Source of the DNA: Bacillota bacterium | GTDB lineage: Bacteria > Bacillota > Sulfobacillia > Sulfobacillales > Sulfobacillaceae | DNA length: 58,150 nt | Direction of reading: 5' to 3' | Assembly (NCBI GenBank): GCA_021795465.1 | Contig: JAJYPK010000005.1 | Span: 1 to 58,150 of the forward strand | Shown here: in pieces, positions 1 through 58,150 of the stretch | Layout of the letters: the number at the start of each line of letters is the position of its first letter | Numbering within the stretch: the first letter of the stretch is position 1 | Position numbers and translations under genes: made by a program | Notes under the pieces: model-generated | Told to the model about the DNA's origin: nothing | What the model saw: only the letters and a program-made list of their open reading frames with translations | The model's database searches: none

Positions 1-661
1 ATCTATTCGATGAGGATCATCTCCGTCCCAGCAAGCGAAAGCGAGGGAAATTGCATGCGCATACACCTCCCGTTGTGTGGTCCGACGATCGTAGCCCGGA
101 CGGTTGCTCCCGTTCCGCATTCTTCGCCATCTCCGGGCGCATATTCTACCTATTCGTCGTCGGCGGTTCCGTCGCCTTCGGCGTCCTCTTCACCCGCAAT
201 GACCAGCTCGGCGGCCCCGGTCTCTTGGCTCTCGACGCCCATCATGCTGGCCGGCCAATCCCTCGGCACGATGGTCTTGCCTTCAACTTGGGATGCCACG
301 CCGTCCGTTTCGGATGGCAACGGGTTGGGGGCCTCCCTCCTTATGGTCTTCGCCCTCCGGCCACAATCAATTGCATCTGATCATCTCGTCCGCCTACGGG
401 CCGAATCATAATGTGGTCCTCCCATCGAGTCCCTTTGACCCGTCCCTGGCTTTTCCGCAATCCGGATGCACGATCACGGCCTACGAATCATCGATCTATC
501 CGTTCCGTTGCCAGGGGTTTCAAGGGTTCCTCTTCACCGGTTCCGGCATGCAGGGGGCCATCACGGTCTGGGCGAGCGGTCCCTCGGGTCCCACCTTGAG
601 CCGGATTCTCAACAGTATCCAACTCGATAACAATGATCTGACTGATACCCAAGGAGGTTAA
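1..661 (+). pseudogene. Secreted Ser/Pro-rich protein, frameshifted, possibly partial
   Basis: The reading frame is open from the window edge. A possible start is ATG 55, with GAGGG seven bases upstream. The first part encodes a Ser/Pro/Ala-rich linker (about residues 20-55) followed by a compact region ending near base 350. From about base 350 the protein-like sequence continues in another frame to the TAA at 659-661, ending in a stretch resembling the C-terminus of the lipoprotein at 36274-37134 (hydrophobic strand, Gly-Pro, then an ILNSIQL-type helix). I read this as one gene with a frameshift around 350-365. It is followed four bases later by a second exported protein, so the two probably formed an operon. 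Function is unknown. No signal peptide is visible in the linker frame, so the true start may lie outside the window. Confidence 0.4.
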
Positions 662-664
662 CCC

Positions 665-1054
665 ATGCGCGAAAAACAATGGATGACCTATGGCACGGCG
701 GTCGGCGTGGTGGCCGCCATCACCCTAATGGCGGTCGCCTTGCACCATCAGGCCACCCCGGTTGTGCAATCACCTCAGTCGATGACCAGTGTCCAACCCA
801 TCCGGCCGCCAGCGCCGGCCGCTTCCGCGCCGTTGCTCACACGGGAGGCGTGGCTCATGCACTGGCAACCGCACTGGTTACAAAACGAATGGCGCCAGGA
901 CGGACGGCCTCCCATTCTCTACTCCACCTCCGCCGGTGCCTATTACACCGCGCTACGTTCGGCTGGGAACATCACCTTAACATTTCCCTGGCAATGGGAA
1001 CTCGCGCCGATATCTTCGTTCCCTTCCTGGTTCAACCATCCGCTTCGTCCTTAA
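665..1054 (+). CDS. Small exported protein of unknown function
   Basis: A consensus ribosome binding site (AAGGAGGT, 651-658) sits seven bases before ATG 665, which makes this start convincing. The 129-residue product has an N-terminal membrane anchor or signal segment (about residues 8-27, GTAVGVVAAITLMAVALHH), a Pro/Ser/Ala linker, and a short Trp-rich domain (about residues 58-105). I do not recognise the family. A second, broken copy lies at 4551-4906: it shares the membrane segment ending in LHH, the Pro-rich linker, a PLL.(K/R)E motif and a PPI-Y strand, so the two are paralogues. The upstream exported-protein gene is four bases away. The end may also be affected by a frameshift, because an adjacent frame (about 1030-1090) stays protein-like past this stop. 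Confidence 0.6.
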   Translation: MREKQWMTYGTAVGVVAAITLMAVALHHQATPVVQSPQSMTSVQPIRPPAPAASAPLLTREAWLMHWQPHWLQNEWRQDGRPPILYSTSAGAYYTALRSAGNITLTFPWQWELAPISSFPSWFNHPLRP

Positions 1055-1578
1055 TAGCTACAGGCTCCATTGGCCGGTGTACGTTGAGTAGCACTTCCCG
1101 ATACTCCGTGGAGATCTTCGGTCGTGATGGACGTACAGGGTGCCAATACATATGCACAGGAGAGCGAAATATCGCCGACGCTACTTTGCACAGAAATCGG
1201 AAGCCACAACCACCAGCCCGCGTCCAACGCAAATGTTTCACATCGGATACTATTGGGATAGAATTGGGCGCACGAAACGTCATTCATCTCCGCAAAATAG
1301 GTTTGAGCATCGGGATCCGTAAAGTGGCCCCCCCAGACCACAAAGACCGAACGCGACCCGAACCCGCACGCAAGTACCCGCACAGGAGTTCGGAAACATC
1401 AAGACAGTTTCCACAAAGATGCGGAGATAACCACCTCGCTGCCACGGCGCCCGAAATACGACTCATAAGTTAACCCATGCAAACCTATGGTGCTCAGAGG
1501 TCGATCCGGGTCAAAAGGAAATCCCAGTTTAACTGCGAGATCCGGATCTATGCACTCAGGTAGCCGCACGGGAATCAC
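1032..1578 (-). pseudogene. Possible degenerate gene downstream of the MFS exporter
   Basis: Immediately after the MFS gene, the minus strand carries a 59-codon open frame (1578-1399, GTG start inside the MFS 3' end). It reads like a real protein, including the stretch GLTYESYFGRRGSEVVIS. A second frame (about 1400-1051) continues with FVVWGGHFTDPDAQTYFAEM, and the last part may move again to the frame ending at 1032. Amino-acid make-up is protein-like in each piece, and each switch would need only one inserted or lost base. I do not recognise a family. It could be a third component of the radical SAM/MFS unit that has decayed, or chance open frames. Confidence 0.25.
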
Positions 1579-2794
1579 TTTCAGCGATCGGACGCTCCAT
1601 GAATATTAAGTAAATCGCCCCTAGTGTCAGACTAATCAAGCCAGTAACAACCCACGCGGTCCAGAGCGGATATTTCGCAATAATTAGCGATGCAACGAGA
1701 GGGGCCACTGGTGCACCTATTTGCACGAAGCCCCCAAGAAATCCGAACGTACGTCCGCGCAAGCCTTGAGGAGTCCGTTCGATAAAAAGCGTATTTTTCA
1801 AAGCATTACTGGAACTGTTCGCGTAGCCTGCCACGGCAAATAATATCAAGCCTACCCACAGGGTGTGGGTCAGTGCGACAATCAGGAAGCATGCTCCTTG
1901 CAGAAATGCTGCGTAACTGGTGGCCTTGTGGAGCTTGAAACGTTTCCAAAAAGGAACCGTTAACGATCCGAGAATTTGGCCGCCCGACCACGCTGACAGA
2001 AAGACACTGTACGCCAATGCTGACCCACCGTAAGCCCGCCGAATGAACAATGGAAGGATAATCATAGTGACCGAGAAAAAGATGTTTATGGCGATACTTG
2101 CCGGGGCGACGACTTTTAGCCATGGGACGCGGGACAGAATCGTCCATGATGACAATAGCTCGCGCGTCAATACCTTCTTGCCAACTTCCAATCGATTCAA
2201 TGCACCAAGCCTGATCAGCATTAGCATTACGGCGCTCACTCCAAACGTCACCGCATCTAGTCGAAGAACAGCGCGCAAAGGCAATACAAAAACAGTTAAA
2301 CCTCCGACTACTTGTCCACCGATGCGGGCCAAGTGGTTCGCCGTGGTCAGCAGCCCATTTCCTGCCAACAGATCCTCCTGTTTCAACACCTCCGGAAGCA
2401 AAGCCATAGTGGCGGGTGAGTACATGGCATCGCCCAGCGAAATAACTGCCAGACATCCAATCGCTAGGAACGTGGTCCTCACATCTGTTCCCGAACCAGT
2501 CAAGATAAACGATGCCCCAAGAAGGCACACTCCGCGCAAGATATCGAGACGTATCATGAGTTTGCGAAGGTCCACTTGGTCTACAATCCAACCCCCTACC
2601 ATAGTCAAAATGCGGGGAATCAGCATGACCATGCCGAGTACAGGAAGATACATGGGCTCTAATCGCGCAACATACCATACAACACCAATGTAGAGTGTTG
2701 CATCGCCGAGTGTGGATAACCAAAGACCGAAGGTCAACTTATCAAAGTCGCCGTTGCGGCGAACCAGCGTTATAACGTGCCATCGTTCATCCAC
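1556..2794 (-). CDS. MFS drug-efflux-type transporter
   Basis: This encodes a 12-helix major facilitator superfamily permease of about 412 residues, of the macrolide-efflux-like (MefA/DHA3) type. The early GD(A/T)LY segment, the hydrophobic helices throughout and the central loop with RELLSSW support this. I prefer GTG 2794 as start, because GGAG lies five bases upstream, while the longer frame to 2812 has no site. The start overlaps the stop of the radical SAM gene (2787) by eight bases, so the two are translationally coupled. The pairing suggests that the exporter carries away or gives resistance to whatever the radical SAM enzyme makes. The substrate cannot be read from sequence. Confidence 0.8.
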   Translation of the reverse strand: MDERWHVITLVRRNGDFDKLTFGLWLSTLGDATLYIGVVWYVARLEPMYLPVLGMVMLIPRILTMVGGWIVDQVDLRKLMIRLDILRGVCLLGASFILTGSGTDVRTTFLAIGCLAVISLGDAMYSPATMALLPEVLKQEDLLAGNGLLTTANHLARIGGQVVGGLTVFVLPLRAVLRLDAVTFGVSAVMLMLIRLGALNRLEVGKKVLTRELLSSWTILSRVPWLKVVAPASIAINIFFSVTMIILPLFIRRAYGGSALAYSVFLSAWSGGQILGSLTVPFWKRFKLHKATSYAAFLQGACFLIVALTHTLWVGLILFAVAGYANSSSNALKNTLFIERTPQGLRGRTFGFLGGFVQIGAPVAPLVASLIIAKYPLWTAWVVTGLISLTLGAIYLIFMERPIAESDSRAAT

Positions 2795-3955
2795 ACCGAG
2801 ACTCCAAAACACTAGTTCGATACAAACTAGGGAACAGTCCTTCGTCGGCTAACTGCTGGCACAAAAGATATGGCCCTGTCAAACTGCCGTACTCATCATA
2901 GGCGTGGGCCCTACACGAACCCTTGCACGTATCACGGAAAATACAATCACCGCATATCCCCTCCAACTTAGTCTCCATGTACTGTTGCCGCATTTCCCAA
3001 CCCTTACCACGTCGCCACAATGTCAACAGGTCGTCTTCGAGGACGTGCCCAAACTTTATTTCTTCGTGCGACCTCGTCAGTGCGCAAATGGTCACTGTAC
3101 CATCGGGTAACACTCCCATCAAGGGGAACCCGCATCCGTACCACACTTCTCTCTGTGCTTCCTCTTGGCCGAATCGTCTGTATAGGTGAGGCGGTATAAC
3201 TGCCGGTGGTGTTTTCAACCTAACGAACCCAGGGAATTGTTCGGAAACGTCTGCCAGGAATTCGAGGGTGCGCACATATTCCTGATGAGGTATCCCCAAC
3301 TCGTCGTAGTTTTCCTTTGCCCGACCTATCGGATTAACAAACACAAACTTCAGCATTTTAGCCCCAACGTTCTTTGCGACCTCTACAAGGTCCAGAACCG
3401 AACTAAGGTTAAACCGGTTGACCACACATTGAACTTCAACGGAGATATTTTTGTCCCGCAATTTCTGCATCCCTGAAACCGCTCGCCGAAAGCTTTTCGG
3501 CCCCCGTATGGCCTCGTGTGACTCCACATTCCCCCCATCGAGGCTGGTCGAAATAGCAATGCCCCTTGGTCATTGATTCTTTTCAATGTCTCCATTACTC
3601 GAACCGGCAAAATCATGCTGTTGGTTTCTATACGGATATTATCTACGCCAGACTCCCATAACTCGTTTAGTATCTCCGCAGCATCCTTGCGGAAGAGGGG
3701 CTCCCCGCCAGACAGGGTAACTACTGATGGCTTTAAGGCACCAATCTTGCGAGCTGCCGCCAAGGCCTCGGTTTGTGTTAGGTCGTTGCTCGTATCAAAA
3801 GTCGGAGATGAATCGACCCAGCAATGCTTACAGGCCAGGTTGCAACGGAAACTTAGGTACCAGTAAACCGCCGGACGAAATGTCCCCGGCATCACCGTCA
3901 ACCGCTCCAACGTCAAAACACTCCTTTCTCCTTTCGGAGTTACAGGAATACTCAT
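2787..3955 (-). pseudogene. Radical SAM/SPASM peptide-modifying-type enzyme, one-base frameshift
   Basis: The N-terminal part has the radical SAM 4Fe-4S motif CNLACKHC (about residues 38-45) and the SGGEP motif (about 84-88). The C-terminal part has a SPASM domain with CGFP, CALTRS, CGDCIFRDTC and CKGSCRA cysteines for auxiliary clusters. The halves lie in different frames that meet near 3562-3565, where a run of four C (G on the coding strand) would need one more base to restore STSLDGG. Repaired, the protein is 389 residues, a normal size. SPASM enzymes of this shape modify ribosomal peptides, quinone-type cofactors or enzymes. The start may be ATG 3955, or TTG near 3914 behind AAGGAG. It is coupled to the MFS gene. 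Whether the shift is natural or a sequencing error cannot be told here. Confidence 0.8.
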
Positions 3956-4055
3956 AGACTAAGGAACAATTGGTGAGCCCGGTCCGGAGATGCCGAGAGG
4001 CGAAACGCCAGAAGCCAAACGAACTGCCATACCATAAGAACTCAGCACCACGATA

Positions 4056-4084
4056 ACTATATATTCGGTCAAAAAGAATTACAA
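4056..4084 (-). promoter_or_regulatory. Candidate promoter of the radical SAM/MFS unit
   Basis: On the minus strand a TTGTAA -35 box (4079-4084) is separated by 17 bases from a TATAGT -10 box (4056-4061). The -10 matches consensus in five of six positions and the -35 in four. It would start transcription about 90 bases before the radical SAM gene, leaving a short leader. Confidence 0.45.
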
Positions 4085-4203
4085 TAGCAGAAGGAAACAT
4101 ATGCTAAAATTGGCACTTTAGGACAAGTGAATTTGTATTTATCTGCATGGAATTCCGCGACGATCCTCACGTACGATGGGGATGCGGATCAAACGCCCGC
4201 GAC

Positions 4204-4236
4204 ACTGAGTCGGCGCCAGACTGGCGCCGACTCAGT
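4204..4236. repeat. Near-perfect 33-base palindrome
   Basis: The arm ACTGAGTCGGCGCCAG (4204-4219) and its exact reverse complement (4221-4236) flank a single central base. There is no T-run on either side, so it is a poor intrinsic terminator. It lies 70 bases past the 3' end of the IS630 transposase remnant, so it could belong to the element's end or to an operator. Confidence 0.7.
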
Positions 4237-4306
4237 CCTATGCGTACAGGAAAATGCCGCCCGACCCCAGTGGCATCGGACGAGAACGGATGAGAGCGGG
4301 TCGCCT

Positions 4307-4550
4307 TTAGACCCGGACGCAGAGGCGGTCGATGATGGTCATCGGATCCTGGCTAATGGTGGCGAGGAACCCGTTCACCGCCGAGATAATGGCCTCGACG
4401 GTGTGGAAACAGACATGGCACATAACGGAAGATTTCAGCCAGACCCATAAACCTTCGATGGGATTGAGCGGGGGGCTATAGGGCGGTAAAAACATCCGCG
4501 TTAACGTGTCGCGATGCGCATTCCGATTTTCAATCATTCGAGGATGTTTT
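4307..4550 (-). mobile_element. IS630-family transposase remnant (C-terminal part)
   Basis: The minus strand encodes about 80 residues containing the LPPYSPPLNPIEGLWVWLK block. This is the hallmark around the last catalytic Glu of IS630-family DDE transposases, followed by a typical helical C-terminus up to the TAA at 4307. Upstream of about 4550 the expected Asp-containing DNA..H segment is missing, so the gene is truncated to its last quarter. The break coincides with the N-terminal part of the broken exported-protein paralogue on the other strand. The element cannot move by itself. Terminal repeats could not be defined. Confidence 0.8.
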
Positions 4551-4906
4551 GTTCCTGATGAAGACTCACCTGGTTCGTCAATCGGGCGCGGCGTGGCCCT
4601 TGTGGTCGCCGCCGTCCTGCTTCATCATCCCGCGCCGGGCGCCAGTCGGACGGTCGCTCCCACTTCTCAGCCGACCGTCCACTCCGCTGCTCCCATCATC
4701 ATTCCGACCCAGGACTTGACGACGCCGCTCCTTCGCAAGGAATACGCCCTCATGCGGGGGTATCTCCCATGGCAACAACAAGCCTGGATGCATTCGCAAT
4801 TCCCCCCATTTATTGGGCTCCGCTCAATCAGGTTTACTATTTTACTACGTTGGGCGGGCGAGGGATTTACTTGGGACCCAATGCGTCGAATGATCCGCCG
4901 CCGTAG
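4551..4906 (+). pseudogene. Broken paralogue of the small exported protein at 665-1054
   Basis: The hydrophobic segment GVALVVAAVLLHH, the Pro/Thr-rich linker and the TTPLLRKEYALM block match the 665-1054 protein. After a run of six C at 4802-4807 the similarity continues in the next frame (PPIYWAPLNQVYYFTTLGG) to a TAG at 4904-4906. One missing C explains the shift. No start codon with a ribosome binding site is visible, and the 5' end abuts the IS630 remnant. This is therefore either a pseudogene damaged at both places or a phase-variable tract. Function is unknown. Confidence 0.55.
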
Positions 4907-5282
4907 ATGGGCCAGCCGATTACGCCCTAATAACCGCCCGTGCTACAGCTATCGACCACGGCGACGCCGACGACACCGTCGGTGGTATTGACACTAGTCG
5001 ACACGACTTCGGGTGTCGCAGGAGTATCTTTCTTGATTTATTGTTCGCGTGGTGTCAATGACTCGATTGTCCATTTCCGAACAACCAACCAATCAACCCA
5101 GACCTTCTCGGAGTGAGGTATAATTTGTAAGGGATCGCCTCTTGCTGTGGCACTCATCGTTTTGGTAGGGTATTTCGGTGTAGGCACTATGCTTTTTTCC
5201 TAGTATGGGTAACCCTACGATTCCGCTGAGGACCATAAATCCCATTTGATTACGACCCAAATTAAGGGAGGACCCGAAACCC
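4907..5282. other. Gene-free stretch with probable promoter of the XRE operon
   Basis: No convincing gene is present. A small hairpin (CGACAC, 4999-5004, with GTGTCG, 5013-5018) lies early. A TATAAT box at 5119-5124 on the plus strand is the best -10 candidate for the downstream regulator gene, though no good -35 precedes it. It would give a leader of roughly 150 bases that I cannot match to a known riboswitch. Confidence 0.4.
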
Positions 5283-6068
5283 ATGCTTGATGTTGGTTCC
5301 CGCATCCGCGACCTCAGACGGACAAAGAGATGGACCCAACAAAAGTTGGCCCAAACCGTCCCATTGTCCCAAAAGCAGATGTCTCGCATCGAAAACGGCG
5401 AAGTCTATCAATTAAATCGGAACATCATCATCCGCCTGGGAACGATTCTCGAAGACCCTATTTTAACAGGCGAAGTAAACCTGTGGCTTCACCGTCTCGA
5501 CTACAGACCCCATGTCACACCGAGCTTGCCGCTGCCAATATCCGCTATGGAGATTACTGAACACTTTTCTCCTTACCCTGCAGCACTCTTAGACGTGGGC
5601 TGGTTCGTTCGCGATTGGAACCGCCCGATGCAGCAATTATTTGGCCTCTCGCACAGCGATCTCGTCGGCCTTGAGCGTAACCTTCTAGTCCAAATTTTTC
5701 ATCCACGTAGTCGCCTCATGGCGTATCTCACGCCCGACGTGGTCCGCGGTTTGCTACACCGCCTGGTGTGGGATTGGGCACCACATCAGAATGAGCCATG
5801 GCAACGAGACCTGGCTTGGAGACTTTCGCAACGACTAGGAAACCAGTGGTGGAGTTTTTTGCGGAGCCTCCCCGAGACGATGGACGAGGTCGCGCCCTTG
5901 ACCGAATTGATCCAAATTCCGGCCCACAGGCACGGAACCACACTGGTCTTTCGTTCAAATAGTCTACCAGTTTGCAATCGCCCGGATCTACGTGTGACCG
6001 TATATTATCCCATGACACTTGAAACATTAGGTTGGTGTCAACAATTTAAGGAGCGGTCAGAGCCATGA
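5283..6068 (+). CDS. XRE-family regulator with MmyB-like sensor domain
   Basis: ATG 5283 follows GGGAGGA at a suitable distance. Residues about 5-60 form an XRE/Cro-type helix-turn-helix, with SQKQMSRIENGE as the recognition region. The rest, about 200 residues, contains the PYPAALLDVGWFVRDWN pattern typical of the MmyB-like ligand-binding (PAS-like) domain of such regulators. The stop codon overlaps the start of the next gene as ATGA (6065-6068), so the two are co-translated. It most likely controls its own operon in response to a small molecule or redox state. The ligand is unknown. Confidence 0.85.
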   Translation: MLDVGSRIRDLRRTKRWTQQKLAQTVPLSQKQMSRIENGEVYQLNRNIIIRLGTILEDPILTGEVNLWLHRLDYRPHVTPSLPLPISAMEITEHFSPYPAALLDVGWFVRDWNRPMQQLFGLSHSDLVGLERNLLVQIFHPRSRLMAYLTPDVVRGLLHRLVWDWAPHQNEPWQRDLAWRLSQRLGNQWWSFLRSLPETMDEVAPLTELIQIPAHRHGTTLVFRSNSLPVCNRPDLRVTVYYPMTLETLGWCQQFKERSEP

Positions 6069-6730
6069 CATATGTAGCCGAACACAACGAAGGCTTACTG
6101 ATGGATCGCCTCGGATCTCTAAACGAACCCTGCGAACTCGTCGTGAGTCCGGGAGCAGAAGCCCTAAGCTCCCCTGCGATGTTAGACCTCGTCGACTATC
6201 TGGTGTCCTTAGCACCCAATCGGCTCTCCCGACGACTGCAAATCGCCGAGGAATCCCGATCCGGCCCGACATTGCATATCGTTAGTAGAGCTCATCCCTC
6301 GTTTGGTACAGAGTTCTGGGGAGTCCCAAGCGGCCATGAATTTCTGAACGTCATTGATAGCTTGGAATTGGCCACAGGGCGTATACCTTCGTTGGATCCA
6401 GTGACGACGGCACTTCTTGGTCAGATGACTTCGGCGGTGACGCTCAAAGTTTTCGTCACACCCACGTGAACTTTTTGTCCTCAGGTGGTTCACCTGGGTA
6501 TCCAAATGGCCGCGATCCAGCCAAAAATTCGGTTGCACATAATCCAGGTTGAGCAATTCATCGACCTTGCCCAACATTACCGAGTGTTGAGTGTCCCTAC
6601 GGCCATAATGAGTCGAGATTTTCGGTTTAGTGGAGTGGTGCCCGCACCCCGTTTTGCTAGCATGCTGGTACACGCATCGTTATCTTTGGCGAATGATCTT
6701 AATGATCCGGTGAATTTTGGTCCGCAATGA
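6065..6730 (+). CDS. PDO-type thioredoxin-fold disulfide oxidoreductase with in-frame UGA at the active-site Cys (candidate selenoprotein)
   Basis: Reading through the TGA at 6467-6469 gives 221 residues, the usual size of two-domain protein disulfide oxidoreductases. The N-terminal thioredoxin-like domain has no CxxC. The linker region GVPSGHEFLNVIDS and the segment KVFVTPT lead into the active site, which in this family is a C-x-x-C-P. Here it reads UGA-T-F-C-P, with the UGA at codon 135 replacing the first, nucleophilic Cys. After it come the expected helix, the cis-proline site SVPT (Pro about 178) and the FSGVVP strand, and no other stop for 87 codons. Selenocysteine insertion is the simplest reading, supported by the hairpin at 6480-6498. 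A Cys-to-stop point mutation or sequencing error is the alternative. The gene is coupled to the XRE regulator, and its 3' end overlaps a convergent gene by 32 bases. Confidence 0.7.
6480..6498 (+). other. SECIS-like hairpin just after the in-frame UGA
   Basis: Ten bases after the UGA the sequence CTCAGGTG pairs with CACCTGGG (one G-U pair) around a GTT loop. The loop G lies 19 bases past the UGA. Bacterial selenocysteine insertion elements place a small stem-loop with a G/U-containing loop roughly 16-37 bases downstream, as in E. coli fdhF. The geometry fits, but bacterial SECIS elements have weak consensus and short hairpins also occur by chance. Confidence 0.45.
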
Positions 6731-7031
6731 GTACATAAAGTCGTTGGATCCCTCTGTGCCATACAGCCACGGGTCCGCCGCCCCCGGGATTCAAATAGGT
6801 TTCTCCAGTTGGCTCCCACCCGTCCTTAGGATCCGGTGGATGCGCCAGCACCCGTTGGTATCGGGCACTCCAGCCCCAGGTAAAAGTCCAAAAAATTATA
6901 CCCGCTCCGCCTAGGTAGTAACCAATGGTGGGCAAGTGTGCGATTAAAAACGCCATGCCGCCCAAAAGAGCTACCGTGCCGACTGCCCTAACGATTAGAC
7001 GATCCACGAGCACAAAGCGTGGCCCGCTCAT
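6699..7031 (-). CDS. Small membrane protein coupled to rhodanese (YgaP-tail-like)
   Basis: The 110-residue product has two membrane segments (about residues 14-30 and 36-50). They begin with VDRLIVRAVGTVALL, which resembles the DUF2892 membrane tail of YgaP-type rhodaneses, followed by a soluble Gly/Trp-containing tail. Its ATG overlaps the TAA stop of the rhodanese gene (TAATG at 7031-7033). The pair therefore looks like a split YgaP, with a membrane anchor next to a sulfurtransferase. Its 3' end overlaps that of the disulfide oxidoreductase gene. Confidence 0.65.
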   Translation of the reverse strand: MSGPRFVLVDRLIVRAVGTVALLGGMAFLIAHLPTIGYYLGGAGIIFWTFTWGWSARYQRVLAHPPDPKDGWEPTGETYLNPGGGGPVAVWHRGIQRLYVLIADQNSPDH

Positions 7032-7390
7032 TATTTCGCCACCTTACCTGGCCAGCGACTCATTCCACCAGACATGTTCTGTACTTCAAAACCTTTACCC
7101 CTCAATAATCGTGCCGCTTGCGCGCTACGATTGCCCGATCGACACACCGTAATGACAGGCCGGTCGTCACGAATCTCATGCGTTCTTTTAGCCAGTTGTC
7201 CTAAGGGAATTAACTGCGCCCCTTTGATATGCCCGGATCGGAACTCTTGCTGCTCCCGGACGTCCAAAATGGTCACCTTCGTCCCTGCCTGCAACAGGTT
7301 GAGTACATCTGCTGGTGAGATGTTGTTTGACTTTGCCTTACTCCCACTAGCCGGCGTCGTACGCCGTTTTCCTAACAGCCACTCTAACAT
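7031..7390 (-). CDS. Single-domain rhodanese sulfurtransferase
   Basis: The 119-residue protein is a one-domain rhodanese. It has the LDVRE motif (about residues 42-46), GHIKGAQLIPL (about 53-63) and the catalytic loop CRSGNRS with the persulfide-carrying Cys at about residue 83. The N-terminal 25 residues are a basic, low-complexity extension. It is co-transcribed with the small membrane protein downstream and lies next to a thioredoxin-fold oxidoreductase and a cysteine-synthase-like gene. This points to persulfide or thiosulfate sulfur handling. No upstream ribosome binding site is strong. Confidence 0.85.
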   Translation of the reverse strand: MLEWLLGKRRTTPASGSKAKSNNISPADVLNLLQAGTKVTILDVREQQEFRSGHIKGAQLIPLGQLAKRTHEIRDDRPVITVCRSGNRSAQAARLLRGKGFEVQNMSGGMSRWPGKVAK

Positions 7391-7514
7391 CTTAAAGCCG
7401 TCCCCCCGATCCTATCTCGTAAGTACTTGGTGCTTAAGTGCTTAGTGCTTTATGCTATTCTAACATGGACCATTGCAGGAATACATCATTCGACTCTCGT
7501 GGAGGTTTCACATC

Positions 7515-7970
7515 GTGTCGTCTCAGCAACGAATCCTTCAACTGTGTGCTCCCTACCTGGTCCACGCGGTGCCCCCTAACTTCGCTACCTATATTGAGCC
7601 TCACGCGCGCTCAGATAGCTTCTTTAGATACCTCGAAGCGTCCCACATTATCCAGGGCCATCCGTCGCTCCTGCTAGCCGATACACCCATGACGACGCCG
7701 TTGGCCGCGATGGTCACTACGGGTAATCCATATCAAGTGATTGCCTTAAGTGAGGCCCATGACTTAGTATTTTTTAGCCGGCCGGACTCTGGTTTACGAC
7801 TGGCGGACGTCAGAGACCTTACCCACGCTTTATCCGCGAAGGGATGTTACGTCATGATTGCCCCGGTCAGCCGACGACACTTTAGCTTTTATTTTTCAGC
7901 CTACCTCGCAACGCCCATCTTGGGGAAATGGCTCATGGTCACGAACTGGGACCCTGACTTATTTGCCTAG
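7515..7970 (+). CDS. Uncharacterised 151-residue protein
   Basis: GTG 7515 is chosen because GGAGG (7501-7505) lies upstream; a longer TTG-started frame has no site. The product is soluble, with no signal peptide or clear membrane segment, rich in His and aromatic residues, and ends in KWLMVTNWDPDLFA. I do not recognise a family. It is divergent from the rhodanese pair. The region between them (about 7425-7460) has repeated TGCTTA-type units and TATGCT/TATTCT boxes, and may serve as a promoter for this gene. Confidence 0.55.
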   Translation: MSSQQRILQLCAPYLVHAVPPNFATYIEPHARSDSFFRYLEASHIIQGHPSLLLADTPMTTPLAAMVTTGNPYQVIALSEAHDLVFFSRPDSGLRLADVRDLTHALSAKGCYVMIAPVSRRHFSFYFSAYLATPILGKWLMVTNWDPDLFA

Positions 7971-8511
7971 ACCGGATCATAAAGCCATGATAACCTCGAG
8001 ATGACAACCTAGTGGATTAACGCCATTAGCACGGCCGTATGACCTACCCACGGATAAATCTCGCGAGCTTTACAGTGAGTACTGGTCGCACTCTTAGCCT
8101 CTCACTCCCTCTTACGCGCCAGTTACAGCATCCCCTGCTTTATGATAAGCCGACAGATTTTCTCCCCCTGACTCGCACTGACTCGGGCCACTGGGATAGC
8201 GCCAAAGGTGGACGGCGGCTGCCGTCCACTCGCAGGTTGGTTTTCGATTGGCTGGTGCCAACCCGTCCGCAGGAGCGTTCCACATTGTACTTCTGCCCGC
8301 ACAAACGGATTTGCGATGACGTGGTGTCCGGGTCTTGAATTCAACGACGTGCCCCACAAGCGCTTTCAGCCCCACGGGTCACGATCGACGAAAACCCCTT
8401 CGGCATCCGGACGCTGATGGATCGACCAAACCTCCCATGAACTACAAATCCAATCACAATATCGTGTATTCATAACGTATTTCAGGAGTTCCCTCGCCAG
8501 TATCCATTGCG
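7971..8511. other. Gene-poor stretch with a GC-rich hairpin
   Basis: Open frames of up to 99 codons exist on both strands but show no ribosome binding site, no family motif and overlapping alternatives, so I do not call a gene. A perfect 9-bp hairpin (GTGGACGGC at 8208-8216, GCCGTCCAC at 8221-8229) is present, without a following T-run. Confidence 0.5.
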
Positions 8512-9459
8512 TCATCCCTCATAATCTGTTTCTGAAAAAATGGTATTAAGGTAATTGCGTCCCGTATCTGGCGCCACGGCTACGACCAATTGGGTAGCTG
8601 ATAATTCGCGCGCAATAGTTTGAGCCACGACGACCATAGCACCGGTTGATCCACCGACCAATAGCCCTTCTTCGCGCGCCATGCGCCGTGCCATGGCAAA
8701 GGCATCGTCATCGGACACCGCGATCCATCGGTCGACGAGGTCCATATCCAGCGTAGCCGGCACGTAGTCTTCACCCATTCCTTCAATCTTGAAGGGACGA
8801 TAGCTCCCTCCGCTTAAAATAGAACCCTCTGGATCGGCGCCCACCACCTGAATCGTCGGATTTTGGGCCTTCAGATACCGCGCAATCCCGGTAATGGTCC
8901 CCCCCGTCCCAGCACCCGCCACGACCGCTGCGAGTTCGCCACCCGTATCGCGCCAAATTTCGGGACCGGTGCTCAAAAAATGGGCTTCGGGATTTGCATC
9001 CCGTTCGAACTGACCCATATAGCAACCTCCAGGGATCGACTCAGCCAATTTTCGGGCGATGTGCTGATAGTTATCTGGATCGGAACGGGGCTTGTCCGCG
9101 ACAATTTTAACGTCCGACCCATACGCCCTCAGTAGAGCGACTTTTTCCGCACTCATCTTGTCTGGAACTACAAACATTGACCGATAGCCAAGCACCGCGG
9201 CTGCCATGGCTAGCGCAGCGCCGGTATTCCCCGCAGTAGCTTCGACGATTGTTCCCCCTGGTAACAGCCTGCCAGATTTTGTGGCATCTTGGATGAGGGA
9301 TAGCGCAATACGGTCCTTAATGCTGCCTCCAGGGTTTAAGGACTCGAGTTTTATTGCAATGCGTGCTCCACCGTCTGTCCCAATACGTTGCAGCCAAACC
9401 ATGGGGGTGTTCCCCACCACATCAAGAACCGTAGATTTAATGCGGTCCCATCTCTCCAC
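8512..9459 (-). CDS. PLP-dependent cysteine synthase family protein
   Basis: This 315-residue enzyme belongs to the fold-type II PLP family of O-acetylserine sulfhydrylase and cystathionine beta-synthase. It has VGNTPMV (about residues 15-21), the PLP lysine in NPGGSIKDR (Lys about 48), the substrate-binding loop TAGNTG (about 75-80; most relatives have TSGNTG) and the phosphate-binding GAGTGGTITG. The family makes cysteine from O-acetylserine and sulfide, or condenses serine with homocysteine. The sequence does not settle which. The start is GTG 9459 behind GAGGAGG. It lies near the rhodanese and thiol oxidoreductase genes, consistent with a sulfur-related neighbourhood. Confidence 0.88.
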   Translation of the reverse strand: MERWDRIKSTVLDVVGNTPMVWLQRIGTDGGARIAIKLESLNPGGSIKDRIALSLIQDATKSGRLLPGGTIVEATAGNTGAALAMAAAVLGYRSMFVVPDKMSAEKVALLRAYGSDVKIVADKPRSDPDNYQHIARKLAESIPGGCYMGQFERDANPEAHFLSTGPEIWRDTGGELAAVVAGAGTGGTITGIARYLKAQNPTIQVVGADPEGSILSGGSYRPFKIEGMGEDYVPATLDMDLVDRWIAVSDDDAFAMARRMAREEGLLVGGSTGAMVVVAQTIARELSATQLVVAVAPDTGRNYLNTIFSETDYEG

Positions 9460-9623
9460 GAGACGCCTCCTCTTGCCAATCTGTGGCCATTATACCGAAA
9501 TCAATGGCTAAACCCAACAGCCTCCAGAAAAAGACCGCCCTCGCCCTAAGAATTGAGCAGGAACATTTGATGAATATGTGGAATAATCGCATGACTCCAA
9601 TTCCATGGAAATGAGGTTTCCCT

Positions 9624-10853
9624 TTGAAGCCACGCCTTTCCACGCTTCAGAACATCTACCTAAGCTTCTACTGGTTCGCCGCCAACGTGCAGTGGACCGC
9701 CTTAATCATCATCGTGGTGCCACGAGAAGTCCTGTTCTTGGTTGGTAAGAATCACTCAGCGAGCATCTTATCCATATTGGTCATCATCGGTTCCTTAATT
9801 GCCACCATCATGCAACCTTGGGGTGGTTTAGTGAGTGACCATCTTCAGCATCGTTGGGGACGGCGTCGTCCCTACATTCTTCTGGGGACCGCGGGAAACA
9901 TCGTAGGACTATTCTTGATGGGATACGCCCTGCGTAATTTCTGGATTTTCGTGGCCGGGTATATGTTGGTGCAATTTTCTGCCAATGTTGCCCAATCCGC
10001 CTACCAGGCCCTAATACCCGACCTGGTGCCAGATACCCAAAGAGGTACGGCCGCGGGGTACATGGGGTTCATGACCCAGTTTGCCATTATTTTTGGAGCG
10101 CTCTTACCCCGGCTATTAGGGGATACCACGGTATATTGGGCAATGGCGGGTTTTCTCATCGTAGGATGGGCCATCACCCAATGGGGAGTTCATGAACAAG
10201 ATTCGCGGGGGCAATCTCCTTCGTCGGAACCTACTCACTGGATTCGCGATGTATGGATTTCTCCACGGGAATACCCTGATTTTTGGTGGGTATTCGGCAC
10301 TCGACTGCTTGTCATGCTAGGGTTCGGGACCTTGGAAAACTATCTTTTCTATTATCTCAAGTTCACCGCCCGTATCAATCATCCCGAAACTATGGTCTTC
10401 AACATCCTGGCTTTACTAACCCTGGGCTCTTTAGTATCGGTGCTAGCGGCTGGTTGGTTCAGCGATCGCCTTGGGAAACGGAAGACCCTCGTGGTCATTG
10501 GTGGAAGCCTCATGGGCTTGACCGCTCTCGTGTTTGCCATCACGGCGAATATTACCCTGATTTTGGTGATGGGCATCGTGTTTGGCTTTGGCTACGGCAT
10601 TTACCTATCCACCGACTGGGCGTTAGCGGTAGACGTCTTACCTCCTGGCCGCTTAGAAGGCCGAAGCATGGGACTTTGGCAAGCCTCCTTTAATCTTGCT
10701 CAAGTCGGTGCAGGCCTCATTGCTGGTGCCATAATCACGCCGCTCGCGCACCTTATTAACTTAGGCATGGCATATCGTATTCTCTTTATTGTAACGTTCT
10801 TATACTTTATTCTCGGTTCCCTCTTCATCCAAAAAGTTAGAACGGCTCGCTAG
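9624..10853 (+). CDS. MFS sugar/proton symporter-type transporter (SUT/GPH-like)
   Basis: This is a 409-residue, 12-helix permease. The loop between helices 2 and 3 contains HRWGRRRPYILLG, a signature of the sucrose-transporter/SLC45 type. The equivalent second-half loop is DRLGKRKTLV. It starts at TTG 9624, with only a weak GAGG upstream. The stop touches the end of the convergent EamA gene at base 10854, and the terminator hairpin at 10879-10900 lies inside that neighbour. Substrate unknown; a disaccharide/H+ symporter is the best guess from the motif. Confidence 0.8.
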   Translation: MKPRLSTLQNIYLSFYWFAANVQWTALIIIVVPREVLFLVGKNHSASILSILVIIGSLIATIMQPWGGLVSDHLQHRWGRRRPYILLGTAGNIVGLFLMGYALRNFWIFVAGYMLVQFSANVAQSAYQALIPDLVPDTQRGTAAGYMGFMTQFAIIFGALLPRLLGDTTVYWAMAGFLIVGWAITQWGVHEQDSRGQSPSSEPTHWIRDVWISPREYPDFWWVFGTRLLVMLGFGTLENYLFYYLKFTARINHPETMVFNILALLTLGSLVSVLAAGWFSDRLGKRKTLVVIGGSLMGLTALVFAITANITLILVMGIVFGFGYGIYLSTDWALAVDVLPPGRLEGRSMGLWQASFNLAQVGAGLIAGAIITPLAHLINLGMAYRILFIVTFLYFILGSLFIQKVRTAR

Positions 10854-11756
10854 TTAGCCGGTGCCTTCTGACATGACTGAGGCCCCAACCACGGGGCCTC
10901 GCTCTTTTCCCCGGCGCTGCACCAAGATTACCCCGAAAAGCACGAAACCGCCCCCGAGCCAAACCGACCAGCCCGGTATTTGGTGCAACATCACCCAGCT
11001 TAGCCCCGCAGCTAAGATAGGACTGAGGTAAAGAAATGGTGTCACTTGCGTCGCATCGGCATGAGCCAGTGCCACATTCCATGTCAAATAGGCCAGAGCG
11101 GCCGGAAAAATTCCAATATAGACAATCCATCCGATGGCGTCCACGGAAGCGTGTGACAACTGCAGGAAAAATCCAGGCCAATAGAGAAACATAGGTAGAG
11201 TCCCCGCCCACGTCACCCAAGCGGTCACATCGATGGTACGGTGTTTCATCAGCAAGGGTTTCTCAACAATGAAGAAAATTGAGGTGGCCACCATAGCAAA
11301 CACCACGAGTAGTGCGTCGCGATTGAAAGAAGACCCTACTCCGGTTATCACAACCACTCCGAGAAAGCTAATGAAAATGCCGATCCAACCCCACTTCGTA
11401 TAACGTTCCTTCAAAAAATTCGATGCGAGAATGGCGGAAACAATCGGGGCGCCGGCAATAATGAAGCTTGCAGTTGCAGGGTCTACGGTCTCTTCCCCGA
11501 TCGACAAGGCAGTGTGGTACATCGTAAGGCCCACCACCCCACTCAGAATCACTCGCAGCCATGCGCTCTTTGGTAGCGCCTTGATCTTAAACACGGGAAC
11601 CAGGATCACAAAGACCCCACTAGCTACTAAAAACCGCAGTAAGACGAGGTGATACGGGCTAAATGATTGAAGGCCAATCCGAATTCCAACAAAGGCCGAT
11701 GACCAAAACAGCACGGTGATGAGAGCGGCCAGAATGGCCTTGCGGCTCATCGTCAA
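10854..11756 (-). CDS. EamA/DMT-family permease
   Basis: A 300-residue protein of ten predicted membrane helices in two EamA repeats, with the typical FWSSAFVGIRIGLQ start and the second repeat beginning near GWIVYIGIFPAALAYLTWN. DMT permeases export amino acids, metabolites or nucleotide sugars. The likely start is TTG 11756, with GAGGAGG seven bases upstream; ATG 11750 is the alternative. Its last codons contain a GC-rich hairpin that probably serves as terminator for the converging MFS gene. Confidence 0.85.
   Translation of the reverse strand: MTMSRKAILAALITVLFWSSAFVGIRIGLQSFSPYHLVLLRFLVASGVFVILVPVFKIKALPKSAWLRVILSGVVGLTMYHTALSIGEETVDPATASFIIAGAPIVSAILASNFLKERYTKWGWIGIFISFLGVVVITGVGSSFNRDALLVVFAMVATSIFFIVEKPLLMKHRTIDVTAWVTWAGTLPMFLYWPGFFLQLSHASVDAIGWIVYIGIFPAALAYLTWNVALAHADATQVTPFLYLSPILAAGLSWVMLHQIPGWSVWLGGGFVLFGVILVQRRGKERGPVVGASVMSEGTG
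10879..10908 (+). terminator. Intrinsic terminator of the SUT-like gene, inside the EamA coding end
   Basis: A perfect 8-bp stem, GAGGCCCC (10879-10886) and GGGGCCTC (10893-10900), closes a six-base loop and is followed by GCTCTTTT on the plus strand. It lies 26 bases after the MFS stop, within the codons for the EamA C-terminus. Confidence 0.7.
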
Positions 11757-12005
11757 GGAAATTCCTCCTCAGAAGGTCGATACTTGAGGTCTCGATCATC
11801 GATTATACATCGTTATGGGATATCAATTCCTTCCGATTCTATCATTAATTTCATATCAATACCGGGGGGAGGGTTTTTCAACGGATTGGGAGACATCAGG
11901 CAGGTGCACATAAAGATTTTACCCAAGATTCAGGTTACAAAGCAGGATTTCGGGAACCGCGAGACGAAAGATCATTTTGAAGCTTGCCGGAGGAGGACCA
12001 TTACC

Positions 12006-12284
12006 ATGGGACATCGCTCACGATCCCGAAAAGTATTAGCAAGTTTCGTGATGGGCGCCACTCTCCTTACAGGCGGTAGCATTCCGTATTCAGGCCGTGG
12101 TTCCCCGACGCGAAGATTTCTAGCCATCGCCAACATAGAATCTCCCGCCTTGGTTACAGTCCAGGCTACTCCTTTGACCGAAGTCATCGGTCACGCCGAC
12201 TTATTGCCCGGGGTTCAAGTCCGGTTGGCAGGATCCCTACACGGCAACACACTCTGGGCGACGCGGATTGAGGTCATTAATTAG
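12006..12284 (+). CDS. Small secreted protein with OB-like (DUF5666-like) domain
   Basis: ATG 12006 has GGAGGAGG upstream; longer upstream frames are not supported. The 92 residues start with a basic N-terminus and a hydrophobic stretch (about 9-22) that looks like a signal peptide. After a linker, the C-terminal 45 residues have the alternating pattern of a small beta-barrel (LPGVQVRLAGSL then WATRIEVIN). That pattern resembles DUF5666-type domains, which often bind at the cell surface. The match is by pattern only. The gene stands alone between the EamA and DHH genes. Confidence 0.6.
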   Translation: MGHRSRSRKVLASFVMGATLLTGGSIPYSGRGSPTRRFLAIANIESPALVTVQATPLTEVIGHADLLPGVQVRLAGSLHGNTLWATRIEVIN

Positions 12285-12571
12285 AACCGGTTTTAAACCG
12301 TTCTCTTGGAGACCAGCAACTAAATCTCCATCTTGGCTTGGTCTCCCATCCCAATCGCGAACACATAAAAACCCCGGGCCCTTGATGCCGAATCCAAATA
12401 CATGTCGCACAGTAATGCACCGAATGCGAGTTTTCCCTTAGCCCTTTATCCTGATCCATCCGAATCCCCCAACGAGGCATCTCGATGCCTCCACCTACCT
12501 CAATTCCACATCTTTTCCTCTAATCCCATCCATATGGTACCATGTGACCGATACGATAGGAGGTCTGATTT

Positions 12572-13450
12572 TTGATCACGAATCTAACCCAGGGTTGGCT
12601 CATCACCCATCAAAAGTGTTTGGATGGAGCTACCGCCGCTGTGGTAGGACTCTCTTGTGGATTGAGACCAATTTTTACCGAGCCGGATCGCGTAGTAGAC
12701 GCCCTTTCGCAGGTCACCGATGATAGGCCGCTCTATCTCGCGGATGTGTCCTTGCCTGTGAACTTGTGGTCTACTCATCAATCCCGAATCACTTATCTCC
12801 TCGATCACCACCAGACGGCGCTTCCCCTGCGGCACGACCCAAAGGCCATTGTCGACATGTCCCACTGTGGCGCCGCTCTTATGTATAGATTTGTTCTCCA
12901 AGCAGGATGGCTAACATCTAGTGCTCGATGGGATAGGCTCATCCACGCGGTCGAGCGTTATGACCTCTGGCAGCCTCACCACGGTCCGGGTCAAGATCTC
13001 AATCGCCTGTTTCGAGCTCGAGGATTCGACTGGTACCAATCCCGGTTTAGCGAAGGATGGTCCCCCTTCACGTCAGACGAGGCAGAACAACTCGCCCGCA
13101 TTATTTATGATGAGACCGAGTTTATCGCGCAACATGTGGAAGCGGCCCAAAGACTCACCGCCGGCACTTTGACGTTGGCTGGAGTTCTTCTAGAGCGGGA
13201 GGGCCCGGTGAACGAGGTCGCCCACCACCTTCTAGAACGCGGAGTAGACATGGTGCTGTTCTTAAAGTTGGATGGCCGCCTTTCAGCGCGCACCCGCCCC
13301 ACAGTCGATGCAGCCACACTCATGGAGACAAACTTTGGTGGCGGCGGCCACGCACGGGCCGCCGGTGGCCGAATTTCTCCCGATATGACCGCGTCCCTAG
13401 AAACTCTTAGGGATTTACTCGAGGAGCTTCGTCGGAGCCTTGCTCCTTGA
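12572..13450 (+). CDS. DHH/DHHA1-family phosphoesterase
   Basis: This 292-residue protein has the elements of DHH phosphoesterases: an N-terminal THQKCLDGATAA (His and Asp metal ligands), LADVS, and LLDHHQT (about residues 76-82), then the DHHA1 motif GGGGHARAAGG near residue 258. Members hydrolyse nanoRNA, cyclic dinucleotides or other phosphodiesters; the exact substrate cannot be told. It starts at TTG 12572 with AGGAGG upstream. The 3' end overlaps the convergent quinone oxidoreductase gene by 44 bases. Confidence 0.85.
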   Translation: MITNLTQGWLITHQKCLDGATAAVVGLSCGLRPIFTEPDRVVDALSQVTDDRPLYLADVSLPVNLWSTHQSRITYLLDHHQTALPLRHDPKAIVDMSHCGAALMYRFVLQAGWLTSSARWDRLIHAVERYDLWQPHHGPGQDLNRLFRARGFDWYQSRFSEGWSPFTSDEAEQLARIIYDETEFIAQHVEAAQRLTAGTLTLAGVLLEREGPVNEVAHHLLERGVDMVLFLKLDGRLSARTRPTVDAATLMETNFGGGGHARAAGGRISPDMTASLETLRDLLEELRRSLAP

Positions 13451-14429
13451 CCGCGATGACCACCTTGCCCAGCGTCTGGTTGCTCGCTAAAATACGGTGC
13501 GCTTCGCCGATTTGATCTAAAGGAAGCACCCGGTCGATGATCGGTTTGAGCTGGCCGGTTATGAAATCATCCGTCGTCCTTTCAGCAAAAGTTTGCACCA
13601 AACGCATTTTGTCAGGACGGGGTCGCGAGCGCAACGCGGTGCCACGGATAGTCAGGCGACGTCCTAAGACCTGCCTAAGATCCAGTGGTGCCGAAGACCC
13701 GCTCAAGGTCCCTACCACCACGAGGGTTCCTCCCGTTGCCAAAGATTGAAGATTTTTCGATAAGTAATCCTGGCCAACAAAATCGATCACCGCGTCCACC
13801 CCGCGCCCGCGGGACCATTCTTTAATCTCTTCAACAAAATCTTGTTCGTGATAGTTTACAACCAAATTCGCTCCAAGATTCCGGATGAAGCTCACCTTTT
13901 TGGCACTTCCGGTGGTAGCTGCAACCTGAAGCCCGGCCCGAGCCGCTAATTGCACTGCTGCCGAACCGACTCCCCCCGCTGCCGCATGAATTAATACCCG
14001 TTCACCTGGCATCAACCCCGCCTTATCCCAGAGGGCATCAAACGCGGTCAAGAACACTTCTGGGATGGCGCCTGCCTGCACCCACGTCAAAGTCTCTGGC
14101 TTCTTCCACGCGAGATCCTCGGGGCACGTTACATATTCCGCGTACCCTCCACCTGGCAGCAACGCCAACACCTTGTCCCCTATCCTAAACCGCGTCACCC
14201 GATCGCCTCGGTCGACGACGACTCCCGCACATTCGAGGCCCGGAATCTGATGTTGAGGTTTCGGATCCGGCGGGGGATAGTGGCCTTGCCGTTCTAGTAG
14301 ATCGGCACGATTCACAGCCGTGGTCTCTACCCGTATCACAACATCGTCGGGTCCCGCCTTTGGTGTATCCACTTCGCGTATGGTCAATACCTCGGGACCA
14401 CCGAATTTCTCGAGGACAATCGCTTTCAT
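13407..14429 (-). CDS. NAD(P)H:quinone oxidoreductase (zinc-independent MDR family)
   Basis: 340 residues of the medium-chain dehydrogenase/reductase family, quinone oxidoreductase (QOR) branch. The GroES-like N-terminus has NRADLLERQGHYPPP, and the Rossmann domain has IHAAAGGVGSAAVQLA (about residues 148-163). The zinc ligands of alcohol dehydrogenases are absent, as expected for QOR. It reduces quinones or enals with NADPH. ATG 14429 has GGAGG upstream. The gene is convergent with and overlaps the DHH gene. Confidence 0.88.
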   Translation of the reverse strand: MKAIVLEKFGGPEVLTIREVDTPKAGPDDVVIRVETTAVNRADLLERQGHYPPPDPKPQHQIPGLECAGVVVDRGDRVTRFRIGDKVLALLPGGGYAEYVTCPEDLAWKKPETLTWVQAGAIPEVFLTAFDALWDKAGLMPGERVLIHAAAGGVGSAAVQLAARAGLQVAATTGSAKKVSFIRNLGANLVVNYHEQDFVEEIKEWSRGRGVDAVIDFVGQDYLSKNLQSLATGGTLVVVGTLSGSSAPLDLRQVLGRRLTIRGTALRSRPRPDKMRLVQTFAERTTDDFITGQLKPIIDRVLPLDQIGEAHRILASNQTLGKVVIAVKEQGSDEAPRVNP

Positions 14430-14645
14430 CTAAAAATCCCTCCAGTTTCGATCGGAATCGATCCGTCCCCATCCTTAGCCTTGCGACCGGACGGATATGT
14501 TGCAGGTTACCTAAATCATACGAGTTTTATCGGATTAAGTCACATGAACCGAACCCCGACCATTTCTTCGGCCATGTTTATGATATGATAAGGCTTCGAA
14601 ACGGGAGGCATCCTCGCCATACCCAAATGATTCGAGGAGAGAGAA

Positions 14646-15824
14646 ATGAATCGACCCTCACTATCTGCTGGCCTGACGTGGTTGATGGCTTTTACCACGG
14701 GCGCCAGTGTTGCTAATCTTTGGTATAACCAACCGCTCCTATCGTTGATCGGACACACATTTCACGTGGGATTCTCAGCCCAAGGCAGTGTGTCCATGGT
14801 CACCCAAATCGGCTACGCCGTCGGCCTCTTGACCTTTGTTCCCTTGGCAGATTTAGTGGAACGCCGTAAACTCATTGTCCTCCTCCTTTTACTGACGGCG
14901 ACGATGTGTCTCCTCGTGGCGTTCGCTCCCGCATTTTGGTGGTTAGAATGCTCCAGTCTCCTTTTAGGAGCGGTCACTGTCGTGCCACAAATCATCGTAC
15001 CCGTCGCGGCCGACCTCGCCGAAACCCGCAACCGGGGCCGTGTGGTCGGTCTGATCATGAGCGGCTTACTCATCGGGGTCCTAGGGGCTCGCACCGTCAG
15101 CGGATTGATTGGCGGGGCTCTTGGTTGGCCTGCCGTCTATGGGTTTGGGGCTCTTCTGATGCTGACATTCGCCCTCTTGGTCCGCTGGAAATTTCCCGTC
15201 ACCTACCCCATAGCGCGACAGACCTCATACCCCGCTGTAATGCGATCCATCATCCCTTTGATGCGACAAGAGCCCGAACTCAGTCGGGCGTCTCTAACGG
15301 GTGGGGCACTCTTCGCTTCTTTTAATGTTTTTTGGACGACACTCACCTTTCGGTTAGGCGCAAGTCCTTACCATTATAGTGCCTCCACCATCGGAATGTT
15401 CGGGCTCATTGGGATTGCCGGGGCATCTATAGCCCCTATTGCCGGCCGTTTTGCTGATCGGCAAGATCCACGACGGATGGTTTCGTTTAGCATCACCCTA
15501 ATCATCGGTGCCTTTTTATGGATGGCACGGCTCAATGGGAATCTCTGGGCCTTGCTATTGGGCATCATAGCCTTAGATTTAGGAGTCCAAGCAGGTCAAA
15601 TCTCAAACCAAACCCGCATTTATGCCCTGCGACCTGACGCACGGGCTCGTCTCAACACCGTGTATATGGGTTCTTATTTCATCGGAGGGTCATTAGGAGC
15701 CGGCGTTGGGAGTTTTGCTTGGGACCATTGGCGGTGGTCCGGTGTAACAGTAGTCGCCTTAACCTTTTTACTGGTTGCGGTTTTTGTGCACGTTCAAAGC
15801 CTTCGTAAGTACCGGATAGCGTGA
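14646..15824 (+). CDS. MFS transporter, YnfM/NepI-like
   Basis: A 392-residue, 12-helix MFS permease. The early NLWYNQPLLSLI matches the N-terminal motif of the YnfM/YdhP/NepI group, and the loop between helices 2 and 3 reads PLADLVERRKLI. It starts at ATG 14646 behind GAGGAG. It is divergent from the quinone oxidoreductase gene, with about 215 bases between. Likely an exporter; substrate unknown. Confidence 0.85.
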   Translation: MNRPSLSAGLTWLMAFTTGASVANLWYNQPLLSLIGHTFHVGFSAQGSVSMVTQIGYAVGLLTFVPLADLVERRKLIVLLLLLTATMCLLVAFAPAFWWLECSSLLLGAVTVVPQIIVPVAADLAETRNRGRVVGLIMSGLLIGVLGARTVSGLIGGALGWPAVYGFGALLMLTFALLVRWKFPVTYPIARQTSYPAVMRSIIPLMRQEPELSRASLTGGALFASFNVFWTTLTFRLGASPYHYSASTIGMFGLIGIAGASIAPIAGRFADRQDPRRMVSFSITLIIGAFLWMARLNGNLWALLLGIIALDLGVQAGQISNQTRIYALRPDARARLNTVYMGSYFIGGSLGAGVGSFAWDHWRWSGVTVVALTFLLVAVFVHVQSLRKYRIA

Positions 15825-15903
15825 AATCATTCGCTTGCCTAATGCTTATTTTGCCAGGTACAATGTGCACCATAACCTAAAACCATGGAGTGACCTCTAA
15901 CTT

Positions 15904-16566
15904 ATGCGACAACCTTTAGCGTTTCTCAGTCTTGGAGCCCTCATCGCCATACTAGCCGGATGCGGCACAAGCGCAAGTTCTGTGCATCATGCGAAGACGA
16001 CTCCGGCTAGCGGGCGTAACCTCCGATGGCCCAAACCGCCGGCCATGGCTCTGAACGTCAATGATACCTACCAGGCCACCGTCAAAACTACGGCCGGTTC
16101 CTTCGTCATGCACTTATTTACCAAGCACGACCCAAAGGCCGTGAACAATTTCGTGTTTTTAGCACGGCATCGGTTTTTTAATGGTGACAAAATCTTTCGG
16201 GTAATCGCGCCGTTTATGTTCCAAACGGGTGACCCGACTAATACCGGTGCTGGCGGACCCGGATACCAATGGACAGGTAAGTCGGCAACCGTACCATACC
16301 AGCCGGGCATCGTCGCCATGGCTAACAATGGCTCAAACACCACCAACGGGAGTCAGTTTTTCGTTTGTACTGGCTCGCAAAGTATGTCCCTCAACCAGAA
16401 TCCGATTTATACCGAATTCGGGCGGGTCACTTCAGGGATGTCTACGGTGCAAACCATCGCTAATGGTAAGGTCGTCAAAAATCCCAAAACCAAAGAAATC
16501 AGTTATCCGGTGCATCCCGTCACTATTCTCAGTGTCACCATTCAACAGTCTGGTCCCAAAGCGTAA
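15904..16566 (+). CDS. Lipoprotein peptidyl-prolyl isomerase (cyclophilin type)
   Basis: The N-terminus is a lipoprotein signal ending in the lipobox LAGC (Cys about 20), so the protein is anchored outside the membrane. After a linker comes a cyclophilin-type domain: VMHLFTKHDPKAVNNFVFLA, FRVIAPFMFQTGDP, GIVAMANNG and GSQFFVC. These cover the catalytic Arg and the FMFQ.GD and QFF motifs of the family. It accelerates proline isomerisation in exported proteins. 220 residues. No strong Shine-Dalgarno sequence is seen before ATG 15904. Convergent with the SRAP gene. Confidence 0.9.
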   Translation: MRQPLAFLSLGALIAILAGCGTSASSVHHAKTTPASGRNLRWPKPPAMALNVNDTYQATVKTTAGSFVMHLFTKHDPKAVNNFVFLARHRFFNGDKIFRVIAPFMFQTGDPTNTGAGGPGYQWTGKSATVPYQPGIVAMANNGSNTTNGSQFFVCTGSQSMSLNQNPIYTEFGRVTSGMSTVQTIANGKVVKNPKTKEISYPVHPVTILSVTIQQSGPKA

Positions 16567-16568
16567 CT

Positions 16569-17198
16569 CTAACATGAACGAGGGATGTGGAGTTCTGGGC
16601 TATCAACCCGGGCGTTATTGACCAAAGTGCTGATGGGGATTACGTGTGTCGCAATGGATGGTGCCATGTGAGTGGACCACTCGACACCTCGATACCAATC
16701 CTCAATGGTACTCTTATCTAATAGGCATGGCGTCCGGTGATGAATGGCCGCCAACGCTCCTGTCGCGGGTTCAGTGAGGATAACCACCCGAAAATCCGGT
16801 GGGGTTGACGACCGGAGAATCAGGGCCGCCATCTTCATTAGAGCCCCGGTCTTGTCGCAAATTCTATAGGGCTGTTTTGTATCGGATTGCCATTCATAGT
16901 AACTATCCGCCACCACAATCGCGCGTCGAGAATCGCGGAATACGGCCTTTTCACCCATCGTTTCCACACGTGCGTTAATCATTGTGTGACCCGAACGCCA
17001 CGGCACCGGCCATCCCCACCGCACCAATCCACCCCAACGCGTGAGTATGGGCTGTTCCACCACCACCAAGACATCGGTTCCCGGGGTGACGTTATAGCGG
17101 GGCTGCCAGTCGGTTGATGTGGCGGGGGTCTTCACCATAAACGGAAACGCTTCGATGACTTGGGACATCGTCATACCTAAAGAAAATCGGCCACACAT
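16569..17198 (-). CDS. SRAP-family DNA-protein crosslink protein (YedK/HMCES type)
   Basis: It begins MCGRFSL, so the processed N-terminal Cys2 can form the thiazolidine crosslink to abasic sites typical of SRAP proteins. Further motifs fit: NARVETM (the Asn/Arg/Glu region), ADSYYEWQ, and HHRTPCLL with the conserved His. The protein shields abasic sites in single-stranded DNA. 209 residues, close to the usual length. The ATG follows GGGAGGG. Confidence 0.9.
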   Translation of the reverse strand: MCGRFSLGMTMSQVIEAFPFMVKTPATSTDWQPRYNVTPGTDVLVVVEQPILTRWGGLVRWGWPVPWRSGHTMINARVETMGEKAVFRDSRRAIVVADSYYEWQSDTKQPYRICDKTGALMKMAALILRSSTPPDFRVVILTEPATGALAAIHHRTPCLLDKSTIEDWYRGVEWSTHMAPSIATHVIPISTLVNNARVDSPELHIPRSC

Positions 17199-17472
17199 GT
17201 TCTATCCCTCCCCGGAGCTCTTGTCTATCCTTACGGATTCTTTTACCATAAGAGACAAGATACGGTCCCTTCACGTTGGATCAATACATGGTATACTCAC
17301 AAGATGCCCCTAAGCTCACAGCGTAGCATGTAGTATAACGGATTCTCCAGGAAAATATTGTCACGAATTGGGAATGCTAGGAGAGTTCTAGGGATTCTTG
17401 CAGCAGGAGCCGTAGCAAACTGCTACAATAGGCGTCATTGATCAATGACTTTGCTGTAAAAGGATGGGATGG

Positions 17473-18210
17473 ATGAGCACCACACCGACAACAACGCAAG
17501 ATGGCCAGGGATTTACTCGCCTACACATCTGGATGATGGGAACGATCGCGTTCCTAGGCGCTTTGATCATTGGCGTCTCGGTCGTGTTTAATACCCGCAT
17601 CCCCACCACGGTTAATCCCATTGTGCTAAATGAACACCAACCGTCTAAGGTGCTCGTGGCGGTCGAGGGCACACCCCAATCACCGGCATTTATCGGATTG
17701 TTAGCCGTCGTTCAGCCACACTCTAACGTGTTATCGGTGGTACCCATTAATGGAACCATTCGGCTCCATGGGGTTCCCTTGTATTTAGCTTTGAATGGCA
17801 AGAAGCCCAAAGTTGCCGTAAAACTGGTCTCCCAAGCCACGGGAATCTCGATCAACCATTACTTTTTCTTGACTCAGAACGATCTTAGCCTGGTATTAAA
17901 CGCGCTATACTATCACTCGCGGCATTGGCCGACGACGGAAACCCCAGCGGCAATGGCCTCGACGCTGGGCTATCCTTATGGAAAGAGTCATGGTTGGGCC
18001 ACCATTCACCTGTTGTCCAAGATTGTCGCGGGTCTTCCGGGTGTTAGTCCCATCGCCGCATCCCATCTTATCGGCGTAACCCAGAATTCCATTACAAATC
18101 TTACCGGTTCCCAACTGTTCCTCCTAGGAAATTATATTCGTGGCAAAAACCTAGAACTTGGGACCGTTCGACAATATCGCACGTCACCATCAAGGAGTCA
18201 TCATGGCTAA
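17473..18210 (+). CDS. LytR-CpsA-Psr (LCP)-like envelope protein
   Basis: A cytoplasmic N-terminus and a single membrane helix (about residues 18-38) lead to an outside domain of about 200 residues. The stretch LSVVPINGTI, then LVSQATGISINHYFFLTQNDL, then the region with NSITNLTGSQL resembles LCP phosphotransferase domains, but the family arginines are not obvious. It may be a degenerate or diverged LCP. ATG 17473 is better placed behind AAAAGG than ATG 17464. The stop overlaps the start of the next gene by eight bases, so the two form an operon. Confidence 0.6.
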   Translation: MSTTPTTTQDGQGFTRLHIWMMGTIAFLGALIIGVSVVFNTRIPTTVNPIVLNEHQPSKVLVAVEGTPQSPAFIGLLAVVQPHSNVLSVVPINGTIRLHGVPLYLALNGKKPKVAVKLVSQATGISINHYFFLTQNDLSLVLNALYYHSRHWPTTETPAAMASTLGYPYGKSHGWATIHLLSKIVAGLPGVSPIAASHLIGVTQNSITNLTGSQLFLLGNYIRGKNLELGTVRQYRTSPSRSHHG

Positions 18211-19435
18211 AGACATCTCTCCCACCACCAGAGATCAGCGCACCCCGCTAATCGACTCTAGGCTCGGTCGTTCCCCTTCCACCAAAAGCAGCTTGCGTGC
18301 CGTGATGTGGATTGTGGTGTTGTCACGAATCTTCTTTATGGAGGCAGGCAGCTTGGCATATTTATACTTGCCCCACGCGTGGGTTGAAGCCCCGCCTGGG
18401 ACTTTGCCTCCGTCCGGAAGCTTGCTATACCACGCCACGTTAGGTCTTTGGGCCCATTGGGATGGCCTTTGGTACTACTCCATCGCCAACTTCGGGTATG
18501 CGGGCCGTCCTTCCGCTACCGCGTTCTTCCCGCTCTTCCCGTTAACGCTTCGGATATTTCAGGGAAGCGTGATTGGCGGCGTGGCCATTAGCCTCGTTGC
18601 GTTTATTGCTGCCGTATGGTTCTTGACCCGCCTTGTGAGTCAGGAGTTTGGCCCCCGGGCTGCCTGGTACGCCGGATTAGCTATAGCTTTTTTTCCGACA
18701 GCGTTTTATACCAACGCCGTATATTCTGAGTCGTTGTTCCTGGCCCTCGCCATTGGAGCACTCTATTACGCCCGCAATCGCCATTACTGGATAGCAGGAC
18801 CGCTTGCCGCCCTAACCACGTTGGTTAGCATCTACGGAATCCTATTAGTAGCACCCTTCGCGATTCTCCTCTGGCAACAAGAACGATTCCATTGGAAAAA
18901 ATACTTCCATGTGGCGTGGCCGCCGTTAGGTCTCACCGTCTACATGAGCTTTCTGATAACAAAATTTGGGGATCCTCTGATTTTTGAACATACCCAATCA
19001 AATTGGGGACGCCACTTCGATTGGGTTTGGACAACTTTATGGTTGGCCGCAAAGTCGGCTGCCTATGTCTGGCAACAGGCCTTAAATCCCGTCATATTGT
19101 TTCAGACTGGCATCCCGTCATTGGGACCCAGTAATTTTTACAATTTCCTCTTTGCCATCTTCGCGATACTCATGGTGGTCATCATGTTTAAGCGCCTACC
19201 GTTCTACCTTTGGACCTACACCGTGTTGGCTCTATTGGTTCCCTTGTCATATCCCGCTAGTAGCAACCCACTGATGTCTATGCCACGCCTGGTGCTAGAA
19301 GCCTTTCCCATTTTCATTGGTCTTGGGGTCTGGATTAGTGAAAAACGCTGGATTCGTATAACATACTTCCTCACAGCATTGCCATTAGGCCTTCTGTTCG
19401 TATCACTTTTTGCCACTGCACATTGGGTCGCGTAG
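18203..19435 (+). CDS. PIG-V-like mannosyltransferase, membrane glycosyltransferase
   Basis: ATG 18203 follows AAGGAG, inside the tail of the LCP-like gene. The 410-residue product has about ten membrane helices. The first outside loop contains WAHWDGLWYYSIANFGY, and the next region AFFPLFPL and FFPTAFYTNAVYSESLFLA, which are typical of PIG-V-type GT-C enzymes that use polyprenyl-phosphate sugars. Together with the LCP-like partner this suggests a role in envelope glycopolymer assembly. Sugar and acceptor are unknown. Confidence 0.75.
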   Translation: MAKDISPTTRDQRTPLIDSRLGRSPSTKSSLRAVMWIVVLSRIFFMEAGSLAYLYLPHAWVEAPPGTLPPSGSLLYHATLGLWAHWDGLWYYSIANFGYAGRPSATAFFPLFPLTLRIFQGSVIGGVAISLVAFIAAVWFLTRLVSQEFGPRAAWYAGLAIAFFPTAFYTNAVYSESLFLALAIGALYYARNRHYWIAGPLAALTTLVSIYGILLVAPFAILLWQQERFHWKKYFHVAWPPLGLTVYMSFLITKFGDPLIFEHTQSNWGRHFDWVWTTLWLAAKSAAYVWQQALNPVILFQTGIPSLGPSNFYNFLFAIFAILMVVIMFKRLPFYLWTYTVLALLVPLSYPASSNPLMSMPRLVLEAFPIFIGLGVWISEKRWIRITYFLTALPLGLLFVSLFATAHWVA

Positions 19436-19478
19436 AAGGCGTTGTGAGACGTACTCTTTAAGGATCCCGATCCAATCA

Positions 19479-19524
19479 CACTAAATGCGGACCGGCTGCA
19501 AACAATCACCCCCCGCATTTAGTG
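19479..19524. repeat. 12-bp inverted repeat downstream of the PIG-V-like gene
   Basis: CACTAAATGCGG (19479-19490) and its exact reverse complement (19513-19524) are separated by 22 bases. A second GC-rich hairpin follows at 19542-19566 (CGCCCCTCGG, loop TATT, CCGAG-C-GGGCG). Neither has a T-run. They may form a transcription barrier between the converging PIG-V and IscA-like genes, or mark a remnant of a small repeat element. Confidence 0.5.
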
Positions 19525-19602
19525 GTCCTCAACCGTGTGAACGCCCCTCGGTATTCCGAGCGGGCGGTCACCAACTTGTAGATTGAACCGTGGGTTGGGA
19601 GC

Positions 19603-19923
19603 CTAGTGTCCTCCGCACCCGCAACCAGAGGTTGCTGTCGGATTGGTAATCACGAATCCTTCTCGCATGTCCTCGGATTTATAGTCAATAATGCAGCCCT
19701 CCATATGCTCTTGACTATCGCGGTCAATGATGAGCGTCAATCCTCCCCGCTCTAGACTCACATCGTGTTCGTTCTTGGCATCGACCCAAGACATCCGATA
19801 ACCAACACTGCCACACCCACACGACTGTGCCGCCGATACGCGAACATAATCTGCCTTAGGATCCCGACTCAACTGAGCCAAAGCTTGTTCAGCCTCTGGG
19901 GTTACGGTCAAAGCTATTTCCAT
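19603..19923 (-). CDS. A-type Fe-S carrier (IscA/HesB family)
   Basis: 106 residues with the three conserved Fe-S cysteines of the HesB/IscA family: Cys 35 (in SCGCG) and Cys 101 and 103 (GCGCGGH at the end). The middle contains the usual LTLIIDRDS and GCIIDY region. A-type carriers deliver Fe-S clusters to client proteins. The extra Cys 37 next to Cys 35 is not universal. ATG 19923 follows GAGGAGG. It stands alone, 38 bases before the end of the TauE gene on the same strand. Confidence 0.85.
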   Translation of the reverse strand: MEIALTVTPEAEQALAQLSRDPKADYVRVSAAQSCGCGSVGYRMSWVDAKNEHDVSLERGGLTLIIDRDSQEHMEGCIIDYKSEDMREGFVITNPTATSGCGCGGH

Positions 19924-19961
19924 ATAGAATCCCTCCTCTTTAAATCATAGTGTGTTCTAAT

Positions 19962-20741
19962 TTAGGTGTAAAGACCATGCACATCAACCCCAATAATTAG
20001 CAGAGAAATCAGTACCAGACCATAAGTCGCCATGCGAGACAAGCTTCGCGGGTACCCGATCTTACGAATCAATACAACACTCAATCCCATTCCCATGGCA
20101 ACGCCCAATAGAAACAACCCTAATATCGTCCAGTGGACATAATCCTGGGTCGCATACGGGAGGGCATTCGCAATACCGAGGGAGGTGATAGACACAAACG
20201 AACTTCCCGCTGCAGCAACCAATGGCAATCCGCTTAACAGCAAGGTCGGCATCACCAACAGTCCACCACCTAGCCCAAACCAGCCGCCCAAGATTCCCAC
20301 AATCAGGCCCCATGGTACTAAAAGTGACCGGGACCGCGAATACCCCGGCAGACAAGCGTCTTCTGATTCTGGTAGACTTAGCATAAATGCCGATGTTAAA
20401 AGTAACAGACAGCCCAATATAATGAGACGTACTCGAAGTGGCAAGCCAAATCCCAACCCGCGCTCTAATTCGAGACCCGCCAGGGCCGGAACGGTAAAGT
20501 CTAGGGTACCCAACCAGTCGATACTGCGTCTCCATGCATAAAAAGTGGTTCCTATGAAGGCAACGGACGACATCGCCATCAACGATGTGCCTAACGCAAC
20601 GCGAGGATGCTTTAGACCAATCACCGCCAACAAGGCAGGGATGGCGAGAACCGTTCCCCCGGCCATAAGCCAAGGCCAGGCCGCGCCGATCAAAACGCCC
20701 GTGCCCAGCGCCCACATAAAAGGATCCCCTGTAGTTGGCAT
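19962..20741 (-). CDS. TauE/SafE-family sulfite/organosulfur exporter-type permease
   Basis: About 259 residues and eight membrane helices in two repeats. The motif GILGGWFGLGGGLLVMPTLLLSGLP (shown in part: GGWFGLGGG) is characteristic of TauE/SafE proteins, and the first repeat has the looser GGTVLAIPALLA. These permeases export sulfite, sulfoacetate or related anions; the exact substrate is not readable. ATG 20741 is preferred, although the GGTGGAG site is close; GTG 20765 is a longer alternative. Located near the Fe-S carrier gene. Confidence 0.8.
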   Translation of the reverse strand: MPTTGDPFMWALGTGVLIGAAWPWLMAGGTVLAIPALLAVIGLKHPRVALGTSLMAMSSVAFIGTTFYAWRRSIDWLGTLDFTVPALAGLELERGLGFGLPLRVRLIILGCLLLLTSAFMLSLPESEDACLPGYSRSRSLLVPWGLIVGILGGWFGLGGGLLVMPTLLLSGLPLVAAAGSSFVSITSLGIANALPYATQDYVHWTILGLFLLGVAMGMGLSVVLIRKIGYPRSLSRMATYGLVLISLLIIGVDVHGLYT

Positions 20742-20838
20742 CGCTCCACCCCTTGTTTCCGACACCGACTACTGTTCCACAATTCACCATAAATCATTAC
20801 GCATACGGGGGATAAATTAGATGACGGAGGTGAATTCC

Positions 20839-21669
20839 ATGAACAAATGGGATTGGGTACGCCAATTAGCAAAGCGAATTACGCGGGACGACGTCAGTTC
20901 TTATGCTGCGGCGCTCGCCTATAACTTTTTATTTGCCATTTTTCCACTGATGTTGTTTTTGACGGCTCTTTTGGCGTTCTTACATTTACCGGATTTGCAA
21001 GAAGCGGTCCGCGGGCCCATCGCCTCCCTGGTTCCACGCTCGGTTTTGCGTTTTATTTTAACCACGCTACAAGGCATCATTCACAAAAAGAGTCCAGCCC
21101 TATTATCCATCGGAGTCCTGGCGTTTCTCTGGGCAATGTCCGGAGCTTTTCGACAACTAATCGATGCCGTCAATCACGCCTACGAATTCCCCTATCCACG
21201 CCGGCGTAAGGCATGGCAAACCTACCTGATATCGGTTGGATTAGGCCTCGGTGTAGGCGTGCTACTCGTCGTAGCGATTGGCCTAACTCTTGCCGGGGTA
21301 CAGATCGTGCAATGGGCTCTTCTCTGGGGATTTGGTTTCCACGCCACGGCTTGGATCGCCGACACCATCCGCTGGATCATTATGCTCGCGGGGTTTCTCG
21401 GTGTCTTGGCCTTTCTCTATGCGTTTTTACCCGATCGGCCGCAACCCTTCAAGTTCTGGACTTGGGGCGGAGCGTTTGCGCTGCTAATTTTTATTGGCAT
21501 CTCATGGGGGTTTTCCTATTATGCAGCAAACTTCTCTTCGTATAACCGCACGTATGGGAGCTTCGGAGCCATTATGATCTTGATGTTGTATCTCTATTTG
21601 CTGTCTTGGTCTCTTCTCTTAGGAGCGGAAATTAACGCCATGGTCGTTCGAGTTGACAAACATCCCTAA
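20839..21669 (+). CDS. YihY/BrkB-family membrane protein
   Basis: 276 residues with six membrane helices. The family pattern is clear: SSYAAALAYNFLFAIFPLML near the N-terminus, WAMSGAFRQLIDAVNHAYE in the middle, and RTYGSFGAIMILMLYLYL then GAEINA at the end. YihY proteins were once called ribonuclease BN but are integral membrane proteins of unsettled function, with a proposed transport role. ATG 20839 follows GGAGGTG. The start at 20821 has no site. Its end overlaps the convergent DUF445 gene by four bases. Confidence 0.88.
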   Translation: MNKWDWVRQLAKRITRDDVSSYAAALAYNFLFAIFPLMLFLTALLAFLHLPDLQEAVRGPIASLVPRSVLRFILTTLQGIIHKKSPALLSIGVLAFLWAMSGAFRQLIDAVNHAYEFPYPRRRKAWQTYLISVGLGLGVGVLLVVAIGLTLAGVQIVQWALLWGFGFHATAWIADTIRWIIMLAGFLGVLAFLYAFLPDRPQPFKFWTWGGAFALLIFIGISWGFSYYAANFSSYNRTYGSFGAIMILMLYLYLLSWSLLLGAEINAMVVRVDKHP

Positions 21670-22895
21670 AGATGTAAGAAGGTGTGGACCACGACAGATA
21701 AGAAGAGTCCCACTAAGCCACCGACCAAGGCACCATTCACGCGAATCCATTGCAGGTCTCGTCCGACGTACCATTCCAATTTATTGATCCACTCTCGCTC
21801 ATCCATTTGCGTGAGGTTATCACGGACCAAACGGCCGATCACCGGATGGTAACGCCGGATTAACTGCACGGTCGAGCTTTTCACCATCGTTTCTAAGACG
21901 GCCTGATGTTCGGGATTGTTGTCCAACATGTCGGCAACTTGATGGCGAAACCGACCAACCGTGCTTGTAAAGTCCTCGCGATTGACCGTCGCACGCAGTT
22001 GGCTCGCGCCCAAATCGACTAATCTTTGCCATGGAATCTGATGAATGGCATCGCCTTTCACCGTCTCAATTCTGGCTCGTAGCCTCTCATCATCGCGTAA
22101 CGTCATCATGATGCGAACCAGTGCCAGCTCGAACTGGTCGAGCGCCTTATCCGACAATAACCATTGTACCAACTGGTCCTTGACGGTCTTGCTAAGATCT
22201 TGATAATCCACCGTACCTAGAGATTCTAAAAGCCCAAGCAGCAACTTTTGGGTGGTGGTCTTGGTGTAATTTTCTAAGAGAGCCTTCAACCGCTCTTCCA
22301 TATCTTCGGTAAATTCCACGCTCTCCAACACCGCGATGACATGACGACTTAAGAATCGAAACAAGCTTTTGTCATTACCACTTTCAATAAGCCACCGCAT
22401 TAAATTGACAAGATACGTGGATAAGGTAATGCTTTCTCCCTTGGATTCGGCGAACTCTTGAATCATTTGAGCGATTTGTTCCATGGGGAGGATCTCGAGC
22501 AGTTCCAAGATGACGTCCTGAACCACCCCATCCAGACTTGAGGATTCCGATCGCAGCATCCGAACAATCTGGGTGCCAATATTAAGCTTTTCGATGTTCG
22601 CCTCAATGAAGGCGACCGACAACAATTCCTCCTCCACCATCGTGGCAATGGCCTCGATGATGCGTTCGCGATTGGACGAGATGATCGACGTGTGAGGCAG
22701 CCATTTTTGTCCTAGAGGATGACGAAACAACGCTGTCACCGCATACCAATCGGCAATTCCTCCGGCCAGTCCTGCCAACGCCATTGTTTCCACATATTGT
22801 GCCAGTAAGGAATGCCTGAACCATAAGGTGCTCAAAAACAACAATAAGGCAATGGCTAGCGCCACGTTAGCCCAGCGTCGTTGCATGATGCCCAT
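21666..22895 (-). CDS. DUF445 (YjiN-like) membrane protein
   Basis: 409 residues. An N-terminal membrane helix (about 10-27) is followed by the DUF445 hallmark GGIADWYAVTALFRHPLG (about 45-62), a long, mostly helical charged domain of about 300 residues, and a C-terminal membrane helix (last 25 residues). The family is widespread and without a proven function; a role in the envelope is possible. Two ATGs nine bases apart (22895, 22886) compete behind GGGAGG. Confidence 0.85.
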   Translation of the reverse strand: MGIMQRRWANVALAIALLLFLSTLWFRHSLLAQYVETMALAGLAGGIADWYAVTALFRHPLGQKWLPHTSIISSNRERIIEAIATMVEEELLSVAFIEANIEKLNIGTQIVRMLRSESSSLDGVVQDVILELLEILPMEQIAQMIQEFAESKGESITLSTYLVNLMRWLIESGNDKSLFRFLSRHVIAVLESVEFTEDMEERLKALLENYTKTTTQKLLLGLLESLGTVDYQDLSKTVKDQLVQWLLSDKALDQFELALVRIMMTLRDDERLRARIETVKGDAIHQIPWQRLVDLGASQLRATVNREDFTSTVGRFRHQVADMLDNNPEHQAVLETMVKSSTVQLIRRYHPVIGRLVRDNLTQMDEREWINKLEWYVGRDLQWIRVNGALVGGLVGLFLSVVVHTFLHL

Positions 22896-22942
22896 CGCCT
22901 CCCTTGCCTATCTTACCGAACCAAGCCTCGTGGAGCAAAGTT

Positions 22943-24154
22943 TCAGGACGTGACCGTTCGGGCCCAAATGTGTTTGGCTAAGATAGCCACGGCTCCCTGA
23001 ATCATAGACGTCCCGATCAACAACCAAACCAGAATGTGCGGACTGGAATCGACAGCGTACGCCGCGACTAACATAGCAATACTCAAGAGACGCCCCAGAT
23101 TCAAGCCAATCTCACGACTCAATGTGTAGGCCACCCGATGCTCACCGATGTTAGGATCTTGATCCATCACATCCAGGGGGATTGCCGCATTGGGAATCAT
23201 ATACCACGGCATCGTAAATCCCGTCAAAATTCCATAGATAAAGACGAAGGGCCATGAAGTATGAATCACGAGCACCAAAGCCGCCAGGGTCATTCCAAAG
23301 GTCCCAATCCACAATGCCTTGACGCGGCGTTCAGGCGTGACCCATCGAGGAACCCACAGAGAAGTTCCTGTCCGCACGAGCGCCGTTACTCCACCAAAAA
23401 CCCCTACTGCCCAGGCTTGACGCGTCGCGAGGTAAACCAAAAAGACCCCCGCCAATCCGGTGATGCCTTCCCGGGTGCCTCGAATCACCAAAGAATTAAA
23501 TGCTTTGGACCACAAAGCATCGCGCCAAGGTAACACTAAGCTATACGTTAGAGGAATCCGGCCAAGCGGAGGTCCCGCAACCACCCTTAGGCTTAGCACC
23601 AGAGTCAGGCCATACATGATGCTGGCTAACAAAAAGAGTACAACATAGCCGATGATGCCAGGGATGGCACTGACCACCGCGCCTCCAGCCAGCGGGCCGA
23701 GAATTCCAGTGACACTCCCAATCGCCGAACTTACACCATAAAATCGGATTCGTTGTTGGGCTGGAACCGTATCAAAGGTCATCAAGTTCACGCCAAACCA
23801 AAATACACCTTGGGCGACACCGTAAAACAGCCCGAGCCATCCAATATAGGCCGAGGCCCGTGTGAGGAGTGCCAGCAGACTGACATAAAAGAGGGTGGTC
23901 AAGACCAATCCCCATTGGTATGCAAATAAGGGCGTCTTTCGCTTAAATAACCACGCGACGCCATAAAACACAAAAGTCAATGAAAGGAAATAAGTTCCGT
24001 TGAATATCGCTAGGGCTCGTAACTGACCGGTCACCACAAAGATAAACAGGTTGACAAAGGTCGATGCCAGAGCTCCGGCTACGTTAGATCCGCCATAAGT
24101 CCACAATAATCGTCGCGTCGCGTGAGTCAATCGTTCAGGTCGTGTTATGGTCAT
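22943..24154 (-). CDS. MFS transporter
   Basis: About 403 residues with twelve membrane helices. ATG 24154 behind GGCAGGAG is chosen over the longer frame to 24256, whose extra 34 residues lack a site. MFS features are general (hydrophobic helices with FKRKTPLFAYQWG between helices 2 and 3, a region WVTPERRVKALWIG in the centre, and GFTMPWYMIPNAAIPLDVMDQ late). The late motif resembles MFS exporters of Bacillus type. Substrate unknown. Divergent from the pyrophosphatase gene. Confidence 0.8.
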   Translation of the reverse strand: MTITRPERLTHATRRLLWTYGGSNVAGALASTFVNLFIFVVTGQLRALAIFNGTYFLSLTFVFYGVAWLFKRKTPLFAYQWGLVLTTLFYVSLLALLTRASAYIGWLGLFYGVAQGVFWFGVNLMTFDTVPAQQRIRFYGVSSAIGSVTGILGPLAGGAVVSAIPGIIGYVVLFLLASIMYGLTLVLSLRVVAGPPLGRIPLTYSLVLPWRDALWSKAFNSLVIRGTREGITGLAGVFLVYLATRQAWAVGVFGGVTALVRTGTSLWVPRWVTPERRVKALWIGTFGMTLAALVLVIHTSWPFVFIYGILTGFTMPWYMIPNAAIPLDVMDQDPNIGEHRVAYTLSREIGLNLGRLLSIAMLVAAYAVDSSPHILVWLLIGTSMIQGAVAILAKHIWARTVTS

Positions 24155-24279
24155 TGCTGTCTCCTGCCTCAATGGACCATATTGGCATACCGTCCAAAAA
24201 GGGTCAACATGAGGATTGATTTTCTCTATCGCATCCGCCACAATATCCCAAGACAATCGACAGAAGGCGAGGCAATGAC

Positions 24280-24765
24280 ATGAATGAACATGTAGAGGTT
24301 ATCATCGAGATCCCTCAGGGCAGCCAGAACAAATACGAAGTCGATCATGAAACGGGAAAAATACGACTCGACAGAGTTCTGCATTCCCCATTTCACTACC
24401 CCATGGAGTACGGGTTTGTAGACCATACGTTAGGAGAAGACGGGGATCCCATTGATGTGATGGTTCTATCCAGTTTCCCCACGTTCCCGGGCTGTGTGAT
24501 CAACGCCCGAATCGTCGGATTATTGGAGATGGAAGACGACAAAGGGGTCGACAATAAAATCTTGGCGGTCGCCGTCGATGATCCGCGGTTCACCCACATC
24601 ACGAATTTAGATCAAGTCAACGCACATACCCTGAAAGAAATTGCCCATTTCTTTGCAAGCTATAAGCAGTTAGAGGGTAAAACAACCACCATCGGAGGTT
24701 GGCTACCAAAAGAAGACGGGGAGCGCGTGCTCGCCGAGAGTCAATCTCGGTATCAACCCCATTAG
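24280..24765 (+). CDS. ppa: Inorganic pyrophosphatase (family I)
   Basis: 161 residues. It has the family I catalytic and metal-binding motifs: EIPQGSQNKYEVD at the start, MEYGFVDHTLGEDGDPIDVMVL (three metal-binding Asp in DGDPIDV) and later KILAVAVDDPR. It hydrolyses pyrophosphate to drive biosynthesis. ATG 24280 follows GAAGGCGAGG. Convergent with the FUSC gene, overlapping it by four bases. Confidence 0.93.
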   Translation: MNEHVEVIIEIPQGSQNKYEVDHETGKIRLDRVLHSPFHYPMEYGFVDHTLGEDGDPIDVMVLSSFPTFPGCVINARIVGLLEMEDDKGVDNKILAVAVDDPRFTHITNLDQVNAHTLKEIAHFFASYKQLEGKTTTIGGWLPKEDGERVLAESQSRYQPH

Positions 24766-25898
24766 GTTGGTGTAGTGACTAGTGGCACCAAAAGATGAGC
24801 CGAGACGGTAAGGTCTTCGCTCATCTTTTCTAGATCTGACACCACCGCCGCAATATCGAGAAATTGAATCGGGTACTTTGCTAGCAATGCGTTAGCTGCC
24901 CGTTGCAAAAGCAGGCGGCGCTGTTTGGCGGCGGACCCCAAAAGATCCTCAAGTTGCACTGCGGCGTTTTGTCCTTGCTCACGAATGAGGAGCGCATAGA
25001 CCGCGATCGCTTTTTGCATGACCGTTAAGAGGTCTACCATGTCCGTGGCAACTGGTTCTCCTAATGCCCCGTAGCCGATGGAGACATCGCGATTTAACGT
25101 CACGAACAGGGTGCGAGCGATGCCCCGCACTTGACTTACAGAATGCTCCAAAACGACGATCGCCTGGCGAAGTCGCATTAAGCGAGACTTTCGCTGGCGG
25201 AGTAGGTAGTTCCACTGAAGACCGGCCTCAGCTTGATGGATGGCCCTTTGAGCGTGGTGCAAGGCGCGTTCTACTTCGCGAGCCCGTGTCAGGTGCCGAT
25301 TAGCTTCTCCCGGTTCGAGCCCATCGATGAGGTCATCACGAATTCCACTAAGCACTTGCCCAATCGCGGCCGCCAGCTCATCCAAAGCGGTTTCGGCGAT
25401 GCCGGTAAAATCAGGGGGAATCACTAAGGCATTCACTACGATGGCTACCAAGGCCCCTAGCAGGGTGTCGAGGATCCGGGCTACCGCGTATCCTGGCACA
25501 CTCGACCCTATCGTCATGACCAATAAGGCACTAATGGCGACCTGGGGAATTCCCTGTGCGCCCAATTTGAGTTGGGTCGCAATCGCCATCGAAACAAACA
25601 CTAATATCCCAATGCTCCAGGCCGAGGTCCCCATCACATGAACGGCCAAGAGCGCGACTAAGATGCCCGCGACGACCCCGATAACTCTTTGCAGGCCCCG
25701 CGATACCGATTCTTTAACGGTGACTTGCACGGACAAGATGGCGGCCAGGGGCGCAAAGTACGGTCTTGAACTGTCCAGGACGATCTTGGCCAACCCCCAT
25801 GACAAACCGGACGCTAGCCCAGTTTTAACGACCTGTAGCGTACTTCCCCAGTGAACATGTCTAAGACGTGTCGCCATACGCACCCGTGCCGAGCTCAT
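24762..25898 (-). CDS. FUSC/aromatic acid exporter-like membrane protein
   Basis: 378 residues. The N-terminal half has six membrane helices, including PYFAPLAAILSVQVTVKESV and GLQRVIGVVAGILVALLAV, as in FUSC/ArAE-family efflux proteins. The C-terminal 200 residues are a soluble, helical, Arg/Gln-rich domain with probable coiled coil. Such proteins are proposed to export aromatic or other organic acids. The ATG at 25898 has no strong site (an internal ATG follows), so the exact start is uncertain. Confidence 0.75.
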   Translation of the reverse strand: MSSARVRMATRLRHVHWGSTLQVVKTGLASGLSWGLAKIVLDSSRPYFAPLAAILSVQVTVKESVSRGLQRVIGVVAGILVALLAVHVMGTSAWSIGILVFVSMAIATQLKLGAQGIPQVAISALLVMTIGSSVPGYAVARILDTLLGALVAIVVNALVIPPDFTGIAETALDELAAAIGQVLSGIRDDLIDGLEPGEANRHLTRAREVERALHHAQRAIHQAEAGLQWNYLLRQRKSRLMRLRQAIVVLEHSVSQVRGIARTLFVTLNRDVSIGYGALGEPVATDMVDLLTVMQKAIAVYALLIREQGQNAAVQLEDLLGSAAKQRRLLLQRAANALLAKYPIQFLDIAAVVSDLEKMSEDLTVSAHLLVPLVTTPT

Positions 25899-25941
25899 GC
25901 AACTAGCATGAGGGTGTTAAGACCTATTTATGCCTATCCTA

Positions 25942-27267
25942 TCATCGGCCATAGGACAGCATGACCGATGCAAACCGAAGGAGACGTTCTTCTTGGCCCC
26001 ACGGTGCCACAATTTGCAGTCCCATCCCCTCTTCTGGCCGACCCATGGGTACCGTGATTGCCGGCAGCCCTAAAAGATTAAAGGGTGCCGTCCATACGGT
26101 CAGCAGTTGGCGCACATCGACGCCAGCCATCGTTTGGACCTCTAACTTGGGAGGCCGGATCGGTACGGTGGGCGATACCATGAAAGCCACGTCCGAAAAC
26201 ACCGTGTCATGGTAAAACGCGATAAGTTCCTGCCGACGACGAAGAGCTTCAATATAGTGGATCGCTAACAAACTGGCGCGAGTGGTCAGACGCTCGCGCA
26301 CGTCTGGCTGATAATCTTCGGCCCGGCTTTGCAACCATGACCAGTGGTAATTGGCAGCTTCCGCTCCCAAAATCACCTGTTGACTGGCACGGATCTCCCC
26401 GGCCCGTGGCAACTCGGTAGGAAGCACGTCAACTGATAATGTCATCAACTGCTGTATAGTTTGACGCATCACCCGTTGCACATCTTCATCTACCTTATCC
26501 CACAGGGCATCCTGGAGCCACAGCACACGTTTCCCGGCAAGTCCGATCGGTTGATTTGGGATCCCCGTGAGGTCCTCATGCAGACCGAAACACGACGACA
26601 TTACCATCAAATCTTCTAGAGTATCGGCCAAAATGCCAACATGGTCCAATGTCCACGACAAGGGCAGAACTCCCTGACGATTAAGCCGGTCATAGGTTGG
26701 TTTAAGGCCGTATATTCCGCAAAATGCGGCTGGAATTCGTACCGAGCCACCGGTATCGGTTCCTAGCGCCGCCTTAACCATATGGGTAGCCGTCGCAATA
26801 CCGGATCCTCCACTGGAGCCCCCGGCCATACGTGTGGGGTCGTGGGGGTTTTTCATGGGGCCAAAATAGGAGGCAGTGCCGGTGGGACTGAACGCAAATT
26901 CATGCAGATTGAGTTTGCCGAGGAACGTGTTGGCCCCTAATCCGTGGAGGTCTTGCACGACGGGGGCGTCCTCCTCGGGAATATGATCCAAAAGAATTTT
27001 CGACGCTGCTGTGGTTGCGATTCCCCGAGTGTTGAACAAATCCTTTAGCCCGATTGGAATGCCGTCTAGTATGCCGCGATCAAGACCGGTACGGTATCGT
27101 TCGCGAGCGGAATCAGCTTCACGTCGAGCACGCGCCAAATCCAACGACACAAACGCATGAAGTTCGGCGTTCTCCTCAATACGCACGATGGACTCTTCAA
27201 TGAGATCCCGTGGTGTGAATTTCCCCGCTCGAAACCGCTGATGGTAATTTCGGATGGAATCTATCAT
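25942..27267 (-). CDS. Amidase signature family enzyme (GatA/AtzE-like)
   Basis: 441 residues with the amidase signature. The Lys of GLKDLFNTRG, the Ser-rich loop GGSSGGSGIATATH and the downstream GTDTGGSVRIPAAF give the Ser-cisSer-Lys triad. It could be GatA of a tRNA amidotransferase, but no gatB is present. Its partner, a 61-residue protein at 27269-27454, is smaller than GatC. An amide hydrolase such as AtzE or an allophanate hydrolase-type enzyme with a small AtzG-like subunit is therefore more likely. The ATG lies beside the stop of the small gene. Confidence 0.85.
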   Translation of the reverse strand: MIDSIRNYHQRFRAGKFTPRDLIEESIVRIEENAELHAFVSLDLARARREADSARERYRTGLDRGILDGIPIGLKDLFNTRGIATTAASKILLDHIPEEDAPVVQDLHGLGANTFLGKLNLHEFAFSPTGTASYFGPMKNPHDPTRMAGGSSGGSGIATATHMVKAALGTDTGGSVRIPAAFCGIYGLKPTYDRLNRQGVLPLSWTLDHVGILADTLEDLMVMSSCFGLHEDLTGIPNQPIGLAGKRVLWLQDALWDKVDEDVQRVMRQTIQQLMTLSVDVLPTELPRAGEIRASQQVILGAEAANYHWSWLQSRAEDYQPDVRERLTTRASLLAIHYIEALRRRQELIAFYHDTVFSDVAFMVSPTVPIRPPKLEVQTMAGVDVRQLLTVWTAPFNLLGLPAITVPMGRPEEGMGLQIVAPWGQEERLLRFASVMLSYGR

Positions 27268-27268
27268 A

Positions 27269-27454
27269 TCATCGTGGTCCCCGGTCTTCTATCTCCGGTG
27301 GGAGACATCGCTGCGGCTGGTATGGGTTTAGGGATCGAGGGTGCAACTGCTGTTGAATCTGATCTAGGCCAATCCGCGCTTCAATGTTCGATGAATGGAT
27401 TGTAATTCCGGTGTAAGTATAGACCATCGTCTGGAGTTGTTCATCCGATAGCAT
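27269..27454 (-). CDS. Small AtzG/GatC-like partner of the amidase
   Basis: 61 residues starting at ATG 27454 with AGGAGG seven bases upstream; a longer frame to 27505 has no site. The sequence (LSDEQLQTMVYTYTG then ARIGLDQIQQQL) resembles the helical small subunits of the AtzG/DUF4089 type that pair with amidases. The stop is two bases from the amidase start, so they are co-translated. Too short for a firm family call. Confidence 0.6.
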   Translation of the reverse strand: MLSDEQLQTMVYTYTGITIHSSNIEARIGLDQIQQQLHPRSLNPYQPQRCLPPEIEDRGPR

Positions 27455-27560
27455 GAGTCTTCCTCCTCGCCTTAATTCTGAAGTGGTTACCGAGCTCCTT
27501 GTCAATCTTTGCTATCTTATTATACAATTTTGACAGAATATCTGGCGAGGGAGGGCCTCC

Positions 27561-27983
27561 GTGAATATCCCACCGATTGGCACGACATCGGACCCCAAGG
27601 TCCATACCATTGAAGCAGGCGCCATTCGGAACTTCGCCGAGGCTCTTGGTCTTCAATTCCCGGCGTACTTCTCTAAGGTTCAAGCCCAAGATCTTGGCTT
27701 CCAAGATGTCATCGCTCCCCCGACCTTTGCCATTACATTACAAGGTCATGCGGTGCCTGGTCTTGATCTGCCTAAGGCGGGCCTCATCCATGGCGAACAG
27801 TCTTTTAAATTTGGCGATCCCATAACGGTCCACGATGAGATCAGCGTGGTAACCCAAGTCATCGAAACGAAGGCGCGAGGTCCCCTGACATTTTTGACAT
27901 TGGAGACCGTCGGGACCAATCAGCATCTCCGCTGGGTATTTACGTCCACCAGTACCATCATCGCCAATCAGGAGGCGCTCTAA
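27561..27983 (+). CDS. MaoC N-terminal-type dehydratase subunit (FAS1-type hot-dog)
   Basis: 140 residues with the half-hot-dog fold of the N-terminal MaoC-like domain: IEAGAIRNFAEALG, VIAPPTFAITLQGH and LIHGEQSFKFGDPI. It lacks the catalytic D..N..H motif, as these subunits do. It is followed directly (TAATG) by the catalytic MaoC gene; together they form a two-subunit hydratase. GTG 27561 follows GGAGGG. Confidence 0.85.
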   Translation: MNIPPIGTTSDPKVHTIEAGAIRNFAEALGLQFPAYFSKVQAQDLGFQDVIAPPTFAITLQGHAVPGLDLPKAGLIHGEQSFKFGDPITVHDEISVVTQVIETKARGPLTFLTLETVGTNQHLRWVFTSTSTIIANQEAL

Positions 27984-28366
27984 TGGCTACCCCCTTGACT
28001 CCCGTCACACATCGCGTGACCCAAACCGACTTAGTTCGCTATGCGGGGGCCTCCCACGATTTTAATCCCATCCACTTTGACGAAACGATCGCGCGCCAAC
28101 ATGGATTGCCGGGAATCATTGCGCATGGGATGTTTACCATGGGTCTGATTACTCGGGTATTAGAACCATTGTTGGTACAAGGCTACCGCATCACGGAGTG
28201 GTCCAGTCGTTTCCGAACCATGGTTCCTGTCGGACAGACCCTGGTCGTCTCCGGGACATCGGACGAAACCACCCTTGGAACTCTCAGGGTGTCCGTCGCC
28301 GTATCCCTCGAAGGGCATGCCAAACCCGCGTTGACCGGGACAATTACCCTGCATCGCGCGACATAG
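27983..28366 (+). CDS. MaoC-family (R)-specific enoyl-CoA hydratase subunit
   Basis: 127 residues with the hydratase motif (A)SHDFNPIHFDE (about residues 28-38; Asp and His catalytic) and the following GLPGIIAHGMFTMG. Together with the upstream subunit it should hydrate enoyl-CoA or dehydrate (R)-3-hydroxyacyl-CoA. The ATG overlaps the stop of the upstream subunit by one base. Its end overlaps the convergent CPBP gene by 23 bases. Confidence 0.9.
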   Translation: MATPLTPVTHRVTQTDLVRYAGASHDFNPIHFDETIARQHGLPGIIAHGMFTMGLITRVLEPLLVQGYRITEWSSRFRTMVPVGQTLVVSGTSDETTLGTLRVSVAVSLEGHAKPALTGTITLHRAT

Positions 28367-29135
28367 CCTGCCAATCCTCCCACCATGACCGAACTACCGC
28401 CCAAGCTAAGATGGCCACGATCAGGGCTGCCATAAATCCTTCTCGTATCCAATGACTCGGAGCGAAGTTTACCACCATGGCTGTGGTGTCCATCATAAGG
28501 TGGGTAATGACGGGGACGATCACGTCTCCGGTCATTACCATATAGACGGTCCAGGGCAGCACCGTTAATCCAATCGTTAACAACGTCCCCCATCCCCAGA
28601 ACGGTACATGCCAGAGCCCAAAAAATCCGGCCGCTAAGCACGCGTTCACTAATAACGGGATAATTTTTCGGGAACCGGTAATGCGAACAAATCCCACCAG
28701 CACGCCCAATAATAAGAGGTTTTCGACCGGCAGCACCAAAGGAAACTGCCACAAGAGCTTTTGTGCAATCAGCCAATTTAATTCACTAAGGCCATGGGCC
28801 TGGGGATTGTAGCCCAAAATAAACCCTCCAAGCGCACCAAAGGTCAGACTGACCACGAGAAGGCCTAATGCCCGTTCCACGACACGACGCCCCCACCGCA
28901 CTTGACGCAGCACGTGCGGCAGAAATGGCCAACTCAAGATGGTGAACACCCCCGCCCCATAGGCATATCCTACAACAGAGCTAGCACTCATTCTTGATAA
29001 CCATAAGACCACTAAGGTACTGATTAGCGTCGATCCAAAGAGACGGGTGCCAGACACGGTTGGCACTAGGCGTATGAAGCCATCGATGCCCAACCCAAGA
29101 CGCACCTGTGGTTTTCCTACCTTCTCACGCTTCAT
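28344..29135 (-). CDS. CPBP-family intramembrane protein
   Basis: 263 residues with about seven membrane helices. The CPBP (Abi/CAAX protease-like) pattern is visible as VENLLLLGVLVG, FFGLWHVPFWGWG and THLMMDTTA with the conserved His residues. The first motif is normally EExxxR and here reads V-E-N with no second Glu, so protease activity may be lost. The ATG lies seven bases after a run of six G that is part of a hairpin. Convergent with the MaoC genes. Confidence 0.7.
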   Translation of the reverse strand: MKREKVGKPQVRLGLGIDGFIRLVPTVSGTRLFGSTLISTLVVLWLSRMSASSVVGYAYGAGVFTILSWPFLPHVLRQVRWGRRVVERALGLLVVSLTFGALGGFILGYNPQAHGLSELNWLIAQKLLWQFPLVLPVENLLLLGVLVGFVRITGSRKIIPLLVNACLAAGFFGLWHVPFWGWGTLLTIGLTVLPWTVYMVMTGDVIVPVITHLMMDTTAMVVNFAPSHWIREGFMAALIVAILAWAVVRSWWEDWQAMSRDAG

Positions 29136-29142
29136 AAAATTA

Positions 29143-29172
29143 GCCCCCCATATGCCTATCCATACGGGGGGC
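29143..29172 (-). terminator. Hairpin between the aldo/keto reductase and CPBP genes
   Basis: On the minus strand GCCCCCC (with one mismatch then TATG) pairs with CATA and GGGGGGC around a six-base loop, followed by TAATTTTATG. It fits an intrinsic terminator for the aldo/keto reductase gene. The same G-run is the only Shine-Dalgarno candidate for the CPBP start, so the hairpin may also lower CPBP translation. Confidence 0.55.
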
Positions 29173-29193
29173 CTCTTGCTTTATGCGTGAAGA

Positions 29194-30147
29194 TTAACCG
29201 AGGATGGTCTCAATCCGTTCTAACACATCAGACGAGAGCGTCTTACCTACCGCTTGAACATTTTCAATGACTTGTTCCGGTCGCGATGCCCCTATTAATG
29301 CACTCGCAATACCAGACTGCCGGAGCACCCAGGCTAATGCTAGTTGGCTAAGGGACATGTCTAGTTCTTCTGCGAGTGCCAACAGACCCTCAATTCGGTC
29401 GTAGGTCTTATCCTCAAGCATGCGAGTAATGGAGCCGCTCACTTGCGGTGTGGCCGCTCGTGATCCCTCTGGGATCGCCTGCCCACGCCGATACTTACCG
29501 GTTAGCAAACCTTGTGCCAAGGGTGAAAAGACCACCAGCCCCATACCGTTTTCTTCACAAAGAGGTAGAACTCCCTCTTCAATATAGCGATTAAAGAGGT
29601 TATACACGGGCTGACTCGCTCGAATTCGGTGCAACCCACGCTTTTCGACAATTTGGATGGCCTCGGCAATCTTGGCGACAGGCCACTCACTAATGCCAGG
29701 ATAGAGAATCTTTCCCTGGCGCACGAGGTCGTCTAGGGTATAAAGGACTTCTTCGATCTCCGTTTCTGGATCGTAGCGATGACAGTAGAAGATGTCCAAG
29801 TAATCCGTTCCTAATGCGCGTAAACTTTCGTTGACTTGATGAATAAGGTGCTTGCGGCTAAGACCCTTGTCATTGGCAGTGGGACCTACCGGCCAAAATG
29901 CTTTCGAAGTCAAAACATAGGATTCGCGGGAAAATGGGGTTAACGCGTGCTTGAGAAAGCGTTCGGCCGCATGCGGCTCACTCCCGTAGGCATTGGCACA
30001 GTCAAAATGATTGATACCCAGTTCATAGGCCTTATGTACACAGGCCTCACCAACGGCCTGCTGTGTCACCGTCCCATATGTGAGCCAGCTGCCCAACGCA
30101 ATTTCAGAAACCTTGATTCCTGATTTTCCTAATCGTCGATATTGCAT
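29194..30147 (-). CDS. Aldo/keto reductase (AKR11/12-like)
   Basis: About 317 residues of the aldo/keto reductase fold. It has the catalytic tetrad signature: NHFDCANAYGSEPHAAER (Asp and Tyr), the Lys in LTSKAFWPVG, and the His in IFYCHRYDPE. NADPH binding is supported by the late SALIGASRPEQVIENV. It resembles the YghZ/Kv-beta group, which reduces aldehydes and methylglyoxal. ATG 30147 has AAGG upstream and is preferred over the TTG at 30153 that overlaps the RF3 stop. Probably co-transcribed with prfC. Confidence 0.88.
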   Translation of the reverse strand: MQYRRLGKSGIKVSEIALGSWLTYGTVTQQAVGEACVHKAYELGINHFDCANAYGSEPHAAERFLKHALTPFSRESYVLTSKAFWPVGPTANDKGLSRKHLIHQVNESLRALGTDYLDIFYCHRYDPETEIEEVLYTLDDLVRQGKILYPGISEWPVAKIAEAIQIVEKRGLHRIRASQPVYNLFNRYIEEGVLPLCEENGMGLVVFSPLAQGLLTGKYRRGQAIPEGSRAATPQVSGSITRMLEDKTYDRIEGLLALAEELDMSLSQLALAWVLRQSGIASALIGASRPEQVIENVQAVGKTLSSDVLERIETILG

Positions 30148-30149
30148 CG

Positions 30150-31730
30150 TCAACCTTCTCTCTCTTCCAGATTTCGCGCCCGAGACGATTCAGAGAAGAC
30201 TATCCGTGGATTTTTCTCACGGAGTCGTTCTAGAGTGCGCTCGTCTTCCAACAAAACCACAGGACGCTGCTCGGAGTCCACCACTATTTTAGCATGATCG
30301 AAACGACCAATTTCCGGCACCCCCCCAAAGACCCATCGGGCTAATCCATACGACAACTGACGCAGAGAAATTTCAACCCCATACTCATGTTCCAAGCGAT
30401 ATTCCAGTACTTCAAATTGCAGGGGGCCTACCACCCCCAAATACACTTCGGGTCCTAAGTCCGGAGATCTAAAGACTTGGAGCAATCCTTCTTCACCCAA
30501 TTCCTCCAAGCCCCGTTGATACTGCTTGTGTTTGAGGGTATATTTCAGTTCCATCTGAGCGAAATGCTCCGGACTAAACCGAGGAAATCCTATAAAACTT
30601 ACGTTAGTCATCGTGCTGAGGGTATCTCCAATTTGAAATAGCCCCGGGTCATGCAGTCCTATAATGTCGCCTGGGAACGCCTGGTCCACAATATGACGGT
30701 CTTGAGCCAGAAACTGCTGGGGTTGGGACAATCGCATAGTACGACCCGAACGGTCGTGGGACACCGTCATGCCCCGTTCGAATCTTCCCGACACGACACG
30801 CAAGAAGGCCACCCGATCACGGTGCGAGGGGTTCATATTTGCCTGAATTTTAAAGATAAATCCACTGAAATCTTCCTCTACTGGGTTGATCATCCCACGA
30901 TTACTGAGCCGCGGTGTGGGACTAGGCGCCATTTTGATGTAGTAATCGAGAAAGCTCTGCACTCCAAAATTGGCAATCGCGCTGCCCCAAAACACCGGGC
31001 TTTGGAGGCCCGCTGTCACCAACTCCGGATCGAGTGTCGTGCCAGCTCCGTCGAGCAATTCCAGTGCATCCTGGAGTTCCTGATTCAAGTCAGTGGGAAT
31101 CTGATCCTTAAAGTCCCCGTAATCTCCCTCGTCAAACGCATGATCGGATCGGTTAAACCGTTGAAAGGTGCCGCGTTGGCGGTCGAAGATCCCCTGAAAT
31201 GATTGACCCATGCCAACGGGCCAATTCATCGCATACGTTTCAATTCCTAAAATACGCTCCACCTCGTCGAGCAATTCAAGAGGCTCGCGTGCTTCACGAT
31301 CCAACTTATTGAAAAACGTAAAGACCGGAATTTTACGCATCCGGCATACTTCAAACAATTTAATGGTTTGCGGCTCCACACCTTTTGCCCCATCAATGAC
31401 CATCACCACGCTGTCCGCGGCGAGCAACGTCCGATAGGTATCTTCACTAAAGTCCTGGTGACCCGGCGTGTCTAAGAGATTGATGCGGTAGCCCTGGTAC
31501 GGAAACTGCAACACAGTCGATGTGACAGAGATTCCGCGTTGTCGCTCGATTGCCATCCAGTCGGACCGGGCGTGGGCAGAGGATCGACGCGCCTTGACCG
31601 CACCGGCTTCTCGAATAGCTCCACCAAACAGCAAGAACTTTTCTGTTAGAGTTGTTTTCCCCGCGTCCGGGTGCGAAATAATCGCGAATGTGCGTCCGGA
31701 CGCGACTTGTTCTATCCAATCCATGCTCAC
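30150..31730 (-). CDS. prfC: Peptide chain release factor 3
   Basis: 526 residues, the usual size for RF3. The GTPase motifs are intact: SHPDAGKTTL (G1), DTPGHQDFSEDTYRTL (G3) and FNKLD (G4), with the RF3-typical AHARSDWMAIERQRGISVTS (part: RQRGISVTS). The C-terminal domains run to KNPRIVFSESS. RF3 recycles RF1/RF2 after termination. GTG 31730 has AGAGG seven bases upstream. The aldo/keto reductase gene follows directly. Confidence 0.95.
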   Translation of the reverse strand: MSMDWIEQVASGRTFAIISHPDAGKTTLTEKFLLFGGAIREAGAVKARRSSAHARSDWMAIERQRGISVTSTVLQFPYQGYRINLLDTPGHQDFSEDTYRTLLAADSVVMVIDGAKGVEPQTIKLFEVCRMRKIPVFTFFNKLDREAREPLELLDEVERILGIETYAMNWPVGMGQSFQGIFDRQRGTFQRFNRSDHAFDEGDYGDFKDQIPTDLNQELQDALELLDGAGTTLDPELVTAGLQSPVFWGSAIANFGVQSFLDYYIKMAPSPTPRLSNRGMINPVEEDFSGFIFKIQANMNPSHRDRVAFLRVVSGRFERGMTVSHDRSGRTMRLSQPQQFLAQDRHIVDQAFPGDIIGLHDPGLFQIGDTLSTMTNVSFIGFPRFSPEHFAQMELKYTLKHKQYQRGLEELGEEGLLQVFRSPDLGPEVYLGVVGPLQFEVLEYRLEHEYGVEISLRQLSYGLARWVFGGVPEIGRFDHAKIVVDSEQRPVVLLEDERTLERLREKNPRIVFSESSRARNLEEREG

Positions 31731-31880
31731 GACTCAACCTCTTTCTGCAAATCGACGCTGACTCTCATCCGACGATTATAGCATTGCCCGCCCCGATGTA
31801 ACCCAGGCATCGAACAATTGGCGAAAGTAGATTAAAATAAAGTGGTTGTCGTGTTTGACTCGGGAAATGAGGTGACTAGC

Positions 31881-34583
31881 TTGAAAGAATCCATGAAAGA
31901 CCCGTTTAGCGCTCGAACGGATGCCGTATTTGAAGGACGGCCCATCACATACTATCGTCTGGCATCCTTGGAGGAGAATCTCAAAACTTCTATTGACCGA
32001 CTTCCCATCTCGATCAAGATTTTACTGGAAGCTGTACTGCGTCAATTTGATAACTACCAAATCACAGAATCTGATATCCGTCGATTAGCTGCGTGGCAAC
32101 CTCGGCAAGATATCCGACACGAAATCCCCTTTAAACCGGCCCGTGTGGTCTTACAAGACTTCACCGGTGTCCCCGCCGTGGTCGACCTCGCGGCCTTACG
32201 CTCGAGCCTAGAGCGAATGGGTCACGACCCCCATCAAATTAATCCGTTGGTTCCGGTCGACTTGGTTGTCGATCACTCGGTCCAGGTCGACCGCTTTGGC
32301 CAAGCGTCGGCCTTACAGTTCAATATTGACCGCGAATTTGAACGCAATATTGAGCGTTATCGGTTGCTCAATTGGGCCCAGCGTTCATTTCAAAACTTTC
32401 GAGTCGTCCCCCCCGGTACCGGGATCGTGCATCAGGTCAATCTGGAATACCTCGCGAACGTGGTGTCCACGCGCACCGATTCCACTGGCCACGATTTAGT
32501 GTTTCCCGATTCCGTGGTCGGCACGGATTCCCACACCACCATGATAAACGGTCTGGGCGTCTTAGGCTGGGGTGTGGGTGGGATTGAGGCCGAAGCTAAT
32601 ATGCTCGGCCAACCGTTGTATTTCGTGACCCCGGAAGTGGTCGGGATGCGCCTGACTGGACAATTACCCGTAGGCTCTACTGCGACCGATCTTGCCTTAA
32701 CCATCACCCAATTGCTACGAAAAAAAGGCGTAGTGGGAAAATTCGTCGAGTTTTATGGATCGGGCATAAGTCAAATGAGTCTCGCCGATCGGGCCACCGT
32801 AGCAAATATGGCTCCGGAATATGGTGCGACCATGGGATTTTTTCCGGTTGACGAAGAAACCCTCCGTTACCTACGGCAAACCTCGCGTTCGGAAGAGCAT
32901 GTGCGCCTCGTCGAATGGTATTGTAAAGCCCAGGGACTGTTTAGGACGGACCATGATCCCGAGCCCATATTTTCGGATGGACTAGAGCTCGACCTTGCCA
33001 CCGTGGAACCCAGCTTGGCTGGACCAAAGCGTCCGCAAGACCGAGTGCCCCTGTCTCTGATGCAACCAACATTCCATGCCTCCCTTAAGGCACCTGTCGC
33101 GGACCGAGGTTTTGGCTTGAGTGCAGAAGCGCTCGATCGCTCGGCTCTGGTCACGATGGAAGAAAAAACCACTACGCTGCGGCAAGGATCGGTCGTCATT
33201 GCTGCGATTACAAGTTGCACTAATACCTCAAATCCTAGCGTCATGATCGGTGCGGGACTCATTGCCCAAAAGGCCGTGGCCCGGGGCTTGAAACCGGAAC
33301 CCTATGTGAAAACCAGCCTCGCTCCGGGTTCTCGCGTGGTCACCGCCTACTTAAAGAAAGCCGGCCTATTAGAGCCCCTGCAAGACCTGGGATTCAATGT
33401 CGTCGGATACGGATGCACCACCTGTATTGGCAATAGCGGTCCCCTCCCTGACCAAGTCTCGGATGCGATAACCCAAGAAGACCTAACGGTCGCTGCTGTT
33501 CTTTCAGGGAACCGCAATTTCGAGGGTCGCATTCACCCGCTCGTCAAAGCTAATTACCTAGCCTCGCCACCGCTCGTGGTGGCATATGCATTGGCCGGCT
33601 CGGTAGACATTGACCTCAACCAAGACCCTCTGGGGACCGATCGGGATGGACGGTCCGTGTATCTCAAAGACCTCTGGCCATCGGCGGAAGAGGTTCAAAA
33701 CGCCATGACCCAGGCCCTCACACCGGATTTGTTTGCAGATGAATACGCGACGGTGTTTTCTGATAACAAGCTATGGAATGACCTCTCCGTGCCGCCAGGG
33801 GAACTCTATGCATGGGATCAAAGCTCCACTTATATCCAAGAGCCTCCGTTCTTCTTACACTCGACGGCCTCTACCACGTCCTCGATTCATCACGGCAGAA
33901 TCCTTCTCTTGCTCGGAGACTCGGTCACCACCGACCACATCTCTCCCGCAGGCAGTATTGCGAGTGCGAGTCCAGCCGCGCAATACTTGCGTGCACACGG
34001 CATCGAACCCCAAGACTTTAACTCCTATGGAGCCCGGCGTGGCAACCATGAGGTCATGATGCGGGGCACTTTCGCTAACATCCGGATCCGGAACCAAATG
34101 CTCGATGGGAAAGAAGGTGGCTACACCTACCACTATCCCGATAAGGCTGAGGCCACCATCTACGATGCGTCCATGCAATATCAATCCGAGCAAACACCGT
34201 TGGTAATCATGGCCGGCAAGGAATATGGCACCGGCAGTTCACGAGACTGGGCTGCAAAAGGAACCGCACTCTTGGGTGTTAAGGCGGTGATTGCCGAAAG
34301 CTTCGAACGTATACACCGCTCGAATTTGGTGGGCATGGGCGTTCTCCCGTTACAATTTGTGGAGGGAGACGGATGGCACAACCACAATCTGTGTGGCGAC
34401 GAACTAGTCGACATTAACATCCCCCAGGATATCCAACCGGGTCAAGAACTGACGGTCACGGTTACCCGCGCTGACGGAACCACCGACCGCTTCTCGGTGT
34501 TGGCACGCCTCGACACCCCGATCGATGTCGATTACTATCACAACGGAGGCATTCTTCAGACCGTACTGAACGGAATGGCCTAG
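31881..34583 (+). CDS. acnA: Aconitate hydratase (AcnA type)
   Basis: 900 residues from TTG 31881, which has GAGGTG six bases upstream; the frame is open to 31842. The 4Fe-4S ligands are Cys 446 (TSCTNTSNP) and Cys 512 and 515 ([11 protein letters not shown]). The active-site motifs [21 protein letters not shown] (part: [11 protein letters not shown]) and the swivel-domain [16 protein letters not shown] and [15 protein letters not shown] are complete. It interconverts citrate and isocitrate in the TCA cycle. It stands alone and ends in a strong terminator. Confidence 0.95.
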
Positions 34584-34595
34584 TTTCCAGAATCT

Positions 34596-34626
34596 AAAAC
34601 CCCTGCCCCAGTTGGGCGGGGGTTTT
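34596..34626 (+). terminator. Intrinsic terminator of acnA
   Basis: AAAACCCCTGCCC (34596-34608) pairs along its whole length (one T-G pair) with GGGCGGGGGTTTT (34614-34626) around a five-base loop. It lies 13 bases after the aconitase stop. The T-run is within the stem end. Confidence 0.9.
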
Positions 34627-34798
34627 CACTTGCATCGATCACATGATGAGGGCTAGAACGCCCAAATAATTTAGGTTCCAGACAGGTATCGGATCGTCTT
34701 TCCAGCTTGAGTAGCATAATGAACTCTCCCGCCACCTAACCACCAGTGCTCGCTGTATAGCTCGCCTGCTGGGTTGTCCACGCAAGTACCGCGAGGAC

Positions 34799-36035
34799 TT
34801 AGGTGGGGGTTTCTGGGATCACTCCGAGAGGTTCCTGGTTCCGCGACTGGTGCGTGGGAGCCGTAAGCTTCGCATGTCTGATATCGGTCTCCCCAGGCGT
34901 GACTTCGGACCGTTCCGGCCCTAGTTTCTGACAGACCTCGCGGTGTTTGCGTGGAAATATCCGCGTAGTTTTGTGCGGTTTCGTGAGCGCATCGCCGAAA
35001 AGAAGCTCTTTGATCCCGGACATGGCGATCCCCACGGCTGCATTGTGGTCCGCATTATCAAGGGCCCGCAGCATTGACAGACAAATTCGGCTTGGATCAG
35101 CCGATTGTCCGGGGAAATAAATGTGCACACGGCACATTCCTGCGCACTCGTTGCGAACGGCACCATAATGACGAGCTTGGCCTGTCGCCAGGCTTTATAG
35201 CAGGTGAAGGGGACCACCTGTCCCCATGCCCACGACAAGATGGCCCGATTGAGGCCCGCTTTGGCTTTCGCCCCGTTGAGCAGAAAATGACCTGGGGCGT
35301 CTTTCTTCGCCTTCGGCCGTTTGGTCATATTTTTGATTTGTAAACCCTCAAACGCATACAGATCATACGCCGCGTCGATCACAAGAGCATGGCTGGTCTG
35401 GTGCGCATACTCTTGCCGTCCATGGACCACCTCGTATTGCGGCCGCCTTGCGATAGGTTTTCTTTTGATTATGCGGCCCTTGTTTTCGGCGTGTTCCCCG
35501 TCGTTGCCAGCGCTTGCGTTGGCGGCGTGTCTTCTTGATCCGTTTTTTCTGCACGGACTGGAGATCACAGACTTGGCCGTTGGAGGTCATCAAAGGCTAC
35601 GCCCCGGCCCCACCGAGCGTGCGCTCAGAAAATTGATTGGGAGACAAATGTCGCAGGTCCTCGGCGATCTGCTCTGTGGTGGCGTCGGCATCGCGTCCCG
35701 GCATCGTCACATCCGGATCTTCTGACGCAAACGAGAGCCACCAACGGCCGCCCTCGGCGGCAATATAAATCGACGCGGGCATCGCATGCGACCGGTGTGC
35801 CACATAAGGGAGGACCCCTACGGGAAACTTCTTCGTACCCACGGTCAACTGATATGATCCGATGGCACCGGTCTGATCCTGCCGTCCATGCTGCCCAGCA
35901 GCCGGAAGACACCATGTGGGGGGATGGGTGTGATAGCGCGGGATGCACGTCCTTCCCGGCCGTGGCTCTTTTATCCATAAGGAAGTCTCGGGGGCTGTCA
36001 GATACCGTGCATTCGAAGGGGCGTCCCGTTGTCAC
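34799..36035 (-). pseudogene. Decayed tnpB (IS200/IS605 OrfB-type) gene
   Basis: Pieces in different minus-strand frames line up as one TnpB. Part one is at about 35848-35597 (RWWLSFASEDPDV, the strand before RuvC-I). Part two runs from about 35593 (SNGQVCDLQSVQKKRIKK, then RQRKRW, the Arg/Lys-rich helix), and part three from about 35480 to 35030 (YEVVHGRQEYAHQTSHALVI, the NLNRAI-like region GLNRAILSWAW, YKAWR, and SAQECAVC..CQCC zinc ribbon). Part four continues in the frame ending at 34799 (DNADHNAAVGIAMSGIKELL, the RuvC-III region). At least three frame changes and loss of the first RuvC Asp make it inactive. No tnpA is present. The hairpin at 36210-36237 lies where a left end would be. 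Confidence 0.75.
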
Positions 36036-36209
36036 AACCCACGACTGAGGATCTGTCGTACCCTAGTGGTGGCTCTCGAGAAATGCCGTGGTCATCGCTG
36101 ATCAGCAATTGCTCCAAACCATTTGTGAGGCATTGCGCCAACACGATGTTGGCAGGCATTCGTGGTGGCCGTGGCGTCGGCAGGCCTTCGCTTTGGACCA
36201 GCGATCGTG

Positions 36210-36237
36210 GTAACGTGCCGCACTTTCGGCACGTTAC
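36210..36237. repeat. Perfect 11-bp hairpin upstream of the lipoprotein and behind tnpB
   Basis: GTAACGTGCCG (36210-36220) and its exact complement (36227-36237) enclose a CACTTT loop. It lies 36 bases before the lipoprotein start and about 175 bases upstream of the decayed tnpB start. IS200/IS605 elements carry hairpins near their ends, and this fits such a left end; a regulatory hairpin for the lipoprotein is the other option. Confidence 0.55.
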
Positions 36238-36273
36238 ACGTATGACACGGGATCACCGGGAGGACGGCATCAA

Positions 36274-37134
36274 ATGACAAAACTCTTATACCTTCTTAGC
36301 CCTTTAGTCTTATTAGGTAGCATTCTCGCCGGATGCGGGATCAACCACACGGGAGCCACTCCAGGTCCACACCCCATAAGAGAGACATCCGTCGTCACTA
36401 AGGCCTTAACATGGGTTGCCGAGCATCGAGAGATGATGCAGCGTCTAGGCGGCCGATCAGCGTTACAGGGCCCGGCCACGCTGATCGGTAAAGCCCCGTA
36501 TTCGGCCACCGTACAACTCCAACCAGTTGTTAATGCCTACAGCGTAGCCCTTTGGGAAACAGTCAAACCCTTGGGGATTAATCAATTCAATCCGAATCAA
36601 TTAAGCAAAGCAAATGGCACCACACGCGACTCGGCAGCTCTCCGCGTCCAATCATCTATTGCTTCGTGGAATGTAACCCAAAGTATTCTCTCATCTCGTC
36701 GATTACGTACGGGAACCGTAGAGACTCTTCCGGGAACGTTTATCAAACCTTTGGGTTCCGGCTTACCACTGCGCCTAGCTGGCATTGCCGCGACGTTTTA
36801 TACCCATGGTACTGATCCAGGAGGTACCGTGGGTAATACGATGGTAGCAAATTTCGTTCTGTGGCATCAAGCGCAATGGATATTTGAAATTGAAGGTCCT
36901 GCTGCGAAAAAATGGGCACAAACAATGATCAATACGATCCAGATTTCCCACTTACCAAAAGCGCAAGTAGGGGTTCTGGTGCTTCGCGCGACGAGGCAGG
37001 GGACATATTGGACTACCCTTACATGGTATCAGCAGCCCTACACCGTAATATTTTGGAGCGCACCCAGCCCCACCAACTTACAAACCATGCTCGCCATGGT
37101 GGGAACCTGGCGAACGTGGTCTCCGCATCCTTAA
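36274..37134 (+). CDS. Uncharacterised lipoprotein
   Basis: 286 residues with a lipoprotein signal peptide and lipobox LAGC (Cys about 21), so it is anchored outside the membrane. A helical region follows (about 45-60), then a beta-rich domain (WIFEIEGPAAKKWAQTMINT near residues 208-228; the final part WYQQPYTVIFWSAPSP). The domain end resembles that of the broken secreted protein at 1-661, so the two may share a family. ATG 36274 lacks a strong Shine-Dalgarno sequence. It directly follows the tnpB remnant. Function unknown. Confidence 0.7.
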   Translation: MTKLLYLLSPLVLLGSILAGCGINHTGATPGPHPIRETSVVTKALTWVAEHREMMQRLGGRSALQGPATLIGKAPYSATVQLQPVVNAYSVALWETVKPLGINQFNPNQLSKANGTTRDSAALRVQSSIASWNVTQSILSSRRLRTGTVETLPGTFIKPLGSGLPLRLAGIAATFYTHGTDPGGTVGNTMVANFVLWHQAQWIFEIEGPAAKKWAQTMINTIQISHLPKAQVGVLVLRATRQGTYWTTLTWYQQPYTVIFWSAPSPTNLQTMLAMVGTWRTWSPHP

Positions 37135-37145
37135 TCGTCTCAAGA

Positions 37146-37908
37146 TTACCAGCCAGCGGCAGTCGCTTGACTGGCGGCCGTGTTCGCCTCAGAATAGCTC
37201 GCCGCGGCCGTCGATCCTGCCGCGTCGATATAGCCAAAATTGGATGACGCTTCCCAACTTGCGAAGTCACTAAACGATTCGCATGAGAGGCCAAGGGTGC
37301 TACAGGCATCTTGAATGGCCGTTAAAGCTGGTCCACCGACCGCAATGACACAGATATCGAAGTCCTGCGTCGACCGGGCGGCAACCAGTGCATCAGCGGT
37401 CACCAGTGGCTGCACATTGCCGCTGGTGTACTGGTTGATATCGACCTGCAAAGCGCTCACGTAGTCGATCGCATCCTTGGTCAACAACACAATTTGCCAG
37501 TTACTCGCATTACGCCCGGCGAGACACGAGGAACTACGCATGATGCGGACCCGATTCGGAGGGCCTGACGCAGGTGATAGATTTGGGTAAAGAGATCGCT
37601 AGAGGTCCGTAGTTCCCCGTGCCATCCGACCTGTAACAGTTGTGGTTCGGGAGCACGTGATTGGGGATGCCGGATCAAACACTGAAAGATCTGATAGACT
37701 AGGCCCGCGCCGATAAAGCGAGAAACTGATCACCCTGCCAAATCCCTTGGCGATCCAAATCCACCAGTGTTGGTGGCCCCAGATAAATTTGTTTCCTGCC
37801 TATCCATCCGTATGCACGCCTTTTCGGAGACGGGAATTCAGTGGCCCCGCTAAGATTGCTGTAGCGAGGGAGGAGAGACAGCAGCCTGGCAATCCGTTCC
37901 TGCCTCAC
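37146..37908 (-). pseudogene. Degenerate gene of unknown function
   Basis: Two or three minus-strand frames read as one decayed protein: 37908-37699 (YGWIGRKQIYLGPPTLVDLD), then about 37678-37540 (LLQVGWHGELRTSSDLFTQI), then 37541-37146 (NWQIVLLTKDAIDYVSALQV, FDICVIAVGGPALTAIQDA, and an Ala/Ser/Thr-rich end). The last part is long, clean and protein-like, with 37146 as its stop. No start with a ribosome binding site is found and the frames change at about 37540 and 37690. I do not recognise a family. Confidence 0.35.
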
Positions 37909-38086
37909 GACAAGAGAGAGGACCCAACCGTTTGCGACCAGGGGGGTGTGCCCATGTTTGTCAATTACGGAGGGAGATCGACTATTGCCAAGCGTGCGAA
38001 TATCATGGAATGATAAACTCGCGTCTTCGCAGATTTCAGGGGAACCTTCAAGAACATCCCATCAAAGATTGACCAAGGGGATTCTC

Positions 38087-38158
38087 ATGGCTTACCAGGG
38101 GTTCGAATGCTGGGGATACTACGCATCCAAAGCAAAAGAGACCCAATGGTTCAACTGA
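38087..38158 (+). pseudogene. Truncated first 23 codons of a DUF1906-like glycosidase-type protein
   Basis: ATG 38087 has AAGGGG eight bases upstream, so it looks like a true start. The peptide (MAYQGFECWGYYASKAKE plus QWFN) resembles the beginning of DUF1906 (Rv2525c-like, glycoside-hydrolase-like) proteins, which open with GFD.(Y/W)GYY. It stops after 23 codons at TGA, and no continuation is visible in the next 100 bases. Probably the remnant of a deleted gene; the family match is from a short motif only. Confidence 0.35.
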
Positions 38159-38279
38159 CGATTAAATTCACGCTCGCAAGGATTGAGGAAATGGTGTACC
38201 GAAATTAGATGACAGTCAGAGTGCACTGCAGTGGGTCCCAAAACTTGCAGAGCGTAGCGAAAATCCGTCAATCCGTTTA

Positions 38280-38549
38280 TCACAGGGGCATCTCGTTATC
38301 CGAACGTCGGACTGCCTTGGCACGTCGGAGCAAGCGAAGCCGAGCACTGGCCAGCCCACCAGTCGCCGCGCCTCCCATGCCCGTCAAAAGACCCCTCCAA
38401 AACGTCGAATGAGGCGTACTGGCACTCGCACTCAGACCCGTAAAGATCGCACTCGAGGCGATCAGTCCGTTGAGCAACCACGACTGTTGCCGAAGCGATA
38501 GTCCGTTCCAGCGTTGCTGTTGGCGAATTTTCCATGCGCGAAATCTCAT
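38280..38549 (-). CDS. Small membrane protein, 89 residues
   Basis: ATG 38549 has TGGAGG upstream at good spacing. The product starts with a basic, Gln/Arg-rich helix, then has two membrane segments (about residues 23-43, SWLLNGLIASSAIFTGL, and 51-70, WRGLLTGMGGAATGG), and ends in a strongly basic tail. It looks like a small two-helix membrane protein. No family recognised. It stands alone in the accessory stretch. Confidence 0.6.
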   Translation of the reverse strand: MRFRAWKIRQQQRWNGLSLRQQSWLLNGLIASSAIFTGLSASASTPHSTFWRGLLTGMGGAATGGLASARLRLLRRAKAVRRSDNEMPL

Positions 38550-39068
38550 AGTACGCCTCCATCTATGACTCGGTTGCTAGACGTCAATGTTGTCGGAAAC
38601 GAACTGACCTAAATCACAGCGACCGATCTCTGTAAGATTGTGTTTATCCACTATCCATCCCATGTTTCCACCAGATTCCCATCCCAGCTGACAATGACAG
38701 GTCTATCCTCACATGCGGTGGCGTAAGTGTCAATTAAGTAGGCGACCTCTATGTCTAACACCTGTCTTAGGCTATTGAGTAAGGTATATGCGGGATTTTG
38801 ATGCCAACGATACTTGGGTCGGCAATCGAGCACACCGGAAGATTCTGCACAAGTATTCGGAACGCGATCGCCAACAACTTGTTCCCCCATTGAAGATATC
38901 ACGTTGCTCTAGATGATAGCGACGCTGGTACTGGCTCAATTTGTGTACAAAAACCTGATAGCCATAAGTTATAGGCGTAAGTGAATATGTGAAACACACC
39001 AAAGTAATGAACTAACGCCCACAATGGGACGGGATGGCTAGGTTGTCGACAGGTATCGGATCTTCGTA
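38550..39068. other. Stretch without a confident gene
   Basis: A minus-strand frame at 38902-38651 reads fairly protein-like (NSLRQVLDIEVAYLIDTY, then RPVIVSWDGNLVETWDG), and an overlapping frame upstream (38990-38900) could be its 5' part after a frameshift. No ribosome binding site or family motif supports it. It may be another decayed gene. Confidence 0.3.
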
Positions 39069-39447
39069 TTACGTCACCAGTTGGACCACGTCAGAGTATT
39101 TGGCCATAATCGAGTCAGCGGTGAGTAGGCGAAATGGGCCAGACAGAGCTTGAGCAACGAGCATCCGGTCAAACGGATCATTATGAATGGCGGGCAAGAT
39201 CGCCACCATCCTCGCGCGTCCTCGGCACTCACGGGCAACTCCGAAAATCCGCTGGCCTTGATGCCTCTGACGAGGTCGGAAATCTTGATATCAAGTTTCC
39301 CTAGACCGATTAAAAGGTAGCTTCCCAAATGGAGGCTGCACTAACAAGAACCTCGGCGGCCTGCGAAATCTGCTCGAAAATCTCCCGCGTAAGACGTGGA
39401 GAATCGATCAGGTACCATAAGTAGATATGAGTATCGAGCAGCATCAT
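39069..39447 (-). pseudogene. PIN-domain toxin (VapC-like), two frameshifts
   Basis: The minus strand starts MMLLDTHIYLWYLIDSPRLT (the first PIN Asp) and reads to VSAASIWEAT, where a TAA comes at about 39310. The next part continues in a second frame (LLIGLGKLDIKISDLVRG) and the last in a third, from about 39200 (VAILPAIHNDPFDRMLVAQA, LLTADSIMAKYSDVVQLVT). These are the normal three blocks of a VapC PIN ribonuclease, including the NDPFDRML motif. Two one-base changes near 39310 and 39200 are enough to explain it. The ATG overlaps the antitoxin stop. As written, the toxin is inactive. Confidence 0.85.
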
Positions 39448-39680
39448 TCGTCGGTCCCTTCAAAACTCCTTAGTACCGCTTCTGGCAACGGTGCATCGAA
39501 ATCATCGGCAATACGGAGCTTTCCACGTAGAAATCCCGGTGTCCGAGTAGGTCGAGAGATCGTTACCGGGACTAGTCTCGCAATGGGCTTGCCCGCTTTG
39601 GCAACCGTTACTTCCTCGCCTCGACTCACCTCATCAAGAAGCCGAGAATTTAATCTCTTCGCTTTTGTGATTACTGTCAA
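39444..39680 (-). CDS. Phd/YefM-type antitoxin
   Basis: 78 residues. It contains the Phd/YefM pattern LLDEVSRGEEVTVAKAGKPIARLVPV near the N-terminus (part: EVSRGEEVTVAKAGKPIARL), and a C-terminal toxin-binding tail GFLRGKLRIADDFDAPLPEA that is typical of antitoxins partnered with PIN toxins. TTG 39680 is the start; no strong site is seen. The stop overlaps the toxin ATG (GAATGATG). The antitoxin is intact while its toxin is broken. Confidence 0.85.
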   Translation of the reverse strand: MTVITKAKRLNSRLLDEVSRGEEVTVAKAGKPIARLVPVTISRPTRTPGFLRGKLRIADDFDAPLPEAVLRSFEGTDE

Positions 39681-40086
39681 CCATATGCCTGCACGGAGGT
39701 AGAAAGGCCCGACCAGTCAGCAAGAAGGGTCCTGGATGCAACTTGTGCCATAGTCAGAACCCTTTAATTTAGCCGACTTTCAGAAACCATAACAAATAGT
39801 TAGACTAAGCTTAGGCGTTATGTGTCGTAATGCGACCTATTTACACAGGTATTTTGGCCATAATATTGGTAATCGGGATGGCCTATCCCAAAACTACACA
39901 GGTTGTTTGATCGATTTCTGCTTCTTGCTTCGGGCGCTAAAGCCCCCATTAACAGGTCCATTGACGCAGTGAAGCACACAGACAAATTAGACTTTCGACT
40001 ACCCGTAGCTGGTAGTATCCTAGGGTGGGGGAGAGATAAGCTGATTCCCATATCTTCCCGATTATGGTAGCGATGGAGGAGAGCCA
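39681..40086. other. Gene-free stretch
   Basis: No gene with support. Short frames on the minus strand (39818-40182) have no ribosome binding site or motif. The plus-strand segment TTCGGGCGCTAAAGCCCCC (about 39926-39945) forms a small hairpin of the kind seen near transposon ends, without more evidence. Confidence 0.35.
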
Positions 40087-40602
40087 GTGATTATTCCTAT
40101 TTGGATGGCAGATTGGGAACACCAGTGCTGCGGACCAGAAATCAACCCCGGAGACCGTGCGGAATGGCCGATCTATTTTCACTGTAAGGAGTCACCCACG
40201 CCGACTGACGAAGCGCCGAGATTTGCCGTGATATCCGACATGGATGTCGAGGCTGTCTGGCGTTGGGAATCCCGAGAGACCAACGTAGACGGCATCACCA
40301 CGGTCGCCAATTGGGCCCACTTGCACGTCGGTGTGTTCGTACACATGGATGCCGACCCTGGTGACACTGTCGTGAAGTATCGTGGTCGTGTATGGCATGA
40401 ACTCCATAACTCAGAACCACCCCCAGCGGTGGTCGGAACGGTTCGGGCCATTTACTGGCATCCCGCCATTATTCAACAAGTTGGGCCTCATGAGCAGCGG
40501 ATTGACGGATATCAGCCCGGTGTTGCGATTGGCTCGACATCGACCGTGCCCATGGGAGAAATGGGAGCCTTTCGGTTTGCTCTTGACGTCGAGGGTCTGT
40601 GA
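40087..40602 (+). CDS. DUF6578-like protein
   Basis: 171 residues. The N-terminus IWMADWEHQCCGPEINPGD matches the start of DUF6578 proteins (IW..DWQ.QCCG...). These are small, soluble, beta-rich proteins of unknown function found mainly in Actinobacteria and some Firmicutes. The rest contains HVGVFVHMDADPGD and a final EMGAFRFALDVEGL. GTG 40087 is well placed behind ATGGAGGAG. It stands alone in the accessory stretch, which suggests transfer, but its base composition is not obviously different. Confidence 0.75.
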   Translation: MIIPIWMADWEHQCCGPEINPGDRAEWPIYFHCKESPTPTDEAPRFAVISDMDVEAVWRWESRETNVDGITTVANWAHLHVGVFVHMDADPGDTVVKYRGRVWHELHNSEPPPAVVGTVRAIYWHPAIIQQVGPHEQRIDGYQPGVAIGSTSTVPMGEMGAFRFALDVEGL

Positions 40603-41003
40603 TTCTCGATTTCAGCATCACCGGTAGCGGTCGATTGAACCCGAGAGCTCGTGGCCCAGCACCCCCTTCTAACCAGCCCGAACTTCCTTCATAGGGGGCC
40701 CCGTCAACCCCGGGATCGCCGATCGTATTCCTTGCAGGATACGTGCCCCTCATATAATACACCGGGACCATCTTTGTCGGATATGACATGCACTGGCCAT
40801 GTTCCGCACGCACGTTCCGGATAGCCGCCTTGATCATGGTCGGCGACTCCGGGGAATAAGCAACCTCGGGGAGACGCGATTCTCCCCGAGGTCTACCGGC
40901 CACATCAGGATAAGAGGGATCCCAAACTACGAGTGTAGTATCGGAATCCCTTTTTAAGTCAACTGATATCGATGAGTTTCGTGCGAACTAATTTAGTGGT
41001 CCT
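40603..41003. other. Gene-free stretch with a 12-bp perfect hairpin
   Basis: ACCTCGGGGAGA (40863-40874) and its exact complement (40881-40892) enclose a CGCGAT loop. It is in the region past the nrdJ end on the minus strand, but there is no T-run, so its role as terminator is weak. A 144-codon minus-strand frame crosses it and overlaps DUF6578, without a ribosome binding site. Confidence 0.5.
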
Positions 41004-43493
41004 CTAACATTTAGAGTAACCGCACGAACTACAGTGTTGGCATCCTTCTTCATAGATTAACGTAGGTGCATCACATTGGGGGCAGAGGTCCATATGTTGC
41101 GACCGGGGACGCCACGCCGACGGCTTAGGCTCTGTAGACAACGACAACGTAGCTGCCGCTTCGTTGTTCTCTCGTCGAATGTAACTTTCAAGCAATTGAC
41201 CAATGCCGTCCACCACGCTCAAGACGCGTCCGGGACCAAACCCCATTTGGTTAGCACCCCCGATACCTTTTAACTGCTCGGCGACTAATTCGAGTCGACG
41301 TCGAGCAGTAACATCCCCATGAGACCGCAGATACAGGCTTATCACGCGACCGAGGGACTCCATGAATGACTGCACTTCAGATCCGGCTCGACCGAGAAGC
41401 ATAAAGACCTCGAAGGGATCCCCGTCCACTTCATTAATGACCACCCGCGCTGTACCGGCGGGTGTCTCCTTGCGAAACGTATGTCCATTGACGGTCGAGG
41501 GAACCGGATAGACTTCCACAGAGGGTTCTATGGGGTCTCGAAGGCTTGGTGCATTGTCCTTCTCGTTTCCCGAAAGGTGTAGGACTTGCTCACTACGACT
41601 TTGGTCGCGATAGATGGTCACCCCTTTACAGCCTAGGTCGTAGGCCAACTCGTAAAGTTTGGCGGTATCTTCCACCGTATAGTCGCTCGGCGCGTTAGCG
41701 GTCTTCGAAATACTGGAGTCGGTCCAGCGTTGGATTGCCGCCTGCACGTGGACGTGCTCTTCGGGAGTGAGGTCCATCGCCCCAACGAAATAACCGGGAA
41801 GTTCCTGATCTGGATGTAAATCTCGCCACTCCTGGGCAACGGGCACGTATTGTTCATCAAATCCTAGACGCGACTGCCGGAAATAAGTCAGTGCATAAAA
41901 CGGTTCGATTCCCGTGCTAGTACCTACCATGGTTCCCACGGTTCCCGTTGGGGCTTGGGTCAATATGGTGACGTTGCGGGTACCATGCTGGAAAATCTTG
42001 TCGCGCACGGACTCTGGCATTCTTTGCATAAAGCCACTCTCTAGATATTTCTCCGCGTCAAAGGCCGGGAATGCCCCCTTCTCTTGCGCCAACTCCACGT
42101 CATAAACATAGGACTCAATGGCAATAAATTGGTAGAGCTTGTCGATGAAGGTAATCGACTCTGGACTTCCGTAGCGAAGTCCTAGACGAATTAAGAGTTC
42201 GCCGAGCCCCATGGTACCGAGCCCAATTCGTCGTTCATTTTTTTGATTCTCTCGATTTTGCTCGAAAAAATACGGAGTGGCATCGACAATGTCGTCAAGA
42301 AATCGCGTGCCCATACGCACCGTGGTCTTTAACGCTACCCAATCCACGTCTGCCGCAATCGGATCATAAAAGGATGCCAAATTAATATGTCCTAAGGTAC
42401 ATACACCCCAGGCTGGCAGTGGTTGTTCAGCGCACGGATTCGTGCTAATCAAGGGATTGAAATACCAACTATTCGAATCTTTTTCGTGACGCTGATCGAA
42501 CACGATGCCTGGTTCGGCGGCCTGCCATGCCCCTTCAACAATTTCGTGCCAAATCGACCGCGCCTTGACGGTCTCATAGACTATAACGTCTTTGCCGGCT
42601 TGTTTCCAAGTCTCTAGGTTACCATCCCACAGAGAGTCGTAGTCCGCATCACTCGTGTCGGGAAAAACCAAGTGCCAATCGCCATCGGCCTTTACGGCAG
42701 CCATAAAGTCGTCGGAAATCCGCACGCTAATATTGGCATTTTCCACCATGCCCGGTGTCTTCTTGACGTCGATAAAGCGCCATAAATCCGGGTGCCAATC
42801 TTCGATTTGCAGCATAAGGGCACCCCGCCGAGAGCCACCTTGCTCTACCAGACCGGTGGCTCTGGAATATAAATCCATCCAGGATACTGCCCCGGAGGAT
42901 CGCCCATTAACTCCGCGAACGGTTGCCCGTGCTGGTCGGAGGGACGATACATTGATACCGACTCCTCCACCTCGGCTCATGATCTCGATCATTTGACCAA
43001 GCGTCTCGACAATGCCTTCACGGCTATCGCGAGGGCTCGGTATGACATAACAATTAAAGTAGGTCAATTGTTGGTCGGTACCGGCTCCCGCCCAAATTCT
43101 GCCTCCCGGCACAAAATGCAACGATGCAATTTCTTGGGCAAAAGTGGCTTCAACATCTGGGCGAACCTCCGGTGACTCCACACTGGCGACACCCCGGGCG
43201 ATCCGTGTCGCCACTTCGCTTATCGTGGTCTCCGTTGGTCGATCGCATTCCACCGTGCGGCGTTCGATGAGTTCTCCCTTTTGCGGCCCGGTAATCAGTT
43301 CGATGGAGAGGTAATTTAGAGGTAAGAGGGCACGCACCACGCCAATATCTTTCTTAGGCCACTTAGGGTGTGGCTCCACTAAGGCGATCACTAAGTCGTC
43401 AATCACAAAACTCCGTGATGCATCCTTAACCGTATATCGATCTAGAAAAATTTTCCAACTCAGTTCTGAGCTAAATCCGGTATCACGCTCCAT
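41004..43493 (-). CDS. nrdJ: Adenosylcobalamin-dependent (class II) ribonucleotide reductase
   Basis: 829 residues from ATG 43493 (GAGGAGG upstream), rather than the frame's extension to 43541. Conserved motifs: FNCYVIPSP (first redox Cys), GGGVGINVSSLRPA, the thiyl radical Cys in STNPCAEQPLP, QAPTGTVGTMVGTSTGIEP (part: PTGTVGTMVGTSTG), and the C-terminal zinc ribbon CPQC..CQHCSSCGYSKC, which regenerates the active-site thiols. It makes deoxyribonucleotides with coenzyme B12 and needs neither oxygen nor strict anaerobiosis. The nrdR repressor gene lies just upstream on the same strand, and cobB is found at the window's end. Confidence 0.95.
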   Translation of the reverse strand: MERDTGFSSELSWKIFLDRYTVKDASRSFVIDDLVIALVEPHPKWPKKDIGVVRALLPLNYLSIELITGPQKGELIERRTVECDRPTETTISEVATRIARGVASVESPEVRPDVEATFAQEIASLHFVPGGRIWAGAGTDQQLTYFNCYVIPSPRDSREGIVETLGQMIEIMSRGGGVGINVSSLRPARATVRGVNGRSSGAVSWMDLYSRATGLVEQGGSRRGALMLQIEDWHPDLWRFIDVKKTPGMVENANISVRISDDFMAAVKADGDWHLVFPDTSDADYDSLWDGNLETWKQAGKDVIVYETVKARSIWHEIVEGAWQAAEPGIVFDQRHEKDSNSWYFNPLISTNPCAEQPLPAWGVCTLGHINLASFYDPIAADVDWVALKTTVRMGTRFLDDIVDATPYFFEQNRENQKNERRIGLGTMGLGELLIRLGLRYGSPESITFIDKLYQFIAIESYVYDVELAQEKGAFPAFDAEKYLESGFMQRMPESVRDKIFQHGTRNVTILTQAPTGTVGTMVGTSTGIEPFYALTYFRQSRLGFDEQYVPVAQEWRDLHPDQELPGYFVGAMDLTPEEHVHVQAAIQRWTDSSISKTANAPSDYTVEDTAKLYELAYDLGCKGVTIYRDQSRSEQVLHLSGNEKDNAPSLRDPIEPSVEVYPVPSTVNGHTFRKETPAGTARVVINEVDGDPFEVFMLLGRAGSEVQSFMESLGRVISLYLRSHGDVTARRRLELVAEQLKGIGGANQMGFGPGRVLSVVDGIGQLLESYIRRENNEAAATLSLSTEPKPSAWRPRSQHMDLCPQCDAPTLIYEEGCQHCSSCGYSKC

Positions 43494-43537
43494 AAATCCT
43501 CCTCTAGATAAAGATTCACGATAGGGGTCCCAACCCT

Positions 43538-44002
43538 TCACTCTTTCCGCGAGAATTGAATAAGGCGTTCGAGTTCCTGGCGAAATCCCTCGATATCTGT
43601 GAATTGTCGGTACACCGAAGCAAAGCGTACATATGCCACCTCGTCCATCTGCCTTAATCGATCCATGACTAGCTCCCCAATTTGACGGGTGGAAACTTCG
43701 CTGGGATGCCCATCTCTTAGAGCACGTTCGATGTCATCCACCATACGTTCCACTTCATCGAGCGCAATCGGTCGTTTTTCACAGGCAGTAAGAATGCCGC
43801 GAAGAATTTTACCACGGTCAAAAGCTTCCCGCTGGCTATCCTTTTTAACAATCCACAACGGCACGTCTTCAACGCGTTCATACGACGTAAACCGTTGACG
43901 ACACGCCAAGCACTCCCGACGACGACGAATCTCCTGCCCATCGTGGGCGGGTCGCGAGTCCAAGACTTTACTGTCCGGGTATTGGCAAATAGGACATCTC
44001 AT
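43538..44002 (-). CDS. nrdR: Transcriptional repressor NrdR
   Basis: 154 residues. A zinc ribbon (Cys 3, 6, 31 and 34; [18 protein letters not shown]) is followed by an ATP-cone domain ([20 protein letters not shown] on). NrdR senses (d)ATP and represses ribonucleotide reductase genes. It is upstream of nrdJ with 44 bases between, so they form one operon, which would make the repression self-regulating. No strong Shine-Dalgarno sequence was identified. Confidence 0.95.
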
Positions 44003-44034
44003 GGATCAATCCCCCATCATCTTGTACAAGGATA

Positions 44035-44062
44035 ATTATAACCTACTACATCTAGATGTCTA
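44035..44062 (-). promoter_or_regulatory. nrdR-nrdJ promoter with overlapping palindrome
   Basis: On the minus strand TAGACA (44057-44062) and TATAAT (44035-44040) are 16 bases apart and match consensus well. A perfect 12-base palindrome ACATCTAGATGT (44048-44059) overlaps the -35 and the spacer. Its outer bases resemble half an NrdR box but the centre does not, so it is only a possible operator. Confidence 0.6.
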
Positions 44063-44276
44063 GAAACAAGGGGCCTTTGGAACCATCGATATTTTTTTGG
44101 TGGTTCTCACTCCAACGAACACAATTGCAGGCACACGAATCACCTGCAAAGAATTGTCGCATTTTGTCGAAGGAATAGATCGTGGCAGTGAAATGTGTGC
44201 GGCCGGGGGGCTGGGTCACACCTCCCGTGGCGAGTCAACATAACATCCCACCACTGAAAAAGCCACGTTGGATGAA

Positions 44277-44297
44277 AGGGGGCCGGTCTGGCCCCCT
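44277..44297 (-). terminator. Intrinsic terminator of the opuC operon
   Basis: AGGGGGCC (44277-44284) and GGCCCCCT (44290-44297) form an 8-bp stem with a five-base loop, followed on the minus strand by TTTCATCC. It starts seven bases after the substrate-binding protein stop. Confidence 0.75.
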
Positions 44298-44304
44298 CTG
44301 CTCG

Positions 44305-45225
44305 CTATTTAAGAAGTCCCTGTTTTTTTAGAAACTGCTTCGCGATTGTCTGCGGACTTTCTTTTAAAACATCCGCCTCGTAATTCATTTGAGTCTGATC
44401 CTTGGTGGTGATGCGTCCCCATAACGGTGCCAATACCTTATTGAGGTGATACTGCTGCACCACGCTGTGGTTCATGATCAGAATGCCGTGATACGGAGGG
44501 AAAAAATGCTTATTATCTTTCAACGGCACTTCATGCAATTTCTTCAAACGGCCATCTGTGGAGTAAACGACGGCGGCGTTTACGGATCCTTTGGCCAACG
44601 CCTCATACATAAGACTGTAATCCATGGCATGCGTCGCCTTGAAATGCAATCCATACGCGTGGGTCCACGCCGTAAAGCCATCCCCTTTACGCTGTTGAAA
44701 TGTTGGATCCGTCGCTATGACCCAATGACTGGCGTACGGAACCACCGATGAGTCGGTAGTCAAATGATACTTCTTGGCAGTAGCCTGGGTGACACCCAAA
44801 GCGTAAGTATCCTGATAACCTAGCGATGGCGACACCCAAAATCCCCATCGCTTCATTTCCTGATTCACCACGTACGCCGAAACCTGGTTCGGATGCCCTT
44901 TCCACTTCCCCGTATACGATTGGCCCAGAGGCCCTGTAAACTCGGTACCATCATACCCCACGTATCCTTGGATGGAATTTTGCTTCATCAAGGTGTGTAG
45001 GAGTCCAGACGCCCCGGTCGTATAGCGGATCGAGACCTTTAGAGGAGTTTTAGCTTGAATCAAGTCCTTCACAATCCACTCATCAATCCGTGGCTCTGCA
45101 AAGTCTTGAGCGGCTAATGTAATATGCGTGACTTTCGCCCCACTTGCGGTACTCCCACATCCAGCAAGCACTGCGGACAACCCAACCACACTTACAGCCA
45201 TTCCGAGTCGTATCGCTTTCTTCAT
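44305..45225 (-). CDS. opuCC: Osmoprotectant ABC transporter, substrate-binding lipoprotein
   Basis: 306 residues with a lipoprotein signal peptide and lipobox LAGC (Cys about 23). The OpuAC/ProX-type domain starts ITLAAQDFAEPRI and contains GYVGYDGTEFTGPLG, as in OpuCC/OsmX proteins that bind glycine betaine, choline or carnitine. The last gene of opuCA-opuCB-opuCC. ATG 45225 has AGGAGGCGTC upstream. Co-transcribed with permease and ATPase. Confidence 0.9.
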   Translation of the reverse strand: MKKAIRLGMAVSVVGLSAVLAGCGSTASGAKVTHITLAAQDFAEPRIDEWIVKDLIQAKTPLKVSIRYTTGASGLLHTLMKQNSIQGYVGYDGTEFTGPLGQSYTGKWKGHPNQVSAYVVNQEMKRWGFWVSPSLGYQDTYALGVTQATAKKYHLTTDSSVVPYASHWVIATDPTFQQRKGDGFTAWTHAYGLHFKATHAMDYSLMYEALAKGSVNAAVVYSTDGRLKKLHEVPLKDNKHFFPPYHGILIMNHSVVQQYHLNKVLAPLWGRITTKDQTQMNYEADVLKESPQTIAKQFLKKQGLLK

Positions 45226-45234
45226 TGACGCCTC

Positions 45235-45885
45235 CTAAACTCTTAGTCCGCGTGGTGTCAAAGCCTTTTCTACTCTACCCATGACGCCATCGGCAAGAAA
45301 AGCCAGAATGATAGCCGGAATCGTTCCGGCCAAGACGATAGAATTACTCGCCATACCCATTCCTTCCATAATCAAGTTTCCCAGGCCACCAGCCCCTATC
45401 AGAGCCGCCAAGGTGGCAAACCCGACCGTAGCCACCAGTGCTGATCGTACCCCGGCAATGATGACTCGCAGCGCCAGGGGCAGTTCCACGATGAGAAGCA
45501 ACTGCCAGGTCGTAACCCCCATGCCTCGCGCTGCGTCTTTGACCCCTTCATCTACGCCCTGAATCCCGACGTATGTATTCCGCACAATCGGCATCAACGC
45601 ATACAAAAACAGAGCGACAACCGCCGGAACCGTCCCGATGCCCATACCCATTGCGATCATCAAAGCCAATAAGGCTAGGCTTGGAATCGTCTGCATGGCG
45701 TTAGCGAACCAGATCACCGGACCATAAAGAGCCTTGACCCGCGTAGAGAGAATCGTAAGCGGAATCGCCACGATAACCGCCAACCCCATGGGGATTCCTA
45801 CCAAATACAATTGCTGTAGGGTAGCCTTTACAACCTGATGGGAGTGGGATAAGAAGAATTGCCACGTATGTTGAATCAAAACCAT
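45235..45885 (-). CDS. opuCB: Osmoprotectant ABC transporter, permease
   Basis: 216 residues with five or six membrane helices. The permease (EAA) loop appears as EGVKDAARGMGVTTWQLLLI (about residues 118-137), and the following GAGGLGNLIMEGMGM is typical of OpuCB/OpuCD permeases. ATG 45885 with GGGGGTGA upstream is a better start than the frame's extension to 45906, which overlaps the ATPase stop. Works with opuCA and opuCC. Only one permease is present, so it probably forms a homodimer, unlike the OpuCB/OpuCD pair in Bacillus. Confidence 0.9.
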   Translation of the reverse strand: MVLIQHTWQFFLSHSHQVVKATLQQLYLVGIPMGLAVIVAIPLTILSTRVKALYGPVIWFANAMQTIPSLALLALMIAMGMGIGTVPAVVALFLYALMPIVRNTYVGIQGVDEGVKDAARGMGVTTWQLLLIVELPLALRVIIAGVRSALVATVGFATLAALIGAGGLGNLIMEGMGMASNSIVLAGTIPAIILAFLADGVMGRVEKALTPRGLRV

Positions 45886-45896
45886 TTGGTCACCCC

Positions 45897-47075
45897 CTAT
45901 GCCCATTGATCTGCAGTCTCTGTAGATGGGCTCTCGGCTTCATGGGCCCTTTTTAAAGCATCACCGAGAAGCCCTACCAAGGTCCCTCGCGTCACTAATC
46001 CCACTACGTGAGCCGATTCATCTACAACCGGCACGCCAGACGGTTGCCCCTCCAGCATGATGTGCATCGCTTCCAGAACTAGATCTTGCGGACAGAGGGT
46101 TTTACAGGTTTCGGCTAATTCCCCTACCCCACATTCGCGCCCCAGGTTCATGGCGTCTTGCACCAGGGGAAGTCGTACCACCCCACAAAAACTGCCATCC
46201 CTTTGCACGACCAGAAGACTATCAACTCGCCGTCTTCTCATCGCGTCCAGTGATCGAGCCAATCCTAAATCGGCGGGAACTGTCACCGGATGCGTCAACA
46301 TGACTTCGTCGACCGTGACCTCACTGGCTTGCCGTAGCATGCGATGCCGCCCAATAAATTGCGTCACGAACGCGTCCTTAGGTCGTCGCAACATTTCCTC
46401 TGGGGTCCCGACTTGGACGATTTCACCCTCACGCATGAGCACAATACGGTCCGCCATGGTCAACGCCTCGTCCATATCATGGGTTACAAAGATAATGGTC
46501 TTAGACACCGCGCGTTGCAGGCGTTTAACTTCCTCCTGCAATTGCTCTCGCATCAATGGATCGAGAGCACCGAACGGTTCATCCATAAGGATAATGTCGG
46601 GATCGTGAGCGAGGGCTCGCAAAACGCCAATCCTTTGTTGTTGACCCCCGCTCAACTCGTTGGGATAGCGGTCCATGTAGGCACTAGGTTCCAGACCCAC
46701 TAGCTCCAATAATTCGTAGGCCCGAGAGCGACGGGCTTTTTGACTCACCTTTTTCAGTTTTGGCACAAAAGTAATGTTGTCGGCGATACTCAGGTGCGGC
46801 ATCAATCCGATGCGCTGGATCACATAGCCCAACCGTCGACGCAACTCTACCGGACGAACCTGGCGAAAATCTTGGCCGTCTAAAAGAATGGTTCCAGAAC
46901 TCGGCTCGATAAGTCGATTAACCATCCGTAGTGTGGTGGTCTTTCCACATCCCGAAGGCCCAATGAGCACCACAAATTCGCCCTGGTGAATATCTAGAGT
47001 AAACTGCGAGACGGCACGCGTACCGTCCGGATATACCTTACCGACATTCTCAAACTTCAGTAACGATCCTGCCAT
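45897..47075 (-). CDS. opuCA: Osmoprotectant ABC transporter, ATPase with CBS domains
   Basis: 392 residues. The ATPase domain has Walker A GPSGCGKTT (about 38-46), the signature LSGGQQQR, Walker B ILMDEPFGALD and the switch His in FVTHDMDEA. Two C-terminal CBS domains follow (VMLTHPVTVPADLGLARSLD and EAMHIMLEGQPSGVPVVDES), which in OpuCA sense c-di-AMP or ionic strength. ATG 47075 has AGGTGG upstream. First gene of the operon, behind the ydaO-type leader. Confidence 0.93.
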   Translation of the reverse strand: MAGSLLKFENVGKVYPDGTRAVSQFTLDIHQGEFVVLIGPSGCGKTTTLRMVNRLIEPSSGTILLDGQDFRQVRPVELRRRLGYVIQRIGLMPHLSIADNITFVPKLKKVSQKARRSRAYELLELVGLEPSAYMDRYPNELSGGQQQRIGVLRALAHDPDIILMDEPFGALDPLMREQLQEEVKRLQRAVSKTIIFVTHDMDEALTMADRIVLMREGEIVQVGTPEEMLRRPKDAFVTQFIGRHRMLRQASEVTVDEVMLTHPVTVPADLGLARSLDAMRRRRVDSLLVVQRDGSFCGVVRLPLVQDAMNLGRECGVGELAETCKTLCPQDLVLEAMHIMLEGQPSGVPVVDESAHVVGLVTRGTLVGLLGDALKRAHEAESPSTETADQWA

Positions 47076-47129
47076 ACTTCACCACCTATTCGTTAGCGAA
47101 TGGGGTGCTAGGCACGAATGCACAAATCC

Positions 47130-47275
47130 GCACCAAGGAGGGATATTCTACCCTTCCCAGCACGCCTGCGAGGTTAGTTGTCGGACTAGGACGCTGAGAT
47201 CGCCCCTGCAATACCCTGCATTCGCCCCTAGGCCCCAATTCGGGACCATAAATCCCCCGTCTACCAACTTCTCTC
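47130..47275 (-). ncRNA. c-di-AMP (ydaO/yuaA-type) riboswitch
   Basis: The minus-strand leader of opuCA contains GTCCGACAACTAACCTCGCA (near 47170-47190), followed by GGCGT...GGGAAGG, which matches the conserved 3' core of ydaO riboswitches (AUCCGACAGCUAACCUCG..GGCGU). Upstream a GGGGGATTT segment and GGGGCGAAT occupy the places of the conserved 5' core. ydaO RNAs bind c-di-AMP and turn off osmolyte and potassium transport genes. I recognised the core by pattern, and boundaries are approximate. Confidence 0.75.
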
Positions 47276-47363
47276 TAGTAGCTCGGCGTCAATGGACTAT
47301 GGTAAGCCACCATATGGCGGCTAATGTCATGGAGGATCAATGCCTCTCATTAACACGGCATCT

Positions 47364-47392
47364 ATTATAACGAAGTTTTCGTCCCATGTCAG
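47364..47392 (-). promoter_or_regulatory. Promoter of the opuC operon
   Basis: CTGACA (47387-47392) and TATAAT (47364-47369) on the minus strand are separated by exactly 17 bases. Both match the vegetative consensus in five or six positions. The riboswitch leader begins about 80 bases downstream. Confidence 0.75.
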
Positions 47393-47475
47393 ACTCTAAT
47401 AGCTCAATACCTCAATACCGCTTACAACCATACCGGGTTGTGACCCACGGAACCCATTCCTCTAGTTATTGAAAA

Positions 47476-48411
47476 CTACACCGACTTTGTAAGACTTTGC
47501 CGCCTCAAGCCTGGCGTCAGCGCCAACAACACCACTCCGAAGATAATCAAAGCCGCCCCCATATCCTGAAGCACTCCCAGCCGTACATGAAGCCAAACCA
47601 CCGACCCCACTGCGGCCACCAATGGCTCCGCACTCGTCAGCACACTGGCTTTGCTAGGACTAATAAGCGACAGGCTCATTAAATACAATGAAAAGCTTAA
47701 CAAGGTTCCGAAGATCACCACAAACCCAATCAGCCCCCAGGTCATCAGGTCGCCCCGGAAATGGGACAGATCCCAAGGCGGCCAGCGTAACCCCGCGCCT
47801 AACGCCCCAATTAGCATTCCCCACCCCACAACGGGTAGGGTTCCCCAAGCCGATAATAATTTGACAGGATACAGCGTGTAAAATGCCAAGGCCAATGCCG
47901 ATAATAGCCCAAAAACCAGAGCCATTGGGGGTATCGACAATGTACTCCAACGACCTGAAGACACGAGCAGCCAGGTTCCGCCGAGGGTCAGTACTACGGC
48001 CACCAATTGACGGCCCCTAGGCCAAACGCGCACCGCCAAGGCTACCCAGAGCGTCACCATCGTCGGGCCCACATACTGCAAGAGCGTTGCGGATGCCGCA
48101 TTGCCCGCTTGAATGGCGGCTAAATAGGTGTATTGCACACCGAGTAATCCCCCTACACCAAAGACCACAAGAGACTTCCAATATGGGGTGGCCCAGATGC
48201 CCATTATAGGCTTGATACCGCGTCGTATCATCCCCCACCCAATGAGCCCAAATCCTGACACTCCCATACGCACCGTGACCAACCATCCAGCCTGGACCCC
48301 ACCATGCTGAAACAAATACTGCGCTGCGGTGCCGGATAATCCCCACATACAGGCGCTAAATATCGCCATGAGCGGCCCCCATATTTCTACTCGTATCCGC
48401 TCATTCCTCAC
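47476..48411 (-). CDS. EamA/DMT-family permease
   Basis: 311 residues with ten membrane helices in two EamA repeats (MAIFSACMWGLSGTAAQYLF at the start, PPMALVFGLLSALALAFYTL at the second repeat). DMT permeases are metabolite or drug exporters. The start is GTG 48411, with no strong site. It is divergent from the GntR regulator, with a 26-bp palindrome between, so the regulator very probably controls it. Confidence 0.85.
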   Translation of the reverse strand: MRNERIRVEIWGPLMAIFSACMWGLSGTAAQYLFQHGGVQAGWLVTVRMGVSGFGLIGWGMIRRGIKPIMGIWATPYWKSLVVFGVGGLLGVQYTYLAAIQAGNAASATLLQYVGPTMVTLWVALAVRVWPRGRQLVAVVLTLGGTWLLVSSGRWSTLSIPPMALVFGLLSALALAFYTLYPVKLLSAWGTLPVVGWGMLIGALGAGLRWPPWDLSHFRGDLMTWGLIGFVVIFGTLLSFSLYLMSLSLISPSKASVLTSAEPLVAAVGSVVWLHVRLGVLQDMGAALIIFGVVLLALTPGLRRQSLTKSV

Positions 48412-48444
48412 TGCAACAGCCCCGCTTCACACTAGACTTTCCCT

Positions 48445-48470
48445 CTGATATCCAATATATTGGATATCAG
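48445..48470. promoter_or_regulatory. 26-bp perfect palindrome, likely GntR operator
   Basis: The left half CTGATATCCAATA (48445-48457) is followed directly by its exact reverse complement, so the whole stretch is a 26-base perfect palindrome. It lies between the divergent EamA gene and GntR gene, at the place of a shared operator. GntR/FCD dimers bind such symmetrical sites. Confidence 0.8.
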
Positions 48471-48504
48471 TTAGGATCACAACGATTTTAGGAGGGATTG
48501 CGTC

Positions 48505-49179
48505 ATGCCTATTCCCACCCATGTCGTGCCAAATGCCCCAAGCCCCAACGCCAAGTCCCGGGCAGCCGAAACAATTTTCCAGTGGATTATTGAAGGGGTC
48601 CTTGTGGATGGGGAGAAAATCCGGGATCAAGACATTGCACAATCATTGGGAGTCAGTAGGATGCCCGTTAGGGAGGCTTTCCAAATCCTTGAGGCCATCG
48701 GCTTCATCGAAACCACACCTAACCGAGCCACTCGTGTGAGTCCCCTACAGCAAAAAGATATTGTCCCTTTATATAAGACCATCGCACGTCTCGAAGCTTT
48801 GGGCCTTGAAACAACAATGGACCCTGTTCGACCAGAGACCATTGAAGAACTCTATACACTGAACCATCGATTTCAACAAGCGTTGGACCAAAAAGATGTC
48901 CGAGCCATTCTTGAACGCGATCAAGCCTTTCATAACCGTTTGGTGGCTGGTGATGGCAACCGCTTTTGCCAACAAGCGTTATCCCCACTTAAAATGACCG
49001 CTGCTCGCTACGAACATCGTTATTTTTCCGAGCTGCAACCACTTGGCACAAATTCTTCTACCGAACATCGTATGATTTTGGAGGCACTCGTGCAACACAA
49101 CATTCCGCGTGCCCAAGAAATCCTTACCCAAAATTGGCTGCGTACCGCCGACGCCCTCCAAGCCAGGTATGCGAACTAG
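48505..49179 (+). CDS. GntR-family regulator with FCD domain
   Basis: 224 residues. The N-terminal winged helix contains IFQWIIEGVLVDGEKI and SLGVSRMPVREAFQIL, as in the FadR/GntR group. The rest is an all-helical FCD ligand domain with RDQAFHNRLV (the metal- or ligand-binding Asp/His). It likely represses the divergent EamA gene and itself through the palindrome at 48445-48470. ATG 48505 follows AGGAGGG. Confidence 0.9.
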   Translation: MPIPTHVVPNAPSPNAKSRAAETIFQWIIEGVLVDGEKIRDQDIAQSLGVSRMPVREAFQILEAIGFIETTPNRATRVSPLQQKDIVPLYKTIARLEALGLETTMDPVRPETIEELYTLNHRFQQALDQKDVRAILERDQAFHNRLVAGDGNRFCQQALSPLKMTAARYEHRYFSELQPLGTNSSTEHRMILEALVQHNIPRAQEILTQNWLRTADALQARYAN

Positions 49180-49358
49180 CGATTTAGAATACGGTACCCC
49201 CAAACTCCACTACCCACCAGGAGCAAAAGGCCCAGAGGAATGTTACCAAATCCCACAACCCCGCCTACCGTAAGCAGCGCCCCGAGAATTCCACCCCATT
49301 TAACCCAGCGCAACATAGGTCGTTGGCGCTCTAGAGTCTCCCATTTTTTCGGCAACAT
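49176..49358 (-). CDS. Small membrane protein next to the PMT-PQQ gene
   Basis: 60 residues from ATG 49358 behind a GGGGGGG run; a longer frame to 49409 overlaps the upstream gene. A basic start (LPKKWETLERQRP) leads to two membrane segments (about 19-36 and 40-56). It begins 18 bases after the stop of the PMT-PQQ gene, so it is likely in the same operon and may be a membrane partner. No family recognised. Confidence 0.55.
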   Translation of the reverse strand: MLPKKWETLERQRPMLRWVKWGGILGALLTVGGVVGFGNIPLGLLLLVGSGVWGYRILNR

Positions 49359-49375
49359 CGTGATCGTCCCCCCCA

Positions 49376-52021
49376 TTAATGTCCACGCAACGCAAAAATT
49401 CCCAGCCATCCCTTGAGGCTACCCACTACCAAATTGTGTCCGATCACCAACGGCGCAGAAGGTCCAAATGGTCCTAATCTCGTAGAAACGGTAGCCAAGT
49501 GTTGTCCATTGGCACGTGACAGTTCAATCAAGGAACCATTACTCCCGGCCACCCATAGTGCCTGGCCCAGGTCGATCGGACTTGCCGTGACACCGGTTCC
49601 TACGCGGCTTCGCCATAGGATTCGTCCGCTCACGACATTGACGGCCACCACAGCATGAGCCGCAGGACTTCCAATATAGACAACGCCGGAAGCCACCATC
49701 GGTATCCCCTCTTCTTCCACGTCTATGGGCATCATGCCACTTCCTAGCCCAACATGCCACTGTACCCGACCCGACTTGACGTCTAATGCAAAAAGCTCGT
49801 TGCTGATGCGCGTCTGGTGTGACTTGGTGGTGGTCACGGCAGGCGCACCCGCGATGAAAATCGATGTACCGTTTGTCGCCGCACTGCAATCGGATAATCC
49901 GCTTTTCACCGGTAGGTTTCTAGACCATGACACCTGATGGGTCCGTAGGTTCACCGCCCACACCGTAGAGCTAGAAGCCGGATACGCACTGTGATAGACG
50001 TTGGTGGCCACGACGAGCTCATGACCCACCACGACCGGGCTCGACATACTATCAAAGCCTGATAAGGTCCTCTGCCATAACAAATGTCCCGTCCTCAGAT
50101 TCAACGCATCCAAGTGTCCGCCACCAGTGACCTCATACAACACATTATGCCAAATAACGGGCGTCGCCATATCTTCCCCGTTAGTTCTGTGAAACCATAG
50201 TTCCTTACCCGTAATTCGATTGATGCTCATGATCCCGTTGGTCCCGACGCCCCGAATCCACCCATGCACGGCATTGTACGACCGAAAGGCATTATTACCG
50301 AGCCCAATAAAAATCTGAGAGCCACTTTCAAGGGGCGTAGTCATGACCATGTTGGGCACAGTGTCCTGCCACAGCATACGGCGACTTTTCAGACTCCATG
50401 CCACTACCCGATTACCATTGGTGCCAAAATAGATGTGGTGTCCCACGACGCTTGGTTGATCCACGATTGCCCCGTGAAAATGCTGTGCGTAGGCGGACAT
50501 CATCCCCGTGATACTCGGCAACACCACATTGTGTGACCCGGTTAGTCCCAACTCGGTCCAATCGATCAATTGCACCGGCGGGCGCGAGACCGTGGCCTGA
50601 ATGGGGGCCAGTGGAATGGTCGTTGGTCCGCTATACCGGGGCACAGCGAGATTCGTCGGTTTAGGACGAGCATCCCAACTCGGGGGCCATGCCAGATTCC
50701 GATAAAAGCCTACTGGGGTTGGAAACCCCACCCACAGTGGAACCAAATAAACGGTCGTTAAGGCAACCACGAACGCCCCGCCCCAGGCCACGATTCGCGC
50801 CCCACGACGACGATGCTCCCACAAATGTACCCATAGCGCACTGGCCGCAATAATAAAAGCCGGCATCGCAGACAACAGATAATAAGTGAATTTGGAGCGC
50901 GGGGTCAAAAGCCAAGTAGCGTAAAAAGCCACCCACCATACATCTAAAAATATCCATGCCCAGCGATTTTGGTTCCGAACCCAACCCAATCGCCAGGTCC
51001 CAACCACTAAAGCGATGAATCCGAGCCAAATCACGACCGGATTCGAAAATGCCATCACACGTATCATGTGACCGGCTTGTTTGATGATCAAGAATGCCGT
51101 GGGGCGCGGCAACAGCATCCACGACCAGGCATTGGACGACCACGGATGATAAAACGTCAGTTTCCACATGGCCTTAAACATCAAGTATTGCAGTTTCCCA
51201 AAAGCAAAGAATACATTATGGGGCAGCCAGGTTTGGTGGAATCCACTGGAAAACGCATAGAAATAGGTTAAGAAGTACGAACCTAGCGGGATCCAGGTGA
51301 CAGTTAGAAGATAATAGAACCATCGTCGGTGCATGCGCAAAAAGAGTCGATAGTTTAGTCCTAAGAATATCCAACTCGCCAAGATAGTTTGGGCACCGAT
51401 CCATTTAGTGGCTAAGCCGAGGCCCAAGCTCACTCCCCAGAGAGCCCACCAAAAATAGGAAGTCGATCGTCCTTGACGTAATCGCGCCACTAGGACCCAA
51501 AGACCCAAAAGATTTATCATCACAAAGGGAAATGCGGTAGAATCGGGTAACGCCACCCGGCTGATACTTATCATGAGGCCGTCAAAGGCGGACAGAAGAG
51601 CTGCAACTTCAGCTGCCAGGCGCGAATGGAACATATGCTGGACTAAGAAATAGATAACAATGGGTACTACGAGTGCGAACACTTCACCCGGCAGTCGCCA
51701 AACCCATGGATGATTACCAAACCATAAGATTGATAGGGCAATGAGTTCCTTGGCGAGTGGAGGGTGTGAAAGAAGATTGGGGTCGATGCCGGGAACCATA
51801 TGGGCGATATGGACGGGGCTCCGACGACCGAGCAGGACATCGGCCGCCGGGACATAGTAATATTCGTCATAGATCAAATGCGGGTACCGTGCATACCCAA
51901 TCCACCTCAGACACCAAGCTAACACTTCGATAGTGCCGAGTACAATCCAAGTTCGCCAAGGTTCAACAGGACGACGCAGATCGCGTTTTATTGTGTTCGG
52001 CTTTGATGTTTGTAACGCCAT
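49376..52021 (-). CDS. PMT-type membrane mannosyltransferase fused to a PQQ-repeat beta-propeller
   Basis: 881 residues from ATG 52021 (GGAGG six bases upstream). The first 480 residues are a GT-C membrane glycosyltransferase of the PMT family: an early acidic loop (IYDEYYYVPAADVLLG), HPPLAKELIALS, and about ten to twelve membrane helices. The last 350 residues are outside the membrane and consist of repeats of the form G.ELWF, VLYEVTGGGHLDALNLRTG, LWQR, VWAVNLRTH, LFALDVKSG, VAVNVVSGRILWRS. These are six to eight blades of a PQQ/quinoprotein beta-propeller. Such a propeller behind a PMT domain is unusual. The PQQ part may bind substrate or the cell wall rather than a cofactor. Not an assembly artefact as far as frame is concerned: it is one open frame. 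Confidence 0.85.
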   Translation of the reverse strand: MALQTSKPNTIKRDLRRPVEPWRTWIVLGTIEVLAWCLRWIGYARYPHLIYDEYYYVPAADVLLGRRSPVHIAHMVPGIDPNLLSHPPLAKELIALSILWFGNHPWVWRLPGEVFALVVPIVIYFLVQHMFHSRLAAEVAALLSAFDGLMISISRVALPDSTAFPFVMINLLGLWVLVARLRQGRSTSYFWWALWGVSLGLGLATKWIGAQTILASWIFLGLNYRLFLRMHRRWFYYLLTVTWIPLGSYFLTYFYAFSSGFHQTWLPHNVFFAFGKLQYLMFKAMWKLTFYHPWSSNAWSWMLLPRPTAFLIIKQAGHMIRVMAFSNPVVIWLGFIALVVGTWRLGWVRNQNRWAWIFLDVWWVAFYATWLLTPRSKFTYYLLSAMPAFIIAASALWVHLWEHRRRGARIVAWGGAFVVALTTVYLVPLWVGFPTPVGFYRNLAWPPSWDARPKPTNLAVPRYSGPTTIPLAPIQATVSRPPVQLIDWTELGLTGSHNVVLPSITGMMSAYAQHFHGAIVDQPSVVGHHIYFGTNGNRVVAWSLKSRRMLWQDTVPNMVMTTPLESGSQIFIGLGNNAFRSYNAVHGWIRGVGTNGIMSINRITGKELWFHRTNGEDMATPVIWHNVLYEVTGGGHLDALNLRTGHLLWQRTLSGFDSMSSPVVVGHELVVATNVYHSAYPASSSTVWAVNLRTHQVSWSRNLPVKSGLSDCSAATNGTSIFIAGAPAVTTTKSHQTRISNELFALDVKSGRVQWHVGLGSGMMPIDVEEEGIPMVASGVVYIGSPAAHAVVAVNVVSGRILWRSRVGTGVTASPIDLGQALWVAGSNGSLIELSRANGQHLATVSTRLGPFGPSAPLVIGHNLVVGSLKGWLGIFALRGH

Positions 52022-52045
52022 CCTCGCCCTCCTCAATTGAGATGC

Positions 52046-52543
52046 CTAGCGGTAGTTAGTAAAGGCTAATTCAATCCCGAAATCTTGGCTTTTAAGCCAT
52101 TGAATCACCTTTTGTAGGTCATCCTTGTTTTTCGATGCCACCCGGAGCGCGTCCCCCTGAATCTGCACATCCACCTTTTCTCCAAGTGCCCGAATCGCTT
52201 TTTGAATTTCTTTGGCTTTTGCCGTTTCAATGCCGTTTTTCACCGTGACCGGTCGTGTCGCTCGTTCCATCCCATGGAGCTCCGGCTTGCCAAATTCAAA
52301 AAACCTCAAAGCCACCCCACGTTTGGCCATTTTGTCAGCTAACACGGTGCTTAAAGCATCCATCACCATCCCGCTAGGCGCATCCAAGGTAATTACCCAC
52401 CGAGACGCATCCCAGGTAATCGTCACCTCTTGACCCCTAAAATCATAGCGGGTAGCAGCCTCCCGACGGGTTTGGTCCAACGCATTTTGCAATTCTGACA
52501 CGTCAGGACTCGAGACGATGTCAAATGAGCTTTCTTTAGCCAT
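52046..52543 (-). CDS. yajQ: YajQ-family nucleotide-binding protein
   Basis: 165 residues of the UPF0234/YajQ family: FDIVSSPDVSELQNALDQT at the start, RYDFRG, GMVMDALSTVLADKMAKRG, and the end ASKNKDDLQKVIQWLKSQDFG. These proteins bind nucleotides; c-di-GMP binding was reported for some members. ATG 52543 follows GGGAGGG. It is in a string with the genes downstream and upstream on the same strand. Confidence 0.93.
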   Translation of the reverse strand: MAKESSFDIVSSPDVSELQNALDQTRREAATRYDFRGQEVTITWDASRWVITLDAPSGMVMDALSTVLADKMAKRGVALRFFEFGKPELHGMERATRPVTVKNGIETAKAKEIQKAIRALGEKVDVQIQGDALRVASKNKDDLQKVIQWLKSQDFGIELAFTNYR

Positions 52544-52545
52544 CT

Positions 52546-53193
52546 CTAGGCCCTCCCTGAGAATTGGTTGGATCGCACCGCACCAAAACGTGTAATCACG
52601 TCATGAATCGCCGCTTCAATAGAGGACGCTTCGGTGCCAACCTGGTGTCCCCATTCTAAACGCGCCCAGAGCCAACGATATTCGGGCAGGGACCCTAAGT
52701 GCTCAATGACCGACGCTAATGTCGATTCCTCCGCTATGGCGCCTGCGGCCGACGCATCGTACACCGGGCGGACCAGAGCTAGGCGTCCTTGTTGAACCTT
52801 CCAGGTAAACTCATGGCGGTAGTCGCTCGTATCGGGTACGAAACCCGGCTCCATCCCGTTAGCCAGTTTGAGATGAACCTCAGCATCGGGCCAGTCTTCG
52901 ATGCGATCGATCAATTCCGGCATTGTGGTCATCCAAAGCCAGGTGTCGTTCATCACCAACTTGGTGGCCGGACTGTATCCTAATGCACTCCGGTCGAGAC
53001 CCTTATTAATTTGAGCGCCAAGATAGACACCGCTTTTGAGTGTGCGCACAACCCAGCGTAAACCCTTCTGCCCATCACGTTGCGATTGCAAACACCAGGA
53101 GTCCGCCACATGTACCACCTCGTCCACGTATCCCGCGTCTTGAAGCGCCTGGAGAAATTGCTCAACCACTTTCTGCCCTTGGGTTTTAGCCAT
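52546..53193 (-). CDS. Uncharacterised 215-residue protein
   Basis: ATG 53193 overlaps the end of the CoA-binding gene and is preferred over the frame start at 53241. The product is soluble, with a mixed alpha/beta pattern (TKLVMNDTWLWMTTMPELID, EVHLKLANGMEPGFVPDTSD, PEYRWLWARLEWGHQVG), no membrane segment and no motif I know. Position between the CoA-binding and yajQ genes suggests an operon. Confidence 0.65.
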   Translation of the reverse strand: MAKTQGQKVVEQFLQALQDAGYVDEVVHVADSWCLQSQRDGQKGLRWVVRTLKSGVYLGAQINKGLDRSALGYSPATKLVMNDTWLWMTTMPELIDRIEDWPDAEVHLKLANGMEPGFVPDTSDYRHEFTWKVQQGRLALVRPVYDASAAGAIAEESTLASVIEHLGSLPEYRWLWARLEWGHQVGTEASSIEAAIHDVITRFGAVRSNQFSGRA

Positions 53194-53617
53194 GACCCTG
53201 GCCGCCTTCGCTCGGTGACGTCCAAAGACGCTGATGTTCAATTTTAATGCAGCGATTTTGAACCACGTTTAAGCCCCCAGCGGCCGCTATTGAGGCCGTC
53301 ACTTCATTTTCGATACCGAGTTGAAGCCATAGTGTCCCGGCTCCAATCCGGACCGCTGATTCTGCTACCGCAGGCGTGTCCTCCGCTTTTCGAAAGACAT
53401 CCACAATGTCAACGTGGTCCGGCACATCCTCCAGACGTGGATAGGCCTTCTCACCTAAGATTTCGTCGACCCCCGGTCGCACCGGGATCACGTGAAACCC
53501 ATGTTCCTGAAGGTAGTGCGCCACTCGATGGCTATCACGATCCGGATTCGGTGATAAGCCCACCACGGCGACCGTTTGTTGCGATTTGGTTAGTTTTTTG
53601 AGTTCAGCATCATCCAT
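53186..53617 (-). CDS. CoA-binding protein (YccU-like, Rossmann fold)
   Basis: 143 residues with the CoA-binding Rossmann pattern TVAVVGLSPNPDRDSHRVAHYL, then GFHVIPVRPGVDEILGEKAY and the WLQLGIENE and VQNRCIKIEH segment (conserved Cys and His). The family (YccU) binds CoA or related nucleotides; function is unsettled. ATG 53617 follows GAAGGGATGG. Upstream of the hypothetical gene, overlapping it by eight bases. Confidence 0.88.
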   Translation of the reverse strand: MDDAELKKLTKSQQTVAVVGLSPNPDRDSHRVAHYLQEHGFHVIPVRPGVDEILGEKAYPRLEDVPDHVDIVDVFRKAEDTPAVAESAVRIGAGTLWLQLGIENEVTASIAAAGGLNVVQNRCIKIEHQRLWTSPSEGGQGHG

Positions 53618-53641
53618 CGGTATCCATCCCTTCCGTACCGT

Positions 53642-54550
53642 CTAATATTCGACAGCTGTTAACCAATTTCGATACCGCGGCAGCATACCACGGGTCGCCT
53701 CAAAATATCGATTTTGTAATTGGGAGGTGACAGGACCTACCCCGCCTACCCCCACCGTTCGGTGGTCAATACGTGAAATCGGTGCCACTTGGACCCCAGT
53801 TCCTACCAAGAACAACTCATCGGCCACATAAAGTTCTGTCCGATCAATAGTTCGCACTTGAGTCGCTATTTCTAGATCAGCGGCCAATTGCATGACCGCA
53901 TTCCGCGTGATGCCCTCCAGTATGTTCTCCGTTCCTGGGGTTGTCACTAAGACACCATCGCGGACCAAAAACAAATTGGCGGCACTACCTTCGGCCACGT
54001 GGCCGTCCTCACTAAGAAAAATCGCGTCATCAAAGCCCCCCAAGTGAGCATCCGCTACGGCCAATGCCGTGTTCACGTATGATCCTGTAATCTTCGCCCG
54101 CGTGGGTATGGCGTTGTCCTCCACGCGACGCCAAGCGCTCACCATGACATGTATCCCGTTCGTTGGTAAATAGTCGCCCAAAGGTACGGTAAAAATGCCC
54201 GTAGCGTCACCGATGCCATCTAATGTAACTTTAATTACCGGATCGGCTTTAAACGCCAAGGGGCGGATGTAAACATCACTGGGTGTGGCATTTTCTTTGA
54301 GAATGTGCAAAGTCGCATCACAGAGTTCACCGACGGAATATCCGGGATCAATACGCATAATCCGACACGAACGCATGAAGCGTTCGAAGTGCTCTTGCAA
54401 TTTAATCACGTACAGGGTATTGTGATCGGCATTATAATACCCTCGTATTCCTTCAAAGCAACCGGTTCCATAGTTGAGCGCATGCGCCGCAATGGACACC
54501 GTAGCCTCTTCCAACGGAATAAAGCGCCCCTTAAAAAATGCTAATGACAC
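53642..54550 (-). CDS. ilvE: Branched-chain amino acid aminotransferase
   Basis: About 302 residues of PLP fold type IV. ALNYGTGCFEGIRGY near the start, the PLP lysine in TRAKITGSYVN, and EGSAANLFLVRDG and ELFLVGTGVQVAPI follow the IlvE pattern. It transfers amino groups between branched-chain amino acids and 2-oxoglutarate. GTG 54550 is the best start: AGAGG lies ten bases upstream, while the frame's TTG 54571 has no site. Followed downstream by the CoA-binding gene. Confidence 0.92.
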   Translation of the reverse strand: MSLAFFKGRFIPLEEATVSIAAHALNYGTGCFEGIRGYYNADHNTLYVIKLQEHFERFMRSCRIMRIDPGYSVGELCDATLHILKENATPSDVYIRPLAFKADPVIKVTLDGIGDATGIFTVPLGDYLPTNGIHVMVSAWRRVEDNAIPTRAKITGSYVNTALAVADAHLGGFDDAIFLSEDGHVAEGSAANLFLVRDGVLVTTPGTENILEGITRNAVMQLAADLEIATQVRTIDRTELYVADELFLVGTGVQVAPISRIDHRTVGVGGVGPVTSQLQNRYFEATRGMLPRYRNWLTAVEY

Positions 54551-54699
54551 GGACAAATCGCCTCTTTTCAATGGAGCAATGTGCTATGATACCACCGACC
54601 TGATTGTAACTGACGGTTGTCGCCCTGGCCAGACCTAGACTGGTGAAGGCTCCCCTTGCCCGGTATAATTTGGTATGATGGATTCTGGGGAGGCGCACC

Positions 54700-55311
54700 A
54701 TGTCCAAAAAATTGATTTCCTTTCGTGATAAACAACGGCGTCGACGGCAGTCGCGACAGCAACACTCTAAGAATTCGAGGCGCCCCCACGAATGGGACGA
54801 TTTGGTCCTATATTGGAGACGCATGCTGCGAAATCCTTTACAACTATCCGGGCGCCAAGTCTGGACTGAACGGATGTTATGGAGTAACGCGTTGGGTGCT
54901 GGAATTTTACGCGCCATCGCCCTCGTAATCTTTGACGGATTCCACTTTCTTTTAATCTTGACTGCGGTCATCAATACGTTGTTCCTCGCGTTTCTATTTT
55001 ACTATGGAATGACCTGGGTTGTAGATTGGGTCATCGGGCGTGCCTCCAACAGCCGACAACATTACGCCGTAACCGACCTACGTACGGAGATGATTGTTTT
55101 ATCCGGCCTTATCGTGTTCTACGTCCTGACCGCTACATTAATAGGGCTTCCAGGAATGGCCATTTCCTTTGTGGCTTTGGTGGGCGGAGTGCTAAGGGCC
55201 GTCCATCATGTTTATCGAGTGTCTTGGGGGCAAGTCATTCTGTCCACCGGGGCCGGCATCCTCAGCATGTTAGCGGTATTGTATATTTTAGGCGCCTTAA
55301 GTGCCCTCTAA
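54700..55311 (+). CDS. Yip1-like membrane protein
   Basis: 203 residues. A basic, Arg/Gln-rich N-terminal region (about 1-55) is followed by four or five membrane helices in the pattern of Yip1-type proteins, with LVLYWRRMLRNPLQL just before the membrane part. Function unknown; such proteins are common in Firmicutes. ATG 54700 is well placed behind GGGGAGG. Divergent from ilvE. Confidence 0.7.
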   Translation: MSKKLISFRDKQRRRRQSRQQHSKNSRRPHEWDDLVLYWRRMLRNPLQLSGRQVWTERMLWSNALGAGILRAIALVIFDGFHFLLILTAVINTLFLAFLFYYGMTWVVDWVIGRASNSRQHYAVTDLRTEMIVLSGLIVFYVLTATLIGLPGMAISFVALVGGVLRAVHHVYRVSWGQVILSTGAGILSMLAVLYILGALSAL

Positions 55312-55548
55312 AACTAGTAAGCTTAAGGCTACTGAGACCCCAAAGAATTTTCCAGGTATTAGACCTCAAGTTCCTGTGGGATTTTACCTGTGTCGGACCT
55401 TTTGTCTTGACCCCGATTACCCGATAGATTTTATTGGGTTGCGCCATAGGCGCCACGACACCGTCCTCCTTCATGTTTATGGTGGCGATGTGGCTGAAAT
55501 CTATTCCCAATCTGCGTTAAGCTATCTCTTAAGGAGAACACTTATCAT

Positions 55549-56604
55549 ATGAAAATCGCCGTGATTGTACGCCGCCTATCGGGCAAAGGTGGCATGGAGA
55601 CCGTCATTCGAAGTCTGGCCGAAGTAATCTTTGAACACGGTGACAGCCTCGAAATCTGGGCCATGGGCTCTCCCATTGACAGCCAATGGCTATCAAATCT
55701 TCCCCATCGCATCGCGCCTATCGACCAAGGCACTGGGAGACGATTCCAACTCAAGGCCAAACTACCGCTTTATACCTGGGCTATCCGGCGGCTTATGCAA
55801 ACATCTCCAGTGGACGTGGTATTAGCCACCGACCCGGTCTTCGTTAAGGCGGCCTTGAACGCCCGCCGGGGAAAACCGCCGGCCGTTCTGTCCTGGGTCC
55901 ATTTTTCTTTGGAGAGGCTCGCTAATGTGGAATATTTACGTGATGCCGACGGACATCTAGCGATCTCTACCGGCATTCGCGATCAGATCCAGGCGCTCCA
56001 TCCCCGTTCAGCGCCGACGGTCACCTATAACCCATTACCCACCATGCCGGACCTCCTCAATCCTGCCCCCGTTTCTTCTGATTTAGCCTTTATTGGCCGT
56101 CTTAACAATCGCCAGAAACGCCTCGATGTGCTATTCCAGGCCCTAGCGCTTCTGACTCCGCGTCCCTGGCATCTCACCATTGTCGGCGACGGACCCGATC
56201 GAGATATGCTACAAGACCTGGCTCATCAACTTAAAGTCAGTGACCGCATTACCTGGACCCTATGGAAGCCTAACCCTTGGGACGGTCTACACCCGCGTTA
56301 TCTCTGCTTAAGCTCCGATTTCGAAGGTTTTCCGATGGCTCTCTTGGAATCGCTGGCCCGGGGCATTCCGGTGGTTGCCACCGACTGTCCCACGGGGCCT
56401 GGAGATATTGTTATTCCAGGAAAAAATGGGTGGTTGAGCCCCCCGGGCGATATAAAAGACTTAACAGCTAATCTCGCTCGCACCCTAGACGGTCCTCCAT
56501 TGTCCTGGGATGCTCAAAAAATGCGTGATGATATTATTGCTCGGTTCGGTCCAGACCACGTGTTTGATCGGGTTATCCGTGCCATTCACAACACCCTACC
56601 TTAA
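55549..56604 (+). CDS. Glycosyltransferase family 4 (GT-B fold)
   Basis: 351 residues. Start VIVRRLSGKGGMETVIRSLA (glycine-rich acceptor-side loop), DLAFIGRLNNRQKRLDVLFQ at the linker to the second Rossmann domain, and the C-terminal SSDFEGFPMALLESLARGIP with the EX7E motif of GT4 enzymes. It transfers a sugar from a nucleotide sugar, likely in lipopolysaccharide-type or envelope glycan synthesis (WaaG-like). ATG 55549 follows AAGGAG. The gap before it (55312-55548) has no supported gene. Confidence 0.9.
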   Translation: MKIAVIVRRLSGKGGMETVIRSLAEVIFEHGDSLEIWAMGSPIDSQWLSNLPHRIAPIDQGTGRRFQLKAKLPLYTWAIRRLMQTSPVDVVLATDPVFVKAALNARRGKPPAVLSWVHFSLERLANVEYLRDADGHLAISTGIRDQIQALHPRSAPTVTYNPLPTMPDLLNPAPVSSDLAFIGRLNNRQKRLDVLFQALALLTPRPWHLTIVGDGPDRDMLQDLAHQLKVSDRITWTLWKPNPWDGLHPRYLCLSSDFEGFPMALLESLARGIPVVATDCPTGPGDIVIPGKNGWLSPPGDIKDLTANLARTLDGPPLSWDAQKMRDDIIARFGPDHVFDRVIRAIHNTLP

Positions 56605-56725
56605 CGCCTACTCTCAGTGTATAAAAATCCCAGCGAATACCTTAGTGGGAATGGCCCAAGTAGACCAGACCCATCTCGATCAAAAGTTCACAGATGACGT
56701 CGTCCGCAGCAGACTAGTCTTTGCC

Positions 56726-58126
56726 TCATGCCCTGTTTGGCTGACGCTGTCGATATGCCCTACACGCACGAATAAAACGCTGCGCCATGTTTGGATTAGA
56801 GGCAAAATGCAAGTGCGTATACCCTGCTAACACATTACCTTGGGCATACCCCTCAAGTTTACTGCCGCGCATCCCAATGGCTTCATAGGCATACGGCCAG
56901 TTCTCCGATGGCGGGTACGTGATCGTCGAATAGTGGAACTCATGGCCGCGGGCACGTTCCCCCTCAGATAATAGGAGCGTATCTTGCCGCGCCGTCACTT
57001 CTCGATATCCCAAAGCCGCCACATGAGATTGCATCGATACCGTGGCCGCAATGACCCCAGCCATCGGGTAAGATTCTCCTTCCTTATTCGTAAGTACTTC
57101 ACTTAAATACATCAGGCCGCCGCATTCCGCAAACACCGGCATTCCGTCTTCTACGGCCTGACGCAGACTCGATTTGACGTCTTCACGCTGACTGAGGATG
57201 GCAGCAAATTCCTCTGGAAACCCTCCGCCGATATAGACGCCGTCGGCGTCATTGGGAATCGGATCGCCATCGAGGGGTCGGAATTCTACAAGATGAGCCC
57301 CATACCATTCTAACAACTCCAGGTTTTCCGGGTAGTAAAAGTTAAAGGCACTGTCACGGGCGATAGCAATGGTCGCCATGCTCGTCTTGCGGTGGGAGTC
57401 CACAAATAAGATCGGGGTTGGAGTAATCCAGGCTGGCGCGGACTGGGCTAACTGCAGGATCCGTTCAAGATCTACTGTCCCTGGAATGGTCTTTGCCAGG
57501 GTGTCGAATAGGCCGAAAAGCTCACCACGCTCTAGAGCGGGAATCAGACCCAAATGACGTTCCGGTAGGTGCAACGAATCCTGTTTGGTGAGATAGCCCA
57601 ACGTAGGAATGCCACAGACTTGTTCCACTGCCGCTTGGACTAATTCGAAATGGCCTTTGCTGCCCACACGATTCGCAATGATACCCGCGATATTCACACG
57701 AGGGTCTAAAGATTGAAACCCTAGTACAACTGCGGCCACGCTTCGTGCCATACTGGCGACATCAACCACTAAAACGACAGGCGCTTCGAACAATCGGCTC
57801 ATTTCCGCCGTACTGCCACGATTTGAGAGTGGTTCTATTCCGTCATACAATCCCATGACGCCTTCGATTACTGCGATGTCTACCCCTTCACTCCCTCGAT
57901 CAAAAAGTTCTCGGATGGCCTCGACCGACATCATCCAGGTGTCGAGATTTCGCGACGGCCGACCGGTCACGGCCGTGTGATAACTGGGGTCAATGTAGTC
58001 TGGACCCACCTTAAACCCCTGGACCCTTAAACCCCGACGTCGTAGTGCAGCCATGACCCCCAAAGTCACGGTGGTTTTTCCAGATCCACTATGGGTGCCA
58101 GCAATGACAATACGGGCTCGGTTCAT
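56726..58126 (-). CDS. cbiA: Cobyrinic/hydrogenobyrinic acid a,c-diamide synthase
   Basis: 466 residues. The P-loop GTHSGSGKTTVTLG (about 9-22) and GFKVGPDYIDPSYH start the ATP-binding domain, with EGVMGLYDG in the middle. The glutamine amidotransferase part has VFAECGGLMYLSE (nucleophilic Cys) and the His in GHEFHYS. It amidates the a and c side chains of cobyrinic acid in B12 synthesis, which supports the B12-dependent NrdJ. ATG 58126 follows AAGGAGG. The naming as cbiA or cobB depends on the pathway, not told by the sequence. Confidence 0.93.
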   Translation of the reverse strand: MNRARIVIAGTHSGSGKTTVTLGVMAALRRRGLRVQGFKVGPDYIDPSYHTAVTGRPSRNLDTWMMSVEAIRELFDRGSEGVDIAVIEGVMGLYDGIEPLSNRGSTAEMSRLFEAPVVLVVDVASMARSVAAVVLGFQSLDPRVNIAGIIANRVGSKGHFELVQAAVEQVCGIPTLGYLTKQDSLHLPERHLGLIPALERGELFGLFDTLAKTIPGTVDLERILQLAQSAPAWITPTPILFVDSHRKTSMATIAIARDSAFNFYYPENLELLEWYGAHLVEFRPLDGDPIPNDADGVYIGGGFPEEFAAILSQREDVKSSLRQAVEDGMPVFAECGGLMYLSEVLTNKEGESYPMAGVIAATVSMQSHVAALGYREVTARQDTLLLSEGERARGHEFHYSTITYPPSENWPYAYEAIGMRGSKLEGYAQGNVLAGYTHLHFASNPNMAQRFIRACRAYRQRQPNRA

Positions 58127-58150
58127 GATCGATGCCTCCTTGGTGAACGG

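Follow-up and report, generated by a model that had tools for sequence, protein, structure and literature searches.

A gene on the minus strand of the window (the whole stretch of 58,150 nucleotides that was analysed) joins a predicted protein O-mannosyltransferase (PMT) of the GT39/PMT kind in frame to a propeller of the tetrathionate hydrolase (TTH) superfamily. We consider it probable that the product is a genuine PMT whose outer propeller serves as an accessory domain in the manner of MIR. Both families are already known. An earlier description of the union of a PMT with a TTH-type propeller was not found in the papers searched.

The fusion gene and its mannosyltransferase half

The gene (49376..52021, minus strand) comprises 881 codons and a stop codon, with the ATG start at 52019-52021 and the stop at 49376-49378; a TTG in frame with it lies upstream at 52036. 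The first-pass annotation had described one open frame of this length without giving its strand, and the frame is intact. A frame break, which that annotation had named as one of two possible objections, was not found. Uninterrupted full-length copies with 36-83% identity are carried by 24 other genomes, hence an artefact of the frame is excluded.

For the N-terminal half (residues 20-448; 50678..51964, minus strand) the Pfam families PMT (PF02366, E 1.8e-11, 44.5 bits with a cut-off of 22.7), PMT_2 (PF13231, 39.9 bits, cut-off 26.1) and PMT_4TMC (PF16192, 35.1 bits, cut-off 32.4) were matched, each above its curated cut-off. The NCBIfam equivalog NF058602 stayed far under its cut-off (45.9 of 800 bits). 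The C-terminal half (residues 457-881; 49379..50653, minus strand) matched PQQ_2 (E 3.6e-23, three stretches) and PQQ above the curated cut-offs; a match to Beta-prop_ACSF4 lay below its own. The full-length model reached a pLDDT of 80.7 and a pTM of 0.56 with a linker pLDDT below 50, thus the mutual placement of the two halves is not confidently predicted. The VIA comparison of this model covered the propeller only, and the PMT half was therefore predicted and searched separately.

Predicted alone, the PMT half gave a pLDDT of 84.0 and a pTM of 0.88. Solved PMTs occupied ranks 1-7 in Foldseek, and among the VIA matches listed five PMT entries reached Z 32.8-34.9 over 415-418 residues, followed by AglB (Z 26.5) and ArnT (Z 25.8) as next families. 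A profile search with this half found Pmt4 (3.1e-9) and Pmt1 (2.5e-6) with the DE motif aligned; no PMT was matched in a single-sequence search. The Pfam matches and the predicted fold thus agree on a PMT/GT39-like enzyme joined in frame to a propeller, as had been proposed.

The putative catalytic DE motif D52-E53 (51863..51868, minus strand) lies in the first extracytoplasmic loop, aligns with the DE of Pmt1 and Pmt4, and is invariant in 25/25 fusions and in 27/27 alignment rows. The same loop contains HPPLAK (residues 86-91; 51749..51766, minus strand) with P87, P88 and K91 invariant; these letters were also seen by eye, outside the alignment, in the Pmt1 sequence. R155-x4-D160 (51542..51559, minus strand) marks the region of the second catalytic Asp, corresponding by alignment and motif to D189 of ScPMT1 and D176 of MtPMT, and R375-x2-F378 (50888..50899, minus strand) is equivalent to the Rx2Y/F pair of PMTs. 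D74, D176, R441 and Y444 are given as active-site residues of MtPMT in PMC12331936; judged by alignment and motif, they correspond to D52, D160, R375 and F378. All four are unchanged in the 25 full-length fusions as well as in the 27 alignment rows, which include two proteins without propeller.

From the helices of the model, hydropathy and charges we read eleven membrane crossings in the PMT half and a propeller facing outside. This topology bears out the extracytoplasmic propeller of the first-pass annotation. The suggestion that the propeller anchors the enzyme becomes superfluous, since the PMT half itself has eleven transmembrane helices in this reading. The closest GT39 systems are Pmt1-Pmt2 of S. 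cerevisiae (6p25), Pmt4 of C. thermophilum (9i5k/9i5l) and the actinobacterial MtPMT. The fusion resembles them in the GT-C fold, the eleven transmembrane helices, the DE motif, the second Asp and the Rx2F/Y pair. It differs in that no MIR beta-trefoil is inserted between helices 7 and 8; a C-terminal propeller is present instead.

A candidate source of the mannose donor is a DPM1-like synthase of 250 aa encoded in the genome. Its sole PDB match at E <= 1e-10 was a dolichol-phosphate-mannose synthase (5mlz, E 1.9e-33); no NCBIfam name scored above cut-off, the best being AglJ with 50.6 of 325 bits. The gene is followed by one which we take to be GtrA-like. The synthase is present in 38/42 genomes of the order, PMT-less ones among them, which rules out a partner specific to the PMT and makes its presence non-specific evidence. 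Given this occurrence and the missing NCBIfam name, mannose is a putative assignment for the sugar of the synthase.

Distribution and genomic setting

In the order, the fusion was found in 27 of 42 genomes: 25 copies are full length, one is truncated where its contig stops (G021) and one has a TAA in frame within its linker, at the position that corresponds to residue 448 of the window's protein (G032). PF02366 was detected once each in 29/42 genomes, comprising these 27 fusions and two propeller-less proteins (G009, G010), and was not matched in the other 13. The propeller is hence dispensable for at least some PMTs, and the two propeller-less proteins were counted against an accessory role. 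In a PMT tree rooted on two fusions from another family, this pair nests inside the family; its branch is long, and the fork from which it springs is not resolved. The PMT-only state may be ancestral, but loss of the propeller in the pair is the simpler reading.

A scan of a collection in which 84,980 species are each represented by a single genome yielded 24 loci, every one of them under the title Sulfobacillus or Bacillota bacterium; among them, L056 matches the PMT half only and L045 is cut. Both search peptides were taken from the PMT half, so that a distant PMT-propeller fusion elsewhere may be missed. In a phylum sample the full fusion occurred in 2/398 genomes, and the other 21 matching genomes showed one half only. 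No fusion was found in viral contigs by a search reaching close relatives, nor in plasmids, where the 20 matching records each covered 50% of the query or less. Within these limits the fusion was found in one bacterial order only. Named carriers are S. thermotolerans Kr1, S. benefaciens AMDSBA1 and AMDSBA4, the AMDSBA3 bin and S. harzensis.

The small membrane protein that had been placed 18 bases behind the fusion was found as a conserved ORF of 60 aa (49176..49358, minus strand) beginning 17 nt past the stop codon; it has no Pfam match. It comes next after the fusion in 23 of the 24 same-family fusion loci having downstream sequence. Neither the two PMT-only genomes nor the two other-family fusion genomes gave a match to it. 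In G030 it lies on a different contig from the fusion. Six genomes without fusion (G008, G011, G012, G014, G016, G017) also encode it. A dedicated two-gene unit was therefore rejected, and the protein is not established as a dedicated partner.

Further conserved neighbours, all on the minus strand, are a gene directly upstream that presumably belongs to the YajQ family (52046..52543), one which we take to encode a CoA-binding-like protein (53186..53617) and a presumed NrdR-like gene (43538..44002). Among 28 other loci, some of them present twice, matches were found for the CoA-binding-like protein at 26, NrdR at 23, the small protein at 21 and YajQ at 17. YajQ is absent at five Sulfobacillus-group loci that have the other neighbours, and the two other-family fusion loci have none of these neighbours in common. 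Since the neighbours are conserved around the fusion within the family, vertical inheritance at a housekeeping location is suggested there.

Kinship and conserved residues of the propeller

TTH was the top match of the propeller in a PDB sequence search (E 3.6e-32) and occupied ranks 1-12 in Foldseek, with BamB next by E-value. In VIA the propeller was aligned to TTH with Z 47.9 over 383 residues at 2.4 A; runners-up were a designed propeller (Z 39.0) and BamB (Z 35.1). The scores for the BamB (YfgL) equivalogs were below cut-off (75.9 of 423 and 73.1 of 285 bits). Eight blades were counted from the strand list of the model, which answers the blade count that the first-pass annotation had called for. 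Its term 'PQQ-type' holds as a broad family name only, because the nearest solved relative is TTH and the adjacent Cys pair, a feature of PQQ-dependent quinoprotein dehydrogenases, is absent: each of the 25 propellers has at most one Cys. TIGR03075 reached 32.1 of 480 bits. The propeller belongs to the TTH superfamily and gives no sign of PQQ binding by Cys pair or TIGR03075; most likely it is not a PQQ enzyme.

Invariant positions of the propeller concentrate at residues 587-596, 613-621, 655-660, 674-685 and 707-711. The first of the conserved regions, GW(I/V)RG.GTNG (residues 587-596; 50234..50263, minus strand), is part of the conserved patch. GE.M.TP (residues 615-621; 50159..50179, minus strand), in which E616, M618 and P621 are invariant, aligns with GETMATP of the A. 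ferrooxidans enzyme (AfTTH). It is followed by GFDS.SS (residues 655-661; 50039..50059, minus strand) with Met at residue 659 in 18/25. The stretch N674.Y676....P681A682..S685 (49967..50002, minus strand) is invariant in 25/25 and proper to the fusion clade; AfTTH and all paralogues listed, S_L068 excepted, have a gap where the fusions have N674 and Y676 (S_L103 is misaligned). SGLSD (residues 707-711; 49889..49903, minus strand) ends in D711, which aligns with the essential Asp325 of AfTTH. E770 (49712..49714, minus strand) is invariant in the fusions, the residue being Lys in AfTTH and in 6/9 paralogues grouped with it. Judged by the alignment, the conserved stretches may form one pocket, and their clustering could reflect ligand binding or a reaction. 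The invariance of D711 was counted against an accessory role, as a plain docking scaffold needs no general acid of the TTH kind.

TTH has eight blades and forms a free homodimer; the A. ferrooxidans enzyme is active without PQQ, and its activity is abolished by D325N (PMC10859504). D711, the counterpart of this residue, is Asp in 25/25 fusions. In 39 standalone paralogues the position is occupied by Asp (35), Glu (3) or Thr (1). Asp at 711 thus marks the superfamily and is not diagnostic for TTH. In the Metallosphaera enzyme (TTHMc), molecular dynamics placed Arg460 and Arg497 among the residues that chiefly contact the substrate, and three Met are described close to the pocket (PMC11818568). 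Both Arg positions were located by motif and spacing in our alignment, to which the Metallosphaera sequence did not belong.

In the propeller tree, in which AfTTH is the sole characterised TTH, its group consists of 10 rows (support 100/99). The 25 fused propellers and the free propeller S_L068 (G013) form a clade of their own (100/100) apart from this group. AGAGR, mapped to the first Arg, occurs in 7/10 rows of the AfTTH group (AfTTH, S_L095, S_L098, S_L086, S_L087, S_L094 and S_L097), including the two nearest paralogues of AfTTH, S_L095 and S_L098. GGRFGI, mapped to the second, occurs in six of these seven, AfTTH having Gln there, and Lys at position 770 in the same seven. S_L093, S_L096 and S_L101 have neither motif and no Lys at 770, hence the Arg and Lys mark only part of the group. 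In the fusions the AGAGR Arg is missing from 25/25, with a deletion at that place as mapped by motif and spacing, the second Arg position, mapped likewise, is basic in 3/25 (one Arg, two Lys), and residue 770 is Glu in 25/25.

Compared as a whole with AfTTH (6l8a; D325N variant 7cqy), the fused propeller shares the full domain, the essential Asp and loops of the GE.M.TP and D.MSS type. It differs in its link to a membrane glycosyltransferase, its own stretch 674-685 and the lack of the Arg and Lys found in the nearest relatives of AfTTH. With the standalone TTH-like propellers of the order, which occur with or without cytochrome c, it shares the superfamily and usually the Asp; these propellers form separate clades, S_L068 excepted.

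DoxD, a marker of thiosulfate oxidation, was detected in 11/42 genomes and in 10 of the 27 genomes with fusion, weakly (1e-5) in G006. None was found in the other 17, the genome of the window included, and 11 of these 17 are at least 90% complete; DoxD is a single marker and several genomes are incomplete. According to Justice et al. (PMC4378227), AMDSBA3 has neither a TTH homologue nor a thiosulfate:quinone oxidoreductase; its bin nonetheless carries the fusion (L043). A TTH with a membrane anchor is weakened by the absent Arg and Lys, the separate clade and the distribution of DoxD. Most likely, the propeller is not a tetrathionate hydrolase.

Possible roles and significance of the fusion

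Eukaryotic PMTs need their luminal MIR domain, which was modelled as a binder of the mannosylated product that controls how the active site is reached (PMC12705809). The preferred reading assigns a corresponding part to the propeller. The PMT half would take mannose from polyprenyl-phosphate-mannose, presumably made by the DPM1-like synthase, and put it onto Ser/Thr of exported proteins. The eight-bladed propeller, an extracytoplasmic extension of the C-terminus that was probably recruited from the TTH superfamily, would stand near the PMT active site and use its conserved patch to handle the acceptor or the mannosylated product. For a soluble domain that is placed similarly in a bacterial PMT, a like action is the simplest assumption, which is why we infer a MIR-like part despite the different fold. 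The likeness to MIR, an extracytoplasmic beta domain beside the PMT active site, is a functional analogy only, the fold being unrelated and the position in the chain another. A role in handling the acceptor, close to the positioning of glycan acceptors that the first-pass annotation had considered, is our leading inference. Recruitment of secreted TTH paralogues by the propeller was also considered; it is weakened by eight fusion genomes, several of them incomplete, in which no standalone propeller was found at E <= 1e-5 (G006, G007, G015, G029, G031-G034).

Alternatively, the protein could be a bifunctional surface enzyme, which we regard as unlikely. Its PMT half would mannosylate an exported protein. 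In the acidic exterior the propeller would then use D711 as general acid for a second reaction, on the mannosylated product or on a sulfur compound. If this were true, protein O-mannosylation would be coupled to a catalytic pocket of the TTH type.

It is quite improbable that the propeller, attached to the membrane through the PMT half, is an active hydrolase of polythionate or some related sulfur compound, so that the whole would be bifunctional or mainly a sulfur enzyme. TTH is the closest solved relative across the entire propeller, the Asp whose exchange in D325N kills the activity of AfTTH (PMC10859504) is kept in 25/25, and Met aligned with Met of AfTTH is found at 618 in 25/25, at 560 in 21/25 and at 659 in 18/25. 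The outward orientation read from the topology would suit such an enzyme, too. Against it stand the absence of the AGAGR Arg from all fusions, Glu at 770, the rarely basic second Arg position, the separation from the AfTTH group and the 17 fusion genomes without DoxD. The Asp, being kept in most paralogues, is not specific for TTH, and the conserved neighbours, under the names we assume for them, are unlike sulfur genes.

We give a similarly small probability to a propeller that uses D711 as general acid in another acid-dependent reaction (trimming, hydrolysis or transfer), whose substrate would be the PMT-made glycan or glycoprotein. The invariance of D711, E770, E616, M618 and N674.Y676....PA..S is consistent with it, as is a mean pairwise identity of the propeller (0.49) almost equal to that of the PMT half (0.52). 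However, no relative with such an activity was among the 50 Foldseek matches or the VIA matches listed, and the conserved residues could be structural. A passive BamB-like docking platform, by which the PMT would reach the secretion machinery or the cell wall, is very improbable: propellers are common scaffolds and BamB is second to TTH by Foldseek E-value, but the kinship to TTH is far closer (VIA Z 47.9 vs 35.1) and the invariant residues bunch in few stretches before and at D711.

For a long time protein O-mannosylation was regarded as eukaryotic; it has since been demonstrated in actinobacteria, and MIR is described as a domain specific to eukaryotes (PMC12331936). If the propeller is a MIR-like accessory domain of a genuine PMT, the fusion would represent another bacterial O-mannosylation system, in an order of Bacillota with one PMT per PMT-bearing genome. 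In 27 of these 29 genomes the PMT carries a lineage-specific outer propeller, and the order would offer a natural test of the function of an accessory domain beside the PMT active site. Furthermore, our results suggest that some of the TTH homologues of these genomes are something other than tetrathionate hydrolase, a point of relevance to the annotation of sulfur metabolism in biomining organisms.

Fusion clade and the neighbouring membrane protein

In the genome G032, the gene fusing the PMT and propeller domains (loci L025 / L055) is interrupted by a single in-frame TAA, which is positioned in the linker joining the two domains. Of the three Met residues that align with those of AfTTH (positions 560, 618 and 659 of the window protein), the propeller of the fusion in G013 has lost two. 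The same genome holds a free propeller (L068, G013:C28:11765-14179), assigned to the fusion clade by the tree. The conserved family of the 60-aa membrane protein beside the fusion (window 49176-49358, minus strand), with the motif W..LERQRP.L, is present in 30 of the 42 genomes of the order. A Pfam search with this protein gave no match.

Propeller with CxxCH domain

In locus L139 (G000:C207), one gene (6007-7731) encodes a TTH-like propeller with a C-terminal CxxCH domain, which the profile search matched weakly to SoxA, at 36.9 bits against a cut-off of 110. Its end is overlapped by the gene of a small CxxCH protein (7715-8107). A DPM1-like synthase starts 1.8 kb past the end of the propeller gene and is followed by a presumably GtrA-like gene (both within 9564-10828). 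In eight genomes compared (G000, G009, G010, G025, G028, G030, G038 and G039), a CxxCH-bearing propeller and the synthase are at most about 4 kb apart.

Candidate tetrathionate hydrolases

The long TTH-like proteins L086, L087, L094 and L097 (open frames of 629-662 aa) fall into the AfTTH group of the propeller tree. DoxD was found in all four genomes carrying them (G008, G028, G025 and G027). Possibly, these four candidates are true tetrathionate hydrolases.
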